64,000 bases of DNA from an uncultured Bacteroidales bacterium. Its GTDB lineage: Bacteria; Bacteroidota; Bacteroidia; Bacteroidales; WCHB1-69. Positions 1-64,000 of this stretch are shown one piece after another (the first letter of the stretch is position 1; the number at the start of each line of letters is the position of its first letter). The stretch spans positions 220,121 through 284,120 of the forward strand of contig OMYJ01000003.1 in assembly GCA_900315245.1 (NCBI GenBank), given 5' to 3'. The notes beneath the pieces were generated by a model. That model was not told the DNA's origin, searched no databases, and saw nothing but the letters and a program-made list of their open reading frames with translations. The position numbers were made by a program, and so were the translations under genes.

Positions 1-662
1 AATCCTTCCGCTTCTTTTGCCCTGCCATCTGCCACGAGAAACAGCACCGTTCCATCCTCACGGATGCCAACGGCGGTGCGGTTGTGACGGTTGGTGACGA
101 ATGTGCGGTCATCGCGCATATACTGCAACGTGTCATGCCAAATCAACAGCGGACCTGCAGTCATAATATCCGGATAAGGTAACACCTCTTCCCAATGTCT
201 CGAAGAACCGGTTTTGAGAATGAGAACACTGTCGTGGTTCAGACAAAGCGTACCAAATTGGTAATATTTGCGGTTCACAGTGTCCTTGCCGGGGGTGTTC
301 TCCCCGAGTTCCAGGCTGTCGATACGCAGGTAGCAGACCGGGAAGTGTTTGTCCATATCGAAGAATGATCCGTTGATAGCCGCCACCGCATCGTGTTTCT
401 GCGCCATTTCGGAGGTCTTCGTTCGGCGCGGCTCGTGCGCGAACGCCAACGCGTAGTGCGCCGTATCAGGGATTTCCAATACGAAAATCTGCTGGTTCGA
501 GGCGAACAGCTGCTTTCCTTCGAACCGGCACTGCTTCAGAACCATGCCGTCGAGCGTGTCGGTCTGCCAGTGACCGCTCGCAAACGCCAAAGAGTCGCGC
601 TGCGCGTGGAGGCAAAGGGCGAGAGTAATTAGGGTGAGCGTTAAGGTTATACGTTTTTTCAT
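1..662 (-). CDS. Phosphodiester glycosidase-like (NAGPA/DUF2233) exported protein, C-terminus cut off by window edge
   Basis: Reading the minus strand from the ATG at 662 gives an uninterrupted frame of 220 codons that runs off the window start. The N-terminus is a signal peptide of about 20 residues ending LCLHAQ. Family motifs of the NAGPA/DUF2233 phosphodiester glycosidase domain follow in order: AAINGSFFDM, a TAGPLLI segment, and NRTAVGIREDGTVLFLVADG near the cut end. The family removes or exposes sugar phosphodiesters; the substrate here cannot be told. The protein is probably periplasmic or surface exposed. The catalytic C-terminal portion is missing, so the exact function is inferred from the visible two thirds. 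Confidence 0.8.
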   Translation of the reverse strand, partial: MKKRITLTLTLITLALCLHAQRDSLAFASGHWQTDTLDGMVLKQCRFEGKQLFASNQQIFVLEIPDTAHYALAFAHEPRRTKTSEMAQKHDAVAAINGSFFDMDKHFPVCYLRIDSLELGENTPGKDTVNRKYYQFGTLCLNHDSVLILKTGSSRHWEEVLPYPDIMTAGPLLIWHDTLQYMRDDRTFVTNRHNRTAVGIREDGTVLFLVADGRAKEAEG

Positions 663-679
663 CGCTTTTTGTCATCAGC

Positions 680-752
680 CCCACACTGCGCTTCGCTTAT
701 GTGGGGTTACTAGCACTTCGTGCGTCTTGCCCTTTCAGGGCTGCTCAAGGAA
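680..752 (+). repeat. Dispersed hairpin-rich repeat, copy A
   Basis: This 73-bp element sits between the glycosidase and threonine aldolase genes. It recurs, inverted, at 40230-40303 with only about six differences. Three short stem-loops lie in a row: CCCCACA paired with TGTGGGG, GCAC-TTC-GTGC, and GCCC around CTTTCAGGGC. The layout resembles REP/BIME elements. The end CTCAAGGAA is shared by all copies. Confidence 0.8.
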
Positions 753-790
753 GTTGTTTTAATATAAATGTCCTTATTCGTAAAATTCGC

Positions 791-1807
791 TTAATTTGCA
801 GACAGCGCCGCCATCACGCTTTCAATGTCCTCATCCGTCGTATCCCACGATGTCACGAGCCTGATTTCATCCTCGGCCTCGTTCCAGTAGTAGAAGAAGG
901 TGGTCTTCGCAAGGCGGTCGGCGACGGGACGCGGGAGCTTGAGCAGCAGGATGTTGCAGTCGGTGCGCTGGGTGAAGACGTCGCCGAGGACAGCGGTGAT
1001 GCGCTGACGGAGCTTTTGCGCCTGCGCGTTGGCGTGCGTGGCGTTCTTCTTCCACAAATCATTTTCGAAGTAGGCGATGAACTGGGCGCTGAGGTAGCGC
1101 ATCTTGGAGCTGAGCTGGGCGCATTGTTTGCGGTGGTACTTGAGTTCGGGCACCAGTTCGGGGTTCAGCACAACCACCGACTCGCCCATCAGCATCCCGT
1201 TCTTAGTACCTCCGAAGCTGACGATGTCAACGCCGCAGTCGGTGGTCATCTCCTTGAACGTCTTGCCGAGCTTCACCGCTGCATTGGCAATACGCGCGCC
1301 ATCCACATGCAGGTACATGCCGTGCGGGTGGATGAGGTCAGCGATGGCGCGGATCTCCTCGCAGGTATAGACGGTGCCGAGTTCCGAGCACTGCGAGATA
1401 TAGACGGACTTAGGTTGCGAATGGTGTTCAAAGCCCCAATTGGTGAGGTGCGGGCGAATGAGCTCCGGCGTCAGCTTGCCGTCGGGCGTGGGGATAGTCA
1501 CCAATGAGGCACCGGTCATGAAGGCGGGCGCACCGCACTCATCGACGGCGATGTGGGCGGTTTCGGCGCAGAGGATGCTGTTGAACGACCGCACACATGC
1601 GCGCTGAGCCACCACGTTGGCACCGGTACCGTTAAAGACAGGGAAAACCTCCGCCTGCGGACCGAACTGCTCCTTGAAAATCTCCCGAACACGGGCGGTG
1701 TAGGTGTCGTCGCCGTAGGCAATCTCATGGTCGGCGTTACAGGCCGCAATAGCCTCTATTATAGCGGGATGCACTCCCGAATGGTTGTCGCTTCCGAAGG
1801 ATCTCAT
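791..1807 (-). CDS. ltaE: Low-specificity L-threonine aldolase family enzyme
   Basis: A PLP-dependent fold-type I enzyme of 338 residues, expected to cleave L-threonine or L-allo-threonine to glycine and acetaldehyde in the cytoplasm. The N-terminus MRSFGSDNHSGVHPAI, the phosphate-loop segment FPVFNGTGANV (about 55-65), the cofactor aspartate in YLHVDGARIANA (D169) and the Schiff-base lysine in SFGGTKNG (K202) are all family hallmarks. I chose the ATG at 1807 because upstream in-frame codons only translate the promoter and the divergent hemW gene. A TACCTTTG box lies 20 bp upstream, back to back with the hemW promoter. Length is normal for the family. Confidence 0.9.
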   Translation of the reverse strand: MRSFGSDNHSGVHPAIIEAIAACNADHEIAYGDDTYTARVREIFKEQFGPQAEVFPVFNGTGANVVAQRACVRSFNSILCAETAHIAVDECGAPAFMTGASLVTIPTPDGKLTPELIRPHLTNWGFEHHSQPKSVYISQCSELGTVYTCEEIRAIADLIHPHGMYLHVDGARIANAAVKLGKTFKEMTTDCGVDIVSFGGTKNGMLMGESVVVLNPELVPELKYHRKQCAQLSSKMRYLSAQFIAYFENDLWKKNATHANAQAQKLRQRITAVLGDVFTQRTDCNILLLKLPRPVADRLAKTTFFYYWNEAEDEIRLVTSWDTTDEDIESVMAALSAN

Positions 1808-1822
1808 TGTGATTTGGTTTAG

Positions 1823-1857
1823 GCGGCAAAGGTACATATTTTTTGTACTTTTGCCGC
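1823..1857. promoter_or_regulatory. Face-to-face divergent promoters of ltaE and hemW
   Basis: Two -7 boxes point away from each other: TACCTTTG on minus (1827-1834) and TACTTTTG on plus (1846-1853). Together with the flanking GCGGC/GCCGC they form a 14-bp inverted repeat with one mismatch around a 7-bp spacer. The plus box ends only 4 bp before the hemW ATG, so hemW mRNA is probably nearly leaderless. Confidence 0.7.
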
Positions 1858-3009
1858 ATGAAAGAAAAAAACGGTCTCTACATCCATATCCCGTTCTGCA
1901 AGTCCAAATGCGTCTATTGCGGATTCTATTCCACTGTGAACCAGAAGGATGTGGACAAATATGTAAGCTTTTTGATAAAAGAGATGGCACTGCGTTGCCG
2001 CGAGGCCAATGGTGAACCGATTAAAACCGTATATTTCGGCGGCGGCACCCCTTCTGTCTTGCAAATTTCTCAATTACAGCAAATTATAGATTTCACAAAG
2101 AAGTATTTTTCTTTTGAAGAGAATACGGAGACGACTATCGAAGCCAACCCCGAACAGCTGACAGCCGATTACTGCCGTAACCTTAAAGCATTGGGGTTCA
2201 ACAGAATAAGCATCGGTATTCAGTCTTTTCACGATGAAATACTACAGTTTTTGGGAAGAAAACATTCTGCGAAGGAAGCCTTGCAAGCAGTGGAGAATGC
2301 GCACAATACCGGTTTCGAGAACATTTCCATTGACTTAATCTACGGTGTGAATGAGCGTAACAATGCGTTGTGGAAGAAGGAATTGGATACAACATTCCAT
2401 TTACCGATAAAGCATTTCTCCGCTTACGCCTTGACGGTTGAAGAGAATTCACTACTCTATCGCCGCATCCATCAGCACAAAACCGTGGAACCCGATGAGG
2501 ATTTGGCATCCATACAATATAATATATTGTCGGAATCTGTGGGAAACTCTTCATTCGCGCAGTACGAGGTCTCTAACTTCGCGATGAAGGGCTGGGAGTC
2601 CAAGCACAACTCCGCCTATTGGCACCGCGTGCCCTACATCGGGCTGGGGGCTTCGGCACACTCCTACGATGGACAGCACCGGCAGTGGAACGCCCCGAAC
2701 CTCAGCGGTTATTTCACCCAAATCGAGGAGGGAAAAACCTACTACGAGCGCGAAACACTCACCGATATCGACCAACACAACGAGTTCGTACTCTTGGGCT
2801 TACGTACGCGAAACGGCATAAACCTGCGCGAGATGGAAAAACTTTTCGGTCACGAACGAACCGATGCACTCCTGAAATATTTCGAATCGGAGGTGGAAAA
2901 TAACCTCTATCAATTGAAAGACAATCGTCTTCGACTCACTCCTCAAGGGCTTTGGCATGCTGACGGCATCACCAGCGGCGCATTCCTCACCAACAGTGTT
3001 GACGTTTAA
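1858..3009 (+). CDS. hemW: Radical SAM heme chaperone HemW (oxygen-independent coproporphyrinogen oxidase-like)
   Basis: A 383-residue radical SAM protein. The cluster motif HIPFCKSKCVYCGF lies at residues 10-23 with cysteines 14, 18 and 21 in the CX3CX2C spacing, followed by the glycine-rich FGGGTPS strand and the SIGIQSFH segment. The HemW/HemN C-terminal domain is present (GLRTRNGINL). HemW-type proteins bind heme and deliver it to respiratory enzymes; they lack true coproporphyrinogen oxidase activity. The start at 1858 is preferred over an upstream ATG at 1843 because that ATG lies in the promoter box. The gene is alone on its strand, divergent from ltaE. Confidence 0.88.
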   Translation: MKEKNGLYIHIPFCKSKCVYCGFYSTVNQKDVDKYVSFLIKEMALRCREANGEPIKTVYFGGGTPSVLQISQLQQIIDFTKKYFSFEENTETTIEANPEQLTADYCRNLKALGFNRISIGIQSFHDEILQFLGRKHSAKEALQAVENAHNTGFENISIDLIYGVNERNNALWKKELDTTFHLPIKHFSAYALTVEENSLLYRRIHQHKTVEPDEDLASIQYNILSESVGNSSFAQYEVSNFAMKGWESKHNSAYWHRVPYIGLGASAHSYDGQHRQWNAPNLSGYFTQIEEGKTYYERETLTDIDQHNEFVLLGLRTRNGINLREMEKLFGHERTDALLKYFESEVENNLYQLKDNRLRLTPQGLWHADGITSGAFLTNSVDV

Positions 3010-3028
3010 TGATTTAGACACTTCCAAC

Positions 3029-3101
3029 AGCCTAAGTCTAAGTCTAAGTCTAAGTTTAAGTCTAAGTCATGGTCTAAGTCTCAAGTCTTAAGTCTCAAGT
3101 C
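3029..3101. repeat. Tandem array of TAAGTC hexamers and TYAAGTC heptamers
   Basis: Six TAAGTC-type hexamers are followed, after a short break, by heptamers TCAAGTC, TTAAGTC and TCAAGTC. The array fills the spacer between the convergent genes hemW and ogt. Its last unit contributes bases to the ogt stop codon (3100-3102). Confidence 0.85.
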
Positions 3102-3711
3102 AAAACAACGTCGGGTCCCAACTTTGGAGACCTTCCGCCCTGGCATTGGACTTTGCCTCCATATTCAGCAGTTTGATTTTGCGAGAGACATCCCACCGGT
3201 AGCCGCCGAGAGTGCCATTGGTGCAGACCACACGGTGGCAGGGCACGATGCACATCACCGGATTGGCACCCACAGCCTGTCCCACCGGCCGGGCCGCCTT
3301 GGGCCGGTGAATCCGTTCCGCGATGTGGCGGTAGGTGGTCACCATGCCGTTGGGGATCGTGAGCAGATCCCGCCACACCTCAAGTTGGAACAGTGTGCCA
3401 TACAGGTGCAGGCAAAGACTCGGCACCTTATCGTCGTGACGACGGAGCAGCAAAAGGGCTTTCTTGTGCAAAGACACGATGCGGTTGCGGAATCGCGCCT
3501 TAGGGAAATGCCGCTTCAGCGTTGCTTCGGGTTCCCACTTCATGGCGGCGGGCATGATGAAACAGATTCCCTTGGGTGTCGAAGCAATCAACACGCGCCC
3601 GATGGGAGCGGACTGGATACTGTAACTGATGACGAGGGGCTTCTCTTTGCCCAAGAATTCCTCCCGCGACATCGGCTCAATCCAGATGCGGCAGTGTTTT
3701 TTGTCGTTCAT
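3100..3711 (-). CDS. ogt: Methylated-DNA-[protein]-cysteine S-methyltransferase
   Basis: A 203-residue suicide DNA repair enzyme that takes alkyl groups from O6-alkylguanine or O4-alkylthymine onto its own cysteine. The active-site motif IVPCHRVV contains the acceptor C158. The preceding helix-turn-helix stretch with TTYRHIAERI and the RPVGQAVGANP segment are standard. The N-terminal half (VISYSIQSAPIGRVLIAST) resembles the Ada/Ogt ribonuclease-like domain, and no Ada zinc domain is present. The start at 3711 avoids an upstream ATG inside the promoter. A TATCTTTG box lies at 3730-3737. Confidence 0.9.
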   Translation of the reverse strand: MNDKKHCRIWIEPMSREEFLGKEKPLVISYSIQSAPIGRVLIASTPKGICFIMPAAMKWEPEATLKRHFPKARFRNRIVSLHKKALLLLRRHDDKVPSLCLHLYGTLFQLEVWRDLLTIPNGMVTTYRHIAERIHRPKAARPVGQAVGANPVMCIVPCHRVVCTNGTLGGYRWDVSRKIKLLNMEAKSNARAEGLQSWDPTLF

Positions 3712-3729
3712 TTCAAGCGAATTAGACGG

Positions 3730-3737
3730 CAAAGATA
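3730..3737 (-). promoter_or_regulatory. -7 promoter box of ogt
   Basis: The minus strand reads TATCTTTG, matching the Bacteroidetes TAnnTTTG consensus, 18 bp before the chosen ogt ATG. It lies divergent to the GH20 promoter. Confidence 0.65.
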
Positions 3738-3797
3738 CAAAAATATACATGCTCCTCCGTTTTGAAACAGAAAATAGTATCAGAGGAGAAAATTATG

Positions 3798-3805
3798 TAT
3801 TTTTG
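3798..3805 (+). promoter_or_regulatory. -7 promoter box of the GH20 gene
   Basis: TATTTTTG followed by CCGC, the common local context of these boxes, 38 bp upstream of the GH20 ATG. Confidence 0.65.
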
Positions 3806-3843
3806 CCGCACAAGTTTTTTCTCAGAAAATAAAAATCCCAAAT

Positions 3844-5478
3844 ATGAAAAAGATCACCCTCCTGACCATCATCCTCGCGGCCGTCGTGCTATTCGGCTGC
3901 CAGAAACCCAAAGCCATCGTGGTGGTTCCCGAACCCGTGGAAATCACCCCGAAAGGCGGACAATTCACCATTGACAACCAGACGATGCTCTGCTTCGACA
4001 ACCTCGGGGCCGAAGCTTCCGAAACCTCGAAAATGATCCGCGACCTCTACGAGAGCTACTTCAAGCTGCGTCCTAACCTCGGCGATGCAGAGAGCGCGAA
4101 AAAGCACTCCATCCTATTCAGTATCAGCAAAAAAGAGATCAAGAACATCGGCGATGAGGGGTACGTGCTCACGGTGAAACCCAACCGCATCGTGGCGGAG
4201 GCCAACACCACCTCCGGACTCTTCTACGCCATGCAGACGCTGATGCAGATGGCTGGCACCGACAAGTTAGCCGACAACAAAACTTTCGCAGTGCCGTGCG
4301 CCGTCATCACCGACTACCCACGCTTCGCCTACCGCGGCGCCCACCTCGACGTGTCGCGCCATTTCTTCGACACCGCCTTCGTAAAGAAGTACATCGACAT
4401 GCTGGCGTTCTTCAAGATCAACAAGTTCCACTGGCACCTCACCGACGACCACGGCTGGCGCATCCAGATCGACCGTTACCCTGAGCTCACCCGCGTAGGT
4501 GCGTGGCGTCCTGAGCGTACATCCTGGGACACGCTGCACCCCGTAATGCCCGAAGAGCCCATGACCTACGGCGGCTTCTACACCAAAGAGCAGATCCGCG
4601 ACATCGTGCGCTACGCCGCCGCCCGCCACATCGACATCATCCCTGAAATCGAGATTCCCGGCCACTGCAGCGCCATCCTCGCCGCCTACCCGCAGTACGC
4701 CTGCGACAACTATCCCTACACCGTGGCCGTAGGTCCCTACTGGCCGCCCAAAGCCATCATGTGCGCTGGCAACGACGGCGTGCTCACCTTCTACAAGAAC
4801 GTGCTCACCGAAGTGGCCGAACTCTTCCCCTACCCGCTCATCCACATCGGCGGCGACGAAGCCTTCAACGACAACTGGCAAGTCTGTCCGAAATGCCAGC
4901 AACGTATTCAAGACAAGGGACTTAGAAACGAGTTTGAGCTCCAGCAGTGGCTGATGAACCAAATCGAGCATCATCTGGATTCGCTCGGCAAGAAGGCCAT
5001 CATCTGGGACGACATCGTGTCGGACGACATGGTGAACACCTCCACCATCATGTGCTGGCAGGGCCTCGACGTGGCGAAGACCGCCGCCAAGCACGGCAAC
5101 GACGTCATCATGTGCCCGACCACCCACTGCTACTTCAACTACTACCAAAGCAAGGACAAGGACGAGCGGCTCTGCATGGAGGGTTACGTCTCCTTAGGCA
5201 AAGCCTACTCCTTCGACCCGATGCCGGAGGGCCTGAGCGAAGCGCAACAGAAGCACATCCTCGGCGGACAGTGCAACCTCTGGACCGAGTTCGTGAACGA
5301 CCCCGAAACGGCCGAATACATGATCATGCCGCGACTGTTCGCCCTCTCAGAGTGCGTCTGGAGCCCGAAAGAGAAGAAAGACCCGAAGAAATTCGCCGCC
5401 AAGGTTGATTTCGAGCGGAATCTGATGAAGAAGTTGGGGTACCGGCCATCGAACAGAACCGTAATGGAACTGGAATAG
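3844..5478 (+). CDS. Beta-N-acetylhexosaminidase (GH20) lipoprotein
   Basis: A 544-residue glycoside hydrolase family 20 enzyme that removes terminal GlcNAc or GalNAc from glycans by substrate-assisted catalysis. The N-terminus is a lipoprotein signal (VVLFGC, Cys19). The GH20b domain (about 25-160) precedes the catalytic barrel, which starts YRGAHLDVSRHFF and contains KFHWHLTDDHGWR. The catalytic pair D338-E339 is in HIGGDEAF. The family uses the Asp to orient the 2-acetamido group and the Glu as acid/base. It is monocistronic with its own promoter and probably acts at the cell envelope on host or microbial glycans. Confidence 0.93.
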   Translation: MKKITLLTIILAAVVLFGCQKPKAIVVVPEPVEITPKGGQFTIDNQTMLCFDNLGAEASETSKMIRDLYESYFKLRPNLGDAESAKKHSILFSISKKEIKNIGDEGYVLTVKPNRIVAEANTTSGLFYAMQTLMQMAGTDKLADNKTFAVPCAVITDYPRFAYRGAHLDVSRHFFDTAFVKKYIDMLAFFKINKFHWHLTDDHGWRIQIDRYPELTRVGAWRPERTSWDTLHPVMPEEPMTYGGFYTKEQIRDIVRYAAARHIDIIPEIEIPGHCSAILAAYPQYACDNYPYTVAVGPYWPPKAIMCAGNDGVLTFYKNVLTEVAELFPYPLIHIGGDEAFNDNWQVCPKCQQRIQDKGLRNEFELQQWLMNQIEHHLDSLGKKAIIWDDIVSDDMVNTSTIMCWQGLDVAKTAAKHGNDVIMCPTTHCYFNYYQSKDKDERLCMEGYVSLGKAYSFDPMPEGLSEAQQKHILGGQCNLWTEFVNDPETAEYMIMPRLFALSECVWSPKEKKDPKKFAAKVDFERNLMKKLGYRPSNRTVMELE

Positions 5479-5482
5479 TTCA

Positions 5483-5510
5483 ATTCACCATTCACTATTC
5501 ACTATTCACA
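5483..5510. repeat. ATTCACY heptamer array (4 units)
   Basis: Four contiguous heptamers, ATTCACC, ATTCACT, ATTCACT and ATTCACA, start 4 bp after the GH20 stop codon. Confidence 0.85.
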
Positions 5511-5518
5511 AAGATTGG

Positions 5519-5538
5519 GGCCGTCCGGAGGGGCGGCC
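5519..5538. terminator. GC-rich hairpin between convergent genes
   Basis: GGCCGTCC pairs with GGGGCGGCC around a short loop, between the convergent GH20 and HEPN genes. No strong T-run follows on either strand, so intrinsic termination is only probable. Confidence 0.5.
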
Positions 5539-5545
5539 TCAATTA

Positions 5546-5947
5546 TTACAACGTATTACAAATCCCTATCATCTTATCCAACAATATTTTAACCATCGGC
5601 AAATAGCGTTGAATTTCTTCTTCAGTAACTTCCACAAAGTCTTCATAATCACCCTCTTGTCGTAATGAGAATAATTTCCGGATCAGTCGGATGTCTTCTG
5701 TTGACAATAACCCTTGTTGTACAAGATGGAGACTTATCATCGCAATAACACCCGCATGGGTGTGAGCGGCCAATTCCTTCTTGATTAATATTGCTGTTGA
5801 AGCATAAAACAAAGCATAATACAAACGATTGGCCGCAATGTTCCATAAACCAATTGCCGACACCTTTTCCGCTTCATCAATGGCATTTTGTGCTTTTTCA
5901 ATACGGTAACTCACTACCGCAACTCTTTCTTCTTCAGACAAGCTCAT
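5546..5947 (-). CDS. HEPN-domain protein of a HEPN/MNT pair (toxin-like)
   Basis: A 133-residue all-helical HEPN domain (pfam05168 type). The helix NRLYYALFYASTAIL (about 40-54), the H/G segment HTHAGVIAM and the conserved LRQEGDYEDF with R96, D100 and Y101 support the family. Many HEPN proteins are ribonucleases that use an R-X4-6-H motif; here the aromatic position is Tyr, the form found in this subfamily. The start overlaps the stop of the upstream nucleotidyltransferase by ATGA, so the two are translationally coupled. In characterised pairs the MNT partner neutralises HEPN by adenylylating it. Confidence 0.82.
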   Translation of the reverse strand: MSLSEEERVAVVSYRIEKAQNAIDEAEKVSAIGLWNIAANRLYYALFYASTAILIKKELAAHTHAGVIAMISLHLVQQGLLSTEDIRLIRKLFSLRQEGDYEDFVEVTEEEIQRYLPMVKILLDKMIGICNTL

Positions 5948-6264
5948 AATTCGATATGCTCTTTTAAGACATTAAATTTAAATAAGGACGGCGGTGCCGT
6001 TTCCCATTGTTTCGTGTTATAGGTAAAAGCGTTGATTTCCTCCCCGATTTGGAGTCCTTTCCACCATAAGTCGTATGAAATATCGCTTCGGGCATCAAAA
6101 TTCATGTCTGGATCGTTGACCAACACAATGACATCCCAGTCCGAATCCTGACGAGCAGTTCCCTTTGCACGAGATCCGTATAATAATATCCGCGCGGTTG
6201 GATCTGCCGAAAGAACCGTCTTTCGGATAAGATCAATAACATTTTTTGTGTCAACAATATCCAT
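5944..6264 (-). CDS. MNT-type nucleotidyltransferase (antitoxin-like partner of HEPN)
   Basis: A minimal nucleotidyltransferase of 106 residues. The signature YGSRAKGTARQDSDWDVIVL gives the GS...DxD catalytic motif of the polymerase-beta fold. It lies directly upstream of, and overlaps, the HEPN gene. In MntA/HepT systems this protein adds AMP to a tyrosine of the HEPN toxin. The ATG at 6264 is chosen because an upstream in-frame ATG lies inside the promoter; a TATCTTTG box is at 6284-6291. Codon use is AT-rich relative to the flanking GH20 and RluA genes, as is common for mobile defence genes. Confidence 0.82.
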   Translation of the reverse strand: MDIVDTKNVIDLIRKTVLSADPTARILLYGSRAKGTARQDSDWDVIVLVNDPDMNFDARSDISYDLWWKGLQIGEEINAFTYNTKQWETAPPSLFKFNVLKEHIEL

Positions 6265-6283
6265 ACTCACATTTTTCAATCGG

Positions 6284-6291
6284 CAAAGATA
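6284..6291 (-). promoter_or_regulatory. -7 promoter box of the HEPN/MNT operon
   Basis: The minus strand reads TATCTTTG, followed by CCG, 20 bp before the MNT start codon. Confidence 0.65.
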
Positions 6292-6308
6292 CATTATTTT
6301 CAATCACA

Positions 6309-6378
6309 TGGCTGTTTCCGTACGCATTTAATTTGTGCGGACATGTTTCGACGCATGAAAAAATCATGTAAACAGCCA
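6309..6378. repeat. Inverted repeat flanking the end of the unknown gene
   Basis: TGGCTGTTT (6309-6317) and AAACAGCCA (6370-6378) are perfect 9-bp inverted arms, 52 bp apart. CATGA-AAAAA-TCATG lies inside, near the right arm. Its role is unknown; a weak terminator for the upstream minus-strand gene is possible. Confidence 0.35.
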
Positions 6379-6380
6379 AA

Positions 6381-6860
6381 TCATCTTTCCTCTAACAACG
6401 GCAAGTGATCCTCCTTCAAAAGATTCATTCTTGTTGTGAGCATATCGGCATACTCTTTGGTTGCGGGCACATTAACAGGATAACAATCAGAAATGTCTTC
6501 GCCGTTGTTCACTTTCGAAGCCCATTCTTCCATCAGTTTAATATATAAATCCAATGCACTATGTGCGGATGGAGCACTTAATATGTCAATATAGGCCGGA
6601 GGAAGATCACCTACGATTACCCAAACATGATTGTCTGCCCCTTTCGCAACATCAGGCACGATTTCAAAACAGAAAAGGCCTATAACATATCCACAAGAAT
6701 AGACCAACCAACCCTTATTGATAGACAGACACCATGGGAAGGACAACAAATAACTATGGGCTTCCTTCGCCAACTCTTTTACTTCTTCAACTTGTTCAAT
6801 TGACAAGGGATTGCTGTCCAATTTATCCAGAATTGCCCATTTTTTTGTATCGAGTTCCAT
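6381..6860 (-). CDS. Uncharacterised 159-residue cytoplasmic protein in the TA island
   Basis: I do not recognise this protein with confidence. It has no signal peptide or membrane helix. The N-terminal half is helical and charged (about 1-35). A hydrophobic core region WLVYSCGYVIGLFCFEIVPD (about 51-70) is followed by HVWVIVGDLPPAYIDI, a conserved-looking strand-turn, and a helical C-terminus. It lies 13 bp downstream of the RelE/ParE-like toxin gene on the same strand, so it may be the third gene of that unit. An immunity or accessory function is possible but unsupported. Confidence 0.6.
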   Translation of the reverse strand: MELDTKKWAILDKLDSNPLSIEQVEEVKELAKEAHSYLLSFPWCLSINKGWLVYSCGYVIGLFCFEIVPDVAKGADNHVWVIVGDLPPAYIDILSAPSAHSALDLYIKLMEEWASKVNNGEDISDCYPVNVPATKEYADMLTTRMNLLKEDHLPLLEER

Positions 6861-6873
6861 ATATTAATCATGA

Positions 6874-7185
6874 TTAATAGTATAACAAACTATGCACCGC
6901 ATCACGAACAAAAATGATTTCTTGACCATTCTTATCACGAACTATCTCGTATGCAAAATGGAAATCCTCACAAGTGTATTCCTGCCAATTGTTTTCAATC
7001 CACTTTCGTTTTAACCTCGCTTTTGGGTATATGAAATAATAATCGCTTAAAGACGCAAGGGCTTCTATTAACCTTTTCTTCTTGGCCATAACAGTTTCCT
7101 CTGACAACGTGATATGCCTCCTCATGGCGGCAGAGTAGAAACTGTCAATCTCTTTCACAACAACATCATCAACAATTACTTTCAT
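6874..7185 (-). CDS. RelE/ParE-superfamily-like toxin
   Basis: A 103-residue basic protein. The C-terminal half shows the RelE/ParE-like pattern: a lysine/arginine-rich strand (KARLKRKWIENNW), a hydrophobic strand FHFAYEIVRDKNGQEIIFV, and a terminal segment RDAVHSLLYY resembling the family's last strand with a histidine. Such toxins cleave mRNA on ribosomes or poison gyrase; which one cannot be told. Its ATG overlaps the upstream antitoxin stop as TAATG, the usual coupling of toxin-antitoxin pairs. Similarity is by pattern only. Confidence 0.65.
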   Translation of the reverse strand: MKVIVDDVVVKEIDSFYSAAMRRHITLSEETVMAKKKRLIEALASLSDYYFIYPKARLKRKWIENNWQEYTCEDFHFAYEIVRDKNGQEIIFVRDAVHSLLYY

Positions 7186-7373
7186 TATTTTGCATGGTAA
7201 TGTTGATGAATAAACTCTGTCAAATGGTTGTCAAGTTCCTCCAAAGTCATACTTCGCTCCATCTCTTCTTCGGTGATGGTGCGTAAAGTCCTTTGGGCGG
7301 AAGCGACATACTGAACTTGAGGATCGTTAACCTCATGATTTTCAATATCTTTTGAAGTATATTCTTTTGCCAT
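7185..7373 (-). CDS. Small acidic antitoxin-like protein
   Basis: A 62-residue acidic protein located immediately upstream of, and overlapping by one base, the RelE/ParE-like toxin. It begins MAKEYTSKDIENHEVNDPQV and ends in a helical TLEELDNHLTEFIHQHYH segment suited to wrapping a toxin. No clear DNA-binding domain is visible. The ATG at 7373 is preferred over an upstream TTG, which belongs to the promoter. A TATCTTTG box lies 22 bp upstream. The assignment rests on size, charge and gene order. Confidence 0.62.
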   Translation of the reverse strand: MAKEYTSKDIENHEVNDPQVQYVASAQRTLRTITEEEMERSMTLEELDNHLTEFIHQHYHAK

Positions 7374-7394
7374 TATGTATTTAATTATCTGCCG

Positions 7395-7402
7395 CAAAGA
7401 TA
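7395..7402 (-). promoter_or_regulatory. -7 promoter box of the small toxin-antitoxin operon
   Basis: TATCTTTG on minus, followed by CGGC, 22 bp upstream of the antitoxin ATG. Confidence 0.65.
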
Positions 7403-7444
7403 CAACAAAAAAGACCGCTTGTCAAGAGGGGAAATCGTTTTTTC

Positions 7445-9040
7445 TCACCACGCCGACTTCCTCTCAAACACCATTTCCTCTCCACTCATCGGGTGCGCGA
7501 ACGCAATCCGCGCGGCGTGCAGATAGAGCCGATCAGCGCGGCGACCGTAGAGGTTGTCGCCCTGGATGGGACGACCTAACCCTTCCGCGTGGGCGCAGTG
7601 TACGCGCAGCTGGTGCGTGCGACCCGTGAGCGGATGGAGCTCCACAACATGTTCTCCCACCACGCGATACAACGTCACAGCGGGTTTTCCGTGCGCTTTA
7701 TCGACCTTCTGGAACGGACGGTGCATAAGGTCGGGGGAGAGCGGCAATTCAATGCGACCTTCCTCCCCTATCGGCAACGGTTCGCCGTCCAACACCGCCA
7801 CGTAGGTTTTGTGTATCTCCCTGTCCCTGAACTGTTTCTGCAGACGGTAATGCGTGGTTTTGTGCTTCGCCACAACCAGCAGCCCGCTGGTGTCCATGTC
7901 CAACCGGTGAACGACTAACGGTGTTTCGCCTTCTTGACAACGTTCCTGCAACAAGGAAATTACGGATTCGCGGTGCGACTTCCCCGGCACGCTCAGCATC
8001 CCCGAAGGCTTGTTCACGACCCACAAATCGGCATCCTCATAAACAATTTCCAGTTGCTCAGAGAGGTCTCGATGCGAATTTGCGGCCAACACCTCCGGTG
8101 GCAGCATGTAGGTCAGCACGGGCTTGCATTTACCCGAGCAGGCGGGATAATAGTGCAGATGGTGACGGATTTCCCCTTCGGGCGATTTTCCCCACCAAAA
8201 CATCGCCATTTGGATGGGTTTAAGTCCGTGTGTGTAAGCGTATTGCAGCAGCTTCGGCTCGCAGCATTCGCCCGTGCCCGCAGGAGGTAATTGCTGCACG
8301 GTGTCGCGGAAAATCTCCAGCAGATTGCACCGCTCGCCCGCATAATTCACCATCACGAAATGCTCGAACAGCCAGTTCTGCAATGCTTCCGATTTTGTTT
8401 TCCGTTGGTTTGCAAGCTCTTCAATACGTTTTTCGTAAATATCCACCGCTGCTTTCGCCTCGGCTATCTTTTCTGTCCATCGCTTTTTCTCCCGCCGCAG
8501 TTCCGCCTTCAGGAACTGGCTCTCTTTCACGAAAGCGGATTCCTCCTCTGCCGAAAGCACCCTTTTAGAACGTTCGGCATCGCGTCTAGTTTTGGCATCC
8601 AACATCTTTTGCTTGGCAGCGGTGATGGCAACCTCAGCATCATTTTGTAACTGCAGATAAATTTTTCGAGATTCGATATACTGGCCATCGGACTTCAAGT
8701 TGTCGATTTCTTGATTAATAGCGGAAATTTTCGCTTCATGCTGTTTAAAATAGCCGTCGGGGTCAAGGAAATCGAACACAGGCGGGACAAAGCCGGGCAG
8801 CACGGACTGGTCGCACAGCTGTCCCGAAAAGGCAGCCAAATAATACAGTTTCTCCTCTTTCATCACCACCAGCACCCCGAACATCTTGCCTTTGGGATTC
8901 CCGCGCATCAGCTCCTCGACACGCGGCAGCAAATCCCCCACCGCCGCCTCGCACACGGGATGCGGCACATAATCAAACGGGTTGTTGAACGTTTCCGGCA
9001 ACAACCCGCGATATAGAAAAGGATGTAGGAGGTAACGCAC
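7445..9040 (-). CDS. RluA-family pseudouridine synthase with a long N-terminal extension
   Basis: A protein of 531 residues, much longer than the usual 220-330 of RluA-type synthases. The catalytic domain is C-terminal (about 320-531): VNKPSGMLSVPG, the catalytic aspartate in VHRLDMDTSGLLVVAK, and the closing LTGRTHQLRVHCAH. It converts uridine to pseudouridine in rRNA or tRNA; the target is unknown. The first 100 residues form a distinct globular region. Residues of about 105-215 are a Lys/Glu/Arg/Ala-rich coiled coil, followed by a linker with several cysteines (GECCEPKLL, ACSGKCKP). Similar long forms occur in Bacteroidetes as far as I recall. It is monocistronic. Confidence 0.85.
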   Translation of the reverse strand: MRYLLHPFLYRGLLPETFNNPFDYVPHPVCEAAVGDLLPRVEELMRGNPKGKMFGVLVVMKEEKLYYLAAFSGQLCDQSVLPGFVPPVFDFLDPDGYFKQHEAKISAINQEIDNLKSDGQYIESRKIYLQLQNDAEVAITAAKQKMLDAKTRRDAERSKRVLSAEEESAFVKESQFLKAELRREKKRWTEKIAEAKAAVDIYEKRIEELANQRKTKSEALQNWLFEHFVMVNYAGERCNLLEIFRDTVQQLPPAGTGECCEPKLLQYAYTHGLKPIQMAMFWWGKSPEGEIRHHLHYYPACSGKCKPVLTYMLPPEVLAANSHRDLSEQLEIVYEDADLWVVNKPSGMLSVPGKSHRESVISLLQERCQEGETPLVVHRLDMDTSGLLVVAKHKTTHYRLQKQFRDREIHKTYVAVLDGEPLPIGEEGRIELPLSPDLMHRPFQKVDKAHGKPAVTLYRVVGEHVVELHPLTGRTHQLRVHCAHAEGLGRPIQGDNLYGRRADRLYLHAARIAFAHPMSGEEMVFERKSAW

Positions 9041-9074
9041 AGGCGTGAGACAAAAGACAGTGATTAATCTGGAT

Positions 9075-9145
9075 GTTGGCTGTTAGCTATTGGCTGTTGG
9101 CTAAAAGCTAATAGCCAACAGCCAATAGCCAACAGCTAATAGCTA
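9075..9145. repeat. RTTRGCT heptamer array forming a long hairpin
   Basis: Four heptamers of the RTTRGCT type (GTTGGCT, GTTAGCT, ATTGGCT, GTTGGCT) are followed by AAAA and then by the complementary series AGCYAAY. Together they form an imperfect hairpin of about 28 bp per arm. The last AGCTA unit contains the stop codon of the nitroreductase (9143-9145). Confidence 0.85.
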
Positions 9146-9766
9146 CTTCACCCAATACACCCAATTCTCTTTGCGGGGTTTGGCTTCGGGATAATCGCCG
9201 GCAGTGTAGCCGAGGATGCAGTTGCCGACACCTACGTAGTCGCCCTCAATGCCAAGGTCCTTGAGAATCTGTTTGCCCTCTTCGGTCTCAAACATCTCTT
9301 TGGCACGATGGATCCAGCAAGAGCCGAGGCCCTTGGCGTGGGCGGCGTTCATCAGATTGCCCATCACGAGGCTGCCGTCCTCGACACAGGTATGCACGTT
9401 CTTGTCGGCGAGCACCACCAACACCACGGGCGCACCGTAGAACGGGTCGTTGTCGGCACCCATCACAGCAGCGTTCATCTTGCTGAGACGGTCGCGCATC
9501 TCCTTGTTCGTCACCGCGATGATGATCGGGCTTTGGCGGTTCATGCCCGTAGGCGCGTACGTGCCGGCTTTGCAAATCTCTTCAATCACCTCCATCGGGG
9601 GAATTTCGTCAGTGTAGCTGCGCACACTGCGGCGCGTCAATAAATCTTCCATAGTTGTGTTTTTAACATTTTCCTGGTCAACGGCTTCCGTTGACTCCGC
9701 AGCCTTCTGCTGACATGACATACACATCATCATTGCCGCACATAAAATCATTGTAATTTTTCTCAT
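9143..9766 (-). CDS. Nitroreductase-family lipoprotein
   Basis: A 207-residue FMN-dependent nitroreductase-like protein. After a lipoprotein signal (MCMSC, Cys18) and a short linker comes the family start LLTRRSVRSYTDEIP, then TYAPTGMNRQSP, ALGSC-like GLGSCWIHRAKEMF, and the C-terminal VGNCILGY with GDYPEAKPRK. Family members reduce nitro or quinone substrates using NAD(P)H and FMN in the cytoplasm. A lipid anchor on the periplasmic side is unusual, since reduced nicotinamide is not available there. The gene lies 33 bp upstream of nothing on its own strand but directly downstream of the large T9SS protein gene, separated only by heptamer repeats. Confidence 0.85.
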   Translation of the reverse strand: MRKITMILCAAMMMCMSCQQKAAESTEAVDQENVKNTTMEDLLTRRSVRSYTDEIPPMEVIEEICKAGTYAPTGMNRQSPIIIAVTNKEMRDRLSKMNAAVMGADNDPFYGAPVVLVVLADKNVHTCVEDGSLVMGNLMNAAHAKGLGSCWIHRAKEMFETEEGKQILKDLGIEGDYVGVGNCILGYTAGDYPEAKPRKENWVYWVK

Positions 9767-9797
9767 ATTCTTAATTCTACATTCTTCATTCTACATT
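9767..9797. repeat. ATTCTAC heptamer array (4 units) filling an operon spacer
   Basis: ATTCTTA, ATTCTAC, ATTCTTC, ATTCTAC and ATT fill nearly the whole 33-bp gap between the T9SS protein gene and the nitroreductase start codon, where a ribosome binding site would be expected. Confidence 0.88.
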
Positions 9798-9799
9798 GA

Positions 9800-12373
9800 T
9801 TAAAGCACCGTCACCGTTCCCTTCTTGACATACCTCTTTTTTTCTCCAAGGCGCTCATAGTGTATGATATAGACATACACATCTGATACATGCACTCTCA
9901 TCCCGCTTCCTTTGTCGTCAATGTTGCCGTACCATCGGAAATTCATGTCGTTGGTCTTGAAAACCAACTCTCCCCATCGGTTATAAATTTCCATGTCAAA
10001 ATAACTGATGAAACGATGCACATATTCGGGAAGGTAAAAATAGTCATTCAGACCATCCGTTCTGGATGGAGAAATACCGCTCGGAAGGAAGATGTTCAAC
10101 GGACAGTCAGGGGTTTCATAATGGCTGGTTGCCATGCAGTCACCCTGGGTCACCGTTACCGTGTAGAGGGTTTGTGGCGTGGTGACAGAAATAAACTGGG
10201 TGGTGTCGCCCGTGCTCCAAAGGTAATCATCATAGTCAGACACCGCAGTCAGCACCAGCTCACCGAACTCGCAGAAATCGTCGCCAGAGGGGACAATCTC
10301 CACCGAAGGTTCCTCGATTTCAAGATGCAGGGTCACGAGGCTGTCGCAGCCATTCACATCCGTCAAGGTCTGATCATAGTCACCGCTGGTCCTATAGGTT
10401 TGGCCGTTCCACGTATATTGGTTGCAAGCTTTTTTGGAAAATTCCCCGAAAACGCTGTCCCGAACTTTCAAGTGCAAAATCAGCAGACTGTCGCAACCGA
10501 ACTCGACAGTTTGCGTGACAACTGTATCTACAATGGTATGGGGAACCACAGTACTGTCAATTGGAATATCGAAACCGTTTTGGGTGTAAGCGACACCAGG
10601 GCAGATAGTGTCGTACAACACCGTGTCAACAATGGGATGAACCATGATTTTAATGGAATCGGTCATTAGAGGATCTAATGGACATCCTCTTGAGTCGTTG
10701 GCAATAACTGTGTACCATCCACTGTCTGATGGCATGGCATTGTCTAGTTGAAATGGGGGTGAATTAATTTCAAAATTATTGGGTCCAAGGATACGTAGAA
10801 TGGACGCATTAATCGAATCAAAATCGAAAAACATCGTATCCCCCTGACAATAATCCGGAGGAGATGACCAGTGGATCTCACTCCCCGACACATAGCTGCT
10901 GAAATAGCTGATGGAACAGTCATCGTAACCACCAGGCTGATGATAATCAATTACACCCATGTGAAACTTACCGACAGAATTGGAGACCTTAATATATTGT
11001 CTGGTGGCGTAATTGCTAATGTCTTTCTGGCAATAATACATAGACGGGCTACCCGAAACTGTATGCCAATCCGATGCCGCTATTTGGATATTGCCTGAAT
11101 TTGTTTGAATTTGAAATCCTTCTGTGATTTGGTTCGATCCATATACTGAAAGTTGAGTGCACACTAGATTGAGGAATATATATTTCTGGTCATTATTGGG
11201 ATGAGGTAACGGTCGATATGTAACTGTTTGTGACCCGGTGCAATTAATTTGTGGCAACTGGGTACCGCCCAACTCGTTGCCAGCGCCAGTCAGTTGAAAC
11301 ACGAAAAGCTTCCTCGGACTGCGCGTTCCATCTGGATTTTCATGATAAGCGCGAATATAGGCAGGCTTGTAATTCGTGAAATGGAATTTACGTTTATCAC
11401 CACGCATTAAATTCTGATACTGTGTGCTTTCCTGATTCCCAGAATTTGTCTCATAGTAAATAGTAACATCTGTATTGTCGTCCAGCACGAAGATGAAAGC
11501 GTAGTCGCTCATACCTCCACCCGTCGTGGAATTGCCGGCAGCACTAGGCGATGGAAAAACAACATATTCACTTCCCGCTAAATCTTCGGGAACGATTTGG
11601 TCGGCAACCAAATCATAATTACCAGAACCGTTTCCTGGATTGACAGAATCGTCAGAAACATCTACTACAATAGGTTTATTAGACGTGATAATAGTCCCAT
11701 CCAAGTGGCCTGTGGCTGCCTGTGAGTTTGAAGCAAGACAATAAACCTGACCTCGCTGCAAAGTAATCGAAAAGGTGCTACCAGCTTGATGCTGATTACT
11801 ACCGGTGCCACAAGTCTGCGACGGGGTAATGGTAACCGTGGTGTTGTCCTCCGTGGCAATGATCTCCACTGCATTGCGACAAGTACCGTAATAACTGTCA
11901 CTTTGATTGCCATTACCTGTAGTATATTGGAACTGCATGGGCACAAAGAATTGTGTTCCCAGTGCGTTTTCCCCTTTTAATGCATAGATTTCACTATTAT
12001 TGTTTTGCAATGCAACATACGCATTGATTTTTCTGTTGGATTGTATGTACAACCCATGTGGAGATATCGTATTATACTCGCATTCGTACCCATTGAGGCC
12101 AGCTTCATTGGAAACCAACGTCATCGTTGCTGACCCGTTTGCGGGAACGGTGAGAGGAGTGCCGACCTGCTGTCCTGAAGCGGCCTTGGTAACCGTCACA
12201 GTGGCCTGCTGCGATTCAGTATTGGAAACCACCAAGACAATAGGCCAATGAACGTGGGTATGCGCCAGTTTCGGCACCGCGAACCAGAAAGCCGTATCGA
12301 CTTGCGAAAAAACATACTGGTTGCCGCATAACAAAACCAGGGCAAACATCAATCTTTTTATTAAACGCCTCAT
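9800..12373 (-). CDS. Large secreted protein with IgGFc-binding-like N-terminus and T9SS type B sorting domain
   Basis: A cell-surface or secreted protein of 857 residues. The signal peptide [18 protein letters not shown] is followed by a beta-rich region (about 25-500) resembling the IgGFc-binding N-terminal domain, including an [13 protein letters not shown] strand pattern. Next come an Ig-like segment and two GCDSLL/GCDSLV-type repeats. The last 95 residues form the gliding-motility/T9SS type B C-terminal domain ([17 protein letters not shown], then [11 protein letters not shown]). I prefer the ATG at 12373, which has AAAAGGA upstream; the ATG at 12397 lies almost at the predicted transcription start. 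Ligands are unknown. It is divergent from glyA. Confidence 0.85.
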
Positions 12374-12401
12374 TTCAAATATCCTTTTATTGTTCATGCT
12401 G

Positions 12402-12409
12402 CAAAAATA
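12402..12409 (-). promoter_or_regulatory. -7 promoter box of the T9SS type B protein gene
   Basis: TATTTTTG on minus followed by CAGC; transcription should start near 12397, favouring the internal ATG at 12373 as start codon. Confidence 0.6.
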
Positions 12410-12433
12410 AGATTTTTTGTAATAGAAAAATTG

Positions 12434-12441
12434 TATCTTTG
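12434..12441 (+). promoter_or_regulatory. -7 promoter box of glyA
   Basis: TATCTTTG on plus, 55 bp upstream of the glyA ATG. It lies back to back with the divergent T9SS gene promoter. Confidence 0.65.
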
Positions 12442-12496
12442 CATTTTCAATCATAATCTGTTAAAAACATCATTATCAAACAGTTATATTAAAAAT

Positions 12497-13777
12497 ATGA
12501 AAAGAGACGAACAAATTTTCAACCTCATCCAACAGGAGCGCGAGCGCCAGACCAACGGCATCGAACTGATTGCTTCTGAGAACTTTGTGAGCGACCAGGT
12601 GATGGAAGCCATGGGTTCCGTTATGACCAACAAGTACGCTGAAGGTCTTCCAGGCAAACGCTACTACGGCGGCTGCCAAATCGTTGACCAATCCGAACAA
12701 TTGGCCATCGACCGCGTGAAACAACTTTTCGGCTGCGAATGGGCCAACGTGCAACCGCACTCCGGCGCCCAGGCCAATATGGCCGTCCTGATGGCTTGCC
12801 TGCAACCGGGCGACACCTTCATGGGCCTCGACCTCAACCACGGCGGTCACCTCTCACACGGCTCCCCCGTGAACTCCTCCGGTATTCTCTATCGTCCTGT
12901 GGCTTACCAGGTTGACGAAGAGACCGGTTGCATCAACTACGACACGATGGAGGAAGTTGCCCTCCGCGAGAAACCGAAGTTGATCATCGGCGGTGCCTCC
13001 GCTTACAGCCGCGACTGGGATTGGGCACGTATGCGTCAGATTGCCGACAAGATCGGTGCCATCCTGATGGCTGACATCTCCCACCCCGCCGGCCTCATCG
13101 CCAAGGGCCTCCTCAACAACGCCGTGGCTCACTGCCACATCGTGACCACCACCACCCACAAGACCCTCCGCGGACCTCGCGGCGGTCTCATCATGCTGGG
13201 CAAGGATTTCGAGAATCCGTGGGGCAAAACCACCCCGAAGGGCGTCGTGAAGATGATGTCCCAAATCCTCGACTCTTCCGTGTTCCCGGGCTGCCAGGGC
13301 GGTCCTCTGGAGCACGTCATCGCCGCCAAGGCCGTCGCATTCGGCGAAGCCTTGACCGAAGACTACGCCAACTATGTGAAACAGGTGAAGATCAACGCCA
13401 ACGCCATGGCCAACGCTTTCGTGGAAAGAGGTTACAAGGTGATCTCCAACGGCACCGACAACCACCTCATGCTCATCGACTTGAGAAAGAAATTCCCCGA
13501 AATGACCGGTAAAGTGGCCGAAAACACCCTCGTCAAGGCCGACATCACCATCAACAAGAACATGGTGCCGTTCGACACCCGTTCCGCTTTCCAGACCTCC
13601 GGCATCCGCGTGGGTACTCCCGCCATCACCACCCGCGGCCTGAAAGAGAACGACATGCCCGTCATCGTGGAGATGATCGACAAGGTGCTCTGCGACGTCG
13701 AGAACGAGGAACTCATCGCCAAGACCCGCAAAACGGTCAACGACATGATGCACGACCGCCCGCTCTTCGCTTGGTAA
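12497..13777 (+). CDS. glyA: Serine hydroxymethyltransferase
   Basis: A 426-residue PLP enzyme that interconverts serine and glycine with transfer of a one-carbon unit to tetrahydrofolate. Hallmarks are [11 protein letters not shown] near the N-terminus, [11 protein letters not shown] (about 95), the [11 protein letters not shown] segment and the PLP lysine K222 in [14 protein letters not shown]. The C-terminus has the usual [11 protein letters not shown]. The ATG at 12497 matches the family start. The leader is about 50 nt. A perfect terminator hairpin follows 20 bp after the stop. It is one of the most confidently assigned genes here. Confidence 0.97.
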
Positions 13778-13795
13778 ACAACAAATTCCCTTATA

Positions 13796-13825
13796 AAAAA
13801 AGCCCCGACCATGGTCGGGGCTTTT
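13796..13825. terminator. Perfect bidirectional intrinsic terminator
   Basis: An uninterrupted palindrome, AGCCCCGACC joined to GGTCGGGGCT through AT, is flanked by A-runs on the left and T-runs on the right. It can terminate both glyA (plus) and the DUF5723 operon (minus, stop at 13828). Confidence 0.93.
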
Positions 13826-13827
13826 TC

Positions 13828-15279
13828 TTATCCTCTTTTCTTCCCTTCTTTCGGCTTTTTTTCCTTTTTCGGGTATTTTGCCCACCAATTCTTGTAATGT
13901 CCCCAGTTGAAAACAACTCCTGCGGTGGCAGTCAGCTGGGAAACATTCTTGACCGAAAATGCAGCAATGATATTCTGCGTGCCGGCATAGATGTTCAGAT
14001 AGCCGAGGTTGAACCCCAATCCCACACCAAGATTATCGTAAGAATTGCGCTGTATGGTATAAGCCACACAAACGTCTATGGAATTAAAGAAACATCCATC
14101 ATAAGCCAACGTGAGGGAGGGCTGAAAATAGTTTTTTGTGAATACGAACTGCGTGGCGGCACTCACACGATGATGCTTGGCAAATTCATAATCCAGTTGC
14201 AAAACAGCCCTCGGAGTAATCGCCGTCATATAACGCCCCGTCGGGTTGACATCCAACGGGAAATATTGTGCCAAAGTATCCAATATATCTGAAACATTCT
14301 CCCCATTCATCAGCGATTGGATTTCAGATTGGGACAATCCGCTGAACGTCAATGAACCATTGTCGTACAAGCCACCAGCATTGTCCAAACTGCTGCTCAA
14401 ACCCACCGTGGAGGTCGTCCAGTTGATAAAGCCAAGATCCAGAACTCCAACAGACAATCCAAGCGACTCCATAAAGTTGTAGGAAAAGCCCAAGTCTATT
14501 CCGAATCCCGGATTTTTAAAAGCATTCTTCAAGATTCTCCCAACATTGTCATCCATTTCAAACAGGAAACCGTCTTGTCTGTTAAAAGCCAGATTAAACG
14601 GCACAATAGCGGCGGCACGCATGGCGGCAGCATACGTCATGCTGATCGTATAGTCATCCGGGGCTGTGCTCACCTGGGCGGAAAGATTCTGGGTGTTCAA
14701 ATTGGCTATGCCGAAAAGCACTTTCGGACGCACTCCCCACGAAATCTTGTCATTGACCTTGTGTCTGAAGCTGATACCCAGTTCCTGGTAAGCGTTCATG
14801 TTGATAGACAAGTTCAAGTCGGCAGGGCTGTCAACGTACGCCATGTTACCATAAATAGGCAGACCGAGGACATCCCGGGAATATATGAAGTCCAAGTTGG
14901 CGCGCTGCCGATAATCCACCGACATGAAGAAACGATCTTTGATCCGGAATCCTACACCGAGCAACTCTATGTCATCATATACGCCCACGTAGTTTTTGTT
15001 GGCAAGACTGTTCACGAACTTCGTGGCAGTCAACACCGTCGGATAACCTTCCTCATTGGTTTCGAAAAGGTTCTTGTAACGAATGGCCCCCAAGTTCACA
15101 CCAGCCTGTATTTTCCCGGTGGGAAGACTGAAATAACCATTGTAAATGGTGGAGCTGGAGGGGAGATCGTTGTGCAAGAACGGCGAGATACGCATAAAAT
15201 GGGTCACATCCAGACCCTGTCCTTTCACGGACAGAACCAGACACAAACCCACGAACAATGTTAAGACAATCTTCTTCAT
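13828..15279 (-). CDS. DUF5723-family outer-membrane beta-barrel protein
   Basis: A 483-residue exported protein. A signal peptide (about 1-20, ending VKGQ) is followed by the family pattern of alternating strands of an outer-membrane barrel, with a PFLHNDLPSSSTIYNGY start, GFGIDLGFSYNF and a closing GVVFNWGHYKNWW. The tail is lysine-rich. DUF5723 proteins are found across Bacteroidetes and have no proven function. It lies 12 bp downstream of a large lipoprotein gene in a minus-strand run that begins with an ECF sigma factor, so the lipoprotein and barrel may act as a pair at the outer membrane. Confidence 0.8.
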   Translation of the reverse strand: MKKIVLTLFVGLCLVLSVKGQGLDVTHFMRISPFLHNDLPSSSTIYNGYFSLPTGKIQAGVNLGAIRYKNLFETNEEGYPTVLTATKFVNSLANKNYVGVYDDIELLGVGFRIKDRFFMSVDYRQRANLDFIYSRDVLGLPIYGNMAYVDSPADLNLSINMNAYQELGISFRHKVNDKISWGVRPKVLFGIANLNTQNLSAQVSTAPDDYTISMTYAAAMRAAAIVPFNLAFNRQDGFLFEMDDNVGRILKNAFKNPGFGIDLGFSYNFMESLGLSVGVLDLGFINWTTSTVGLSSSLDNAGGLYDNGSLTFSGLSQSEIQSLMNGENVSDILDTLAQYFPLDVNPTGRYMTAITPRAVLQLDYEFAKHHRVSAATQFVFTKNYFQPSLTLAYDGCFFNSIDVCVAYTIQRNSYDNLGVGLGFNLGYLNIYAGTQNIIAAFSVKNVSQLTATAGVVFNWGHYKNWWAKYPKKEKKPKEGKKRG

Positions 15280-15291
15280 AACAGTCCAGAT

Positions 15292-16866
15292 TTAATTCCC
15301 TAAACTCACCAAACCGTTTACATCCACATTCATTCTGGCGGACAATCTGAAGCGAACAGCATGTGCCACATTGATGGAAATAGGGGTGCCATCTGTATAG
15401 AGGCGGGCTTTGAGAATGATGTTGTCGCAGTTGAACATTTGCTGAACTTCTTCAAAGTTGTTCTTGGCGGCAAAAAGCTCACTCATGCGGGGTATGCCAT
15501 TCTGAGCGCTCAAAACCAACTGCGGCTCCGTGAACAGACTGTCCTTCACCGTGGCTGTCTGCGAATCATAGAAATAAGCCTGCAATTGGAAGTTCAAGGG
15601 CAAGCCGTTGTCAATTCCGAGGCGAAGCAGCAAATTGGTAAATGCCGATTCGGACGGAACATTGATGCCGCCAAACGGAATCGTGTCACAAAAGTGTATA
15701 TTATCCATATCCACCTCTAACGGGAGAACCACAGAGATGCGCAGACTGATATACTGGTTGTCGCGAAACACCAACGTAGGGGTGTTGAAGCCATCGGGGT
15801 TGATCACCGCGTTGCCTCTGAGCTTAAAGTGACTATAGTCAGGGGAAAGCAGCAACGAGTTGGCTATCGGCAAGCTGACAGGGACGAATTGGTTGGTATT
15901 GGCAGGCACCTCCACTGTCGCGGGCGAATACGCGAGCAGCGATGCCATATTGCCGCCACCTGAAAGATCCGCCTGCTCAAACACGAGGGTCCCTCGCACC
16001 GGGAAACTGTTCATGATTTCGCACGTCACCTGCGGATTCAGCAGCGTCATGTTGCCGGAAATATGATCCCGCAGAAATTGGGTGTCGAAATCCCACTCCT
16101 TGTCCACTGGGAGATCCACCGCGACAAACCTTCCTCGTATCTCCTTGAAAAGGACCTGCTTGAAAGCCGCTCTATAGCTGAACGACAACTCGTTAGGAAT
16201 CGATGCCGTATTTGCGTCACAGGAAACTTCAATCAAGATTTTTATCTCGTTGTCGGCGGGAACAGTGAGTGTATAACCATCAATATTAATCGTGGTCACA
16301 TAAGTTCCGCCGTTGGACTGTGCTTCCACATGAAACGGTTGACCTGAAGCGCTGACCAGTTGCGGGCAGGTGACAACTATCCGTGTCGTCTGCATAATAT
16401 TGTAATTGATCTGCAATTCAATCTGACCCGAATTCAGTATGGCGCTTTCCAAAAGAATCTCGTCGGCAGGGAACTGGGCAAGCAGCGTGTCACTATACAA
16501 CAGCTGCACGTTCCCTTGAATCGGCGGGAGCTCAACAGAAGAAAACGTTTTGGATCCCTCCACGGCAATATCTTTCTGGAAATACGAATCAAGATATTTT
16601 GACGCGGAGATAATCGAATCAAAGGTGTACTCGTAACGAAGCTCGACGGTCCCGTCACTACCTTGTGAAATGAAACCGACATCATCGCTCAAGTCCAGAA
16701 TATCACCAATGGTATATTCAGCATTGAGCAACGGGAATCCCCAGTCGCCATTACTGTCTATTTCATCAAGTTGTGAAAAATCGAATGCATTGTTGTTACA
16801 GCCGATGAACGAGGCCAACATCAGCATAGCCACAACAGGGAATAAGTAATGTGATTTTTGTCGCAT
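15292..16866 (-). CDS. Large uncharacterised lipoprotein upstream of the DUF5723 gene
   Basis: A 524-residue lipoprotein with lipobox SFIGC (Cys23), followed by an Asn-rich spacer. The rest is predicted all-beta with repeated hydrophobic strands and no recognised catalytic motif; phrases such as TYVTTINIDGYTLTVPADN suggest stacked beta-sandwich domains. I do not recognise a characterised family. The ATG at 16866 is chosen; an upstream TTG-initiated extension lies in the promoter. The start codon is inside an inverted repeat (16854-16894). The gene ends 12 bp before the DUF5723 barrel gene, so the two are co-transcribed. Confidence 0.75.
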   Translation of the reverse strand: MRQKSHYLFPVVAMLMLASFIGCNNNAFDFSQLDEIDSNGDWGFPLLNAEYTIGDILDLSDDVGFISQGSDGTVELRYEYTFDSIISASKYLDSYFQKDIAVEGSKTFSSVELPPIQGNVQLLYSDTLLAQFPADEILLESAILNSGQIELQINYNIMQTTRIVVTCPQLVSASGQPFHVEAQSNGGTYVTTINIDGYTLTVPADNEIKILIEVSCDANTASIPNELSFSYRAAFKQVLFKEIRGRFVAVDLPVDKEWDFDTQFLRDHISGNMTLLNPQVTCEIMNSFPVRGTLVFEQADLSGGGNMASLLAYSPATVEVPANTNQFVPVSLPIANSLLLSPDYSHFKLRGNAVINPDGFNTPTLVFRDNQYISLRISVVLPLEVDMDNIHFCDTIPFGGINVPSESAFTNLLLRLGIDNGLPLNFQLQAYFYDSQTATVKDSLFTEPQLVLSAQNGIPRMSELFAAKNNFEEVQQMFNCDNIILKARLYTDGTPISINVAHAVRFRLSARMNVDVNGLVSLGN

Positions 16867-16894
16867 AATTTTGATATTTTGATGCGACAAAAAT
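16854..16894. promoter_or_regulatory. Inverted repeat spanning promoter and start codon of the lipoprotein gene
   Basis: ATTTTTGTCGCAT (16854-16866) and ATGCGACAAAAAT (16882-16894) are perfect 13-bp arms with a 15-bp spacer. The right arm contains the minus-strand -7 box TATTTTTG, and the left arm contains the ATG. In RNA, GUCGCAU could pair with AUGCGAC and hide the start codon. Confidence 0.6.
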
Positions 16895-16930
16895 ACAAAA
16901 AAAATGATTCGCTCAACAAATTCGGAAAAA

Positions 16931-17740
16931 CTACGATCGAATTATTCTCACTTTTCCCGTCGCTTGGCTTTCTATGCCATTATACTTAAAGGTGAATTCG
17001 TAGCTATAAACTCCTTCGGGACAATTTTCGCCTCCCCAATTGTTTTTATATGCATCACTTTGATACACCACCCTGTTGTTTTTATCCCGTACCGCTAATT
17101 TCGGGGAAGAATAATTCTCCAAGCCCTCAATCACAAAGAGATCATTGACCCCGTCATTGTTCGGTGTGAACAAGTTAGGGATACTGAGATGAACCGGCAA
17201 CGACCAATCCACACTGTCATCGGAAAGGTTCTTCAAAACCGGATCAGCGGCCAACTGTCTGGCCAGCGTTGAGTTGGGTGGCAGCACTATCTGACGTACA
17301 TTGGTGTTCGGGACTGATGCTTCAGTATGCTTTGGCGATTGGACTTTCTGTTTCTCCACCTCTTTGTATTCTTCATCACGAGGTTGCTCTGCCCTCTCTG
17401 TCCCCGTCACCACCGGAACCACATCTGTTTCGACCGTTTCCATCGGATCTGCCACAACAGTCACTTCTTCAACCGTTTCTGTTTCAGGCTCTTCCACATT
17501 ATTTTCAGCAATCACATTCTGATTTCCGCGATTATGCAAAAGAACGCCCAACAACAACGCACCTCCTACAATCACAGTCGTCAATATGGCTGCCGTCCAT
17601 TTCCAGGCTTTTTTGCGATGAAGTTTATATACATCTCCCACCTGCGGCATCTCCTTGTCAAGCCGGGAGTCCAACCGTTTCCATACATCCGCAGAAGGAG
17701 TCTCCTCGTATCCTTTCAGCAAATCATTTACGCTCTTCAT
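16931..17740 (-). CDS. Anti-sigma-like membrane protein with a T9SS type B C-terminal domain
   Basis: A protein of 269 residues with an unusual layout. Residues 1-45 are cytoplasmic and contain ADVWKRLDSRLDKEM, which matches the W..L.S.L motif of Bacteroidetes anti-sigma factors. One transmembrane helix follows (about 48-68, AAILTTVIVGGALLLGVLL). Residues 75-155 are an acidic, Pro/Thr/Glu-rich linker. The last 80 residues, beginning IPNLFTPNNDGVNDLF, with a VRDKNNRVVYQS strand and ending GKVRIIRS, are a gliding-motility/T9SS type B sorting domain. It lies 66 bp downstream of an ECF sigma gene. The likely role is to hold that sigma factor and respond to a surface or secretion signal. Confidence 0.8.
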   Translation of the reverse strand: MKSVNDLLKGYEETPSADVWKRLDSRLDKEMPQVGDVYKLHRKKAWKWTAAILTTVIVGGALLLGVLLHNRGNQNVIAENNVEEPETETVEEVTVVADPMETVETDVVPVVTGTERAEQPRDEEYKEVEKQKVQSPKHTEASVPNTNVRQIVLPPNSTLARQLAADPVLKNLSDDSVDWSLPVHLSIPNLFTPNNDGVNDLFVIEGLENYSSPKLAVRDKNNRVVYQSDAYKNNWGGENCPEGVYSYEFTFKYNGIESQATGKVRIIRS

Positions 17741-17806
17741 ATTGCAATTAATTATTGTCCAAACATTTAATTTCGTATCCCCTCACCCTATAAATCTCTC
17801 ATTTTC

Positions 17807-18355
17807 TTATTCTCCAATCCTCTCCATCAACCATTTCCGCGCCCGCATGTAACAGATGCGGATGGCATTCTCTTTCTTCCCCAGTTTTTCAGCGATTTCC
17901 TGGAAGGAATACTCTTCCACCGCTTTGAGGTTGAACACCAGCCGCATTCCATCGGGCATCTGCTCCAACATTTCCAACAACTGTTTTGCCGCCAATGAGG
18001 CCACTATATTCTCCTCTTCTGCAAATTCCTCTCCCTCAACCACATCATCGGAAAACAGTTCCTTGCGGAAACGTTTCACCGACCGGTAGTGGCTGACGGC
18101 GGTGTTCACCATCACGGAATAAATCCAGGTGTTGAACGAGCTTTCCCATCTAAAGGTCGGCAAGCTTTTATAAACCCGCATGAAGCCCTCCATCAACATA
18201 TCCTCCGCTTCTTCACGGCCGTTCGCGTACCGCAGACAAACTCCATACATCCTCGGAGCATACCTGTCGTACAACCGGTGCTGACTCAAACGATCATTGT
18301 TCAAACAACCGTTGATGATTTCCTGGAGTTCTGAATCTATTTCCGTCACGTTCAA
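17807..18355 (-). CDS. ECF-type RNA polymerase sigma factor
   Basis: A 182-residue sigma factor with region 2 (LYDRYAPRMYGVCLRYANGREEAEDMLMEGFMRVYKSL split over 28-65; core-binding and -10 recognition) and region 4 (about 125-178, YSFQEIAEKLGKKENAIRIC, a helix-turn-helix). The linker is acidic (VVEGEEFAEEEN). No in-frame ATG precedes region 2: the reading frame meets a TGA upstream, and the start is a TTG at 18355 or a GTG at 18349, implying weak translation. It is followed by its probable anti-sigma partner and lies 43 bp after the DUF4837 gene on the same strand. Confidence 0.88.
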   Translation of the reverse strand: MNVTEIDSELQEIINGCLNNDRLSQHRLYDRYAPRMYGVCLRYANGREEAEDMLMEGFMRVYKSLPTFRWESSFNTWIYSVMVNTAVSHYRSVKRFRKELFSDDVVEGEEFAEEENIVASLAAKQLLEMLEQMPDGMRLVFNLKAVEEYSFQEIAEKLGKKENAIRICYMRARKWLMERIGE

Positions 18356-18398
18356 GTCTGTCGCACGAAGTGGTCATTTTGTTACATCAAAAAAAAAT

Positions 18399-19382
18399 TT
18401 ATTGTATTGATTTCACAATTGCCTCAACCTCACGGAGATAATCCCTTTTATGTTCTTGCGGCGCATACACAAAACCGTCGATCGTGATACACGAGGTGCT
18501 GTCAGGGGCGACTTGGGTGAAACTATAGAACGGTCCGCCCATCTTGTCACGGACAGAAGCCCATAAGCCTCTCAACTCCACACCGTTATGATAGCGGATG
18601 TTTTTTTCTTTGGCCATAGGATACCCTTCAATGTCCGCAACAATCGGATAGGCACCCGCCACAGCGCCCTGGATGTAGGCTTTCGTGATGCGGTCACGTT
18701 CCGCCACGATATTCTCGGTGGTCAAAGCATAGCGAGGGGACTTATAAATCATCACGAAACGATCGTTTTTCGGGGTGCGGAAAAGCAGCCAAAGGAAATC
18801 CTCCTCTTCGCGCCCTACGAAATAGCCCTCCGGAATCGTCATCGAAATTCCGAACTTCTCCTTGATTTTCTTCTCTATCACAGGATTGTTCAATTTACGA
18901 TGGGCGTTCTGCAGTCTGGCGATGTCATTTTCATACATCGCCTTGACTATCTCGTCCTGATGCGCAAGAAAGAGTTTCAGGCAAGAATCCTGACTGTTTC
19001 CCTTGATTTTCACCAGAATTTGCGGATTTGTAAGCGGATTTTTGTCGATTTCAAAACTATTAACCGAATAATCCGGGTTAAAATCGAACTGCACAATATT
19101 TCGGTGACGCATGAACGACGCTCTGTAGTCGGCGTTGGAACACTGAATCACATCAAACATCGGTTCGATTTGATTGATGGCCGGTTGCGGCTGATGCAGC
19201 ACATCATAGATGGCCGTCATGGCTGACTTCGACCAATAGTTGGAATCAATGGCCAGAATCATTTCTCCAGCCTTGCCTGTGGAAAAATTCTCCACTTTTA
19301 TGCCCGAACCGCCCGACTTTGTATGACAGGAGGTCATGGACAACAACACTATCACTAATGCAAAACAACTGATTTTCTTCAT
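18399..19382 (-). CDS. DUF4837-family lipoprotein
   Basis: A 327-residue lipoprotein with lipobox SMTSC (Cys19). The segments EMILAIDSNYW, NQIEPMFDVI, FMRHRNIVQFDF and TIPEGYFVGREEEDFLWLLF match what I remember of the DUF4837 family of Bacteroidetes. Function is unknown. It sits directly upstream of the ECF sigma factor on the same strand and divergent from dprA; whether it belongs to the sigma operon is unclear. Confidence 0.78.
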   Translation of the reverse strand: MKKISCFALVIVLLSMTSCHTKSGGSGIKVENFSTGKAGEMILAIDSNYWSKSAMTAIYDVLHQPQPAINQIEPMFDVIQCSNADYRASFMRHRNIVQFDFNPDYSVNSFEIDKNPLTNPQILVKIKGNSQDSCLKLFLAHQDEIVKAMYENDIARLQNAHRKLNNPVIEKKIKEKFGISMTIPEGYFVGREEEDFLWLLFRTPKNDRFVMIYKSPRYALTTENIVAERDRITKAYIQGAVAGAYPIVADIEGYPMAKEKNIRYHNGVELRGLWASVRDKMGGPFYSFTQVAPDSTSCITIDGFVYAPQEHKRDYLREVEAIVKSIQ

Positions 19383-19404
19383 ATTGATAAAATTATTTTT
19401 TCTG

Positions 19405-19435
19405 TTTGTTTTATATTAATTAATTATTATCTTTG
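19405..19435 (+). promoter_or_regulatory. Promoter of dprA with complete -33 and -7 boxes
   Basis: TTTG (19405-19408), a 19-bp AT-only spacer and TATCTTTG (19428-19435) make a textbook Bacteroidetes promoter. The leader is about 50 nt to the ATG at 19490. Confidence 0.75.
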
Positions 19436-19489
19436 CCGTCTGGAAATAAAATGCAAAACTAAAAAAAATCATTAACCAAGGACAAAAAA

Positions 19490-20587
19490 ATGCATACTGA
19501 AATTTTCTACCGAATTGCGTTAAACAAGACCGCAGGGCTTGGGAAGTCAACCCTGAAGCAGATCCTGAATGCAGCGGGATCTGCCAAAAACGTTTATGAG
19601 TTTCCGGAATCCTGGCAGAGACGGCTACAGAACCGCAAACGCTGTCAAACAAACATCTCACTCAATGACAAATTGAAAGACTTGGTTGACAAAGAATTGA
19701 ATCTGATGGAAAAGCACAACGCGCGGATGTGCCACTATTTGGACACAACCTACCCCAGCCGGCTGAAACGTTGTCCTGACGCACCGGTTTCGTTCTATTA
19801 TCGGGGCAAAGGCGACTTCAACCGTTCGCGAATGCTGGCAGTGGTAGGCACGCGCAACGCCACCGCCTACGGCATCAAAAGTCTCACAAAAATCCTTAAC
19901 GAGTTGAGGGAAAGCGACATAACAACCATCAGCGGGTTAGCCTACGGCATCGACACGGTGGCGCACGAGGAGTCCCTTAACATGGGCATTCCCACGATAG
20001 CGGTGCTTGGGAACGGATTGCAGACCATTTACCCCTCCACAAACAAAAACTTGTCAGAGAAGATCACCTCAAACGGAGGCACGCTTATCAGTGAATTCGA
20101 CTTCAACACCGGGCCTGACAGGATGAACTTCCCCGCACGCAACCGCATCATCGCCGGCATGGCTGATGCCGTGTTAGTGGCGGAAAGCGGCATCAAAGGC
20201 GGGAGTATCATCACCGCGCACATTGCAAACTCCTATAACAGGGATATTTTCGCCATCCCAGGCACTATTTTTGACGACATGCACGCCGGATGCCACGAAC
20301 TGATCCGGAAAAACATCGCCGCCATAGTGACTTCCGGAAAAGACCTCTTGGAAATGATGAATTGGGACTCCGCACCGCAAGCCGTACAAACGCAACTCTT
20401 TCCGGATATATCTGAAGATGAGGCTTTTGTCTATCGTTTTATTCAAACAGGGAAAAAGACCATCGATGAGATTGCCGGACACTGCGCAGAATTTTCACCA
20501 TCGAAGCTGGCAGGCATTCTCCTTTCGTTGGAACTCAAGGGAGTGCTGTCCGCTCTGCCCGGGAAAAGCTATAGTACAGAAATGTAA
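19490..20587 (+). CDS. dprA: DNA-processing protein DprA (Smf)
   Basis: A 365-residue protein that binds single-stranded DNA and loads RecA during natural transformation. The Rossmann-like core has AVVGTRNATAYG, TISGLAYGIDTVAHE, AVLGNGLQTIYPSTN, NFPARNRIIAGM and AESGIKGGSIITA in order. A C-terminal winged-helix-like domain (about 295-365) is present. The N-terminal 90 residues are the usual SAM-like extension. It is the first gene of a long plus-strand run that continues into pbp1A and bamD. Confidence 0.93.
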   Translation: MHTEIFYRIALNKTAGLGKSTLKQILNAAGSAKNVYEFPESWQRRLQNRKRCQTNISLNDKLKDLVDKELNLMEKHNARMCHYLDTTYPSRLKRCPDAPVSFYYRGKGDFNRSRMLAVVGTRNATAYGIKSLTKILNELRESDITTISGLAYGIDTVAHEESLNMGIPTIAVLGNGLQTIYPSTNKNLSEKITSNGGTLISEFDFNTGPDRMNFPARNRIIAGMADAVLVAESGIKGGSIITAHIANSYNRDIFAIPGTIFDDMHAGCHELIRKNIAAIVTSGKDLLEMMNWDSAPQAVQTQLFPDISEDEAFVYRFIQTGKKTIDEIAGHCAEFSPSKLAGILLSLELKGVLSALPGKSYSTEM

Positions 20588-20650
20588 AGAAGCACAAAGA
20601 CACGCCCGTATTAGAAAAAAACATTCTTCTGTGCATATTTGAAATTTATG

Positions 20651-20658
20651 TACCTTTG
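20651..20658 (+). promoter_or_regulatory. -7 promoter box of the PBP1A gene
   Basis: TACCTTTG, 22 bp upstream of the ATG at 20681. Confidence 0.62.
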
Positions 20659-20680
20659 CGCCCTCAAATATAATGTGAAA

Positions 20681-22990
20681 ATGTACACGGCAAAATCTGA
20701 CTTGTCGCAGAAAGACACGAAAAAGAAACTGTCTGGGAATGGCCTTCCCAAATGGGTCAAAACCTTTTGGAAAGTGTATTTCACCCTGTTCGGTTTGGTA
20801 TGTCTGATGTTCCTCTTCATCTCTTTAGGATGGATGGGATACATGCCTTCGTTCGCGGAGCTTGAAAACCCGGATTCAAACCTTGCCACCGAAGTCATCT
20901 CGTCTGACGGCGTGCTGTTAGGGACCTACTACCGCGAAAACCGTTCCAACTGCAAATACGCCGACCTCTCTGACGAGTTGAAGAACGCGCTCATAGCCAC
21001 CGAAGACTCCCGATTCTACAAGCATTCCGGCGTCGATGTAAAGGCATTGTTCCGCGTCGCTTTGGGCGTGGCAACCCGCCATCACAAGGGCGGCGGCAGT
21101 ACCATCACGCAACAGTTGGCCAAGAACCTTTTCCCCCGCGACCCAAACGCCGGGAAAATCAAAATCGTGTTCACCAAGTTCAAAGAGTGGGTCGTCGCCA
21201 CTAAACTGGAACGCGCCTATTCGAAAGACGAAATCCTGGCCATGTACTTCAACACGGTGGATTTCGGCAACAACGCCGTGGGCATCAAGTCCGCCGCACG
21301 CACCTACTTCGACAAGGAACCCGCGGAAATCAACACCGAAGAGGCTGCCCTGTTAGTGGGAATGCTGAAAGCCCCCTCCAAGTACAGTCCGCGCCGACAC
21401 CCGCAGGCATCCCTCGACCGCCGCAACACGGTGCTGGGGCAGATGAAAAAATACAACTACCTCACCGAAGCGCAATTCGACTCCATCAAGGCGATCCCGA
21501 TTGACATGAGCAACTTCAAGTCACAGGCCCACACCGCCGGCATCGCCACCTACTTCCGCGAATACCTGCGCATGGTTCTGAAAGACTGGTGCAGCAAAAA
21601 CCCAAAAAACGACGGCACCTGCTACGATCTCTATTGTGACGGCCTCAAGATTTACACCACCATCGACTCGCGTATGCAGCAACATGCGGAAGCCGCTGTG
21701 AAAGAGCACGTCTGCGACTACCTCCAGCCCTTGTTCTTCAACCACATCAAAGGAGCCAAAAACGCTCCGTTCGTCAATATCAGCGACGAGCAGACGCACA
21801 GAATCCTCTGGCGCGCCGTGAAACAGTCGGACCGTTATGCGCAGATGAAGGATGCCGGCAAGTCCGATGCCGAAATCGAAGCCACCTTCAACAAAAAGGT
21901 CAAAATGACTGTTTACAACTACAAAGGGATGATAGACACGGTGATGACTCCGATGGACTCCATACGTTACTACAAGTCATTCCTGCAGTGCGGCCTGATG
22001 TGTGTGGAAGCGGCCTCCGGTCACGTAAAGGCATACGTGGGCGGCACCAACTACGAATATTTCCAGTTCGACCACGTGAAACTCTCCAAACGGCAGGTCG
22101 GATCCACCTTCAAACCCTACGTCTATACCGTGGCCATGCAAAGCGGCGACTTCGACCCGTGCACCATGGTGCCCAACGTGCCTGTAACCATTGAAACGCC
22201 AGGCGGTTCCTGGACACCGCACAACTCCGGCGGTTACAAGGAAGGGCAGATGATGCCGCTCCGCGAAGCGTTGGCTCACTCCCTCAACCAGGTTTCGGCT
22301 TACCTCATGAAACGCTACGGCCCCAATGCCGTCATCGATCTGGTGCGCAACATGGGCATGACCTCCGACATTCCCGCCGTGCCATCCATCTGCCTGGGAG
22401 CCTGCGAGTTGACACTGTACGAGCAAGTCGGTGCCATCAACTGTTTCCCCAACCAGGGCGTCTATGTGGAGCCGGTCTTCATCACACACATCTGCGACAA
22501 AGAGGGCAACGTCATATACACAAAAGTGCCTAAGACCAATGAAGCCATGGACCAGATCACCGCATTCAAGACGGTGCGTCTGATGCAAGGCGTGGTCGAT
22601 TACGGTACCGGCGGCCGCCTGCGCAGCCAATACGGCATCTCCTTCCCGCTGGCGGGCAAAACAGGCACCACCGACAACCAGTCCGACGGCTGGTTCGTGG
22701 GCTACACCCCGCTGCTGACCTGCGGCGTGTGGGTAGGCTGCGAAGACCGTGCGGCGCACTTCCGCAGCACCGCGCTTGGACAAGGTGCGCGAACCGCCAT
22801 GCCCGTGTTCGGACTCTTCATGAGCAAGGTCTATGCCGACCCGAAACTGCCCTATCTGTCGGTTGTCACTGGCGAGAACAGAGGCTCGAAGTCGGGCTAC
22901 AGCTTCACCATCCCGAGTGCCTACATCGGCGACCCGTCAGGCTGCAACGAGACCAAGAGGGATTCCGTCATGCACCTGGATTTCGATTAG
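20681..22990 (+). CDS. Class A penicillin-binding protein 1A
   Basis: A bifunctional peptidoglycan synthase of 769 residues. After a short cytoplasmic tail and one membrane helix (about 25-50) the GT51 glycosyltransferase domain shows ATEDSRFYKHSGVD and GGSTITQQLAKNLF. The transpeptidase domain has the three penicillin-binding motifs: STFK with S475, SLN in AHSLNQVSAY, and KTGTT. It polymerises lipid II and cross-links stem peptides on the periplasmic side of the inner membrane. The ATG at 20681 is chosen because upstream in-frame codons translate the promoter box. Confidence 0.95.
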   Translation: MYTAKSDLSQKDTKKKLSGNGLPKWVKTFWKVYFTLFGLVCLMFLFISLGWMGYMPSFAELENPDSNLATEVISSDGVLLGTYYRENRSNCKYADLSDELKNALIATEDSRFYKHSGVDVKALFRVALGVATRHHKGGGSTITQQLAKNLFPRDPNAGKIKIVFTKFKEWVVATKLERAYSKDEILAMYFNTVDFGNNAVGIKSAARTYFDKEPAEINTEEAALLVGMLKAPSKYSPRRHPQASLDRRNTVLGQMKKYNYLTEAQFDSIKAIPIDMSNFKSQAHTAGIATYFREYLRMVLKDWCSKNPKNDGTCYDLYCDGLKIYTTIDSRMQQHAEAAVKEHVCDYLQPLFFNHIKGAKNAPFVNISDEQTHRILWRAVKQSDRYAQMKDAGKSDAEIEATFNKKVKMTVYNYKGMIDTVMTPMDSIRYYKSFLQCGLMCVEAASGHVKAYVGGTNYEYFQFDHVKLSKRQVGSTFKPYVYTVAMQSGDFDPCTMVPNVPVTIETPGGSWTPHNSGGYKEGQMMPLREALAHSLNQVSAYLMKRYGPNAVIDLVRNMGMTSDIPAVPSICLGACELTLYEQVGAINCFPNQGVYVEPVFITHICDKEGNVIYTKVPKTNEAMDQITAFKTVRLMQGVVDYGTGGRLRSQYGISFPLAGKTGTTDNQSDGWFVGYTPLLTCGVWVGCEDRAAHFRSTALGQGARTAMPVFGLFMSKVYADPKLPYLSVVTGENRGSKSGYSFTIPSAYIGDPSGCNETKRDSVMHLDFD

Positions 22991-23061
22991 GCTCACAAGC
23001 CCCGCCATAGAGGTGCAAAAATTGCGTCTCCGCAGATGATACATCTATTCTAAAAAAATAC

Positions 23062-23069
23062 TATATTTG
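23062..23069 (+). promoter_or_regulatory. -7 promoter box of the bamD-rpoZ-coaBC operon
   Basis: TATATTTG followed by CACGG, 15 bp before the bamD ATG; the leader is very short. Confidence 0.6.
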
Positions 23070-23084
23070 CACGGTTTTTTTACT

Positions 23085-24029
23085 ATGGCGAAGAAGACTT
23101 GTAATATATTATTAATCATATTGTTAGCCTTCGCGGTGGATGTTTGCGCGGCAGACTTCCGCTGTGCGGTTGACACTATTGTACCCGAAACGCAGGCGAA
23201 GACGGACACTGTCAAGCCTGAGCCGCAGACACAAAAAAGCACCGAGAAACCGGGCAAGAAAAAGAAAAACGTCAGCCGCACGACCAAACGGGTGACCTTT
23301 GAAAGTTTCGACCAACATTACGCCCGCGCCCTGAAATACTACAGCAACCGCCAATGGCTGTCTGCCGCAGGATTGTTTGAGGAGCTCTACCCGCTCGCGT
23401 TAGGCACACCCCGCGCCGACACCATCCTCTTCCTCTTCGCCCACTCGTATTACATGAACGGCGACTACAACATGGCCGCTTTCCATTTCCGTGACTATGT
23501 GCGCCGCTACCCGAACTCCGACCGCGCCGAGGACGCCTTCTACTATTGCATCTCCGCTGTTTACAAAACCAGTCCAGAATACTATCTGGACCAGTCCAAC
23601 ACAACTTATGCCATCGAGCAAATCAACGCCTATCTCCAAGCCTATCCCGACAACAAACACATCGAAGAATGTAATGAGATGCTGGACGACCTGCGGTTGA
23701 AACTTGCCCGGAAGGATCTCGAAGTGATGAAACTCTATTACAACACCGACCACTACGAAGCCTGCCAGATCTCCGCCAAAAACTTCTTTAACAAGTATTC
23801 CTACTCCCCACTGATGCCTGAAGCGGTCTATTATCTGGTCCTGAACAATTACGAATACGCAAAAAGAAGCACCGAACGGAAAAAACAGGAACGCCTCAAG
23901 GCTTGTCTGGAAGCTTGCGAGAAAATGAGCATCAACTTCCCTGATTCAAAATACATCAAAGAAACGGAAAAGATTGCTCAGGACGTGACCAGACAATTAG
24001 AAAAATACGCAAAAAAATCAACAAATTAA
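23085..24029 (+). CDS. bamD: Outer membrane assembly protein BamD (YfiO-like)
   Basis: A 314-residue tetratricopeptide-type protein of the BAM complex, which inserts barrel proteins into the outer membrane. The TPR-like helices contain YARALKYYSNRQWLSAAGLF, ADTILFLFAHSYYMNGDY, FHFRDYVRRYPNSDRAEDA and INAYLQAYPDNKHIEEC. BamD is normally a lipoprotein, but here the N-terminus (VDVCAAD) has no good lipobox and is followed by a Lys/Thr-rich linker (about 30-70). It is the first gene of an operon with rpoZ, coaBC, the DUF4835 gene and recN; spacings are 3-10 bp. Confidence 0.85.
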   Translation: MAKKTCNILLIILLAFAVDVCAADFRCAVDTIVPETQAKTDTVKPEPQTQKSTEKPGKKKKNVSRTTKRVTFESFDQHYARALKYYSNRQWLSAAGLFEELYPLALGTPRADTILFLFAHSYYMNGDYNMAAFHFRDYVRRYPNSDRAEDAFYYCISAVYKTSPEYYLDQSNTTYAIEQINAYLQAYPDNKHIEECNEMLDDLRLKLARKDLEVMKLYYNTDHYEACQISAKNFFNKYSYSPLMPEAVYYLVLNNYEYAKRSTERKKQERLKACLEACEKMSINFPDSKYIKETEKIAQDVTRQLEKYAKKSTN

Positions 24030-24037
24030 TCATCATA

Positions 24038-24367
24038 ATGAAAGCTTTAGAGTACAAAAAATTAAAAATCGACCTTTTTGCCAAGACGAAGGATATTCGC
24101 CAATACGACAAGCAGACGGGCAACTTCTACAAAAGCATCGTGATCATGTCGAAACGCGCCGACCAGATTGCCGCGGAACTGAAACAGGAGTTCCAGGAAA
24201 ACTCACATCTCTCCGCACCGCAAGACCGTTCCGGAGAAGAGATCTATGAGAACCGTGAGCAAATCGAACTCTCCAAACTCTACGAACAGCTCCCAAAACC
24301 CACCCAATTGGCTCTTTACGAATTTGAAAACGACCAGATTTATTTCAAAGATTCCAACGACCAATAA
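24038..24367 (+). CDS. rpoZ: RNA polymerase omega subunit (Bacteroidetes type)
   Basis: A 109-residue protein. The central NFYKSIVIMSKRADQIA resembles the conserved omega helix that binds the beta-prime subunit and helps assemble RNA polymerase. The acidic C-terminal region is typical of the Bacteroidetes version. Position between bamD and coaBC, 8 and 9 bp from its neighbours, is the order I know for this phylum and supports the assignment despite weak similarity to E. coli omega. Confidence 0.82.
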   Translation: MKALEYKKLKIDLFAKTKDIRQYDKQTGNFYKSIVIMSKRADQIAAELKQEFQENSHLSAPQDRSGEEIYENREQIELSKLYEQLPKPTQLALYEFENDQIYFKDSNDQ

Positions 24368-24376
24368 TCAGAGACC

Positions 24377-25573
24377 ATGGGCAAGCACATTGTCATCGGC
24401 ATTTCCGGCGGCATAGCGGCCTACAAGACCCTGACGCTGATACGGCTGTTCAAAAAGAGCGGCTATGACGTTCGTGTCACCGCCACTCGTAATGCGTTGC
24501 AATTTGTCACCCCATTGACCATTGAGACCCTGTCGGAGAACAGGTTATATACTGACATGTTCGACACCAACCGCACACTGGAAGTCGAACACATCAGCAT
24601 GGCAGAGTGGGCCGACGCCCTTGTAGTGGCACCGGCCACCGCCAACATCATCGCCAAATTCGCACACGGCATCGCCGACGACGCGCTCTCCACTCTCTTC
24701 CTGGCCGTCAAAAAAGACGTGTTCATCGCCCCTGCCATGAACACCAACATGTACGAGAACAAGGCTGTCCAGCAAAACATCGACATCCTGCGGGAACGCG
24801 GTTGCATTATCCTCGCCCCGAACGAAGGCTTTCTCGCCTGCGGCACCACCGGAAGCGGACGCATGCAGGAGCCGGAAGAGATTTTCGAAACGGTGGACGA
24901 GCATCTCTCCGAAGACCGCACCCTGCAAGGCAAGAAGGTGATGATTACCGCAGGCCCGACCTATGAGCCCATCGACCCCGTGCGATTCATCGGGAACCAT
25001 TCCTCCGGCCTTATGGGGTTCTGTCTCGCAGAGGCCGCCGCCCGCAAAGGCGCGGAAGTATCCCTTGTGACCGGACCCTCCAACTGCATCGCCCGACACC
25101 GCAATATCACACGCTACGACGTGAAAACGGCCGAAGAAATGTATCAGCAATGCATGAAACTTGTTGACAGTCAAGACATCTTCATCATGTCTGCCGCCGT
25201 CGCCGACTACACGCCCGCACATGTTGCGCCCGAAAAAATCAAAAAGGATTTCGCACAACTCTCTGTGGAACTGGTTAAAACAAAAGACATTCTGGCTTCC
25301 ATCGGAAAAATAAAACGCGACAACCAACTGCTGATCGGCTTCGCTTTGGAAACGGAAAATGAAACCGAGAACGCCAAGAAAAAGCTGCACAATAAAAACG
25401 CAGACCTCATCGTTCTCAATTCGCTGCGAACGGAAGGCGCCGGATTCCGCACCGCCACCAACAAAGTCACCATTTTCAGCAAAGACGGACGCGAATTCGC
25501 CAGCGAACTGAAAAGCAAACAGGAAATAGCTACGGAAATCCTTCAAACAGCACAATTGTATATTCACCAATAA
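24377..25573 (+). CDS. coaBC: Bifunctional phosphopantothenoylcysteine decarboxylase/phosphopantothenate-cysteine ligase
   Basis: A 398-residue enzyme that carries out two consecutive steps of coenzyme A synthesis. The flavin-binding CoaC domain starts GISGGIAAYKTLTLIRLF and has the PAMNTNMY motif and the GFLACGTTGSGRM substrate flap. The CoaB domain (from about 190) starts VMITAGPTYEPIDPVRFIGN and contains the AAVADYTP and KIKKD segments. Length and both active sites look intact. It is co-transcribed with rpoZ upstream and the DUF4835 gene downstream. Confidence 0.95.
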   Translation: MGKHIVIGISGGIAAYKTLTLIRLFKKSGYDVRVTATRNALQFVTPLTIETLSENRLYTDMFDTNRTLEVEHISMAEWADALVVAPATANIIAKFAHGIADDALSTLFLAVKKDVFIAPAMNTNMYENKAVQQNIDILRERGCIILAPNEGFLACGTTGSGRMQEPEEIFETVDEHLSEDRTLQGKKVMITAGPTYEPIDPVRFIGNHSSGLMGFCLAEAAARKGAEVSLVTGPSNCIARHRNITRYDVKTAEEMYQQCMKLVDSQDIFIMSAAVADYTPAHVAPEKIKKDFAQLSVELVKTKDILASIGKIKRDNQLLIGFALETENETENAKKKLHNKNADLIVLNSLRTEGAGFRTATNKVTIFSKDGREFASELKSKQEIATEILQTAQLYIHQ

Positions 25574-25581
25574 CGCCAACT

Positions 25582-26499
25582 ATGAAACGTTTATTCGGAT
25601 TATTTCTCCTTTTGGCCATCTCCATAAGCGCATTGAAAGCACAGGATTTCCAATGCTCGATATCCCTTAACACCACCCAGATTTCAAGTTCGGGGAACCA
25701 ACAGCGATTCAACGAAATGCGCCAAAAGCTGTACACCTTTGTCCATGATCGGAAATGGTGCCAATACAACCTGAAACAAAATGAACGCATAGAGTGCTCT
25801 ATGTCCATAAACCTCACCAAAGCATCCGGTGACGAATATGAAGGCACTATGAACCTGGTGTTGCAGCGTCCCGTTTATAAGGCAAGCTACAAAACCACCC
25901 TGATGAGCTTTCAGGACAAAAAGATAAAATTCCGTTACGCGGACGGAGACCCCCTGGAGTATGACGAAAACTCCACCCTTTCGGAGCTGACCTCCATCAT
26001 CGCCTTTTACCTGAACTTGTTCATCGGCGTTGAGCTGGACTCCTTCTCCCCCAATGGTGGCTCCGCATATTTCACCAAATGCCAAAACACGGCCAACCTG
26101 AATGCGAGAGATGTGGGCTGGAGCGTGGCCGAAAGCGGACAGAACAACCGCTATTGGATTGCCGAAAACTTCAACAACGGCACATACAGCAAACTGCATG
26201 ACTTTTTCTACCAGTATCACCGTATGGGGCTGGACGTGATGTATGAGTCACCCGATGCGGGACGCGCAGTCGTCCTCGAAAGCCTGAAACTGCTGCAACA
26301 GGTCAATGCACAGAAATCAAACCTCGCGGTTGTTCGCATCATCCTGAACACCAAGAAAGAAGAAATCATCAACATCTTCAAGGAAGGTATGCCGTCGGAG
26401 AAGACACAGGTCATCAATATCATGAAACAGATTGACCCCACCAACTCCTCCGCATACGACGCCATCAACTCCGCATCCACCACTTCACCCAAAATGTAG
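25582..26499 (+). CDS. DUF4835-family exported protein (PorD-like)
   Basis: A 305-residue protein with a signal peptide ending ALKAQ. The sequence DFQCSISLNTTQISSSGNQQRF at its mature start, the WCQYNLKQNERIECS segment and the MGLDVMYESPDAGRAV helix match the DUF4835 family, which in Bacteroidetes sits between coaBC and recN exactly as here. Some annotation schemes link this family to the type IX secretion system under the name PorD; I cannot verify that. It is probably periplasmic. It lies 8 bp after coaBC and 2 bp before recN. Confidence 0.8.
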   Translation: MKRLFGLFLLLAISISALKAQDFQCSISLNTTQISSSGNQQRFNEMRQKLYTFVHDRKWCQYNLKQNERIECSMSINLTKASGDEYEGTMNLVLQRPVYKASYKTTLMSFQDKKIKFRYADGDPLEYDENSTLSELTSIIAFYLNLFIGVELDSFSPNGGSAYFTKCQNTANLNARDVGWSVAESGQNNRYWIAENFNNGTYSKLHDFFYQYHRMGLDVMYESPDAGRAVVLESLKLLQQVNAQKSNLAVVRIILNTKKEEIINIFKEGMPSEKTQVINIMKQIDPTNSSAYDAINSASTTSPKM

Positions 26500-26501
26500 C
26501 G

Positions 26502-28172
26502 ATGCTAACTTCCTTACAGATAGAGAACTATGCGATTATCAGATCCCTGAAAATTCCGTTTCAAGAAGGACTGACTGCCATTACTGGTGAGACCGGCGCC
26601 GGCAAGTCCATTCTTATGGGAGCGCTCTCGCTGATTCTCGGCAACCGCGCCGACACCGACGTGCTGTTTGACAAATCCCGGAAATGTATCGTGGAAGCCG
26701 CCTTTGACATCCGCGGCTTGAATCTCCAACCCTGGTTCAACCATTTCGACCTGGATTACCAAGAGGAGACCCTCATCCGCCGTGAAATCAACGAACACGG
26801 CAAATCCCGCGCCTTCATCAACGACACGCCAGTTAACCTGGCCACCATGAAGACCATTGCCTCCCTTTTGGTGGACATCCACTCCCAACACCAGACTCTG
26901 ATGCTGCAAAGCGCCAGCTTCCGACTGCAACTGATCGACCAATTCGCCCAAAACCAACAACTCGTGTCCGACTACAAGCAGGCTCTGCAACAATGGCGAA
27001 CCAAGAAAAATGATCTGGACACACTGAAACAGAAGTGCGAACAAGCCGCTCTGAAATACGATTATAACACGTTCACCATCGGCGAATTGGAAAAAGCGGC
27101 CATCCAACCCGACGAGCAGTCGCTTATCGAACAACGGATTAAAGAATTGTCACACGCCGAAAGTATCAAGTCGCACCTTTACAATGCCGTCATGTTGCTC
27201 TCCGAGCAGGAAGGAGACAATATCTTATATATGTTGAAGTCGGTGCAAAACGACTGCCATGCCTTGGAAAATCTTGGCGACGAGTACGATTCTTTCCGGC
27301 AACGGGTTGACAATCTGCTCGCCGAAACACAAGACCTGTCATACGAAATATCCAGAAAAAACGACAATATTGAAATCAACCCTGAAATGCTGGAACAGCT
27401 AAACAACCGGCTGGACCTGCTTTTCTCGCTCCAAAACAAATATCACGCACGAAACAACGAAGAACTCCTGGCGTTGTTGGAAACCTTGCGTAATGAGGTG
27501 GATGCCTATTCCGACGACCGCGGACAGCTTTCCGAGATGGAACAAGAAACTGTCCTGTTGGAAAAGAAAGTTTGGGAACTGGCTAAAAACGTGACTGCTT
27601 CCCGCAAAAAGGCTATTCCTGCTTTGGTGAACGCGATGGAAGAGCGACTGCGGAAACTCGGCATGTCAGAAAGCAAATTTCGCGTTGACCTGCAAGAAAC
27701 CGACGAGCTGCGTGAAACCGGCTCCGACTTGGTCACTTTCCTTTTCTCGGCCAACGCCGGCATCGCCCCCGCCGACATGTCCAAAATCGCGTCCGGCGGC
27801 GAGATGTCGCGCATCATGCTCTGTCTCAAGTCCATCATCACAGATTCCATGTATCTGCCCACTATAATTTTTGACGAGATAGACACCGGTATCTCAGGAG
27901 AGACAGCATCCAAGGTAGGACAGATGATGCAACAGCTGTCACAAAAACACCAAGTCATTGCCATCACCCATCTTCCACAGATCGCCGCACGCGGCCGTCA
28001 ACACTATCTGGTTTACAAACAAGTGCTGGACAATCAGACCTACACCAACATCAAAACGCTCAACATGCAGGAACGCGAACAGATGCTTGCCACTATGATG
28101 AGCGGCGAGAACCGTACCGAAACGGCTGTCGCCACCGCCCGCGAACTGCTCAAATCAAGTCAAAAACAATAA
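26502..28172 (+). CDS. recN: DNA repair protein RecN
   Basis: A 556-residue SMC-like ATPase acting in double-strand break repair. Walker A is GETGAGKS (about 29-36), the long central coiled coil spans roughly 150-370, the ABC signature is in IASGGEMSRIMLCLK, and Walker B is TIIFDEIDTGISGETA. The ITHLPQIAARG histidine switch is present. The ATG lies 2 bp after the DUF4835 stop, so translation is coupled. Confidence 0.95.
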   Translation: MLTSLQIENYAIIRSLKIPFQEGLTAITGETGAGKSILMGALSLILGNRADTDVLFDKSRKCIVEAAFDIRGLNLQPWFNHFDLDYQEETLIRREINEHGKSRAFINDTPVNLATMKTIASLLVDIHSQHQTLMLQSASFRLQLIDQFAQNQQLVSDYKQALQQWRTKKNDLDTLKQKCEQAALKYDYNTFTIGELEKAAIQPDEQSLIEQRIKELSHAESIKSHLYNAVMLLSEQEGDNILYMLKSVQNDCHALENLGDEYDSFRQRVDNLLAETQDLSYEISRKNDNIEINPEMLEQLNNRLDLLFSLQNKYHARNNEELLALLETLRNEVDAYSDDRGQLSEMEQETVLLEKKVWELAKNVTASRKKAIPALVNAMEERLRKLGMSESKFRVDLQETDELRETGSDLVTFLFSANAGIAPADMSKIASGGEMSRIMLCLKSIITDSMYLPTIIFDEIDTGISGETASKVGQMMQQLSQKHQVIAITHLPQIAARGRQHYLVYKQVLDNQTYTNIKTLNMQEREQMLATMMSGENRTETAVATARELLKSSQKQ

Positions 28173-28186
28173 ATTTTCTATTTATC

Positions 28187-28807
28187 ATGAAAAAAACACT
28201 CCTGATCCTCACCGCAATACTCCTTTGCACTACTATGCAAGCCCAAAGACGGTCCTCCCCGTCCGACAGGAAATTCATCTATATGACCTCTATTGGCTAT
28301 GCAACCGGAGCCGGGCAACTCACTATGGAGCAGCAAACAGTCAAAAACCGGAACTTTGACATTTCCGTCAACCAGTTGTTAGGATACCAGTTCAACCCTT
28401 ACTTCCAATTGGGTTTGGGTGCCGGATTTGACTTTTGGAAGCACACCGCCTTCATCCCCATATACTTGAACGTCACCGTGAATTTCACGAAAACCAAATT
28501 CGTACCTGTGTTTTATGCCAATATGGGGTACAGTTTCAAATGGTACGTCTCTTCCGTCCCCGAAAAGATGGACAGGGTGATTCATGGCACGATACCGGGA
28601 CCGATGGGAGAGGCCGGCATCGGTTTGCGCATCAACCTCAACGAGAAACTCTCTCTCCTCATCGCCGCCTGCTATAAAAACCAATATACGGACATCCGCT
28701 ACTCCATCCTGCCTCCCGATGAACAGGACTTCTCCGCCTACTTCACCAACAGTGAAAAAAAAGTACTCTACCATTTCGCCGGTGTCAGACTGGGAATCCA
28801 ATATTAG
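28187..28807 (+). CDS. Small outer-membrane beta-barrel protein of unknown function
   Basis: A 206-residue exported protein: signal peptide ending TMQAQ, then about eight amphipathic strands (for example NFDISVNQLLGYQF, YFQLGLGAGFDFW, GEAGIGLRINLNEKLSLL) and a C-terminal aromatic strand HFAGVRLGIQY, typical of outer-membrane barrels. It has no recognised family signature. It follows recN by 14 bp and is probably in the same operon. Confidence 0.7.
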   Translation: MKKTLLILTAILLCTTMQAQRRSSPSDRKFIYMTSIGYATGAGQLTMEQQTVKNRNFDISVNQLLGYQFNPYFQLGLGAGFDFWKHTAFIPIYLNVTVNFTKTKFVPVFYANMGYSFKWYVSSVPEKMDRVIHGTIPGPMGEAGIGLRINLNEKLSLLIAACYKNQYTDIRYSILPPDEQDFSAYFTNSEKKVLYHFAGVRLGIQY

Positions 28808-28822
28808 CCATTGGCTTCTAAT

Positions 28823-28871
28823 TTTCACCAATCACTATTCACCAATCACTATTCACAGATCACTATTCACC
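28823..28871. repeat. ATTCACY/AATCACT heptamer array ending at the xseB start
   Basis: Seven contiguous heptamers: TTTCACC, AATCACT, ATTCACC, AATCACT, ATTCACA, GATCACT and ATTCACC. Only AAA separates the array from the xseB ATG at 28875, so the array takes the place of a ribosome binding site. Confidence 0.88.
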
Positions 28872-28874
28872 AAA

Positions 28875-29066
28875 ATGAAAGAAACAACATACACCGCCGC
28901 TTTCGAGGAACTGAAGGAAATTGTAGATCAGTTAGAGAATGACAGCATCAGCGTGGATGAGCTGGCTGAAAAGATGAAACGCGCCACCGAACTAATGAAG
29001 ATCTGCAAGGACAAACTGACCAAAACGGAAGAGGAAATTAACAAAACCATTTCCGAGCTGTCATAG
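28875..29066 (+). CDS. xseB: Exodeoxyribonuclease VII small subunit
   Basis: A 63-residue protein with the full XseB pattern: YTAAFEELKEIVDQLEND, then SVDELAEKMKRATELMKICKDKL and a charged tail. It forms part of the exonuclease that degrades single-stranded DNA. The start at 28875 fits the family start; a longer upstream frame translates the previous gene. No Shine-Dalgarno is visible because heptamer repeats occupy the leader. The large subunit gene is not adjacent. The stop is followed directly by the ATG of the next gene. Confidence 0.88.
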   Translation: MKETTYTAAFEELKEIVDQLENDSISVDELAEKMKRATELMKICKDKLTKTEEEINKTISELS

Positions 29067-29720
29067 ATGTCCACTTTCGAACTCATATCCCCTGAAATAG
29101 AGGCTTATTGTGAGGCCCACACCACCGAAGAAACGGATTTGCTCTATCGGCTGAACCGTCAGACCCATCTGCAAACCATTAACCCCAGAATGGCTTCCGG
29201 GCAATTACAAGGACAGTTCTTGTCTTTGATCTCCAATATGATACGACCAAGACGAATTTTGGAGATCGGCACATTCACCGGCTATTCCGCATTGTGTCTG
29301 GCCACGGGACTGGCATCCGACGGCATCCTGCACACCATTGAAATCAACGAAGAATACGAAGACCGCATACGCTCCTACTTTACTGAAAGTCCTTATAACC
29401 AGCTTATTCATCTCCACATCGGTGACGCCAGAACCATCGTCCCCTCGCTGAACGAACAATGGGACCTTGTGTTCATCGATGCAGAAAAAACCGACTACCA
29501 AGAATACTACGAAATCGTGTTCCCGCAAGTCAGGAAAAACGGTTTTATGTTGATTGACAACACGTTATGGAATAGCAAGGTGATACATGAGATACAACAC
29601 AACGACAAAGACACCCAAGCCATATTAGCCTTCAACGACAAGGTTCAGCAAGACGGGCGCGTGCGCAACCTGCTGCTGCCTTTCCGTGACGGCATCATGA
29701 TAATAGAGAAACTGACATGA
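29067..29720 (+). CDS. SAM-dependent O-methyltransferase (family 3, CCoAMT-like)
   Basis: A 217-residue methyltransferase. The SAM loop [18 protein letters not shown], the acidic residue in [12 protein letters not shown], and the metal-binding [17 protein letters not shown] are typical of the caffeoyl-CoA O-methyltransferase-like family, which also includes tRNA-modifying TrmR-type enzymes. The substrate is unknown. The ATG directly follows the xseB stop and the end overlaps trmD by 4 bp (ATGA), so it is in the middle of an operon. Confidence 0.88.
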
Positions 29721-30400
29721 TGAGAATAGACATATTGACCCTTTTCCCCGAAATGTTCCCCGGTGTTTTTGGAAGCTCCATTTTGAAACGAGCGGTTCAG
29801 AACCAATACATTGAACTCCACACGCATGACATCCGGGATTATACTTTCGACAAACACCGCCGCGCCGACGACTATCCGTTCGGGGGTGGTGCCGGCATGG
29901 TGATGATGGTCGAGCCCATCGCTCGGTGCATTGAACAACTGCAGAGCGAACGGGAGTATGACGGCATTTTCCTGATGGCACCCGACGGCACCACCTTCAA
30001 CCAGCAGAAAGCCAACGAGATGTCGCTGTTACGCAACATCATCCTGCTGTGTGGGCACTACAAAGGCGTTGACGAGCGGGTGCGGGAACTGTACATCACC
30101 GAAGACCTCAGCATCGGCGACTACGTGCTTTCCGGCGGCGAACTGGCGGCCATGGTCATCACCGATGCCATCGCGCGCGTGATCCCCGGTGTCATCAGCG
30201 ACGGCGCCTCCGCCCTCTCCGACTCCTTCCAGGACAATCTGCTCTCTGCCCCCGTCTATACACGCCCTGCCGATTTCCGCGGCCACCGAGTGCCCGATGT
30301 GCTCCTCTCCGGCAACCAGAAACTGATTGACGAGTGGCGCATGAACCAACAATTGTCAAGAACCCAACAACGACGACCGGATCTTTTGAGCCATGAATAA
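29717..30400 (+). CDS. trmD: tRNA (guanine-N1-)-methyltransferase TrmD
   Basis: A 227-residue SPOUT-class enzyme that methylates G37 next to the anticodon of tRNAs, including proline tRNAs. Conserved parts are [43 protein letters not shown] and the knot segment [16 protein letters not shown]. It overlaps the methyltransferase upstream by 4 bp and the O-antigen ligase downstream by 8 bp. The second Met (29720) is an equally possible start. Confidence 0.95.
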
Positions 30401-31643
30401 ACTCTCCGCATATTGGTCCTCGCTACGCACTCCTGATGTCTATTTCAACATCAGCTATGCTGTTATGATGCTCATGATGGTGCTCCTTCCTTTCACGGTT
30501 TACTTTATGTGGCCCATCGGCGTGACCCTGCTGGTTTTCTGGATATGCCAATGGAACTGGCGTGAAAAGTGGGAGAACTTCAAGCAAAACGACGGCATCC
30601 CTTACGGATTTTTTCTGCTTGGTATATGCCTCATACCGCTGTTAGGGTTCATCAATTCCGAAAACATGCCTATTGCATGGCGCACCTTTGAATGTCACCT
30701 CTGGTTTTTCATCACCCCGCTGGTTTTCCTCACCACCTCCCCTAAACTTTGGACCAAGAGACATTTCGACACTCTTTTGATCTTGTTCTCGACAAGCGTG
30801 ACTTTACTTATCCTCTTTTTCATTTTTCGGGGAATTCACAGAACCTTCGAAACAGGAGAGATAATATACCTATTCAATAACTTATTCTGTTCTAAATGGC
30901 ATCATGCATACGTCGCCTTACACGTCACTTTTGTTTATATTCTTATCTTCCATTACTTGATCAATAACAGCCCCTACATACCGGCAAAAAGGAAAATACT
31001 ACTCTATATAACCTCATTTATCCTAATAACAGGTATTTTCTTCTTATATTCCAGAGCCGGAATTCTTATCTTTTTGCTCATCCATCTGCTATGGTGCGTT
31101 TATGCCATCTACAGAAAACCCTCACGCTGGAAACCTATCTTTGGAATCTCCTTCGTTGTTTTTGCTTTTTTTTCCGTTATGATTACCAATTCTCCAATCA
31201 ACCGGTTTACAGAATACACTATGAACATACAGAAAAAAAATGACGACACAACCGACCCAAGGCTTATCATTTGGCAAGCGGCTTTGGAAGGAATTGAAGA
31301 GAATCTTCCTTGGGGCGTGGGTACCGGTGATGGAAACGATATTATTGTTGAAAAATACCACGAAAATGGCCATTGGGGTAACTCGAACCACTCCTACAAC
31401 GCGCACAACCAATTCCTCTCCGCCCTTCTTACCAACGGCATCCCCGGTCTCATTATTTTACTTCTCTATTTCTACGCCCCTTTAGGCCTGGCAATCAAAC
31501 ATCGTGATATGCTACTCCTTTCAATATTCCTGCTGATGACCCTTAACTGCTTGGTGGAATGCATGTTCGACCGACGCGCCGGAGTTGATTTCTTCGCTGT
31601 TATGATCCCGCTACTGGTGCTGAGATGCAAAGCCGATCAATGA
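30393..31643 (+). CDS. O-antigen ligase-family membrane protein
   Basis: A 416-residue integral membrane protein with about ten to twelve hydrophobic helices. The region from about 240 has an [14 protein letters not shown] helix and, in the large periplasmic loop, [24 protein letters not shown] and [18 protein letters not shown], matching the Wzy_C/O-antigen ligase pattern (conserved histidine in AHNQFL). Members attach or polymerise surface polysaccharide at the outer face of the inner membrane. Its stop codon is part of a heptamer array. Confidence 0.85.
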
Positions 31644-31752
31644 ACAATGAACAATGAACAATGTACAATGTATAATGTACAATCCCCAATTATCAATTAT
31701 CAATTATCAACTATCAATTCACTAATCACTATTCACTATTCACAATTCACCA
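31638..31752. repeat. Compound heptamer array linking two genes
   Basis: Different 7-bp units follow one another: CAATGAA x3, CAATGTA x2, TAATGTA, then CAATTAT x3, CAACTAT, then ATTCACT-type units ending in CCA. The first unit contains the TGA stop of the O-antigen ligase (31641-31643); the last ends directly at the ATG of the esterase (31753). Confidence 0.88.
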
Positions 31753-32688
31753 ATGACAAAAAAGACCCTTACCCTTCTTCTGCTGTTATTTAGTATTACC
31801 AACCTTTTTGCACAAGAAAAGGAAACGTATCTTTACGCTGAGAAGGACACCTCGAAACTATATCTCGACGTTTACGTTCCAAAAGTGCAAAATGAGCAGC
31901 AAGCTTGCTTGTTTTTCGTCTTCGGGGGCGGCTTCGTGGGCGGGAAACGCGACGACAACCAAGTGCAAAAGATCAAGGAGTATTATACGGACAAAGGCTA
32001 TGTGGTCGTTGCCATTGACTACCGGCTGGGGATGCGCGGCCAGTCGAACTATTCGGCACTGATCGCCTTGAAGAAGTTCGAGGCGGCCATCTACATGGCT
32101 GCCGAAGACCTTATCTCCGCACTGGATTACACCCTGAAGAACCTGACAGACACGAAGGAATACAAAATCAACCCGAAGAACATCCTTGTGATGGGCAGCA
32201 GCGCGGGTGCCATCACCGCCCTGCAGGCCGACTATGCACTTTGCAACGGCTACTTGAACAGCAACATCCTGCCTGCCGATTTCCGTCTGGCCGGGGTCAT
32301 CTCATACGCCGGGGCAATCTTCTCCACGCATGGGAAGCCCAAATACAAGAACCACACTCCCGCCCCCACTTTGCTCTGCCACGGCACGGAAGACCGTTTG
32401 GTGAATTACAAGAAAACGCAGATCGCCAACATCGGCTTTTTCGGCTCCGACGCCATCGCCAAACAGTTCAAGAAAAACGGATACAGCTATCACATCCGCC
32501 GCTATCCCGGACTCGGGCACCAAGTGGCCGGCCTTTACAACGACGAATTCGCATTCATCGACCAATTCATTTCCGAACAGGTCTTCGCTGACACTCACAT
32601 ACAAATTGACGAAACCTATTACAACGCAGACATCGAACCCCAATGGATGAACCTGCGTGTCCGCGACCTTAAGAAAGTGGGACAATAA
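31753..32688 (+). CDS. Secreted alpha/beta hydrolase (esterase-like)
   Basis: A 311-residue exported hydrolase; signal peptide ending NLFAQ. The oxyanion region FFVFGGGFVGG, the nucleophile elbow GSSAGA, the acid residue in CHGTEDRLV and the histidine in YPGLGHQVAG make a complete catalytic triad. It resembles carbohydrate-esterase or BD-FAE-like enzymes, but the substrate is unknown. The start codon directly follows repeat DNA with no visible ribosome binding site. Confidence 0.85.
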   Translation: MTKKTLTLLLLLFSITNLFAQEKETYLYAEKDTSKLYLDVYVPKVQNEQQACLFFVFGGGFVGGKRDDNQVQKIKEYYTDKGYVVVAIDYRLGMRGQSNYSALIALKKFEAAIYMAAEDLISALDYTLKNLTDTKEYKINPKNILVMGSSAGAITALQADYALCNGYLNSNILPADFRLAGVISYAGAIFSTHGKPKYKNHTPAPTLLCHGTEDRLVNYKKTQIANIGFFGSDAIAKQFKKNGYSYHIRRYPGLGHQVAGLYNDEFAFIDQFISEQVFADTHIQIDETYYNADIEPQWMNLRVRDLKKVGQ

Positions 32689-32692
32689 AACT

Positions 32693-32780
32693 TTGGCTAT
32701 TGGCTGTTAGCTGTTGGCTGTTAAATTGTTTCTATGCCAAAAGCTAAGAGCCAAAAGCTAAGAGCTAAAAGCCAAAAGCC
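32693..32780. repeat. TTRGCTR and AARAGCY heptamer arrays in inverted arrangement
   Basis: TTGGCTA, TTGGCTG, TTAGCTG and TTGGCTG on the left, a 20-bp spacer, then six AARAGCY units (AAAAGCT, AAGAGCC, AAAAGCT, AAGAGCT, AAAAGCC, AAAAGCC). The two halves can pair as a long imperfect stem. It fills the spacer between two convergent genes. Confidence 0.87.
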
Positions 32781-32784
32781 AGAC

Positions 32785-35718
32785 TTACCTCACCAGCGTC
32801 ACCGTGCCCGGATATTCCATCTCCTCACCGTTGAGATTGACCAACCTGATTTTATAGACATACACCCCTTCGGGGCACATCTGTCCGTGTTTGTTGCGAC
32901 CATCCCAGTAATCGTACGGGTTTTTCGTGGAGAATATCAACAAGCCTGAGCGGTCGAAAATCTGCATGGAATAGTTATCGGGATCGACACCTTCGCCCTG
33001 CGGGGCAAACCTTTCGTTCAATCCATCGCCATCCGGGGTGAAAGCATTGGGGATATAGAAGAAGTAGGGGACTTTGACCGACACTCTTGCCTTGACAGAA
33101 TCCACGCAGCCGAACGTATCTATAGCCGTCATCGTGATGGTGTAGAAGCCGGAGCGCGTGTAATCGTGTGTGGGTTCGTTCAAATCCTGAATAATGTTGA
33201 CGTTGGAGAAGGCATCCCCGAAATTCCATATCAATTGGGGATAGTCATCGGAGGTGTTCGTACACTGCACCGAACCAATTCCGTTTTCCACGAAGATTTC
33301 CGTAGGATAGGCGGTGAATGAGGGCTGGGGCAAGGGCATCACCACCACAGTGAACGTGTCACTGACATCGCAGTCGCCAACCATAGTGGCCGTTGCCACA
33401 TAATCCGTGGTGATTTGGGGAGAAACTGTAATGACGGTATCTTTATCATTGAAGATTGTGTTATCCGCAACGGTACTCCATTTGAACTTGTTGGTGTCAG
33501 GGTGCGTAGCCTCGAGGGTATAGGACTTTCCGAGACAGATGGAATCCGTATCCGAAACGGAATTCCTGCCCGTGATGGTAGGCATCACCAACTCAGTGAT
33601 GGCCACCTTCACCGAATCGCGCCGCGTGCAGCTGTTCTCAAACTTCACTGTCACGTAATAGGTGGCGGTATCTATGCCGACAGGTGCGCACACCGTGTCA
33701 ATGGCAAAGGTGTCCTTCTTGCTTGAGCTCCACGTGTAGCCGCCGTAAAGGGCCGCACCAATGTTCAGGGAAGGATCTATCTCCACGGTCAGGAACACAG
33801 AATCGCCGGGACAAACAGGCGTGTTCCCGTTACTGCTTACCGGCTTGATTTTGGGGATGTTCACGTTGATAATAGTGGTGTCAAGTTTGACAATCTCATC
33901 AAGAGCTGCATTAATATACCTATATTCAGAGATATACATAGTGGTATCTGTTGGACTTACTGTGATAATGCGATTTGTTCTGGCATGCGGATCGTAGCTG
34001 ATAATGTGGTTTGCATCCACCGTGTCCTTATACCAAGTCAATTCACCATTTTCGTCCAATGGGGTAATAGGTGTAAAGCGCCATGCTTCGCCATTGTTGA
34101 CAGTCCATGTGGAATTAAAATTACGCCCAGGCACAGTCAAGATTTGCGAGGATGTTTTGTTCTGCAATCCGATAACGCCCAAACCATCGTTCCAAGAAGT
34201 ACAGCAAGCACGGTGTTTAATATACACGTCAATAATACAGGTTCCCTCATAAAATACCATCTGATAGGTGTTATACATATTGGAGCCTTGGGAACAGCAA
34301 CTGAACAATCCCATATTATTATAATTGAACAAAAAAGCTCGACATGGATATTGTCCTACCACCCCATAGTTAATTGTTCCGTTCTGACTACAGCTATTAT
34401 TATTAGGATTAATATCTTCATACACTTCATAAGCAGAGTGAGCATAAAAATAAGGTGGGGTAGAATATGGTGGAGTTGTAGGTGGAACATATGTATCCCA
34501 CTCGCAAAAACTCCCAGCGGAATGAGGATTAAAGGAGATAATTCCGTTAGAGCTTGGATATAATGTAGTAAATCGATTACCGAAAAAGCTGAAAGAAAAA
34601 GGCAAATTTACCGCTCCCAGCCACTCATCATCCGTATTGGCATCCACAATATTAGGCCCTGCATCATATCCAAATAGCATTTCTTCCTCATTATACGGTA
34701 TCTGCTTAACCGTATAGTCATTGGTGTATTGTCCAGTAGCAATCACATTAGCTTGAAGCACGACCACCGGTTTGGAGCAATCGAACTCAATCACTTTCGG
34801 ATCTGGAGAGTCAGCGTAGAGACCCCCTGGGATATTTGTCACCGAAGGGCAAGGATTTCCGTCTTCACTCTCAAACAGCTCCGCCTGTTGGGAAATGATG
34901 GCTCTCCATCCTGATTTGTTGTTATCAGCATTACCGCCACTTACATACTCAAACGCAAGCGTACCGGTAGAAGAAAAGAAAATTGGGGGCATATTATTGG
35001 TTGTGGCATCCAACGTGGAGGTGCAAAACTGTCCAATCAATCGTCTGTTTGCTACATCATTGTATTGGCCATCATATATCTTCAGCACCCCGCCCACCGA
35101 AAACTGAGTAAACTCGCACTTGATATGCGTGCCCAACGGGGAGGTGAATTCAGTAAAATTATTAACCGATGCACCATTTGCATTAATATTTCCAGTGCCA
35201 CCAGCATCATAGAAGATGGCATTACTGGTAACTACAGTAGTATATTCCCCATAGTTGATTTCCAAAGGAACGGTGTCATAGGCATACACCTGTGCTTTCC
35301 AACCATCCTGCAAACCGGGAATGTTCATCGAATCGGAATGAAACACAAAGGTCATTGTTTTTCCCGATGCCAAATGTTCCCTCGGGGAGTTCACAAGATT
35401 ATAGTACCCAACTAAATGGTTATTATCACACTGGGAAGCGTCTCCATCAAAGAGCCACAGCGTATCACCGTCACCCATGGCAAATTCTTCAAACAAGACA
35501 TACAATTTCGTGGTACTCATATTGGTACGCAACGTAATAGTATCGCGCAAACCTTGGGCAAAATAACCCGTGCCACCGGGATCGTAAAAATACCTCGGCT
35601 GGTCATCAATGTCGCCCACAAATGAAGTAGTTCCCATGATAATGTCACCTTGTCCCGCAACCTTTTGCCAAGGGACAAACAGCAGCAGCAGTATGCTTAT
35701 TTTAAGTAGTTTTTTCAT
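32785..35718 (-). CDS. Giant multi-domain secreted protein with T9SS type B sorting domain
   Basis: A 977-residue surface protein. A signal peptide ending VAGQ is followed by two CUB-like domains (about 35-150, YFYDPGGTGYF and GDTLWLFDGD; and 165-285, IFYDAGGTGN and LKIYDGQYN). A nidogen-like region follows (about 360-560, FSFSFFGNRFTTLYPSSNG, Cys-rich). Ig-like segments, a PKD domain (about 800-875, LIWNFGDAFSN and GFYTITMTA) and the type B sorting domain (IPNAFTPDGDGLNERF to the end) complete it. It is likely exported by T9SS and displayed for adhesion; no enzyme motif is visible. A weak CAAACTTTGC promoter lies just upstream. Confidence 0.85.
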   Translation of the reverse strand: MKKLLKISILLLLFVPWQKVAGQGDIIMGTTSFVGDIDDQPRYFYDPGGTGYFAQGLRDTITLRTNMSTTKLYVLFEEFAMGDGDTLWLFDGDASQCDNNHLVGYYNLVNSPREHLASGKTMTFVFHSDSMNIPGLQDGWKAQVYAYDTVPLEINYGEYTTVVTSNAIFYDAGGTGNINANGASVNNFTEFTSPLGTHIKCEFTQFSVGGVLKIYDGQYNDVANRRLIGQFCTSTLDATTNNMPPIFFSSTGTLAFEYVSGGNADNNKSGWRAIISQQAELFESEDGNPCPSVTNIPGGLYADSPDPKVIEFDCSKPVVVLQANVIATGQYTNDYTVKQIPYNEEEMLFGYDAGPNIVDANTDDEWLGAVNLPFSFSFFGNRFTTLYPSSNGIISFNPHSAGSFCEWDTYVPPTTPPYSTPPYFYAHSAYEVYEDINPNNNSCSQNGTINYGVVGQYPCRAFLFNYNNMGLFSCCSQGSNMYNTYQMVFYEGTCIIDVYIKHRACCTSWNDGLGVIGLQNKTSSQILTVPGRNFNSTWTVNNGEAWRFTPITPLDENGELTWYKDTVDANHIISYDPHARTNRIITVSPTDTTMYISEYRYINAALDEIVKLDTTIINVNIPKIKPVSSNGNTPVCPGDSVFLTVEIDPSLNIGAALYGGYTWSSSKKDTFAIDTVCAPVGIDTATYYVTVKFENSCTRRDSVKVAITELVMPTITGRNSVSDTDSICLGKSYTLEATHPDTNKFKWSTVADNTIFNDKDTVITVSPQITTDYVATATMVGDCDVSDTFTVVVMPLPQPSFTAYPTEIFVENGIGSVQCTNTSDDYPQLIWNFGDAFSNVNIIQDLNEPTHDYTRSGFYTITMTAIDTFGCVDSVKARVSVKVPYFFYIPNAFTPDGDGLNERFAPQGEGVDPDNYSMQIFDRSGLLIFSTKNPYDYWDGRNKHGQMCPEGVYVYKIRLVNLNGEEMEYPGTVTLVR

Positions 35719-36001
35719 TTATGCAAAGTTTGTTTATATAACGAAAAAGGCGGGGGATTGTTACAGTTAGGAAGGAGATTTATTTGTGCCACAACACGTC
35801 GCACCATTCCGTTTGGCCTCCCTCCTCTGCCGAAAACAACACGCATTACCGACAACCACTGCCCTGACAAAAAAGCGATGCGCCGACCGGCAAAACGGAA
35901 CCCAGTACCCGCAAGGGCACGCGACAACCTCAAGCAGAGCCACCAACCAAAACACAAAATTACAAAAAATTCCCGAATGTGTTTTTATTTCAAAAAAAGT
36001 G
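35719..36001. other. Spacer of about 280 bp without a recognisable gene
   Basis: Between the giant T9SS gene and tRNA-Pro. I see no protein of known family; short frames on both strands look like chance. Base composition is uneven: a GC-rich stretch (about 35790-35940) is flanked by AT-rich DNA. A small CCCGCAAGGG hairpin is present (about 35914). A weak promoter for the minus-strand gene is at 35724-35731. Confidence 0.5.
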
Positions 36002-36009
36002 TATTTTTG
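36002..36009 (+). promoter_or_regulatory. -7 promoter box of tRNA-Pro
   Basis: TATTTTTG followed by CAGCCGC, 15 bp before the first base of the tRNA. Confidence 0.65.
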
Positions 36010-36024
36010 CAGCCGCAAATCGGA

Positions 36025-36097
36025 CGGGGTGTGGCGCAGTTGGTAGCGCGCTACGTTCGGGACGTAGAGGCCGGAAGTTCGAGTCTTCTCACCCCGA
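36025..36097 (+). tRNA. tRNA-Pro (anticodon CGG)
   Basis: A 73-nt cloverleaf. Acceptor arms CGGGGTG/CACCCCG pair fully. The D stem is GCGC/GCGC with loop AGTTGGTA. The anticodon stem CTACG/CGTAG encloses TTCGGGA, giving anticodon CGG for codon CCG. The T arm GGAAG-TTCGAGT-CTTCT has one GT pair. The discriminator base is A. The CCA end is not encoded. A terminator hairpin follows. Confidence 0.95.
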
Positions 36098-36106
36098 CTT
36101 TTCTGT

Positions 36107-36135
36107 AGGGCTGTCACAATGTGGCAGCCCTGTTT
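36107..36135 (+). terminator. Intrinsic terminator after tRNA-Pro
   Basis: AGGGCTGTCA, loop CAATG, TGGCAGCCCT form a 10-bp stem with one wobble pair, followed by GTTTT. Confidence 0.8.
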
Positions 36136-36149
36136 TGTATAAATTTATG

Positions 36150-36157
36150 TATCTTTG
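36150..36157 (+). promoter_or_regulatory. -7 promoter box of the YwqK-like/OstA/uvrC operon
   Basis: TATCTTTG followed by CCGCC, 18 bp before the ATG at 36176. Confidence 0.65.
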
Positions 36158-36175
36158 CCGCCAAATTTTGAAAAT

Positions 36176-36844
36176 ATGACAAAACGTATTTACATGGCAG
36201 TTGTCGGGGTTGTTGCATTGCTTGCCGCCTCCTGCTCTCACACGGAAACCACCTACTATCCAGACGGGAGCAAACAGTCTGTTATCCAATACAGGGGGAA
36301 GAAGGAGCACGGGAAAACCGTCTATTTCTACCAGCGTCCCAACACCGTGGAAATGGAAGTGGAGATGAAAAACGGCAAACGCAATGGTGAATTCAACCGC
36401 TATTTCAAAAACGGATACCTCGACACGCACTGTGTCTATGTGAACGATTCCATTGAGGGACTGGAAGTGATGTACACCGCCAATGGCTGCAAAAGCCAGG
36501 AATACACCTACGTCCACGGAAAGAAAACCGGCCCTCACAAAGCCTATCACCTCGACGGCAACATAAAGATTGAAGGCGGCTTCAACAACGATTTGTTTGA
36601 CGGACCATGGAACTATTATGACGAACGGGGCGTCCTGGTGGGCGAAGGCAAGTTCAAGAATGGCAACGGAGAAGTGACTTTCTACGACAAAAACGGCCAC
36701 AAAGAACGGACCACCCACTACAAAAACAACAAAAAGGACGGTCCGGAAATATATTACACCCCCACGGGCGAAATATCCCGCGAAATCATCTTCAAAGAAG
36801 ACCGCATCATCAGCGACAAAACCGACTCCACTTTGCTGAAATAA
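36176..36844 (+). CDS. YwqK/MORN-repeat-like lipoprotein
   Basis: A 222-residue lipoprotein (lipobox LAASC). It consists of repeated short strands of the YwqK/MORN type with a G.k.G.w..Y...G pattern, for example KNGKRNGEFNRYFKNGYLD, HGKKTGPHKAYHLDGNIK and FDGPWNYYDERGVLVGEGKF. Such repeats are found in many Bacteroidetes envelope proteins of unknown role. The start at 36176 is chosen; an upstream TTG lies in the promoter. It ends 1 bp before the OstA-like gene. Confidence 0.8.
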   Translation: MTKRIYMAVVGVVALLAASCSHTETTYYPDGSKQSVIQYRGKKEHGKTVYFYQRPNTVEMEVEMKNGKRNGEFNRYFKNGYLDTHCVYVNDSIEGLEVMYTANGCKSQEYTYVHGKKTGPHKAYHLDGNIKIEGGFNNDLFDGPWNYYDERGVLVGEGKFKNGNGEVTFYDKNGHKERTTHYKNNKKDGPEIYYTPTGEISREIIFKEDRIISDKTDSTLLK

Positions 36845-36845
36845 T

Positions 36846-38408
36846 ATGAAGCGATTTCTCGTCATAATTGCCATTCTCTCGCTGTGTGTTTGTAACTTGC
36901 ACGGCCAGAAAAACCGCAAGATCCTCTATCGGGCGGACATGGGCTACTATGACGAGGAGGTTCTTGATGGCGCGAACCGGCTTATCGGGAACGTGAAGTT
37001 CGCCCAAGACAACGTTGTCGGCTACTGCGACAGCGCCTATCTGTACGACGCCGACAACTACATCATCGCCTTCGGAAACCCCGTCCGCATCATCGTCAGC
37101 GACTCCGTAGTCCTGTTCGGACGGCGCGCCTATTACGATGGCAACATCCGACAAGCCGCCATCGCCGAGAATGTCCGGCTGGAGAACGGAAAATCTTATT
37201 TGCTGACTGACAGCCTGTTCTATGACCTCAACACCGACTGCGGCTCCTACACTACCGGTGCCCGCATCTTCAGCGAAGAGGACACGTTGACCAGCGTTAT
37301 CGGCAGATACTACACAGCGACAGACGATGCCTACCTCCACCAAAATGTCCAACTGCACAGCAGCAGTTACGTCATGAATTGCGACTCGCTCCGTTACAAT
37401 GTTTCTTACAAAACCGCCTATTTCATCTCCCCCACCCATCTTGTCAGCGATGAAAACACGATTTACACCGAACACGGCTCCTACAACACCAACACCGACA
37501 TCTCCGTCTTGTACGGAAATGTTCTGTTAACAGGGGAAAATCAAACCTTATCCGCTGACAGCCTATACTATGACAAAGGGCTGCGGTTCGGAAAAGCATG
37601 GAACAACGCCAAGTTTGTGGACACCGCCAACAACTTCATCCTGCAAGGCAACTACCTCGAACATTACGAAAAAGGAGGCACCTCTATCGCCACCGACAGC
37701 AATCTGGTCATCTACATTGACGACAACAAAGACACGCTCTTCCTGCATTGCGACACGCTGAAAGTCGATTTCGACACCGCCTCCAACCCCACCCTTCTGC
37801 GCGCTTACTTCCACACCAAATTCCAGCACAAGGATATTCAGGGAGCTTGCGATTCCATGAGCTATAACGTCAACGACTCTATTCTGATGATGTACTACAA
37901 CCCCGTGTTCTGGTCCGACAACTACCAGCTCTCCGGCGACACCGTACGCTTCATCATTTTGGACTCCATACACTCCACTGTTCAGCTGTGCAAATCCGGA
38001 TTCATTGTGGGTGGATTGTTTGAAGATACCGAATTCAATCAGATTAAAGGGTTGAATATCAAAGGCTTTTTGGAAGACCAGAATTTGAATCGCGTGGATA
38101 TTGTAGGTAACGCCGAATGTATCTATTATATCCAGGAAGAGGATAACTCTCTCATTGGTGTCAACACTTCCATCACCAGCGAAATGCGCATTTACCTGGA
38201 CAGCAACAAAATACAACAGATTCGTTATTTTGACGCCCCGAACGGGCAGATAAATCCTGACGAACAAATGACTGAAAAAGACCGGAAACTACAAGGGTTC
38301 AGATGGTTGGATGCTTTCAGACCCCGGAAAACCGAAGACCTCTACGTGATGCCTGTGCCGCGCAAACCCGATGACACGACAAATGACGATGAAACGATGA
38401 AGCGATGA
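36846..38408 (+). CDS. OstA-like (LptA/LptD-type) lipopolysaccharide transport protein
   Basis: A 520-residue exported protein (signal peptide ending LHGQ) built of repeated OstA/beta-jellyroll units: D..Y.....A.G.....V...., for example YYDGNIRQAAIAENVRLENGK and YNTNTDISVLYGNVLLTGEN. In E. coli the same fold (LptA) bridges LPS across the periplasm. Bacteroidetes encode longer OstA-like proteins of this kind. It is co-transcribed with the YwqK-like lipoprotein and uvrC. Its stop codon is within an octamer repeat that also contains the uvrC start. Confidence 0.82.
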   Translation: MKRFLVIIAILSLCVCNLHGQKNRKILYRADMGYYDEEVLDGANRLIGNVKFAQDNVVGYCDSAYLYDADNYIIAFGNPVRIIVSDSVVLFGRRAYYDGNIRQAAIAENVRLENGKSYLLTDSLFYDLNTDCGSYTTGARIFSEEDTLTSVIGRYYTATDDAYLHQNVQLHSSSYVMNCDSLRYNVSYKTAYFISPTHLVSDENTIYTEHGSYNTNTDISVLYGNVLLTGENQTLSADSLYYDKGLRFGKAWNNAKFVDTANNFILQGNYLEHYEKGGTSIATDSNLVIYIDDNKDTLFLHCDTLKVDFDTASNPTLLRAYFHTKFQHKDIQGACDSMSYNVNDSILMMYYNPVFWSDNYQLSGDTVRFIILDSIHSTVQLCKSGFIVGGLFEDTEFNQIKGLNIKGFLEDQNLNRVDIVGNAECIYYIQEEDNSLIGVNTSITSEMRIYLDSNKIQQIRYFDAPNGQINPDEQMTEKDRKLQGFRWLDAFRPRKTEDLYVMPVPRKPDDTTNDDETMKR

Positions 38409-38417
38409 AGCGATGAA
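38386..38417. repeat. Octamer repeat RCGATGAA (4 units) across a stop and a start codon
   Basis: ACGATGAA x2 and GCGATGAA x2 in tandem. The third unit holds the OstA-like TGA stop (38406-38408) and the fourth holds the uvrC ATG (38413-38415). Confidence 0.85.
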
Positions 38418-40194
38418 TAAAGTTTCCGAACATATAAATCTGATTTTAAAGACTTTACCGGAAAAACCAGGTGTTTACCGCTTCTACGACGAAAAGGGCA
38501 CGGTAATCTATGTCGGGAAGGCCAAGCGGCTGAAGCGGCGGGTATCCTCCTACTTCAACAAGGATCACGACTCTGCCAAAGTACGGATGTTGGTGACGAA
38601 AATCCGCGACATCCAAACGGTGGTGGTGGACAGCGAATGGGAGGCTTTATTGCTGGAAAACAGTATGATCAAGCAGTTCAAGCCGAAGTACAACATCATG
38701 CTGAAGGACGACAAGACTTACCCGTGGATTGCAGTCACGAAAGAACCGTTTGCGCGGGTGTTCCCCACGCGCCGCCCCGACCCGGCCAGGATGCACCTTT
38801 TCGGGCCCTACTCCTCCGTGAAACAGATGAACGTGCTGCTTGACCTCATCAACGAGATGTTTCCGATACGCAACTGCAAAATACTGAAAAACAACGACCG
38901 CCCTTGCATGCAGTATCAAATCAAAAAGTGCGCCGCACCATGCTGCGGACTTATTACGCAGGAGGATTATCAAAGGAATATCGAAAAAGCAACGCAAATC
39001 ATCAAAGGCAACCGCAAGGAAGTGATACGACAGCTGAAAGAGGAGATGATGCGGTACGCCAACGAATGGAAATTTGAGCAGGCAGGCGATGTCAAGCGCA
39101 AAATCGAGGCTTTGGAGAACTTCATCGGCAAGTCGGTGGTCGTGAACCCCGCTCTTACCAACATGGATGTCTTCGGCATGGAAGAAGACGACAACTGTTT
39201 TTATATCAGTTTTTTGCGTGTCATTGACGGAGCGGTTGTGCAAGCTCACACATTGGAAATCGACAACCGGATGGACACCACACCCGAAGATGCGCTTTGG
39301 GCCGGCATCCTGGAAATCCAAGAGCGGTTGGGCGGTCTTTCCCCCACCCTTTTGGTTCCCTTCGCGCCCGCGCTCGCACCCGAGGGTTGGGACATTCAAG
39401 TGCCACAGCGCGGTGACAAGCGCAAACTGCTGGAACTGGCCATCCACAACGCCCATTTCTATCTGTTGGAAAAGAAGAAACGTCAGGATTTGGTGGATCC
39501 CGACCGTCGCAACCAACGCGTCCTGCTGGCTTTGCAAGAGGCTTTAGGCATGAAGACCTTGCCTCGCCGCATCGAATGCTTCGACAACTCCAACACCCAA
39601 GGTGAGGATCCTGTGGCCGCCATGAGCTGCTTCATCGACGGCAAGCCCGCCAAAAGCGAATATCGGCATTTCCTCATCAAGACGGTCGTCGGTGCCAATG
39701 ACTTCGCATCCATGGAGGAAATCATTTACCGCCGCTACCACCGACTGTTGGAGGAGGGGAAGCCTCTTCCTGATCTTGTGGTCATCGACGGTGGCAAAGG
39801 GCAGCTGGGTTACGCCTGGAACGCACTGAAAGCCCTGCATATCGAAGACCGTTTCATGATGGTCGGTATCGCCGAACGTTTGGAGGACATATACAAAGTG
39901 GGCGACCCTTACCCCATCTACATCAACAAGCGTTCCGAAGCACAGAAGCTACTGCAGCACGTCCGTGACGAAGTTCACCGCTTCGGCATCACCCACCACC
40001 GCAAACGCCGCAGCAAAACCAGCATCGCCTCCGTGTTAGACAACGCGCCCGGAATCGGCAAAATCCTAAAAACCAAACTGCTGAGAGAATTCAAGAGCGT
40101 CTCGAAAATCAAAGCCGCCTCCGAAGCCGAACTCGCCGCCGTCATCGGCCCCAAAAAAGCCGCCGACCTCAAACAATACCTTTCCAAAATGTAG
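38413..40194 (+). CDS. uvrC: UvrABC excision nuclease subunit C
   Basis: A 593-residue nuclease that makes both incisions in nucleotide excision repair. The N-terminal GIY-YIG domain has GVYRFYDEKGTVIYVGKAK. A cysteine cluster (CAAPCCG) and a UvrB-binding helix (ANEWKFEQAGDVKRKIEAL) follow. The RNase H-like domain (IECFDNSNTQGEDPVAAMS and LVVIDGGKGQL) and the C-terminal helix-hairpin-helix motif (VLDNAPGIGKILKTKLL) are complete. Its final ATG-TAG is the first unit of a heptamer array. Confidence 0.96.
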   Translation: MNKVSEHINLILKTLPEKPGVYRFYDEKGTVIYVGKAKRLKRRVSSYFNKDHDSAKVRMLVTKIRDIQTVVVDSEWEALLLENSMIKQFKPKYNIMLKDDKTYPWIAVTKEPFARVFPTRRPDPARMHLFGPYSSVKQMNVLLDLINEMFPIRNCKILKNNDRPCMQYQIKKCAAPCCGLITQEDYQRNIEKATQIIKGNRKEVIRQLKEEMMRYANEWKFEQAGDVKRKIEALENFIGKSVVVNPALTNMDVFGMEEDDNCFYISFLRVIDGAVVQAHTLEIDNRMDTTPEDALWAGILEIQERLGGLSPTLLVPFAPALAPEGWDIQVPQRGDKRKLLELAIHNAHFYLLEKKKRQDLVDPDRRNQRVLLALQEALGMKTLPRRIECFDNSNTQGEDPVAAMSCFIDGKPAKSEYRHFLIKTVVGANDFASMEEIIYRRYHRLLEEGKPLPDLVVIDGGKGQLGYAWNALKALHIEDRFMMVGIAERLEDIYKVGDPYPIYINKRSEAQKLLQHVRDEVHRFGITHHRKRRSKTSIASVLDNAPGIGKILKTKLLREFKSVSKIKAASEAELAAVIGPKKAADLKQYLSKM

Positions 40195-40218
40195 AATGCA
40201 AAATGTAGAATGTAGAAT
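40189..40218. repeat. ATGTAGA heptamer array (inverse of ATTCTAC)
   Basis: ATGTAGA, ATGCAAA, ATGTAGA, ATGTAGA and AT. The first unit is the last codon and stop codon of uvrC. Confidence 0.87.
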
Positions 40219-40229
40219 ATATAATAAAA

Positions 40230-40303
40230 TTCCTTGAGCAGCCCCGAAGGGGCAAGACGCACGAAGTGCTAATAACCCCACACAAGCAAAGCGCAGTGTG
40301 GGG
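40230..40303 (-). repeat. Dispersed hairpin-rich repeat, copy B
   Basis: Inverse copy of the element at 680-752 with about six differences over 73 bp. Its three stem-loops are conserved: GCCCC-GAA-GGGGC, GCAC-GAA-GTGC and CCCCACAC with GTGTGGGG. It directly follows a heptamer array. Confidence 0.85.
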
Positions 40304-40318
40304 CGTATGCACCCGCCA

Positions 40319-40355
40319 CAGCCCCGAAGGGGCAAGACGCGCGAAGCGCAATGTG
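40319..40355 (-). repeat. Dispersed hairpin-rich repeat, truncated copy B2
   Basis: A shortened second copy 15 bp after copy B: AGCCCCGAAGGGGCAAGACG, then GCGAAGCGC and ATGTGG. It includes the first hairpin and part of the second. It lies in the leader of the M14 peptidase gene. Confidence 0.75.
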
Positions 40356-40379
40356 GAACATCACAAAAAGAAAAAGAAA

Positions 40380-42068
40380 ATGAAGAAAAACCTCATCATC
40401 ACCATCATCGCCGCAATCATCGCCGTCTCGGCCACGGCACAAAACAACCAACTGACATACCCCGCCACATACGTGGAAACGGTGGTGGACGCCGCAACGC
40501 TGCAGGAGTTGGCGCGAGAGTTCTCCGTTGACCAAGTGAAACGGAATCCCGACAACACTTTCAACACCCGCATCAGCTTGTCATACAAAGACTTTGACCA
40601 CTTCCTGTCAAAGCAAATCCCATATTCGGCCTTCATGCCGACCCGCGCCTCTGTGCAGATGGCGCAAAACTACGAACAGATGATCTCCGGCTGGAACCGC
40701 TATCCGACCTACAACACTTACCTCGCCATGATGGACACCTTCCAGACCCGCTATCCGCAACTCTGCAAGATTGACACCATATTGGCCGCCACTCCCAACA
40801 ACCACAGCATTCTCTGCGCTCATATCAGCAACAACCTCAACGACAATGAGGGCAAACCGTCAATCTTCTACACCTCCACCATCCACGGGGATGAAGTGGT
40901 GGGTTATTACATGATGCTCAGGTTGATTGATCTACTGTTAACCAATTATTACACAAATACTTATATCGCTGAATTAGTTGACAATGTGGACATCTGGATT
41001 TGTCCGCTGCACAACCCTGACGGCACCTATTTCGAATCCAATAACCAAATCAACAGCTGGCCTATCTCTACACGTTATAACAGTAATTGGGAGGACCTGA
41101 ACCGGGTTTTCCCAGAAGTTTCAATGCCGGTCACCAAAGAGACATACGAACCGGAGGTGGAAGCCATGATGCAGTTCATGGGAGCACATAACTTCACCCT
41201 TGCGGCCAATCTTCACGGTGGCGCGGAGGTTTTCAACTATCCGTGGGACAGCTGGACATCGTCGCAACGCAGCCACGCCGACGCTGACTGGTGGGAGTAT
41301 GTCGGCCACAATTTCGCTAACACATGTCACCAATTTTCCAACACCTACATGACTGAAGAAAACAATGGGATCACAGCGGGTGGCGACTGGTACGTCATCT
41401 ACGGCTCCATGCAGGATTACCATAACTTCTACCTCGGCACCCGTCATGTCACCATAGAAGTTTGCGATGACAAAGTCCTCTCATCCAGCCAATTGCCAAA
41501 CTATTGGGGATATGCTTACCTCGCCTTCCTGAACTTCATCGCAGAAGCGGACAATGGCATCCACGGCACCGTCACAGACTCAACAACGGGTGAGCCGCTA
41601 CAGGCGCTGGTTTATATCACCAACCACGACCTCGACCACTCTTACGTGGAGACCACCCTGCCCTACGGCGACTACCACCGCCCCATCAAAGGCGGACAAT
41701 ATTCGGTGACCTATTCGGCTGAAGGCTATCTCCCGAAAACCATTGTCACCACAATCGCCGACGGCGAGAAATTGGTGCAAAACGTACAGCTTTCCAAACC
41801 CGTCGGCATCCCCGACCACGAAAGCCGAATCACTGTTTATCCCAATCCGGCACACGATTTCCTCACCGTGGAACTGTCTGATGGAATGGAAATTAAAAAC
41901 ATTACCCTATATGACATACAAGGCCGGTTGGTAGAGGCGGATAATTATTCGGCCCTACCATCGGGAAATCTCAGATTAGATGTCAGCCACATCCCTGCAG
42001 GCACCTATATCCTGCATATCAGCACCGCCGACAACGGGGAGATTATCCGAAAAGTACACATCCTTTAA
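40380..42068 (+). CDS. Secreted M14 zinc carboxypeptidase with T9SS type A sorting domain
   Basis: A 562-residue exported metallopeptidase. A signal peptide ending SATAQ is followed by a pro-region. The M14 domain has the zinc motif TIHGDEVVGYYM (HxxE), the third ligand in AANLHGGAEVFNYPWD, and the catalytic Glu in VTIEVCDDK. A carboxypeptidase-regulatory-like domain (GIHGTVTDSTTGEPLQALVY) follows. The last 75 residues are a T9SS type A sorting domain (ITVYPNPAHDFLTVEL, then LYDIQGRLV and GTYILHI). It removes C-terminal residues from peptides outside the cell. The ATG at 40380 is chosen; a longer frame reads through repeat DNA. Confidence 0.92.
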   Translation: MKKNLIITIIAAIIAVSATAQNNQLTYPATYVETVVDAATLQELAREFSVDQVKRNPDNTFNTRISLSYKDFDHFLSKQIPYSAFMPTRASVQMAQNYEQMISGWNRYPTYNTYLAMMDTFQTRYPQLCKIDTILAATPNNHSILCAHISNNLNDNEGKPSIFYTSTIHGDEVVGYYMMLRLIDLLLTNYYTNTYIAELVDNVDIWICPLHNPDGTYFESNNQINSWPISTRYNSNWEDLNRVFPEVSMPVTKETYEPEVEAMMQFMGAHNFTLAANLHGGAEVFNYPWDSWTSSQRSHADADWWEYVGHNFANTCHQFSNTYMTEENNGITAGGDWYVIYGSMQDYHNFYLGTRHVTIEVCDDKVLSSSQLPNYWGYAYLAFLNFIAEADNGIHGTVTDSTTGEPLQALVYITNHDLDHSYVETTLPYGDYHRPIKGGQYSVTYSAEGYLPKTIVTTIADGEKLVQNVQLSKPVGIPDHESRITVYPNPAHDFLTVELSDGMEIKNITLYDIQGRLVEADNYSALPSGNLRLDVSHIPAGTYILHISTADNGEIIRKVHIL

Positions 42069-42120
42069 CGAGGAAAACCATTCTTTTTCACTCCGCGGCT
42101 TGTTTTTTTTCGCTTTGGTA

Positions 42121-42128
42121 CAAAGGTA
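42121..42128 (-). promoter_or_regulatory. Orphan -7 box pointing antisense to the M14 peptidase gene
   Basis: The minus strand reads TACCTTTG with no minus-strand gene downstream until far away. It lies back to back with the DUF4328 gene promoter. It may be chance or the start of an antisense RNA. Confidence 0.35.
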
Positions 42129-42141
42129 TGGATTTTTTTAT

Positions 42142-42149
42142 TACTTTTG
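42142..42149 (+). promoter_or_regulatory. -7 promoter box of the DUF4328 gene
   Basis: TACTTTTG followed by CTACGC; leader of about 65 nt to the ATG at 42219. Confidence 0.6.
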
Positions 42150-42218
42150 CTACGCTTAATTTGTAGCAAATAGATTTCCTAAATTTCTGAAAATTAGTAA
42201 TATATAATAATTTTTAGT

Positions 42219-43163
42219 ATGAAAAAATTGACAAATAACACTTCTTTGGGCAAACTTATTCTGCTCTGCAACGTGGTGGTGCTCGTGCTTTTCATCATCT
42301 CCATGCTGTTCCTGATGAAATTTGACAAGACCAACCGGGCTGTCATTCAAGAACGCAAACATTACAATGATTTGTACGAAGCTTACGCCACCGCACAACA
42401 CCCTCTGCGGCAAGACAGCGCTGAAGTGGAGTACTATCAGTATAAATTAGACACGCTGCAACAGAAAACTCCTGCCAACAAAGACGAAAGAAAAGCGCTC
42501 AGCGAAAGCATTGAAGTCACCAAGCAGACGCTTGCCGACAAGAAGAAACAGCAAGAGGAACACTGGAAAAGTGTGGCTGAACTCGAACAAGAATACACCC
42601 CGGCTCTGCAAAACTGGGAGAACCTGAATGCTGACAATGCCGCCGCCAAGAAGAAATTCTGGATCATAGCAGCTCTGACCATTATCGCTTTCCTCATCAA
42701 AACGTTCATCTTCGCCGTCTGGGGCGCGAAAAACAACAAGAACCTGCGCGCTATCGCTCCTTGGATGCAAAGCGGCATGAAACCCTGGATGTCTTACGTG
42801 GCGTGGTTCGTTCCCATCTACAACCTCATCAAACCGCTCTCCTTCTTCAAGGAAGTCTGGAACGAGACTGACTACGCCCTGGAGAATTTCGGTGTTGTCG
42901 AGAGAGACGAGAACAAAGTCGATAACTCTAATATTTACATGTCCATTTGGTGGGGATTCCTGCTTTGCTGCGTATGGCTGATGAACTACATCCTGTTCTG
43001 CACCTTCTTCCGCGAAGGCGCTCTCTACGTGAAAGCCAACCACGGCACAATGGTGGTTGTCGCCATCGTACTTATGGTCATCTGCATGATTATCGAGTCT
43101 TTGCTGATTATCAAATACAACAAGAAGAATCTTAAGATGATTGAAAACGAGGACAAGTTTTAA
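42219..43163 (+). CDS. DUF4328-type membrane protein with coiled coil
   Basis: A 314-residue protein. A first membrane helix (about 12-33) is followed by a long Lys/Glu-rich coiled coil (about 45-140), then four more helices. The segment PWMSYVAWFVPIYNLIKPLS followed by FFKEVWNETDYAL matches the DUF4328 pattern of small membrane proteins. Function is unknown. The coiled coil added in front is not part of the domain. It is monocistronic, with its own promoter and terminator. Confidence 0.75.
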   Translation: MKKLTNNTSLGKLILLCNVVVLVLFIISMLFLMKFDKTNRAVIQERKHYNDLYEAYATAQHPLRQDSAEVEYYQYKLDTLQQKTPANKDERKALSESIEVTKQTLADKKKQQEEHWKSVAELEQEYTPALQNWENLNADNAAAKKKFWIIAALTIIAFLIKTFIFAVWGAKNNKNLRAIAPWMQSGMKPWMSYVAWFVPIYNLIKPLSFFKEVWNETDYALENFGVVERDENKVDNSNIYMSIWWGFLLCCVWLMNYILFCTFFREGALYVKANHGTMVVVAIVLMVICMIIESLLIIKYNKKNLKMIENEDKF

Positions 43164-43185
43164 TCAATAAATCATATCGCCTAAA

Positions 43186-43214
43186 GAAAAAGCAGGGGTT
43201 ATCCCTGCTTTTTT
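43186..43214. terminator. Intrinsic terminator between convergent genes
   Basis: AAAAAGCAGGG, loop GTTAT, CCCTGCTTTTTTT form a stem with A and T tails, usable from both strands. Confidence 0.9.
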
Positions 43215-43233
43215 TATTTTGTGAAAACGGATA

Positions 43234-44358
43234 TCACGGTAGTGCTTTTTCTATGGTTTCCCACAACAAATCGGCCGTTCGATCCCAAGTGAAAAGCCCT
43301 TTTCGGGCAATGGCTTTCTCTATCAAAGTGTTTCGTAAATTATCATCATGCTGTAAACTAGCCATTGCTTCGGCCAACTGGTCAGGATTGTATGGATCCA
43401 CCAAGACGGCGGCATCACCCGCTATTTCCGGCATGGCAGTCACATTGGAGGTGATGATAGGAACATGCGCGTTGAAAGAATCCACAATGGGGAGGCCAAA
43501 GCCTTCAAAAAGAGAAGTGTAAACCATAGCGGTGGCACTGGCGGTCAGCTCGCAGACGGCATCCAAAGGCTGGCGACCAAGAAGAAGCACATCGCCACGG
43601 TGTCGCATCTTCAGATACGTGTCCTCAATCTCCCCTGCCCACCATTTCTTGTCGCCCACTACCACTAATTTCGTGGGATTGGAACGGCTGTCCTTGAAAA
43701 TGTCGAAAGCCCTGAAAATGTTATCCAGGTTTTTACGTTTATGGATAAGCCCCACAAAGAGAAAATAGTCGCATCCATCCGTGTATTTTCGTTTGACCTG
43801 CTCCTGCTGCTCCTTTGTGAGAGGCTTGTAGGCCGGATTATTTCCCGAGAAAACAACATTGACTTTATCCGGATCAACATGAAACGATTGGATTATATCC
43901 TGACGGCTGTATTCCGAAACTGTGGCCAACTGGGTGGCGTTCCGTGCGAACTTTGGAAAAAATCTGCCGTAGTAGCGTTGCACAACCGGCGGCACAAACT
44001 CGGGATGATGCAGAAAATTAAGATCATGGATAACATTAACCACCGGTATGTCCAATTTGGTCGGAATCCAACCGTCCGTGGAAAGAAACAGATCGGGGTT
44101 TATCTTTTTGATTTTCAAAGGAATACCATGCTCAAAAAAGAGATACCAAAGATATGGATGACGCGCCTGCGGATATGCCACGACCGGCGTGATATTGTCA
44201 GAAAAAAGAAAAGAATCGTCATATTTCCTGTCAAAAAGGAAAAAAAACTGATGTTCGGGGTGCAACCGCGTAATCCGGCGCAAAGTCTCAAATGTGAACT
44301 GTCCGATACCCTCCAACCTGTCCTTCAGCAGCAGACGTGTGTTTACGGCTATCTTCAT
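43234..44358 (-). CDS. Family 4 glycosyltransferase
   Basis: A 374-residue GT-B fold glycosyltransferase. The start is IAVNTRLLLKDRLEGIGQFT. The C-terminal donor domain has FLFVGLIHKRKNLDNIFRAF and the E-x7-E motif region SLFEGFGLPIVDSFNAHVP. Substrates are unknown; likely polysaccharide or lipopolysaccharide synthesis on the cytoplasmic face of the inner membrane. It lies 24 bp downstream of recJ; a TAATTTTG box overlapping the recJ stop (44378-44385) could give it its own promoter. Confidence 0.88.
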   Translation of the reverse strand: MKIAVNTRLLLKDRLEGIGQFTFETLRRITRLHPEHQFFFLFDRKYDDSFLFSDNITPVVAYPQARHPYLWYLFFEHGIPLKIKKINPDLFLSTDGWIPTKLDIPVVNVIHDLNFLHHPEFVPPVVQRYYGRFFPKFARNATQLATVSEYSRQDIIQSFHVDPDKVNVVFSGNNPAYKPLTKEQQEQVKRKYTDGCDYFLFVGLIHKRKNLDNIFRAFDIFKDSRSNPTKLVVVGDKKWWAGEIEDTYLKMRHRGDVLLLGRQPLDAVCELTASATAMVYTSLFEGFGLPIVDSFNAHVPIITSNVTAMPEIAGDAAVLVDPYNPDQLAEAMASLQHDDNLRNTLIEKAIARKGLFTWDRTADLLWETIEKALP

Positions 44359-44377
44359 TACACCAACTGTTTTTTGG

Positions 44378-44385
44378 CAAAATTA
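44378..44385 (-). promoter_or_regulatory. Possible -7 box of the glycosyltransferase gene overlapping the recJ stop
   Basis: TAATTTTG on minus, 20 bp before the glycosyltransferase ATG; its first bases are the recJ stop codon. Confidence 0.45.
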
Positions 44386-46242
44386 TGCGGAATGGGGAGC
44401 CTTCTTGTCGCTACTGGTACGGTATGCGTAATCATCCTGGGTGGATGACGTTTCCCCGGAATGCTGATTGTCAGGCGTCGCCGGCTCAATATCCTTGATG
44501 TTCAGCTGTGTGGTCACTGTATTGTTCCAACGGTTTTCCTCCACGTGATAAAGCACGTTGAACGGTTTCGAGTCACTGATAACAGGAAGTTGGGATTTCT
44601 GGTTAAAGGCTATTCCGTCTATAGAATTACCCCGCTCGTATGGACTTAAAATCTTGCATTTCAAATGCTTGTCACCAACAATACGGGCGTTTCCTTCGTC
44701 CACAACACCATCTGTTTCAAAGATAGGTTCCATATTGCCCGGACCAAACGGAGCGAATTTTTTCAGATTTTTCAAGAACTGAGGGGTGATTTCAGAAAGA
44801 TTCAGCATCATATCGACAGTGATTTCCGGCTCGTAAGAGGATTCGTCAAGGTTTTCCTTCACATATTCCTCAAAACGTTGGGAAAACTCCTCAAGATTCT
44901 CCTGTTTCATAGTCAGACCGGCGGCATATTTGTGCCCGCCGAAGTGTTCGAGCAAATCGGCACAGGAATCAATACCGTCATAAATGTTGAATTCCTTCAC
45001 CGAGCGGGCGGAACCTGTAATCAAGCCGTCATCAGAACTCATCAGCACGATGGTGGGTTTGTAAAATTCCTCCACCAAACGGGAAGCCACGATTCCAATA
45101 ATGCCCTTTTCCCATTGGGGATTGTATATCACGATACTTTTCCTGTTCTCAAATTCATGGGAGTTGCGGATCATATCCATCGCCTCTTCCGTGGCGTTCT
45201 TGTCCTTCTGCTTGCGCTCGTTGTTCTGCTTGTTGATACGATTGCTGATTTCCAAGGACTTGTCCTCATCTTCCACAATAAAGAGGCGGACAGACTCTTT
45301 GGCGCTCTTGATTCTGCCGGCCGCGTTAATGCGGGGACCAACGTAAAACACCAGATCGGAAATGGATATCACCCTTGTGAAGAACGTGTCTTCGCTGAAA
45401 GGCGGATAAGTCCGCATTTTGATACCGGCCTGGTCAAGAATGGCACGGATACCCATGCGCGGAATCTTATTGATCATCTCCAGCCCGAAATGGGCCAAGA
45501 TACGGTTTTCACCCGTAATGGCGACAATGTCACACGCAATGCTGACTGCCACCAAGTCCATACGCTTCAGCCACAGCTCATCTGGAAGATTGTTGCGGAA
45601 ACAATAGCCCTGCACCAACTTGAAACCCACGCCGCAACCGGACAGCTCCTTATACGGGTAAGGGCAGTCCTTCCGCTTCGGATCCAAAATGGCAAGCGCA
45701 TTAGGCAGCGTGTCGCCTTCAAGATGATGATCGGTAATGATGACATCTATGCCATATTCGTTGGCCAAGTCAACCATGTCGTTAGCCTTGATGCCACAAT
45801 CGAGGGAGATCAACAGATTGATCCCGTTCTCCTTACAGTAGCTGATTCCTTTTTCTGTAATGCCATAGCCTTCCGTATAGCGGTCAGGGATATAGTATTT
45901 GATATATTCGTGAGCATCGGAGCCACGGATTTCACACAAGAAGGAGTACACGAGAGCCACAGCGGATGTTCCGTCCACATCATAATCGCCATAAACCATG
46001 ATTTTCTCATCGTGGACAATGGCTTTGGAAAGACGATCCACGGCAATGGACATGTCTTTCATCAGGAACGGGTCGTGTAATTTTTCAATATCGGGTTCAA
46101 AAAAGTCACGGGCTTGCTGTACCGTGGAGATTCCACGTTGGGCAAGAAGAGTGGCAAGTGGCCGCTCAAGTCGCAGATGCTCACACAGTTGCGAAACAAC
46201 TGCTTCATCCGGAAGCTCTTTTTTGACCCAATGTTTTTTCAT
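44383..46242 (-). CDS. recJ: Single-stranded-DNA-specific exonuclease RecJ
   Basis: A 619-residue DHH-superfamily 5'-3' exonuclease used in recombination and mismatch repair. Motif I is VYGDYDVDGTSAVAL (about 82-96), the DHH motif is in VIITDHHLEGDTLP, and the later GPRINAAGRIKSA and FGGHKYAAGLTM motifs bind metal and DNA. The C-terminus carries a polar extension of about 40 residues. It lies downstream of dnaA on the same strand but has its own TATATTTG box at 46269-46276. Confidence 0.94.
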   Translation of the reverse strand: MKKHWVKKELPDEAVVSQLCEHLRLERPLATLLAQRGISTVQQARDFFEPDIEKLHDPFLMKDMSIAVDRLSKAIVHDEKIMVYGDYDVDGTSAVALVYSFLCEIRGSDAHEYIKYYIPDRYTEGYGITEKGISYCKENGINLLISLDCGIKANDMVDLANEYGIDVIITDHHLEGDTLPNALAILDPKRKDCPYPYKELSGCGVGFKLVQGYCFRNNLPDELWLKRMDLVAVSIACDIVAITGENRILAHFGLEMINKIPRMGIRAILDQAGIKMRTYPPFSEDTFFTRVISISDLVFYVGPRINAAGRIKSAKESVRLFIVEDEDKSLEISNRINKQNNERKQKDKNATEEAMDMIRNSHEFENRKSIVIYNPQWEKGIIGIVASRLVEEFYKPTIVLMSSDDGLITGSARSVKEFNIYDGIDSCADLLEHFGGHKYAAGLTMKQENLEEFSQRFEEYVKENLDESSYEPEITVDMMLNLSEITPQFLKNLKKFAPFGPGNMEPIFETDGVVDEGNARIVGDKHLKCKILSPYERGNSIDGIAFNQKSQLPVISDSKPFNVLYHVEENRWNNTVTTQLNIKDIEPATPDNQHSGETSSTQDDYAYRTSSDKKAPHSA

Positions 46243-46268
46243 TTTACCTGTTATAAAAAATCACGCTG

Positions 46269-46276
46269 CAAATATA
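46269..46276 (-). promoter_or_regulatory. -7 promoter box of recJ
   Basis: TATATTTG on minus followed by CAGCG, 27 bp before the recJ ATG and just after the dnaA stop. Confidence 0.58.
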
Positions 46277-46296
46277 TAGATTATTTTTTTACAATA

Positions 46297-47754
46297 TTAT
46301 ATATTTCCGATTTTCATCTTTTTGTCAATATCCGTAATATACTGTTTCATCTTCTTGTCCGTTTCGCTAAGGTTGCGGATAGTTCGACAGGCATGGAGAA
46401 CCGTGGCATGGTCCTTGTTTCCGCAATACGCACCGATGACGGATAGTGGAAGATGCGTGTATTTTTTCGCGAAATACATGCTGATTTGCCGCACCTGTAC
46501 AATTTCGCGCTTACGTGTCTTAGCGTTGATAGCCTCAACGGAAATGCCGAAATAGTCGCACACAATCTTCTGGATGTATTCGATGGAAATCTCCTTGGCG
46601 GTGGATTTCACATATTTGTCCACCATTTCCCGGGCAAGGTCAAGCGTGATGTCGCGATGATTGAGGGAGGCTTGGGCCAAAATGGCAATCATGGCACCTT
46701 CGAGTTCTCGTGTGTTAGCCGTGATACGCAACGCCAGATAATCAATCACCTCCTTGGAAAACTCTATACCGTTGTTTTCCAGCTTTTTAGTAATGATGGC
46801 AGTACGAGTTTCCAGATCGGGCACTTGCAAATCGGTGGCCAAACCCCATTTGAAACGGTTCAACAGACGCGGCTCGAACCCGGTAATGTCAACAGGAGAT
46901 TTGTCCGAAGTCATGATAATCTGCTTCTTTTGTTGATGCAAATGGTTGAATATCTGAAAGAAAGCCTCTTGTGTCTTCGTCTTGTTGCCCGAAATGAACT
47001 GTATGTCGTCCATAATGAGCATATCCACAGCCTCATAAAACCAATAGAAATCATTGAGGTTGTCGCTCTTCACAGCCTCCATGTACTGCTGGTAAAACGT
47101 GTCCGCACTGACATAAATGACGATTTTGTCTGGGAAATTGATTTTTGTCTGGATACCGATGGCATTGACCAGATGAGTTTTACCCAAGCCCACTTCAGAA
47201 TAGATGAACAACGGGTTGAACGGGGTTTGTCCGGGCGCTTTTGCGATGGAATGACCGGCAGCACATGCCAAACGGTTGCAATCGCCTACCACATAATTGT
47301 CAAAAGTCAGTGTTTCAGAAAGGTTGGAGGGAATGCGTTGCTTTTTGATACCCGGCACGACGAATGGTCCGGGGATATCCTTGCGATCCATAGTGTTAAC
47401 ATCCAACGGCGGCATCATCAAAGGATTCTTCACAGCCTTGCGGGAGGTTGAGGATATGGTGATAGAAGAGTTCTGGTCGGGAGTCTTCCCGCGCTCCATC
47501 AACACCTTGTAACGCAACTTAGCATCATTACCCAGTAATTTCCGTATGGCCGTACGCAACAAATCCACGTACTGCTCCTCCAGTATCTCCTTGTACCACA
47601 AGCTCGGCAGTTCCAATGTGAGCTGTTTCTTCTCCAAAGACACAGCATTGATCGGCTCAAAAATGGTCGAAAACACCTCCGAAGATACCGTGTCCTGGAT
47701 GATGCTCAAACATTGGTTCCAAACTGTTATATATGAGGGTAGTTCTTTTTCCAT
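46297..47754 (-). CDS. dnaA: Chromosomal replication initiator DnaA
   Basis: A 485-residue AAA+ protein that melts the replication origin. Domain I (about 1-85) binds helicase. Walker A is in LFIYSEVGLGKTHLVNAIG, Walker B in VDMLIMDDIQFISGN, sensor II near ANTRELEGAMIAI. Domain IV has the DNA-binding signature GNKDHATVLHACRTI. Its promoter box TAATTTTG is at 47840-47847, giving a leader of about 80 nt. The upstream spacer is very AT-rich, but DnaA boxes are not clustered there. Confidence 0.96.
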   Translation of the reverse strand: MEKELPSYITVWNQCLSIIQDTVSSEVFSTIFEPINAVSLEKKQLTLELPSLWYKEILEEQYVDLLRTAIRKLLGNDAKLRYKVLMERGKTPDQNSSITISSTSRKAVKNPLMMPPLDVNTMDRKDIPGPFVVPGIKKQRIPSNLSETLTFDNYVVGDCNRLACAAGHSIAKAPGQTPFNPLFIYSEVGLGKTHLVNAIGIQTKINFPDKIVIYVSADTFYQQYMEAVKSDNLNDFYWFYEAVDMLIMDDIQFISGNKTKTQEAFFQIFNHLHQQKKQIIMTSDKSPVDITGFEPRLLNRFKWGLATDLQVPDLETRTAIITKKLENNGIEFSKEVIDYLALRITANTRELEGAMIAILAQASLNHRDITLDLAREMVDKYVKSTAKEISIEYIQKIVCDYFGISVEAINAKTRKREIVQVRQISMYFAKKYTHLPLSVIGAYCGNKDHATVLHACRTIRNLSETDKKMKQYITDIDKKMKIGNI

Positions 47755-47839
47755 TTGTAGTCTCGAGTAAGTTTAATATTTCATATAACACTTATTGTGA
47801 ACAAATTAACGGAATCTAATCCGCTATCATTTGACTCCG

Positions 47840-47847
47840 CAAAATTA
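47840..47847 (-). promoter_or_regulatory. -7 promoter box of dnaA
   Basis: TAATTTTG on minus followed by CGGAGTC, in an AT-rich region. The 180-bp spacer upstream of dnaA holds, besides this, only A/T runs and one weak DnaA-box-like TTGTTCACA (47796-47804, minus). Confidence 0.55.
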
Positions 47848-47934
47848 ACAAAAAAAAAGTTCAAAAATTTTTTTTTTACCTCTTGATTTTTTGAAAAAAA
47901 AGTATAATCAATAAGTTTTTGTTCTTAATTAAGG

Positions 47935-48648
47935 CTATGACAGAAAGTTATGGAATTCCTGGAATTTTCCAACATCCTGCCACGTGTCTTCATCATGAAC
48001 ATAACCGAGAATCCTGTGCCCGACCGATTCATCGAGATAAAAACGGGTGACGGAGGACTTCTCCACCGAGGCTATCTCACGGGCGAAACCGGCATTCATC
48101 ACGTGTATTCCACTGAATGCAAGACGCAGAGGATTGTCATTGTTCTTGGTGTCGATTCTCTCATGCGTTTTCGTGTTCTCCCAGCCACACAACGAACACC
48201 CTTCCCGCTCAAAGAGAAAATATCGCTGCGTCTGTCGGTTCCTGACCGCCAGTGTGGCTTCCGCACGATGTTTCAGATGATAGTCGATCAATTTCGACAA
48301 ATCTATATTTGACAGAATGTCAACATTATAGAGAAGGAGCAGGTCGCTATGCCGCCAAAAAGGCTCGGCGAATTTCACACCCCCGGCGGTATCCCGAAGA
48401 TAGGCACGCTCGTCGGAAATGTGTATCCGGCCGGCTAATGGATGCCGCTTCACCGCCTCCATAATCATGTCCGGAAAATGATGCACATTGACGATCACGT
48501 CCGTCACGCCACAAGCCATCATTTTATCCAATGCATTATCCAACAATGTTTTACCTTGATATTTAACAAGCGCTTTCGGTTTTTCCGCTGTCAAGGGGTA
48601 AAGTCGTGTACCCAATCCCGCTGCAAAAACGAATCCAGTAATGTTCAT
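47935..48648 (-). CDS. Sugar-1-phosphate nucleotidyltransferase (MurU/RmlA-like)
   Basis: A 237-residue nucleotidyltransferase. The signature FAAGLGTRLYPLTAEKPKAL (about 8-27) and the metal aspartate in LLLYNVDILSNID are diagnostic of the family that joins NTP and a sugar-1-phosphate. The short length without a left-handed beta-helix resembles MurNAc-1-phosphate uridylyltransferase (MurU) or mannose-1-phosphate guanylyltransferase-like enzymes; the substrate is not determined. Its own promoter box is at 48675-48682. It is divergent from a small lipoprotein gene. Confidence 0.85.
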   Translation of the reverse strand: MNITGFVFAAGLGTRLYPLTAEKPKALVKYQGKTLLDNALDKMMACGVTDVIVNVHHFPDMIMEAVKRHPLAGRIHISDERAYLRDTAGGVKFAEPFWRHSDLLLLYNVDILSNIDLSKLIDYHLKHRAEATLAVRNRQTQRYFLFEREGCSLCGWENTKTHERIDTKNNDNPLRLAFSGIHVMNAGFAREIASVEKSSVTRFYLDESVGHRILGYVHDEDTWQDVGKFQEFHNFLS

Positions 48649-48674
48649 ACTTCCTTTTGGTTTTATTGAATCTG

Positions 48675-48682
48675 CAAAAGTA
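48675..48682 (-). promoter_or_regulatory. -7 promoter box of the nucleotidyltransferase gene
   Basis: TACTTTTG on minus followed by CAGATTC, 27 bp before the start codon. Confidence 0.6.
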
Positions 48683-48738
48683 ACAAAAAGATGTTGATTA
48701 CATCTTTCTCAAGAATGAAAAAAACAAATGAAATCTGT

Positions 48739-48746
48739 TATTTTTG
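48739..48746 (+). promoter_or_regulatory. -7 promoter box of the small lipoprotein gene
   Basis: TATTTTTG followed by CAAATTG, 24 bp before the ATG at 48771. Confidence 0.6.
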
Positions 48747-48770
48747 CAAATTGTAATTATAATTTCAATT

Positions 48771-49181
48771 ATGAGAAAAATCATATTTGTCGCCATAGTG
48801 GGTATCGCCTTGTTACTGGGTGGATGCAAAAGAGAGCTGATCACAACACAATACAGCATCGGATGCCAAGGTTACCAATACGGATCCGTCCATAGTACTC
48901 CAGAAGAATGGGACAATCTACAGTCCTATTTCTCCACCCATGTGGATTACAACAAGCTGGTCACATTTGAGAGCACATCCCTTGCCGAAAATGACGCAAA
49001 GGCCAGAGCCTATTTCGATGAACAAATACAGAAAATTGAAGTGGATTCAGTCTGCTCGCTCTTGCACGATCAAGATTACTTCGACTATGGGATAGCGACC
49101 CATACCGCACACGGGGACTACCAGATGATCAAAGCGATGCGTTTTAATTCAAGTGGCGCACACTTGTTGAACGTGAAATAA
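48771..49181 (+). CDS. Small lipoprotein of unknown function
   Basis: A 136-residue lipoprotein: lipobox LLGGC (Cys19). The mature part is hydrophilic with EYQ/TTQYSIGCQGYQYGS at its start, a helical middle and no recognised domain. Two further cysteines are present. I do not recognise the family. The ATG at 48771 is chosen over an in-frame TTG in the promoter. It is convergent with pcm, 5 bp from its stop. Confidence 0.65.
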   Translation: MRKIIFVAIVGIALLLGGCKRELITTQYSIGCQGYQYGSVHSTPEEWDNLQSYFSTHVDYNKLVTFESTSLAENDAKARAYFDEQIQKIEVDSVCSLLHDQDYFDYGIATHTAHGDYQMIKAMRFNSSGAHLLNVK

Positions 49182-49186
49182 CGGAC

Positions 49187-49834
49187 TTACTTCCGGACAC
49201 GTTCCTTTAGCATCGGGACGAAGACAAAATCCCCGAAATCTTCCTCTTCGTATTCGGATTCGCTGATTTTCACGATCCGTTTCATGATTTGGGAGTCTTC
49301 CCCGACAGGAATCACCATAATTCCACCTACAGCCAACTGATCGACAAGAGCTTGCGGAATTTCCGGTGCGCCGCAGGTCACAATTACCCGATCGTATGGC
49401 GCAAACTGCGGAAACCCTTTGAAACCGTCACCGTAATGGGTGACAACAGTTGGCGCAAGATTATCCAAAAGCGGCTTGGTGCGCTTGTATAGGGCGATTT
49501 GCCGTTCCACCGTGAAGACCCGCGCCCCCATGGCGTACAGAATGGCCGCCTGGAACCCCGAGCCGGTGCCGATCTCCAGCACCTTCATCCCTTTCCGCAC
49601 CTCCAACAACTGCGACTGGAACGCCACAGTGGAAGGCTTCGAAATGGTTTGGTCGGTGGCTAACTTCAAAGCCTCATCCTCATACGCACGCGGCCAAAGC
49701 AATGACTCCAGAAACAGATGCCGCTCCATCTTGTCGAAAGCGGCAAGCACATTTTCATCTGTGATGCCTTTCTCCCGAAGCCCTTCAATCATCCGTCTTT
49801 TTTGCCCGAGAAGGAGGTAGTTTTCTGTTGCCAT
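49187..49834 (-). CDS. pcm: Protein-L-isoaspartate O-methyltransferase
   Basis: A 215-residue SAM-dependent repair enzyme that methylates isoaspartyl residues in damaged proteins. The family signature is clear: ATDQTISKPSTVAFQSQLLE, the SAM loop VLEIGTGSGFQAAILYAMG, VFTVERQIALYKRTK, and YDRVIVTCGAPEIPQALVDQL. Length is standard. It lies downstream of the PurF-like gene on the same strand, 66 bp apart. Confidence 0.94.
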   Translation of the reverse strand: MATENYLLLGQKRRMIEGLREKGITDENVLAAFDKMERHLFLESLLWPRAYEDEALKLATDQTISKPSTVAFQSQLLEVRKGMKVLEIGTGSGFQAAILYAMGARVFTVERQIALYKRTKPLLDNLAPTVVTHYGDGFKGFPQFAPYDRVIVTCGAPEIPQALVDQLAVGGIMVIPVGEDSQIMKRIVKISESEYEEEDFGDFVFVPMLKERVRK

Positions 49835-49900
49835 AATCCGATCTGGTTTTATTCTGATTTTGCCGCCGTAAAGACGTTTCGCGAAATGTCTCTACAGGGA

Positions 49901-51313
49901 TTAGAGTCCAAACGACGATCCGTCGAAACAGTGCGTGCAAATGCGTTCCTTGGGCAGTCCTATCGCTTTGGTAATAGTATCCAAAGTGTTGAATTTCAAC
50001 GTATCAACACCCAGATGCTTGCGGATAATCTCCACCATCTTGGCATATTCAGGTGTGGTGCTGTCCATATAGCGATGCAGGTTTTTGTGGCTGTCACCCT
50101 CCAACTCTTCAATGACCCGGCGTGTGATGAGCTCCATTTCCGTCTTGGAAGCCGAAAAGTTGAGGAACTCGCAACCGTACAGCAACGGCGGACAGCTGAT
50201 ACGGATATGGACCTCCTTGGCACCATACTCGTACATCTTTTTCACATTGTCGCGCAGCTGCGTACCGCGCACGATGGAGTCGTCGCAAAACACGACACGT
50301 TTGCCCTTCAGCAGGTCGCGGTTGGGCAGCAGCTTCATTCTGGCCACGTGCTCGCGCATCTCCTGTGTGACAGGCATGAAACTGCGCGACCATGTGGGGG
50401 TATATTTGACGATGGCACGTTGGTAGGGGATTTGCTTGCCGTTGGAATACCCTATGGCCATACCGATGCCGGAGTCAGGGATGGGGGCCACAAAATCGAC
50501 CTCTGTGTCATCGGTTTTACCCATTGCATAGCCAAGCGCATAACGTGCACTCTCCACGTTGATATCTTCGTAATTCACTGATGGATAGCCGTAATAAATC
50601 CACAAAAACGAACATATCTGCATCTGATTGTTGGGGGCGAGCAACTGCTGGAAACCGTCGGCTTTCACCTTGACAATCTCCCCCGGTCCTACAAAATATT
50701 CAGTCTGGTAGTCCAGATTGGCGAAACTATGGTTGTCGAACGCGACGGCATAACCGAAATCGTTCTTGCCGATCACAATGGGGGTGCGTCCGTAAAAGTC
50801 CCGGGCAGCGATGATGCCGTCCTCGGTCAGGATCAGAATCGAGCACGAACCCTTTATCTTGCTATACACATATTGGATGCCTTCCACAAAATCGTGTTTG
50901 CGGGTAATCATCAGCGCAACGAGTTCCGTGGGATTGGTGGAATCCGCACTCAATTCAGTAAATTGCTGGTTGCAGTCCAGACACTCCTGCTCCAACTCCT
51001 TGACATTATTGATTTTAGCCACAGTAGAGATGGCAAAACGACCGAGGTGGGAGTTTACGACAATAGGTTGCGCATCCGTGTCACTGATAACTCCGATGCC
51101 GGAATTACCGATGAACTTTCCAAGTTCCGCATCGAACTTAGTACGGAAATAGGTATTCTCAATATTATGAATAGAACGGCGGAACAGCTTGCGTTCCTGA
51201 TGATAGGTCACTATTCCGCCTCGTTTTGTACCAAGATGGGAATGGTAGTCCACTCCGTAGAATAAATCCGCAATGCAAGGTTTTGTTGATACAACTCCGA
51301 AAAAGCCGCCCAT
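49901..51313 (-). CDS. Amidophosphoribosyltransferase-like protein lacking the glutaminase cysteine
   Basis: A 470-residue homologue of PurF. The Ntn-type glutaminase domain begins MGGFFGVVSTKPC instead of MCGIFG, so the N-terminal nucleophile cysteine is replaced by glycine. The rest of the domain is recognisable (SHLGTKRGG, NSGIGVISDTDAQP, GSCSILILTEDGIIAARD). The phosphoribosyltransferase domain is intact, with PDSGIGMAIGYSNG and the PRPP motif VVFCDDSIVRGTQL. It cannot use glutamine in the normal way. I recall the same MGGFFG form in Bacteroides as a conserved paralogue. It might use ammonia or have a different role. The start at 51313 matches that family. Confidence 0.85.
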   Translation of the reverse strand: MGGFFGVVSTKPCIADLFYGVDYHSHLGTKRGGIVTYHQERKLFRRSIHNIENTYFRTKFDAELGKFIGNSGIGVISDTDAQPIVVNSHLGRFAISTVAKINNVKELEQECLDCNQQFTELSADSTNPTELVALMITRKHDFVEGIQYVYSKIKGSCSILILTEDGIIAARDFYGRTPIVIGKNDFGYAVAFDNHSFANLDYQTEYFVGPGEIVKVKADGFQQLLAPNNQMQICSFLWIYYGYPSVNYEDINVESARYALGYAMGKTDDTEVDFVAPIPDSGIGMAIGYSNGKQIPYQRAIVKYTPTWSRSFMPVTQEMREHVARMKLLPNRDLLKGKRVVFCDDSIVRGTQLRDNVKKMYEYGAKEVHIRISCPPLLYGCEFLNFSASKTEMELITRRVIEELEGDSHKNLHRYMDSTTPEYAKMVEIIRKHLGVDTLKFNTLDTITKAIGLPKERICTHCFDGSSFGL

Positions 51314-51349
51314 AGGTTTTATGTTATTAAATTGATTATAAAAAAAATA

Positions 51350-51377
51350 CCCGTCAGAGATGTACATCTCTAACGGG
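51350..51377 (-). terminator. Strong hairpin with T-run upstream of the PurF-like gene
   Basis: CCCGT, a 16-bp perfect palindrome AGAGATGTACATCTCT, and ACGGG form a stem with a single mismatch. On the minus strand it is followed by TATTTTTTTT. It lies 37 bp before the PurF-like ATG and 84 bp after the creD stop. It can be the creD terminator or an attenuator of the PurF-like gene. Confidence 0.8.
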
Positions 51378-51460
51378 CTGCAATAATACTTTTTTTTTGG
51401 CAAAAACAAAGGGAATGCAATGGATTTTTTTTGAACAAACTGTTGATAACAACGAATCCG

Positions 51461-52846
51461 TCAGATTTTGTACCACTTCACCTTCAGCGACACAAACATC
51501 AGCACCGCCAAAATCACGAAGAGGCCAAGGCTGCCGAAGAGCAGTGCATAGGTTTCCATCTGGAGCAGTACGTACATGAAAATATAGAGCGCAAGCAGCA
51601 GCGCTCCCACCATCAGCGCGGTCTTGCGGATTTTCAGGATGCCCGCCAAGTAGCCCGTGATCAGCACGATGGTCATCAGCATGGCGATAAGGTACGACCA
51701 GAGGAAGGGGATGTGCTCGCTGAACGAGAGCAACAGCGTGTAGAACACCAGCAACGCGGCACCGATGAGCAGATACTGTACCGGATGGATGGGCGTCTGC
51801 CGGCGGTACTCCACGAAAAAAACCGTAGCGAAGGTGAGGAAAATGAACAGGTAGGCGTACTTCACCGTGCGCGTGGTCTGCTGGTACTGTAACACCGGTA
51901 CCCTCATCATCACCCCGAACTCGTTCTTCTTCATGCTTACGCTGTGCGAACCCCCGTCGCCGTAGTCAACCCATTTGGTCACCGACTGCCCGAAGTCGCG
52001 GTTGAGGGCCAGCACCTTCCACGTCGAGGTAAACCCTCTGTCCGACACGGTCCGCGCGTCCGGCAAGAAGTTGCCCTGGAAGCTCGGCGTGGCGCAGTTG
52101 GAAGTCAATTGCACAGAGGTGCTGTTGCCCACAGGCAGGAACATCAGCGACTCCGAACCCTTCAGCGGCAGCTGCACAGAGTAGGTCGCGGATGCCGAAT
52201 CCTGCATCTCTCTTACCGGCACGCGGCAGCACAGCACTGACCCCAACTCCTCGTCCTTGTCGGATCTCATCGTATATTCCTTTCCATTCAGCCGCAACAC
52301 CACATTCTCCGACAGCCCCCGGAAGTCGCTCAGCGAAATCAGCACCTCCGCCTTCGAGATATCATAGACGGAATCCACATATTCTGACAGATTTGGCAAT
52401 TGCAGACTGCCGTCCAATGTCAGATCCGCGGTATAGACGGTCACATCGAAGTTGCCGCGATGCCGTTTCTCCGTCTTCACATCGCCCTTCACCTGCAAGG
52501 ATTCAGGCAATAGATAAACGTCCTTGTGGTAGTTTTTGCCGGGGATGCGCACCACCGGTCCGACCACCCGCTGCGGGGTGCTCCACATCTGCTCTACCTC
52601 TTTCTCCGCCTCCACCTGGGTCGCGTTCCGTTCGTTTACCACATGTAGGATGATCTGTTGTGGAATAAGCAGAATGAGGCTGATAAGTCCGATGAGGAGG
52701 AGCTTCAGCAGCATACGGTCGCTGCGTTTCATTCTTGATTTTTCCTGCGTGGCAGGTTTTGTTTGTTCTGCTTGCGGTGTCGTCACCGCGGTTGTTGTTT
52801 CTGTTGTCATATTTTTGGATTTATTGGTGATTAATCGTTTCTTCAT
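51461..52846 (-). CDS. creD: CreD-family inner membrane protein
   Basis: A 461-residue membrane protein. One helix near residues 45-68 is followed by a large extracytoplasmic beta-rich domain (about 75-330), which contains SLSDFRGLSENVVL and LPLKGSESLMFLPVGNST, and then five to six helices to the C-terminus, including HPVQYLLIGAALLVFYTLLLSFSEH split over the family motif. CreD is known in E. coli as a membrane protein of the CreBC regulon linked to envelope stress. The start at 52846 or the Met at 52810 are both possible. It follows a small regulator gene on the same strand. Confidence 0.9.
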   Translation of the reverse strand: MKKRLITNKSKNMTTETTTAVTTPQAEQTKPATQEKSRMKRSDRMLLKLLLIGLISLILLIPQQIILHVVNERNATQVEAEKEVEQMWSTPQRVVGPVVRIPGKNYHKDVYLLPESLQVKGDVKTEKRHRGNFDVTVYTADLTLDGSLQLPNLSEYVDSVYDISKAEVLISLSDFRGLSENVVLRLNGKEYTMRSDKDEELGSVLCCRVPVREMQDSASATYSVQLPLKGSESLMFLPVGNSTSVQLTSNCATPSFQGNFLPDARTVSDRGFTSTWKVLALNRDFGQSVTKWVDYGDGGSHSVSMKKNEFGVMMRVPVLQYQQTTRTVKYAYLFIFLTFATVFFVEYRRQTPIHPVQYLLIGAALLVFYTLLLSFSEHIPFLWSYLIAMLMTIVLITGYLAGILKIRKTALMVGALLLALYIFMYVLLQMETYALLFGSLGLFVILAVLMFVSLKVKWYKI

Positions 52847-52890
52847 CGTCCATTCATCGCATCATCGTCTTCATCCGTTCCTCTACCGAG

Positions 52891-52922
52891 CTTTTGCCCC
52901 CTATCGGGGCTGCTCAAGGAAG
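52891..52922 (+). repeat. Dispersed hairpin-rich repeat, partial copy C
   Basis: CTTTTGCCCC, CTATCGGGGC and TGCTCAAGGAAGT match the terminal hairpin and end of copies A and B. It is followed after 7 bp by an ATTCTAC heptamer array in the same relative order as at copy B. Confidence 0.75.
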
Positions 52923-52929
52923 TAATTTT

Positions 52930-52960
52930 ATTCTTCATTCTACATTCTGCATTCTACATT
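52930..52960. repeat. ATTCTAC heptamer array (4 units)
   Basis: ATTCTTC, ATTCTAC, ATTCTGC, ATTCTAC and ATT, between the creD and regulator genes and next to repeat copy C. Confidence 0.86.
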
Positions 52961-53001
52961 AACAAAGTGCTTTGCAGTACAAAGTTTCGCGCCAAAAAAA
53001 A

Positions 53002-53301
53002 TTAGCCGCGGCATTCCTTTAAAAAGCGTTCCATCGCGTCAATATGCGCGGCGAAGGCTTCTCTACCCGACTCGGTAATCACATACATCGTGTTCGGTTT
53101 ACGGCCAATGAACGACTTCTCGCAGCGGACGTAGCCAGCATCTTCAAGATGGCGTGTATGGCTCGCCAGATTGCCATCGGTGAGCTCCAGCAATGACTTC
53201 AGGGTGGCAAAATCCGCCGAGCCGTTGGCCATCAACACCGACATGATGCCCAAGCGGATCTTGCTTTCGAAAACCTTATTTAACCCATCTATAATCGCCA
53301 T
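53002..53301 (-). CDS. Winged-helix transcriptional regulator
   Basis: A 99-residue DNA-binding protein. The pattern FESKIRLGIMSVLMANGSADF, then LKSLLELTDGNLASHTRHLEDAGYV, then a wing with FIGRKPNTMYVITESGREAF, is that of small ArsR/PadR-like winged-helix regulators. In Bacteroidetes such a regulator often accompanies a membrane protein and creD, as here, and probably controls them. The spacer on both sides contains tandem repeats. Confidence 0.88.
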   Translation of the reverse strand: MAIIDGLNKVFESKIRLGIMSVLMANGSADFATLKSLLELTDGNLASHTRHLEDAGYVRCEKSFIGRKPNTMYVITESGREAFAAHIDAMERFLKECRG

Positions 53302-53341
53302 ATCACTCTGATTTTATCGCTAAATATTACTATCAAACTAA

Positions 53342-53465
53342 CTTTGGCTATTGGCTTTAGCTTTTGGCTATTATCTTAAAACTTAGACTTAAACTTAAGA
53401 ATGCAAACGTCAAACTACTAACTATTCCCTATTGCCTATTGCCTATTGCCTATTGCCTATTTCCT
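53342..53465. repeat. Mixed tandem-repeat spacer (TTGGCTA, CTTAGA, ATTGCCT units)
   Basis: Short TTGGCTA-type units (53342-53372) and a CTTAGACTTAAACTTAAG stretch (inverse of the TAAGTC family) are followed by ATTCCCT, four ATTGCCT units and ATTTCCT (53424-53465). The last units contain the stop codon of the upstream membrane protein gene (53457-53459). Confidence 0.82.
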
Positions 53466-54098
53466 CCGTTCAAACATCAAAACATACGCAACCCCAAACA
53501 CAACATGCATCACGCTGAAACCGAGAAACCAGAACAGCAATGCATGGGAAATGGTGAAACAGTCAATGATGCCGATAATCAGCTCCGCGTAGCCCAAATA
53601 GCGTAAGGCGGGATAAGTGTAGTGGCTGCAGTTGACTAACGCGAAGCCATAGAAAAAGAGCATGATGGAGGAGGTAAGTCCGTAATGTCCCTGCATCACG
53701 AGGGCCATGCTGAGCAAACCGCCGGCAGCCAGCGGGATGAAAAAATCAAAGAGCATCTGGAACATCCGCTTGTCGAAAACAAAACGAAGATTGTGGCGTT
53801 TAGACTTCACGATGGCAAAGACAAAGACCGTGAGAAGAGAGAGCGCGAACAGCCCGATAGCGATCAGCGCGGCGATGCGGATGCGCGAAGGCGTGTTCAA
53901 AACAGCGAATTTTTGCAGATTTTCGAAGCCGGGGAGCCAATCCCCCACCCCAATTACCGCAGCCGCCATCAACGACGCAACCGCTGCATAGAGTCCTATG
54001 ATGATGATAGACCATCCGCTAACCGCCTGAAAACGAGATGATTTGCTCATCATTTCGCGAATGTCGTTCAGTGTCTGTCTGACCTCTTTTTCTTCCAT
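53457..54098 (-). CDS. Polytopic membrane protein in the creD set
   Basis: A 213-residue protein. The N-terminal 25 residues are cytoplasmic and charged (MEEKEVRQTLNDIREMMSKS). About six hydrophobic helices follow (for example WSIIIIGLYAAVASLMAAAV, FALSLLTVFVFAIV, LLFWFLGFSVMHVVFGVAYV). No enzyme motif is visible and I do not assign a family. It precedes a winged-helix regulator and creD on the same strand. The ATG at 54098 is chosen; a TATCTTTG box lies at 54122-54129. Confidence 0.78.
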   Translation of the reverse strand: MEEKEVRQTLNDIREMMSKSSRFQAVSGWSIIIIGLYAAVASLMAAAVIGVGDWLPGFENLQKFAVLNTPSRIRIAALIAIGLFALSLLTVFVFAIVKSKRHNLRFVFDKRMFQMLFDFFIPLAAGGLLSMALVMQGHYGLTSSIMLFFYGFALVNCSHYTYPALRYLGYAELIIGIIDCFTISHALLFWFLGFSVMHVVFGVAYVLMFERRK

Positions 54099-54121
54099 AT
54101 TCTTAAAAGTACTTTGCGCTG

Positions 54122-54129
54122 CAAAGATA
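54122..54129 (-). promoter_or_regulatory. -7 promoter box of the membrane protein/regulator/creD unit
   Basis: TATCTTTG on minus followed by CAGCGC, 24 bp before the ATG at 54098. Confidence 0.65.
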
Positions 54130-54192
54130 CATTTTTTTTGATATGACACACATTATGAAAAAAAAAAGCAAATTACGATCCCCCACCCTCCT

Positions 54193-54293
<101 letters not shown>

Positions 54294-54330
54294 AAAAAAA
54301 AAGCGGCCAGGAAACTTGCTCCCAGCCGCT
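54294..54330 (-). terminator. Intrinsic terminator of the rpoBC-DUF3467 operon
   Basis: On minus, AGCGGC pairs with GCCGCT around a 17-nt loop and is followed by nine T residues. Confidence 0.82.
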
Positions 54331-54364
54331 ACAAAATTTATAAAAAAGTTGAACGTAGTTCACA

Positions 54365-54670
54365 CTATGCCAGACCGCCACCGCTCATAAATGGAGGCAT
54401 CTGGTTCGGACGATCTTTGATCACGCCGAATTGTTCCTCGTATTTGGAAACATTGTCCTGCAAAGCACGGAGCAAACGCTTGGCATTCACCGGAGTCATA
54501 ATCACGCGGGAACGCACAACAGCCTTCGGAATGCCTGGGGACAAAGCGGCGAAATCCACGAAAAATTCGTTCTCAGAATGAGAAAGGATAGCTAAATTGG
54601 AATATACACCCTTCGCAACTTCCTCACTGATACTCAAATCCATTTTCTGTTCTTTCTTGTCTTCTGCCAT
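54365..54670 (-). CDS. DUF3467-family protein
   Basis: A 101-residue cytoplasmic protein. The stretch VYSNLAILSHSENEFFVDFA, the PKAVVRSRVIMTP segment and KRLLRALQDNVSKYEEQFG are the whole DUF3467 pattern. In Bacteroidetes the gene regularly follows rpoC, as here (54 bp). Function is unknown; a link to transcription is a guess from gene order. The ATG at 54670 is chosen over an upstream ATG because MAEDKKEQK is the common start. Confidence 0.88.
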   Translation of the reverse strand: MAEDKKEQKMDLSISEEVAKGVYSNLAILSHSENEFFVDFAALSPGIPKAVVRSRVIMTPVNAKRLLRALQDNVSKYEEQFGVIKDRPNQMPPFMSGGGLA

Positions 54671-54724
54671 AATTGTCGTTTTTGTCGTTATACAGTTTAA
54701 CAAATTATCTAATTATCTCATCCA

Positions 54725-57700
54725 CTAATCCTCTTCTTTGGACGCCATCAACGATTCGTACTCTTCCTTCGAGCCAACCTCGATGTTCTGATAAGCGCGG
54801 ATACCCGTACCTGCCGGAATCTTCTGGCCGACAATGACATTCTCCTTCATACCAATCAGGCTGTCGGATTTGGCATTGATAGCGGCTTCGGTCAGCACCT
54901 TCGTCGTCTCCTGGAAGGATGCGGCGGAGATGAAGCTGTGAGTCTGCAGAGAAGCGCGGGTGATACCTTGCAGGATCGGCTTACCTGTGGCCGGACGCGC
55001 GTCACGGGTCACCACCAAGCGCAAGTCTTTACGTTTCAACATGGAGTTCACGTCACGCAGCTTCTTGGCGGAGATAATCTGACCCTTGCGGACAGAATCG
55101 GAATCACCGGCATCTTCAACCACTTTCTTATCCCAAATCTGGTCGTTTTCTTCTTGGAAGTCAATCTTATTGATAAGTTCGCCTTGCAAGAACTTGGTGT
55201 CGCCCGGATCCTCAATCTCCATCTTGCGCATCATCTGACGCACAATGACTTCGAAGTGTTTGTCGTTGATCTTCACACCTTGCAGACGATACACCTCCTG
55301 GATTTCATTGATGATGTACTCTTGCACTTTCTGCGCACCCTTGATGTTCAGGATGTCAACAGGAGTCAGAGAACCTTCGGACAGCGGCGTACCGGCTTTC
55401 ACGAAGTCGTTCTCCTGTGCGAGAATCTGCTTTGACGTAGGGATGAGATAGGTCTTGGCACCCTCGCCGGAATCCACACGCGGAGTAATCTTCACCACAC
55501 GGTTACCACGTTTCAGCTTCTTCTCAAAGGAAACGACACCGTCGATTTCAGACACCACAGCGGGATCGCTGGGGTTACGGGCCTCGAACAACTCGGTCAC
55601 GCGCGGCAGACCGCCCGTGATATCACCGGACTTACCGAAGGAACGCAGGATCTTAACCAGAATCTCACCAGAATCGATGACCTGGCCTTCTTCCACAGCC
55701 AAACGTGCACCCACAGGAACGTCGAAGCTCTTGATGATGTCACCATCTTCATCCAAGATGTTGATACCAGGGTTCTTGGTCTTCAGACGGCTTTCAATAA
55801 TCACCTTGTCGTGAATATTTGTCTGCTCATCCGTTTCCACACGGTAGGTAATACCTTCGATAATATCGTTGAACTGAACCTTACCGGCAACATCGGACAA
55901 AATCACAGCGTTGAACGGATCCCAATCAGCGATCAGGGCACCCTTCTTGATGCTGTCACCGTGTTTGTAGTACAGGTTCGAACCGTAAGGCACGTTCGCG
56001 GAGGAAAGCGCCACACCGGTCTTCACATCGATAATCTTGATTTCGGCCGTACGACCGATGACCTTGTAGTAGAACTTGCCCGTATCGTCGGTTTTCTCCA
56101 ATGCACGGAGCTCGTCGATGCTCAGCACACCGTCGTAAGAAGCGATGATACTGCTGTTGGCGGCCACGTTACCGGCCACACCACCGACGTGGAACGTACG
56201 CAGGGTCAGCTGGGTACCTGGCTCACCGATAGACTGAGCGGCAATGACACCGACAGCCTCACCGATCTGAACCATCTTACCCGTTGCCAGGTTACGGCCG
56301 TAGCACTTCTGGCAGATACCGTGCTTGGACTCGCAAGTCGGCACCGAACGGATTTCCACCTCCTCGATAGGAGAATCTTCGATAATCTGACAATATTTCT
56401 CAGTCAACTCCTCACCAGCCTTGATAATCAATTCGCCAGTCTGAGGATGATAAACGTCATGCAGTGTCACACGACCCAACAGACGGTCGTACAACGTCTC
56501 CACCACTTCCTCGTTGTTCTTCAACGCGCTCACGGTCATACCGCGCAGCGTGCCGCAGTCTTCCTCGTTGATGATGACATCGTGGGAGACATCAACCAAA
56601 CGACGGGTCAGATAACCAGCGTCAGCGGTCTTCAATGCGGTATCAGCTAAACCCTTACGGGCACCGTGCGTGGAGATAAAGTACTCTTGCACGGAAAGGC
56701 CTTCCTTGAAGTTGGACAAAATGGGGTTCTCAATAATCTCGCCACCGGAGGAGCCTGCTTTACTGGGCTTTGCCATCAAACCACGCATACCGGACAGCTG
56801 ACGAATCTGCTCCGCAGAACCACGAGCTCCGGAGTCGCGCATCATGTGCACGGGGTTGAAGCCCTGGCGGTCCTCCTCGATCTCCTTCATGAGAATCTTG
56901 GAAAGACGCGCGTTGCACTGTGACCACACATCAATGACCTGGTTATAACGCTCAGTGTTAGTGATGAAACCCATGTTGTAGTTCATGGTGATCTCATCAA
57001 CTTGGGCATTGGCCTCGGCAATCAACTTCGGTTTCTCGGCGGGCACAATCACGTCACCGAGGTTGAACGACATACCGCCCTCGTATGCCATACGGTAACC
57101 GAGAGTCATGATGTCGTCAAGGAACTGGGTACAGGATTTGTTGCCACATTTGATCAGCACGTCACCGATGATATCGCGCAACGCCTTTTTAGTCAGCAAC
57201 ATATTAATATAGCCATAATCTTTCGGCACCACTTGGTTGAACATCACACGACCCACGGTGGTATCGACAATCTTCTTGGTACCCTGCCCGTCTATATCGA
57301 CACGGCATTTGATTTTGGCATTCAAATGGATTTTCTTTTCATTATAGGCGATCATCACCTCTTCCGGTCCGTAGAAGATACCACCTTCGCCGGGAACTTT
57401 ATGGTCAGGCGTGGAGGGCAGTTCCTTCGTGATGTAGTACAGACCGAGCACCATGTCCTGTGAAGGCACGGTCACGGGCGCACCGTTAGCCGGGTTAAGG
57501 ATGTTGTGGGAAGCCATCATCAGCATCTGGGCTTCCATGATGGCAGCATTGCCCAGCGGCACGTGTACAGCCATCTGGTCACCGTCGAAGTCGGCGTTGA
57601 AGGCCGTACAGCACAACGGGTGCAGACGTATAGCCTTGCCTTCGACCAAACGCGGCTGGAAAGCCTGAATACCCAGACGGTGCAGCGTAGGAGCACGGTT

Positions 57701-59011
57701 CAGCAACACAGGGTGACCCTTGAGGATGTTCTCAAGGATTTCCCACACCACGGGATCCTTGCGATCGACGATCTTTTTAGCGGATTTCACCGTCTTCACA
57801 ATACCTCTTTCGAGGATTTTACGGATGACGAACGGTTTGAACAACTCGGCAGCCATGTCTTTCGGCAGACCGCACTCGTTCAAGTGCAAGTCAGGACCGA
57901 CAACGATAACGGAACGGCCAGAGTAGTCAACACGTTTACCGAGCAAGTTCTGACGGAAACGACCTTGTTTACCCTTCAGGCTGTCGGAGAGGGACTTCAA
58001 CGCACGGTTGGACTCCGTTCTCACGGCACTGGATTTCTTGGAGTTATCGAACAGGGAATCCACAGCTTCCTGCAGCATACGCTTCTCGTTGCGCATGATA
58101 ACATCAGGAGCCTTGATTTCCATCAAGCGTTTCAGACGGTTATTGCGGATGATGACACGACGGTAGAGGTCATTGAGGTCGGAGGTGGCGAAACGGCCGC
58201 CATCCAACGGCACAAGAGGACGCAATTCCGGAGGAATCACCGGCACCGTCTTCACAATCATACGCTCCGGACGGTTGTCGGCGCGCTTGCGGCTGTCGCG
58301 GAACGCCTCGAACACGTGCAGACGTTTCAGCAGGTCTTTCTTACGCTGTTGGGAAGTCTCGCGGTTCGCACGGTCACGAAGTTCGTAAGACTCGGCATCC
58401 AGATCCACCTTACACAACAGGTCGTACAAAGCTTCCGCACCCATCTTGGCAATAAACTTATTGGGATCGGTATCTTCCAGCAGACGGTTTTCAGCAGGCA
58501 ACTTCTCCACCAGGTCGAAATACTCCTCCTCGTTGAGCAGTTTGCCCTTCTTGATCTCATCGCTTTCCATGATACCGCCTTGTATCACGATATATTTCTC
58601 GTAATACACCACAGCTTCCACTTCCTTTGTGGCAAGTCCCAAAAGAGCACCAATCTTGTTCGGGAGAGACTTGAAGAACCATATATGGGCTACAGGAACA
58701 ACCAGTTGAATGTGTCCCATACGCTCACGGCGCACCTTGCGTTCGGTGACTTCCACACCACAACGGTCACAGATCACGCCTTTGTAACGGATTCTCTTGT
58801 ACTTTCCGCAGTGACATTCCCAGTCTTTCATCGGACCGAAAATCTTCTCGCAGAACAGACCGTCGCGTTCGGGCTTCAACGTTCTGTAGTTGATGGTTTC
58901 CGGTTTCAACACCTCTCCGTGCGACTGCTCGAGGATTGACTCGGGAGAAGCCAGGCTGATGGTTATTTTATGAAACTCTTTACGGGTATTATTATCTTTT
59001 CTGAGAGCCAT
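54725..59011 (-). CDS. rpoC: RNA polymerase beta-prime subunit
   Basis: 1428 residues, full length for Bacteroidetes. The N-terminal zinc site is [20 protein letters not shown]. The catalytic magnesium loop is [12 protein letters not shown]. The trigger-loop region contains [19 protein letters not shown], and the second zinc cluster has [16 protein letters not shown]. It is separated from rpoB by 25 bp. Together with beta, alpha and omega it forms the core enzyme; the rpoZ gene is at 24.0 kb in this window. Confidence 0.98.
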
Positions 59012-59036
59012 TTTCTTTCAGATGTTTTTTTATTTC

Positions 59037-62000
59037 TTATTCAAATTTAATATCCAAGCACAGACCGCGCAACTCATTGACCAGCACATTGAAGGATTCA
59101 GGGATACCGGCTATAGGCATATTGTCACCCTTCACGATAGCTTCGTATGCCTTGGCTCTGCCGACCACATCATCCGACTTAACTGTCAGAATCTCTTGCA
59201 GCACGTTGGCGGCACCGTAGGCCTCGATGGCCCACACCTCCATCTCACCGAAACGCTGACCACCGAACTGGGCTTTACCGCCGAGAGGCTGTTGCGTAAT
59301 CAAAGAGTAAGGTCCGATGGAACGAGCGTGCATCTTGTCATCAACCATGTGGTGCAGTTTCAAATAGTAGATGTAACCCACGGTCGCCTTCTGATGGAAG
59401 GGTTCGCCAGTCTCGCCATCATACAACTGCGTGCTTCCGTTCTCGGGCAGCCCGGCCTTGCGCATCAACTCGTTGATCTGGTCAATGGAGGCACCGTCGA
59501 AAATTGGGGTGGCGTATTTCACACCCGTTTTCTTGCCAGCCCATGCCAACACGGTCTCGTAAATCTGACCGAGGTTCATACGGGAAGGCACACCCAGAGG
59601 GTTCAGCACCACATCCACGGGACGACCGTCCTCAAGGAACGGAAGATCCTCCTGGCGCACAATCTTAGCCACACAACCTTTGTTACCGTGACGACCGGCC
59701 ATCTTGTCACCCACACGCAGTTTACGCTTGTTGGCAACATACACCTTGGCCATTTGCACGATACCGGAAGGCAGCTCGGTGCCAATGGTGGCATCAAAGA
59801 TCTCGCGGGTACGGCGGGATTCAATGTCACGAACCTTCACCAGATAGTTGCGGATAACCTCGGCAACCATGCCGTTGACACGACTGTCATTGGTCCATTT
59901 GGAAACAGACACAGTCTTATAGTCGATGGTGTTCAACAGCTTCTGGGAGAACTTGGAGCCTTTTTGCACAAGAGGTTCCTTAGTGTCGGCGCAGATCACA
60001 TGAGCGACCTTTCCTTCCAACACCTTGTAAAGCTTGCTCACCAGCACCTCTTTCAAGGCATCCAATTCCACTTGGTATTTCGCCTTGATTTCCTCTTCGA
60101 TATCCTTGTCTTTGGCTTTGGATTTTCTGTCTTTTATCAGACGGGACATAGATTTTGCACCAATGACCACGCCGCGCATGGCTGGGGGTGCTTTGAGAGA
60201 GGCATCCTTCACATCGCCAGCTTTGTCGCCGAAGATGGCACGGAGCAATTTCTCCTCGGGAGTCGGATAAGACTCACCTTTCGGGGTGATCTTACCAATC
60301 AGAATATCTCCCTCTTTCACTTCCGCACCGACGCGAATCAGACCGTCTTCGTTCAAATCCTTTGTCGTTTCGGAAGAAACATTCGGAATATCATTGGTCA
60401 GCACTTCCTGCCCGCGCTTGGTGTCGCGAACTTCCAAAGTGAATGACTCAATATGGATTGACGTATATAAATCATCGGTCACCGCCTTTTCTGAAATCAC
60501 GACGGCATCCTCGAAGTTATATCCCTTCCACGGCATGAAGGCCACCATCAGGTTGCGGCCAAGGGCCAGCTCACCATTTTCTGTGGCATAACCTTCCGTC
60601 AGAACATCCCCTTTCTTCACTTTCTGGCCTTTTGTCACAATAGGACGCTGGTTGAAGCAGGAGTTCTGGTTCGTTCTTCTGAACTTCAGAAGCTGATAAT
60701 TCTTGACATTGGAATCAAAGCTGACCAATGCCTCAGCGGCAGTACGCTCATATTCAATCTCGATATGTTGAGCATCAACGGATTTCACCACGCCATTGCC
60801 TTCAGCAAGCAACACCACGCGGGAATCCACAGCAACACGGTGCTCCAGACCAGTACCCACGATGGGCGCCTCGGGGCGCAACAACGGCACGGCCTGACGC
60901 ATCATGTTGGATCCCATCAACGCACGGTTAGCGTCATCGTTTTCCAAGAACGGAATCAGGGATGCAGCAATAGAGGCGATCTGGTTAGGCGCAATGTCTA
61001 TCAAGTCAATCTCCTCACGCGGCAGGATGGGATAATCGGCCAGACGACGGGCTTTCACCTTTTCGCCAAGCAGTCCGTTCTCATCCATCGGCGTGTTAGC
61101 CTGGGCAATACGTTTGTTGTCCTCCTCCTCGGCCGTCAGGAAAATGGGCGGCTCGTCAAAGCGCACCCGACCGTTCTCCACGCGTCTGTAAGGCGTCTCG
61201 ATGAAACCGAGGTCGTTGATACGGGCGAACACGCAGAGGGAGGAGATCAAACCGATGTTAGGACCTTCAGGGGTCTCAATCGTACACAGACGACCGTAGT
61301 GCGTGTAGTGCACGTCACGCACCTCGAAACCGGCACGTTCACGGGACAGACCGCCAGGACCCAAAGCTGAGATTCTACGCTTGTGCGTGATTTCAGACAG
61401 CGGGTTGGTTTGGTCCATGAACTGTGACAGCTGGTTGGTTCCGAAGAACGAGTTAACCACTGAAGACAAGGTCTTGGCGTTGATCAAATCCTGCGGATAG
61501 AAGGATTCGTGGTCACGCACATTCATCTTCTCACGGATGGTGCGGGCCATGCGGTTCAGGCCAAGGCCGAACTGGTTGTATAATTGTTCACCGACGGTGC
61601 GGACACGTCTGTTGCTCAAGTGGTCGATATCATCAACTTCCGTCTTGGAGTTGATCAGTTCAACCAAGTAACGGATAATGGAGATGATATCCTCGTTGGT
61701 GAGCACGCCCGTTTCCATCGGGATGTTCAAATTCAATTTCTTATTGATACGATAGCGGCCCACTTCACCGAGGTCATAGCGTTTCTCGGAGAAGAAGAGC
61801 TTGTCGAGGGTGGCGCGCGCCGTTTCCTCATCGGGCGCCTGGGTGCTCTTCAACTGCATGTAGATGTACTCGATGGCTTGTTTGCCAGAGTTCGTCGGAT
61901 CCTTCTGCAAAGTGTTGAAAATCACGGAATAGTCAACCTGTTTCTCATCTTCTTTATGGAAGAGTACAGTCTTGATATTTGCATCGGCCACCATATTGAT

Positions 62001-62840
62001 GTGGTCCTTCTCGAACACCGTCTCACGGTCAATAATCACCTCCGTACGTTCGATGTTCACCACCTCACCGGTCTCATCATCTACAAAATCCTCGTACCAT
62101 GTCTTGGTCACAGCGGCCGCCAGTTTCTTACCCACATATTTTTTCAAGTTGGCTTTGGATGCCTTCACCTCCTCGGCAATGTCGAAAATGCTGAGGATAT
62201 CCTTGTCCGTCTCGTAGCCGATGGCGCGCAACAGCGTCGTGACCGGCAATTTCTTCTTACGGTCGATGTAAGCGTAGAGGACGTTGTTGATGTCGGTGGT
62301 GAATTCCATCCATGAGCCCTTGAACGGGATGATGCGGGCGGAATAGAGGGGCGTACCGTTGGAGTGGTACGAGAAGCCGAAGAACACGCCGGGGGAACGG
62401 TGCAGCTGTGATACGACCACGCGTTCCGCACCGTTGATGATGAAAGTACCGCTCGGGGTCATGTAAGGGATCATTCCCAAATAGACTTCCTGCACACGGG
62501 CCTCTTCAAAACCCTCATGTTCCTCGTCGTTGCATTTCAGCTGCAACTTGGCTTTAAGGGGTACACTGTATGTCAAGCCTCTTTCAAGGCATTCGTCCAT
62601 GGAATAGCGAGGAAAGTCGATGTAATAATCTAAAAATTCCAGAACGAAACAATTTCTTGCGTCCGTAATCGGGAAATTCTCTGCAAACGCCCGATACAAG
62701 CCCTCGTTTTTGCGGGATTCCGGATCAGTGTCGATCTGGAAAAACTCCTGAAACGATTTCAACTGGATGTCAAGGAAATCCGGAAATTCCACAGGTCTTG
62801 TGGTCGCAAAACTTATTCTTTTATTATTTGTAGTTGACAA
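59037..62840 (-). CDS. rpoB: RNA polymerase beta subunit
   Basis: 1267 residues. The rifampicin-binding region contains [20 protein letters not shown] and [13 protein letters not shown]. The conserved [10 protein letters not shown] and the C-terminal [20 protein letters not shown]-type segment (here with [11 protein letters not shown]) are present. No unusual substitutions were noticed in the rifampicin pocket by eye. It follows rplL with a 136-bp spacer that holds a large hairpin. Confidence 0.98.
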
Positions 62841-62915
62841 GGCTGTTTGTTTTTATTTGACGAAAAAACTGATTATTAACAAAATACCAATCAGCAGGTA
62901 TTATAAAACAGCAAT

Positions 62916-62954
62916 AAGAACAAGGCTTCCGCACCCGGCGGAAGCGTTGTTCTT
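62916..62954. promoter_or_regulatory. Long hairpin in the rplL-rpoB spacer
   Basis: AAGAACAA and GCTTCCGC on one side pair with GCGGAAGC and TTGTTCTT on the other, with one G-G bulge and a 5-nt loop, giving 16 base pairs. No T-run follows on minus. Position matches the attenuator/processing site known between rplL and rpoB in E. coli. Confidence 0.8.
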
Positions 62955-62976
62955 TTGCTTGGGGGTTGGGTCGAAA

Positions 62977-63354
62977 CTATTTAATTTCGACTTCAGCGCC
63001 GGCCTCTTCGAGGGATTTCTTCAAAGATTCAGCTTCCTCTTTGGAGATACCTTCCTTGACGGCCTTGGGAGCTCCGTCAACCAGTTCCTTGGCTTCCTTC
63101 AGGCCGAGGCTGGTGAGTTCCTTCACCAACTTCACAACCTGCAGCTTGTTGCCACCGGCTGCCTTGAGGATAACGTCGAACTCGGTCTTTTCCTCAGCGG
63201 CTGCGGCGCCACCTGCGGCGGGACCTGCGGCGACTGCGACTGCAGCTGCGGCGGGTTCAATACCGTATTCGTCTTTCAAAATTTGAGCTAATTCGTTAAC
63301 TTCTTTAACGGTTAAGTTCACTAATTGTTCTGCAAATGCTTTCAAATCTGCCAT
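62977..63354 (-). CDS. rplL: Ribosomal protein L7/L12 (bL12)
   Basis: A 125-residue stalk protein. The N-terminal dimerisation helices ([20 protein letters not shown]), the Ala/Gly-rich hinge (about 37-55) and the C-terminal factor-binding domain ([20 protein letters not shown] and [15 protein letters not shown]) are all present. It binds L10 and recruits translation factors. It lies downstream of rplJ in the conserved rplA-rplJ-rplL-rpoBC order. Confidence 0.98.
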
Positions 63355-63400
63355 AATGTTATTTTTTTTATTGTTTTTACTAATTTGATTTGTTTAATTT

Positions 63401-63919
63401 TTATGCTCTTTCGGAAAGAGTCTTGACAATGCCGGCCAATTTGCCGCCGCCAGACTGCAAAGCAGAAATAACCTGTTTTGCAGGTGATTGCAACAATGCC
63501 ACAATGTCGCCGATCAATTCCTCGCGAGACTTGATGTTGCAAAGGGCCTCCAGCTGGTCGTCTCCAATGTAAACTGCTTCTTCAATGAAAGCGGCCTTGA
63601 TGAGAGGTTTTGCATTTTTCGCCCGGAAATCCTTTATCAATTTGGCGGGCACGTTACCCGTATTGCACAACATGACAGCCGTCGGGCCGTTCAGGGTCTC
63701 ATACAACTCTGAATAGTCCTTTTCGGACTGCTCCATGGCGCGTTTCAGAAGGGTGTTCTTCACAACCTTCAGCTTCACGTCCTTGCTGAAGCACAATTTG
63801 CGTAACTGGTTGACTGTGCTAACCGTAAATCCGGAAATATCCGTTACATATACGTGAGAATAGTTAGCCAAGTCTTGGGAAATCTCTTCAATAATCTGAC
63901 TTTTTTGTTCTTTGTTCAT
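63401..63919 (-). CDS. rplJ: Ribosomal protein L10 (uL10)
   Basis: A 172-residue protein that anchors the L7/L12 dimers to 23S rRNA. The N-terminal region has YVTDISGFTVSTVNQLRKLC and KVVKNTLLKRAME, which bind rRNA; the C-terminal helix binds L12 (LQSPAKQVISALQSGGGKLAG). It lies 17 bp downstream of rplA and 46 bp upstream of rplL. Confidence 0.97.
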   Translation of the reverse strand: MNKEQKSQIIEEISQDLANYSHVYVTDISGFTVSTVNQLRKLCFSKDVKLKVVKNTLLKRAMEQSEKDYSELYETLNGPTAVMLCNTGNVPAKLIKDFRAKNAKPLIKAAFIEEAVYIGDDQLEALCNIKSREELIGDIVALLQSPAKQVISALQSGGGKLAGIVKTLSERA

Positions 63920-63935
63920 ACTAACTAATCTTTAT

Positions 63936-64000
63936 TTATAAGGTAACTGATTTGGGATCCACTTGCACGCCGGGGCTCATCGTGGTGGAGAGGTAGATGC
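63936..64000 (-). CDS. rplA: Ribosomal protein L1 (uL1), C-terminal end only
   Basis: The last 20 codons and the stop of an open frame that enters from the window edge. The translated end IYLSTTMSPGVQVDPKSVTL matches the conserved L1 C-terminus (STTMGPG-type), and the gene order before rplJ agrees. Confidence 0.88.
   Translation of the reverse strand, partial: IYLSTTMSPGVQVDPKSVTL

Follow-up and report, generated by a model that had tools for sequence, protein, structure and literature searches.

A 64,000-nucleotide stretch of DNA from an uncultured Bacteroidales bacterium (the window) encodes, side by side, an ECF sigma factor and a 269-residue protein in which a putative sigma-binding N-terminus, one membrane helix and a long acidic linker are joined to a type B C-terminal sorting domain (CTD) of the type IX secretion system (T9SS). 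Based on sequence comparison and structure prediction, the best reading of this protein is a trans-envelope anti-sigma factor that would couple expression of T9SS cargo to the T9SS. We are aware of no mechanism by which bacteria with a T9SS adjust the making of cargo to what they can export, and a search of the open-access literature found no anti-sigma factor bearing a T9SS sorting domain. If the reading is correct, cargo synthesis may track the export capacity of the T9SS, and a T9SS sensor that itself carries the sorting signal, together with a predicted cargo regulon, reduces the question to simple promoter-reporter tests.

Domain organization of the sigma factor and its partner

The original prediction described an ECF sigma factor and a 269-residue partner, and both genes are present at the stated coordinates, on the minus strand. 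The sigma gene (17807..18349, minus strand, 180 aa) matches PF04542 (3.7e-17), PF08281 (6.6e-13) and TIGR02937 (1.3e-28) in profile searches. Its start required correction: the ORF list opens the gene at a TTG at 18355, but a comparison of sigma upstream regions showed that a GTG at the position of window 18349 is kept in most same-genus relatives, and we therefore set the start at this GTG and regard the TTG as probably wrong. A -10 element, conserved and of ECF type, precedes this GTG by 10 nt, such that the sigma message would be nearly leaderless.

The partner gene (16931..17740, minus strand) encodes 269 residues and was characterized by family models, an alignment of its homologs (A1) and a predicted structure. 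Residues 1-35 (17636..17740, minus strand) form a putative sigma-binding segment that is modeled at an overall pLDDT of 50-68 and contains two helices (residues 4-9 and 17-30; pLDDT 60-68). An anti-sigma-type motif had been proposed for the N-terminus. W20 is an invariant column in A1 and an N-terminal tryptophan is kept in 53 of 53 family members; the match of residues 6-96 to the NCBIfam 'anti-sigma factor' model NF052375 is sub-threshold (E 1e-3), and the 13 of 33 homologs that match this model also do so below its cut-off (best 4.8e-8). A single transmembrane helix follows at residues 46-69 (17534..17605, minus strand), supported by a Kyte-Doolittle peak of 2.48 at residues 50-68 and by a modeled helix spanning residues 42-72. 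The next segment, residues 73-184 (17189..17524, minus strand), is a predicted disordered, acidic periplasmic linker as judged by pLDDT (<50 at 74-142 and 144-149), length and charge, with the acidity in its first part (19 acidic versus 7 basic residues in 73-150), and a genus-conserved segment, NSTLAKQLAADPVLKNLSD, precedes the CTD in A1. At ~113 residues and 0.36 nm per residue the linker has a contour length of ~40 nm, which is sufficient in principle to span the periplasm.

The remaining 84 residues (186-269; 16934..17185, minus strand) constitute the type B CTD, modeled as a four-stranded sheet at pLDDT 86-96, mostly above 90. Residues 186-261 match both CHU_C PF13585 (4.2e-16; 59.3 bits against a cut-off of 27) and TIGR04131 (2e-10; 40.7 bits against a cut-off of 35), and TIGR04131 is found in 33 of 33 A1 members at E<0.01. 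When the CTD model was compared with solved structures using VIA-align, the best match was 8glk_D, the T9SS-bound NucA CTD (Z 9.0, rmsd 1.9, 73 aligned residues). Two further T9SS substrate CTDs, 8gl8_D (Z 8.1) and 8gl6_D (Z 8.0), were also among the best matches, and all three come from structures of the F. johnsoniae translocon with the domain in place. Against the same model, unrelated beta-sandwich proteins score up to Z 8.4, with many at Z 6-8; fold by itself is therefore no proof of the domain's identity, and a Foldseek search with the full-length model gave no match at E<0.001. Our assignment is based on the HMMs together with VIA-align, with the sequence models carrying the main weight. 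With this, the single membrane helix, acidic linker and type B CTD that had been described from the sequence are all borne out, as is the expectation that the CTD would adopt a T9SS-type structure.

Family models identify the CTD as a true sorting domain, and the protein might accordingly be no more than a standard secreted type B cargo encoded next to a sigma gene by coincidence, its membrane helix serving as a signal peptide. We rejected this reading. Across the 53 family members, the earliest hydrophobic core begins at position 42, whereas an N-terminal Sec signal peptide would need one that starts in residues 1-30; in addition, the N-terminal tryptophan is universally kept and a sigma gene is adjacent in every complete locus checked. 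We consider it highly improbable that the protein is cargo of this kind.

One feature does set these CTDs apart from those of cargo. The other type B landmarks are present in 53 of 53 family members, but the RWG motif is absent from its usual position in all 53, compared with its presence in 66 of 111 cargo CTDs, where the 53 are related by descent and represent only ~5 lineages (the genus family plus L032, L037, L092 and L115). Because RWG is absent, the anti-sigma CTDs might escape reading by the ordinary T9SS machinery, and lack of the motif could signify either that the domain is still bound, though not exported, or that it has lost contact with the T9SS altogether. The latter possibility is taken furthest by a scenario in which the domain has been repurposed to sense a periplasmic peptide or glycan with no T9SS contact. 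Loss of RWG throughout the family fits such a change of function, as does the commonness of the small beta-sandwich fold among unrelated proteins. Nonetheless, retention of all other type B landmarks, recognition of every A1 member by TIGR04131 and predicted targets that are T9SS cargo (see below) argue against it, and we judge a repurposed ligand-binding domain to be improbable.

Conservation of the gene pair

The original prediction could be probed by looking for the same domain order next to sigma genes elsewhere, and this order recurs consistently. An ECF sigma gene directly adjoins the anti-sigma-CTD gene in all 28 complete loci of the genus and in all 20 loci taken from 13 further genera of this Bacteroidales family, hence in 48 of 48 complete relatives spanning 14 genera. 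Farther away in the Bacteroidota, three loci (L032, L037 and L092, of which L092 belongs to a Crocinitomicaceae MAG) also have an adjacent ECF sigma gene. By contrast, a phylum-wide survey of a 296-genome sample with A1 at a strict E-value found a sigma gene near none of the 29 best outside loci; those inspected encode ordinary cargo, several followed by PorP-like genes. Together, the distribution of homologs suggests that the anti-sigma-CTD architecture is ancestral and near-universal in the family and rare outside it. Co-occurrence with the T9SS says nothing within the family, because SprA is found in 104 of 104 family genomes.

The present genome harbors a second ECF sigma/anti-sigma-CTD pair (L115 and L247:3932-5435; contig C15, ~108.4-109.9 kb), whose anti-sigma-CTD gene is followed, back to back on the same strand, by an M16-like gene and a gene for a 696-aa type B cargo protein.

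We also examined the genes surrounding the pair. Upstream of sigma, a DUF4837 gene (window 18399-19382) terminates 13 nt before the predicted sigma promoter, and its coding tail (EVEAIVKSI-stop) can be seen directly before sigma in the majority of loci of the genus as well as in several other genera, suggesting that it may be part of a conserved sigma neighborhood. On the other side of the pair lie a putative lipoprotein gene in the same orientation (15292..16866, minus strand), which has no family match, and a gene for a DUF5723 protein that is probably an outer-membrane barrel (13828..15279, minus strand; PF18990, 2.1e-67). These two were considered as dedicated partners of the sigma/anti-sigma pair and rejected, as they adjoin it in only 4 of 21 loci; we treat both as accessory.

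Predicted promoter and regulon

A predicted autoregulated ECF promoter, TGTAACAAAATGACCACTTCGTGCGAC, is located at 18360..18386 on the minus strand, with TGTAAC as its -35 and CGAC as its -10 element. It was recognized from upstream conservation, its motif being kept upstream of sigma in most same-genus relatives, and it is the sole match at up to two mismatches within the window (0.02 expected). We derived the promoter motif from sigma operons alone and used reversed-pattern controls to gauge background. The loose pattern TGTAAC-N17-CGWC has ten matches in this genome, nine of which share the longer pattern TGTAACRAAAT-N10-TGCGAC, the sigma promoter being one of these nine. Allowing up to three mismatches to the longer pattern returned nine exact sites, none at one or two mismatches and 22 at three, the last figure being at background level (17 in the reversed-pattern control).

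All nine exact sites are positioned just upstream of a gene start. One precedes the sigma operon itself, and the others precede a small secreted protein gene followed by a gene for a 954-aa type B CTD protein; two genes for type B CTD proteins of 448 and 370 aa; a gene for a 679-aa type A CTD protein (TIGR04183 over cut-off, PF18962 just under) followed by a DUF6624 protein gene; a gene for a FISUMP protein of 487 aa in which a type A domain is internal; a gene, truncated where the contig stops, for a secreted protein of IgGFc type; and two genes for probable lipoproteins. Three of the eight non-self promoters lead to genes without a recognized CTD. Even so, type B CTDs are enriched among the targets (3 of ~11 genes versus 15 in the genome; p=2.8e-5), as are type A and type B CTDs taken together (p=2.0e-5), where both values assume ~2,500 genes in the genome. 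The T9SS machinery genes that we located in the genome, SprA and three PorP-like genes, carry no copy of the motif. Overall, the predicted regulon appears to consist of T9SS cargo and not T9SS machinery.

In the FISUMP (Fib_succ_major) target (L193:403-1866), the type A sorting domain is situated mid-protein, at residues 102-173, and not at the C-terminus. Two more CHU_C proteins are encoded in the window, at 9800-12454 (884 aa, IgGFc-type) and 32785-35718 (977 aa); the sigma promoter motif is absent upstream of both genes.

The composition of the regulon bears on the direction in which the system would signal. The CTD had been envisaged as a decoy substrate, with sigma released when secretion is blocked. 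Such an alarm, in which CTD left free or unsecreted would report that export is failing and sigma would be liberated when the T9SS is jammed, would be in keeping with most envelope-sensing ECF/anti-sigma systems, which respond to stress. A feedback in the same direction, acting on machinery genes, has moreover been proposed for PorA of P. gingivalis (PMC7712824). The predicted regulon instead comprises cargo and the sigma operon, with no motif copy at SprA or the PorP-like genes, and extra cargo synthesis during a block would worsen that block. Thus, the independently predicted regulon strengthens the proposed link to the T9SS, but release of sigma upon blocked secretion looks less likely, and we regard a blocked-secretion alarm as an unlikely explanation.

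We further asked how far the regulon extends to relatives. In three genomes (G011, G034 and G031), the same motif is found upstream of the sigma operon and of the operon encoding the small protein and the ~950-aa type B protein, or its equivalent, as well as before several proteins whose C-termini we read by eye as type A or type B CTDs. In a sub-clade in which the anti-sigma is only ~30% identical (G012, G016 and G028), a related motif lies upstream of both the sigma gene and the operon orthologous to that for the small protein and the ~950-aa type B protein, the small proteins being orthologous at 34-36% identity. A loose pattern applied to these three genomes also returned several other sites inside genes or upstream of unrelated genes, and because these include intragenic sites, our claim for this sub-clade is limited to the shared type B operon target. 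The genus-specific strict pattern, TGTAACATT..., found little beyond the self site in the second sub-clade, and no self site in G013, G020 or G025; for G013 and G020 this null is uninformative with regard to the regulon, because their own sigma upstream regions read differently.

The small (~150 aa) secreted protein is a conserved predicted sigma target (L186:3858-4310, L194, L202, L244, L245 and L246; alignment A2) and is always encoded just before the ~950-aa type B CTD protein. It has no Pfam match, and its model (pLDDT 84) resembled no solved fold above Z 2.3 in a second-look structure search.

Proposed mechanism and comparison with known systems

How might a sorting domain on an anti-sigma factor control cargo genes? 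We propose that residues 1-35 would hold sigma at the inner membrane and that the periplasmic CTD would be recognized by the T9SS or by a PorP/SprF-type shuttle, in competition with real type B cargo. Engagement of the CTD would then pull on the tethered anti-sigma or expose it to proteolysis, freeing sigma to switch on its own operon and the cargo genes, and cargo filling the docking sites would in turn displace the CTD such that sigma is held again. For the core of this proposal, namely that the CTD reads out engagement by the T9SS or a shuttle and that sigma drives cargo genes, we lean towards its being correct.

The direction of signaling is modeled on FlgM and sigma-28 (FliA), in which the anti-sigma factor carries a flagellar type III export signal and the sigma factor controls late cargo genes. 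The logic would be alike, in that the putative anti-sigma factor bears a sorting domain of the very system, the T9SS, that exports the cargo its partner sigma is predicted to transcribe. The present system differs in its membrane tether, its periplasmic C-terminal signal, its use of an ECF sigma and its connection to the T9SS as opposed to a T3SS, and it has no homology to FlgM: no FlgM model was among the Pfam and NCBIfam matches up to E=1. By this analogy, working secretion would engage the tag and free sigma, a direction that we put forward tentatively. It fits better than the reverse because the predicted regulon is cargo, and release during a block would add more of it. As for a complete T9SS checkpoint, in which an idle T9SS or shuttle engages the tethered mock substrate and frees sigma for type B and some type A cargo, we consider this possible while giving it somewhat less than an even chance.

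Type B CTDs bind PorP/SprF-like shuttles (PMC12618676, PMC9143113), and this genome has three PorP-family genes versus ~15 type B cargo genes, which makes it conceivable that the CTD and cargo compete for such shuttles. More broadly, ~74 genes of the genome encode type A sorting domains and ~15 encode those of type B, versus the three PorP/SprF-family genes, and with so few of these genes type B cargo must either use shuttles in common or rely on other proteins in their stead. The 269-residue protein resembles shuttle-associated type B cargo (PMC12618676; PG1035, PMC9143113) in CTD family and predicted fold, whereas such cargo is made with a cleavable signal peptide and RWG is usually present; in the anti-sigma-like protein the membrane helix is internal, behind a cytosolic segment, and RWG is absent. 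A different parallel is provided by PorA of P. gingivalis, a CTD protein acting upstream of PorXY-SigP (PMC7712824). In both cases a T9SS CTD protein is linked to an ECF-sigma pathway connected with the T9SS, but PorA is a surface CTD protein that acts via a two-component system and controls machinery genes, whereas here the CTD is carried on the anti-sigma itself and the predicted targets are cargo.

In overall plan, the closest comparison is with the dual membrane-spanning anti-sigma (Dma) family of Bacteroides thetaiotaomicron, in which Dma1 and Dma2 are found with Das sigma factors (PMC13088901). Dma proteins possess an N-terminal sigma-binding region, one membrane helix, a long disordered tether and a C-terminal beta-barrel, and are encoded adjacent to an ECF21-family sigma gene (PMC13088901). 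The 269-residue protein has in common with them the membrane helix, the long disordered tether, an outer-membrane-directed C-terminal domain and the adjacent ECF sigma, with an N-terminal sigma-binding region that is here putative. It differs in ending in an 84-residue type B T9SS CTD where Dma has its barrel, and in a predicted regulon of T9SS cargo where that of Dma concerns vesiculation and PULs. Because we looked for the defining barrel and found none, we do not file the protein as Dma; the best reading from its sequence is a Dma-like variant. If so, it would widen the Dma idea to trans-envelope anti-sigma factors with exchangeable outer-membrane modules.

The same resemblance raises the prospect that the CTD merely docks the tether to an outer-membrane protein, as an anchor or envelope-integrity sensor whose signals are unrelated to secretion traffic. 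Both the plan shared with Dma (PMC13088901) and the loss of RWG from the anti-sigma CTDs are what such a sensor would lead one to expect, yet the regulon is enriched for T9SS cargo and not for envelope-repair functions, making this alternative doubtful in our assessment.

Other arrangements of ECF sigma genes were also encountered. At L111:966-2718, an ECF sigma gene and a gene for a 173-aa anti-sigma-like partner with neither CTD nor barrel lie beside a separate barrel-like gene, possibly a split version of the Dma plan. At four further loci of this genome (L113, L114, L116 and L117), the ECF sigma is fused to a hydrophobic segment and then a tail with TRTVVLHDTITVTDTVY-like repeats at its end, giving what look like sigma factors tethered directly to the membrane, and several of these are followed by a gene whose product, probably an outer-membrane protein, has matching DTVYV/DTVRV repeats.
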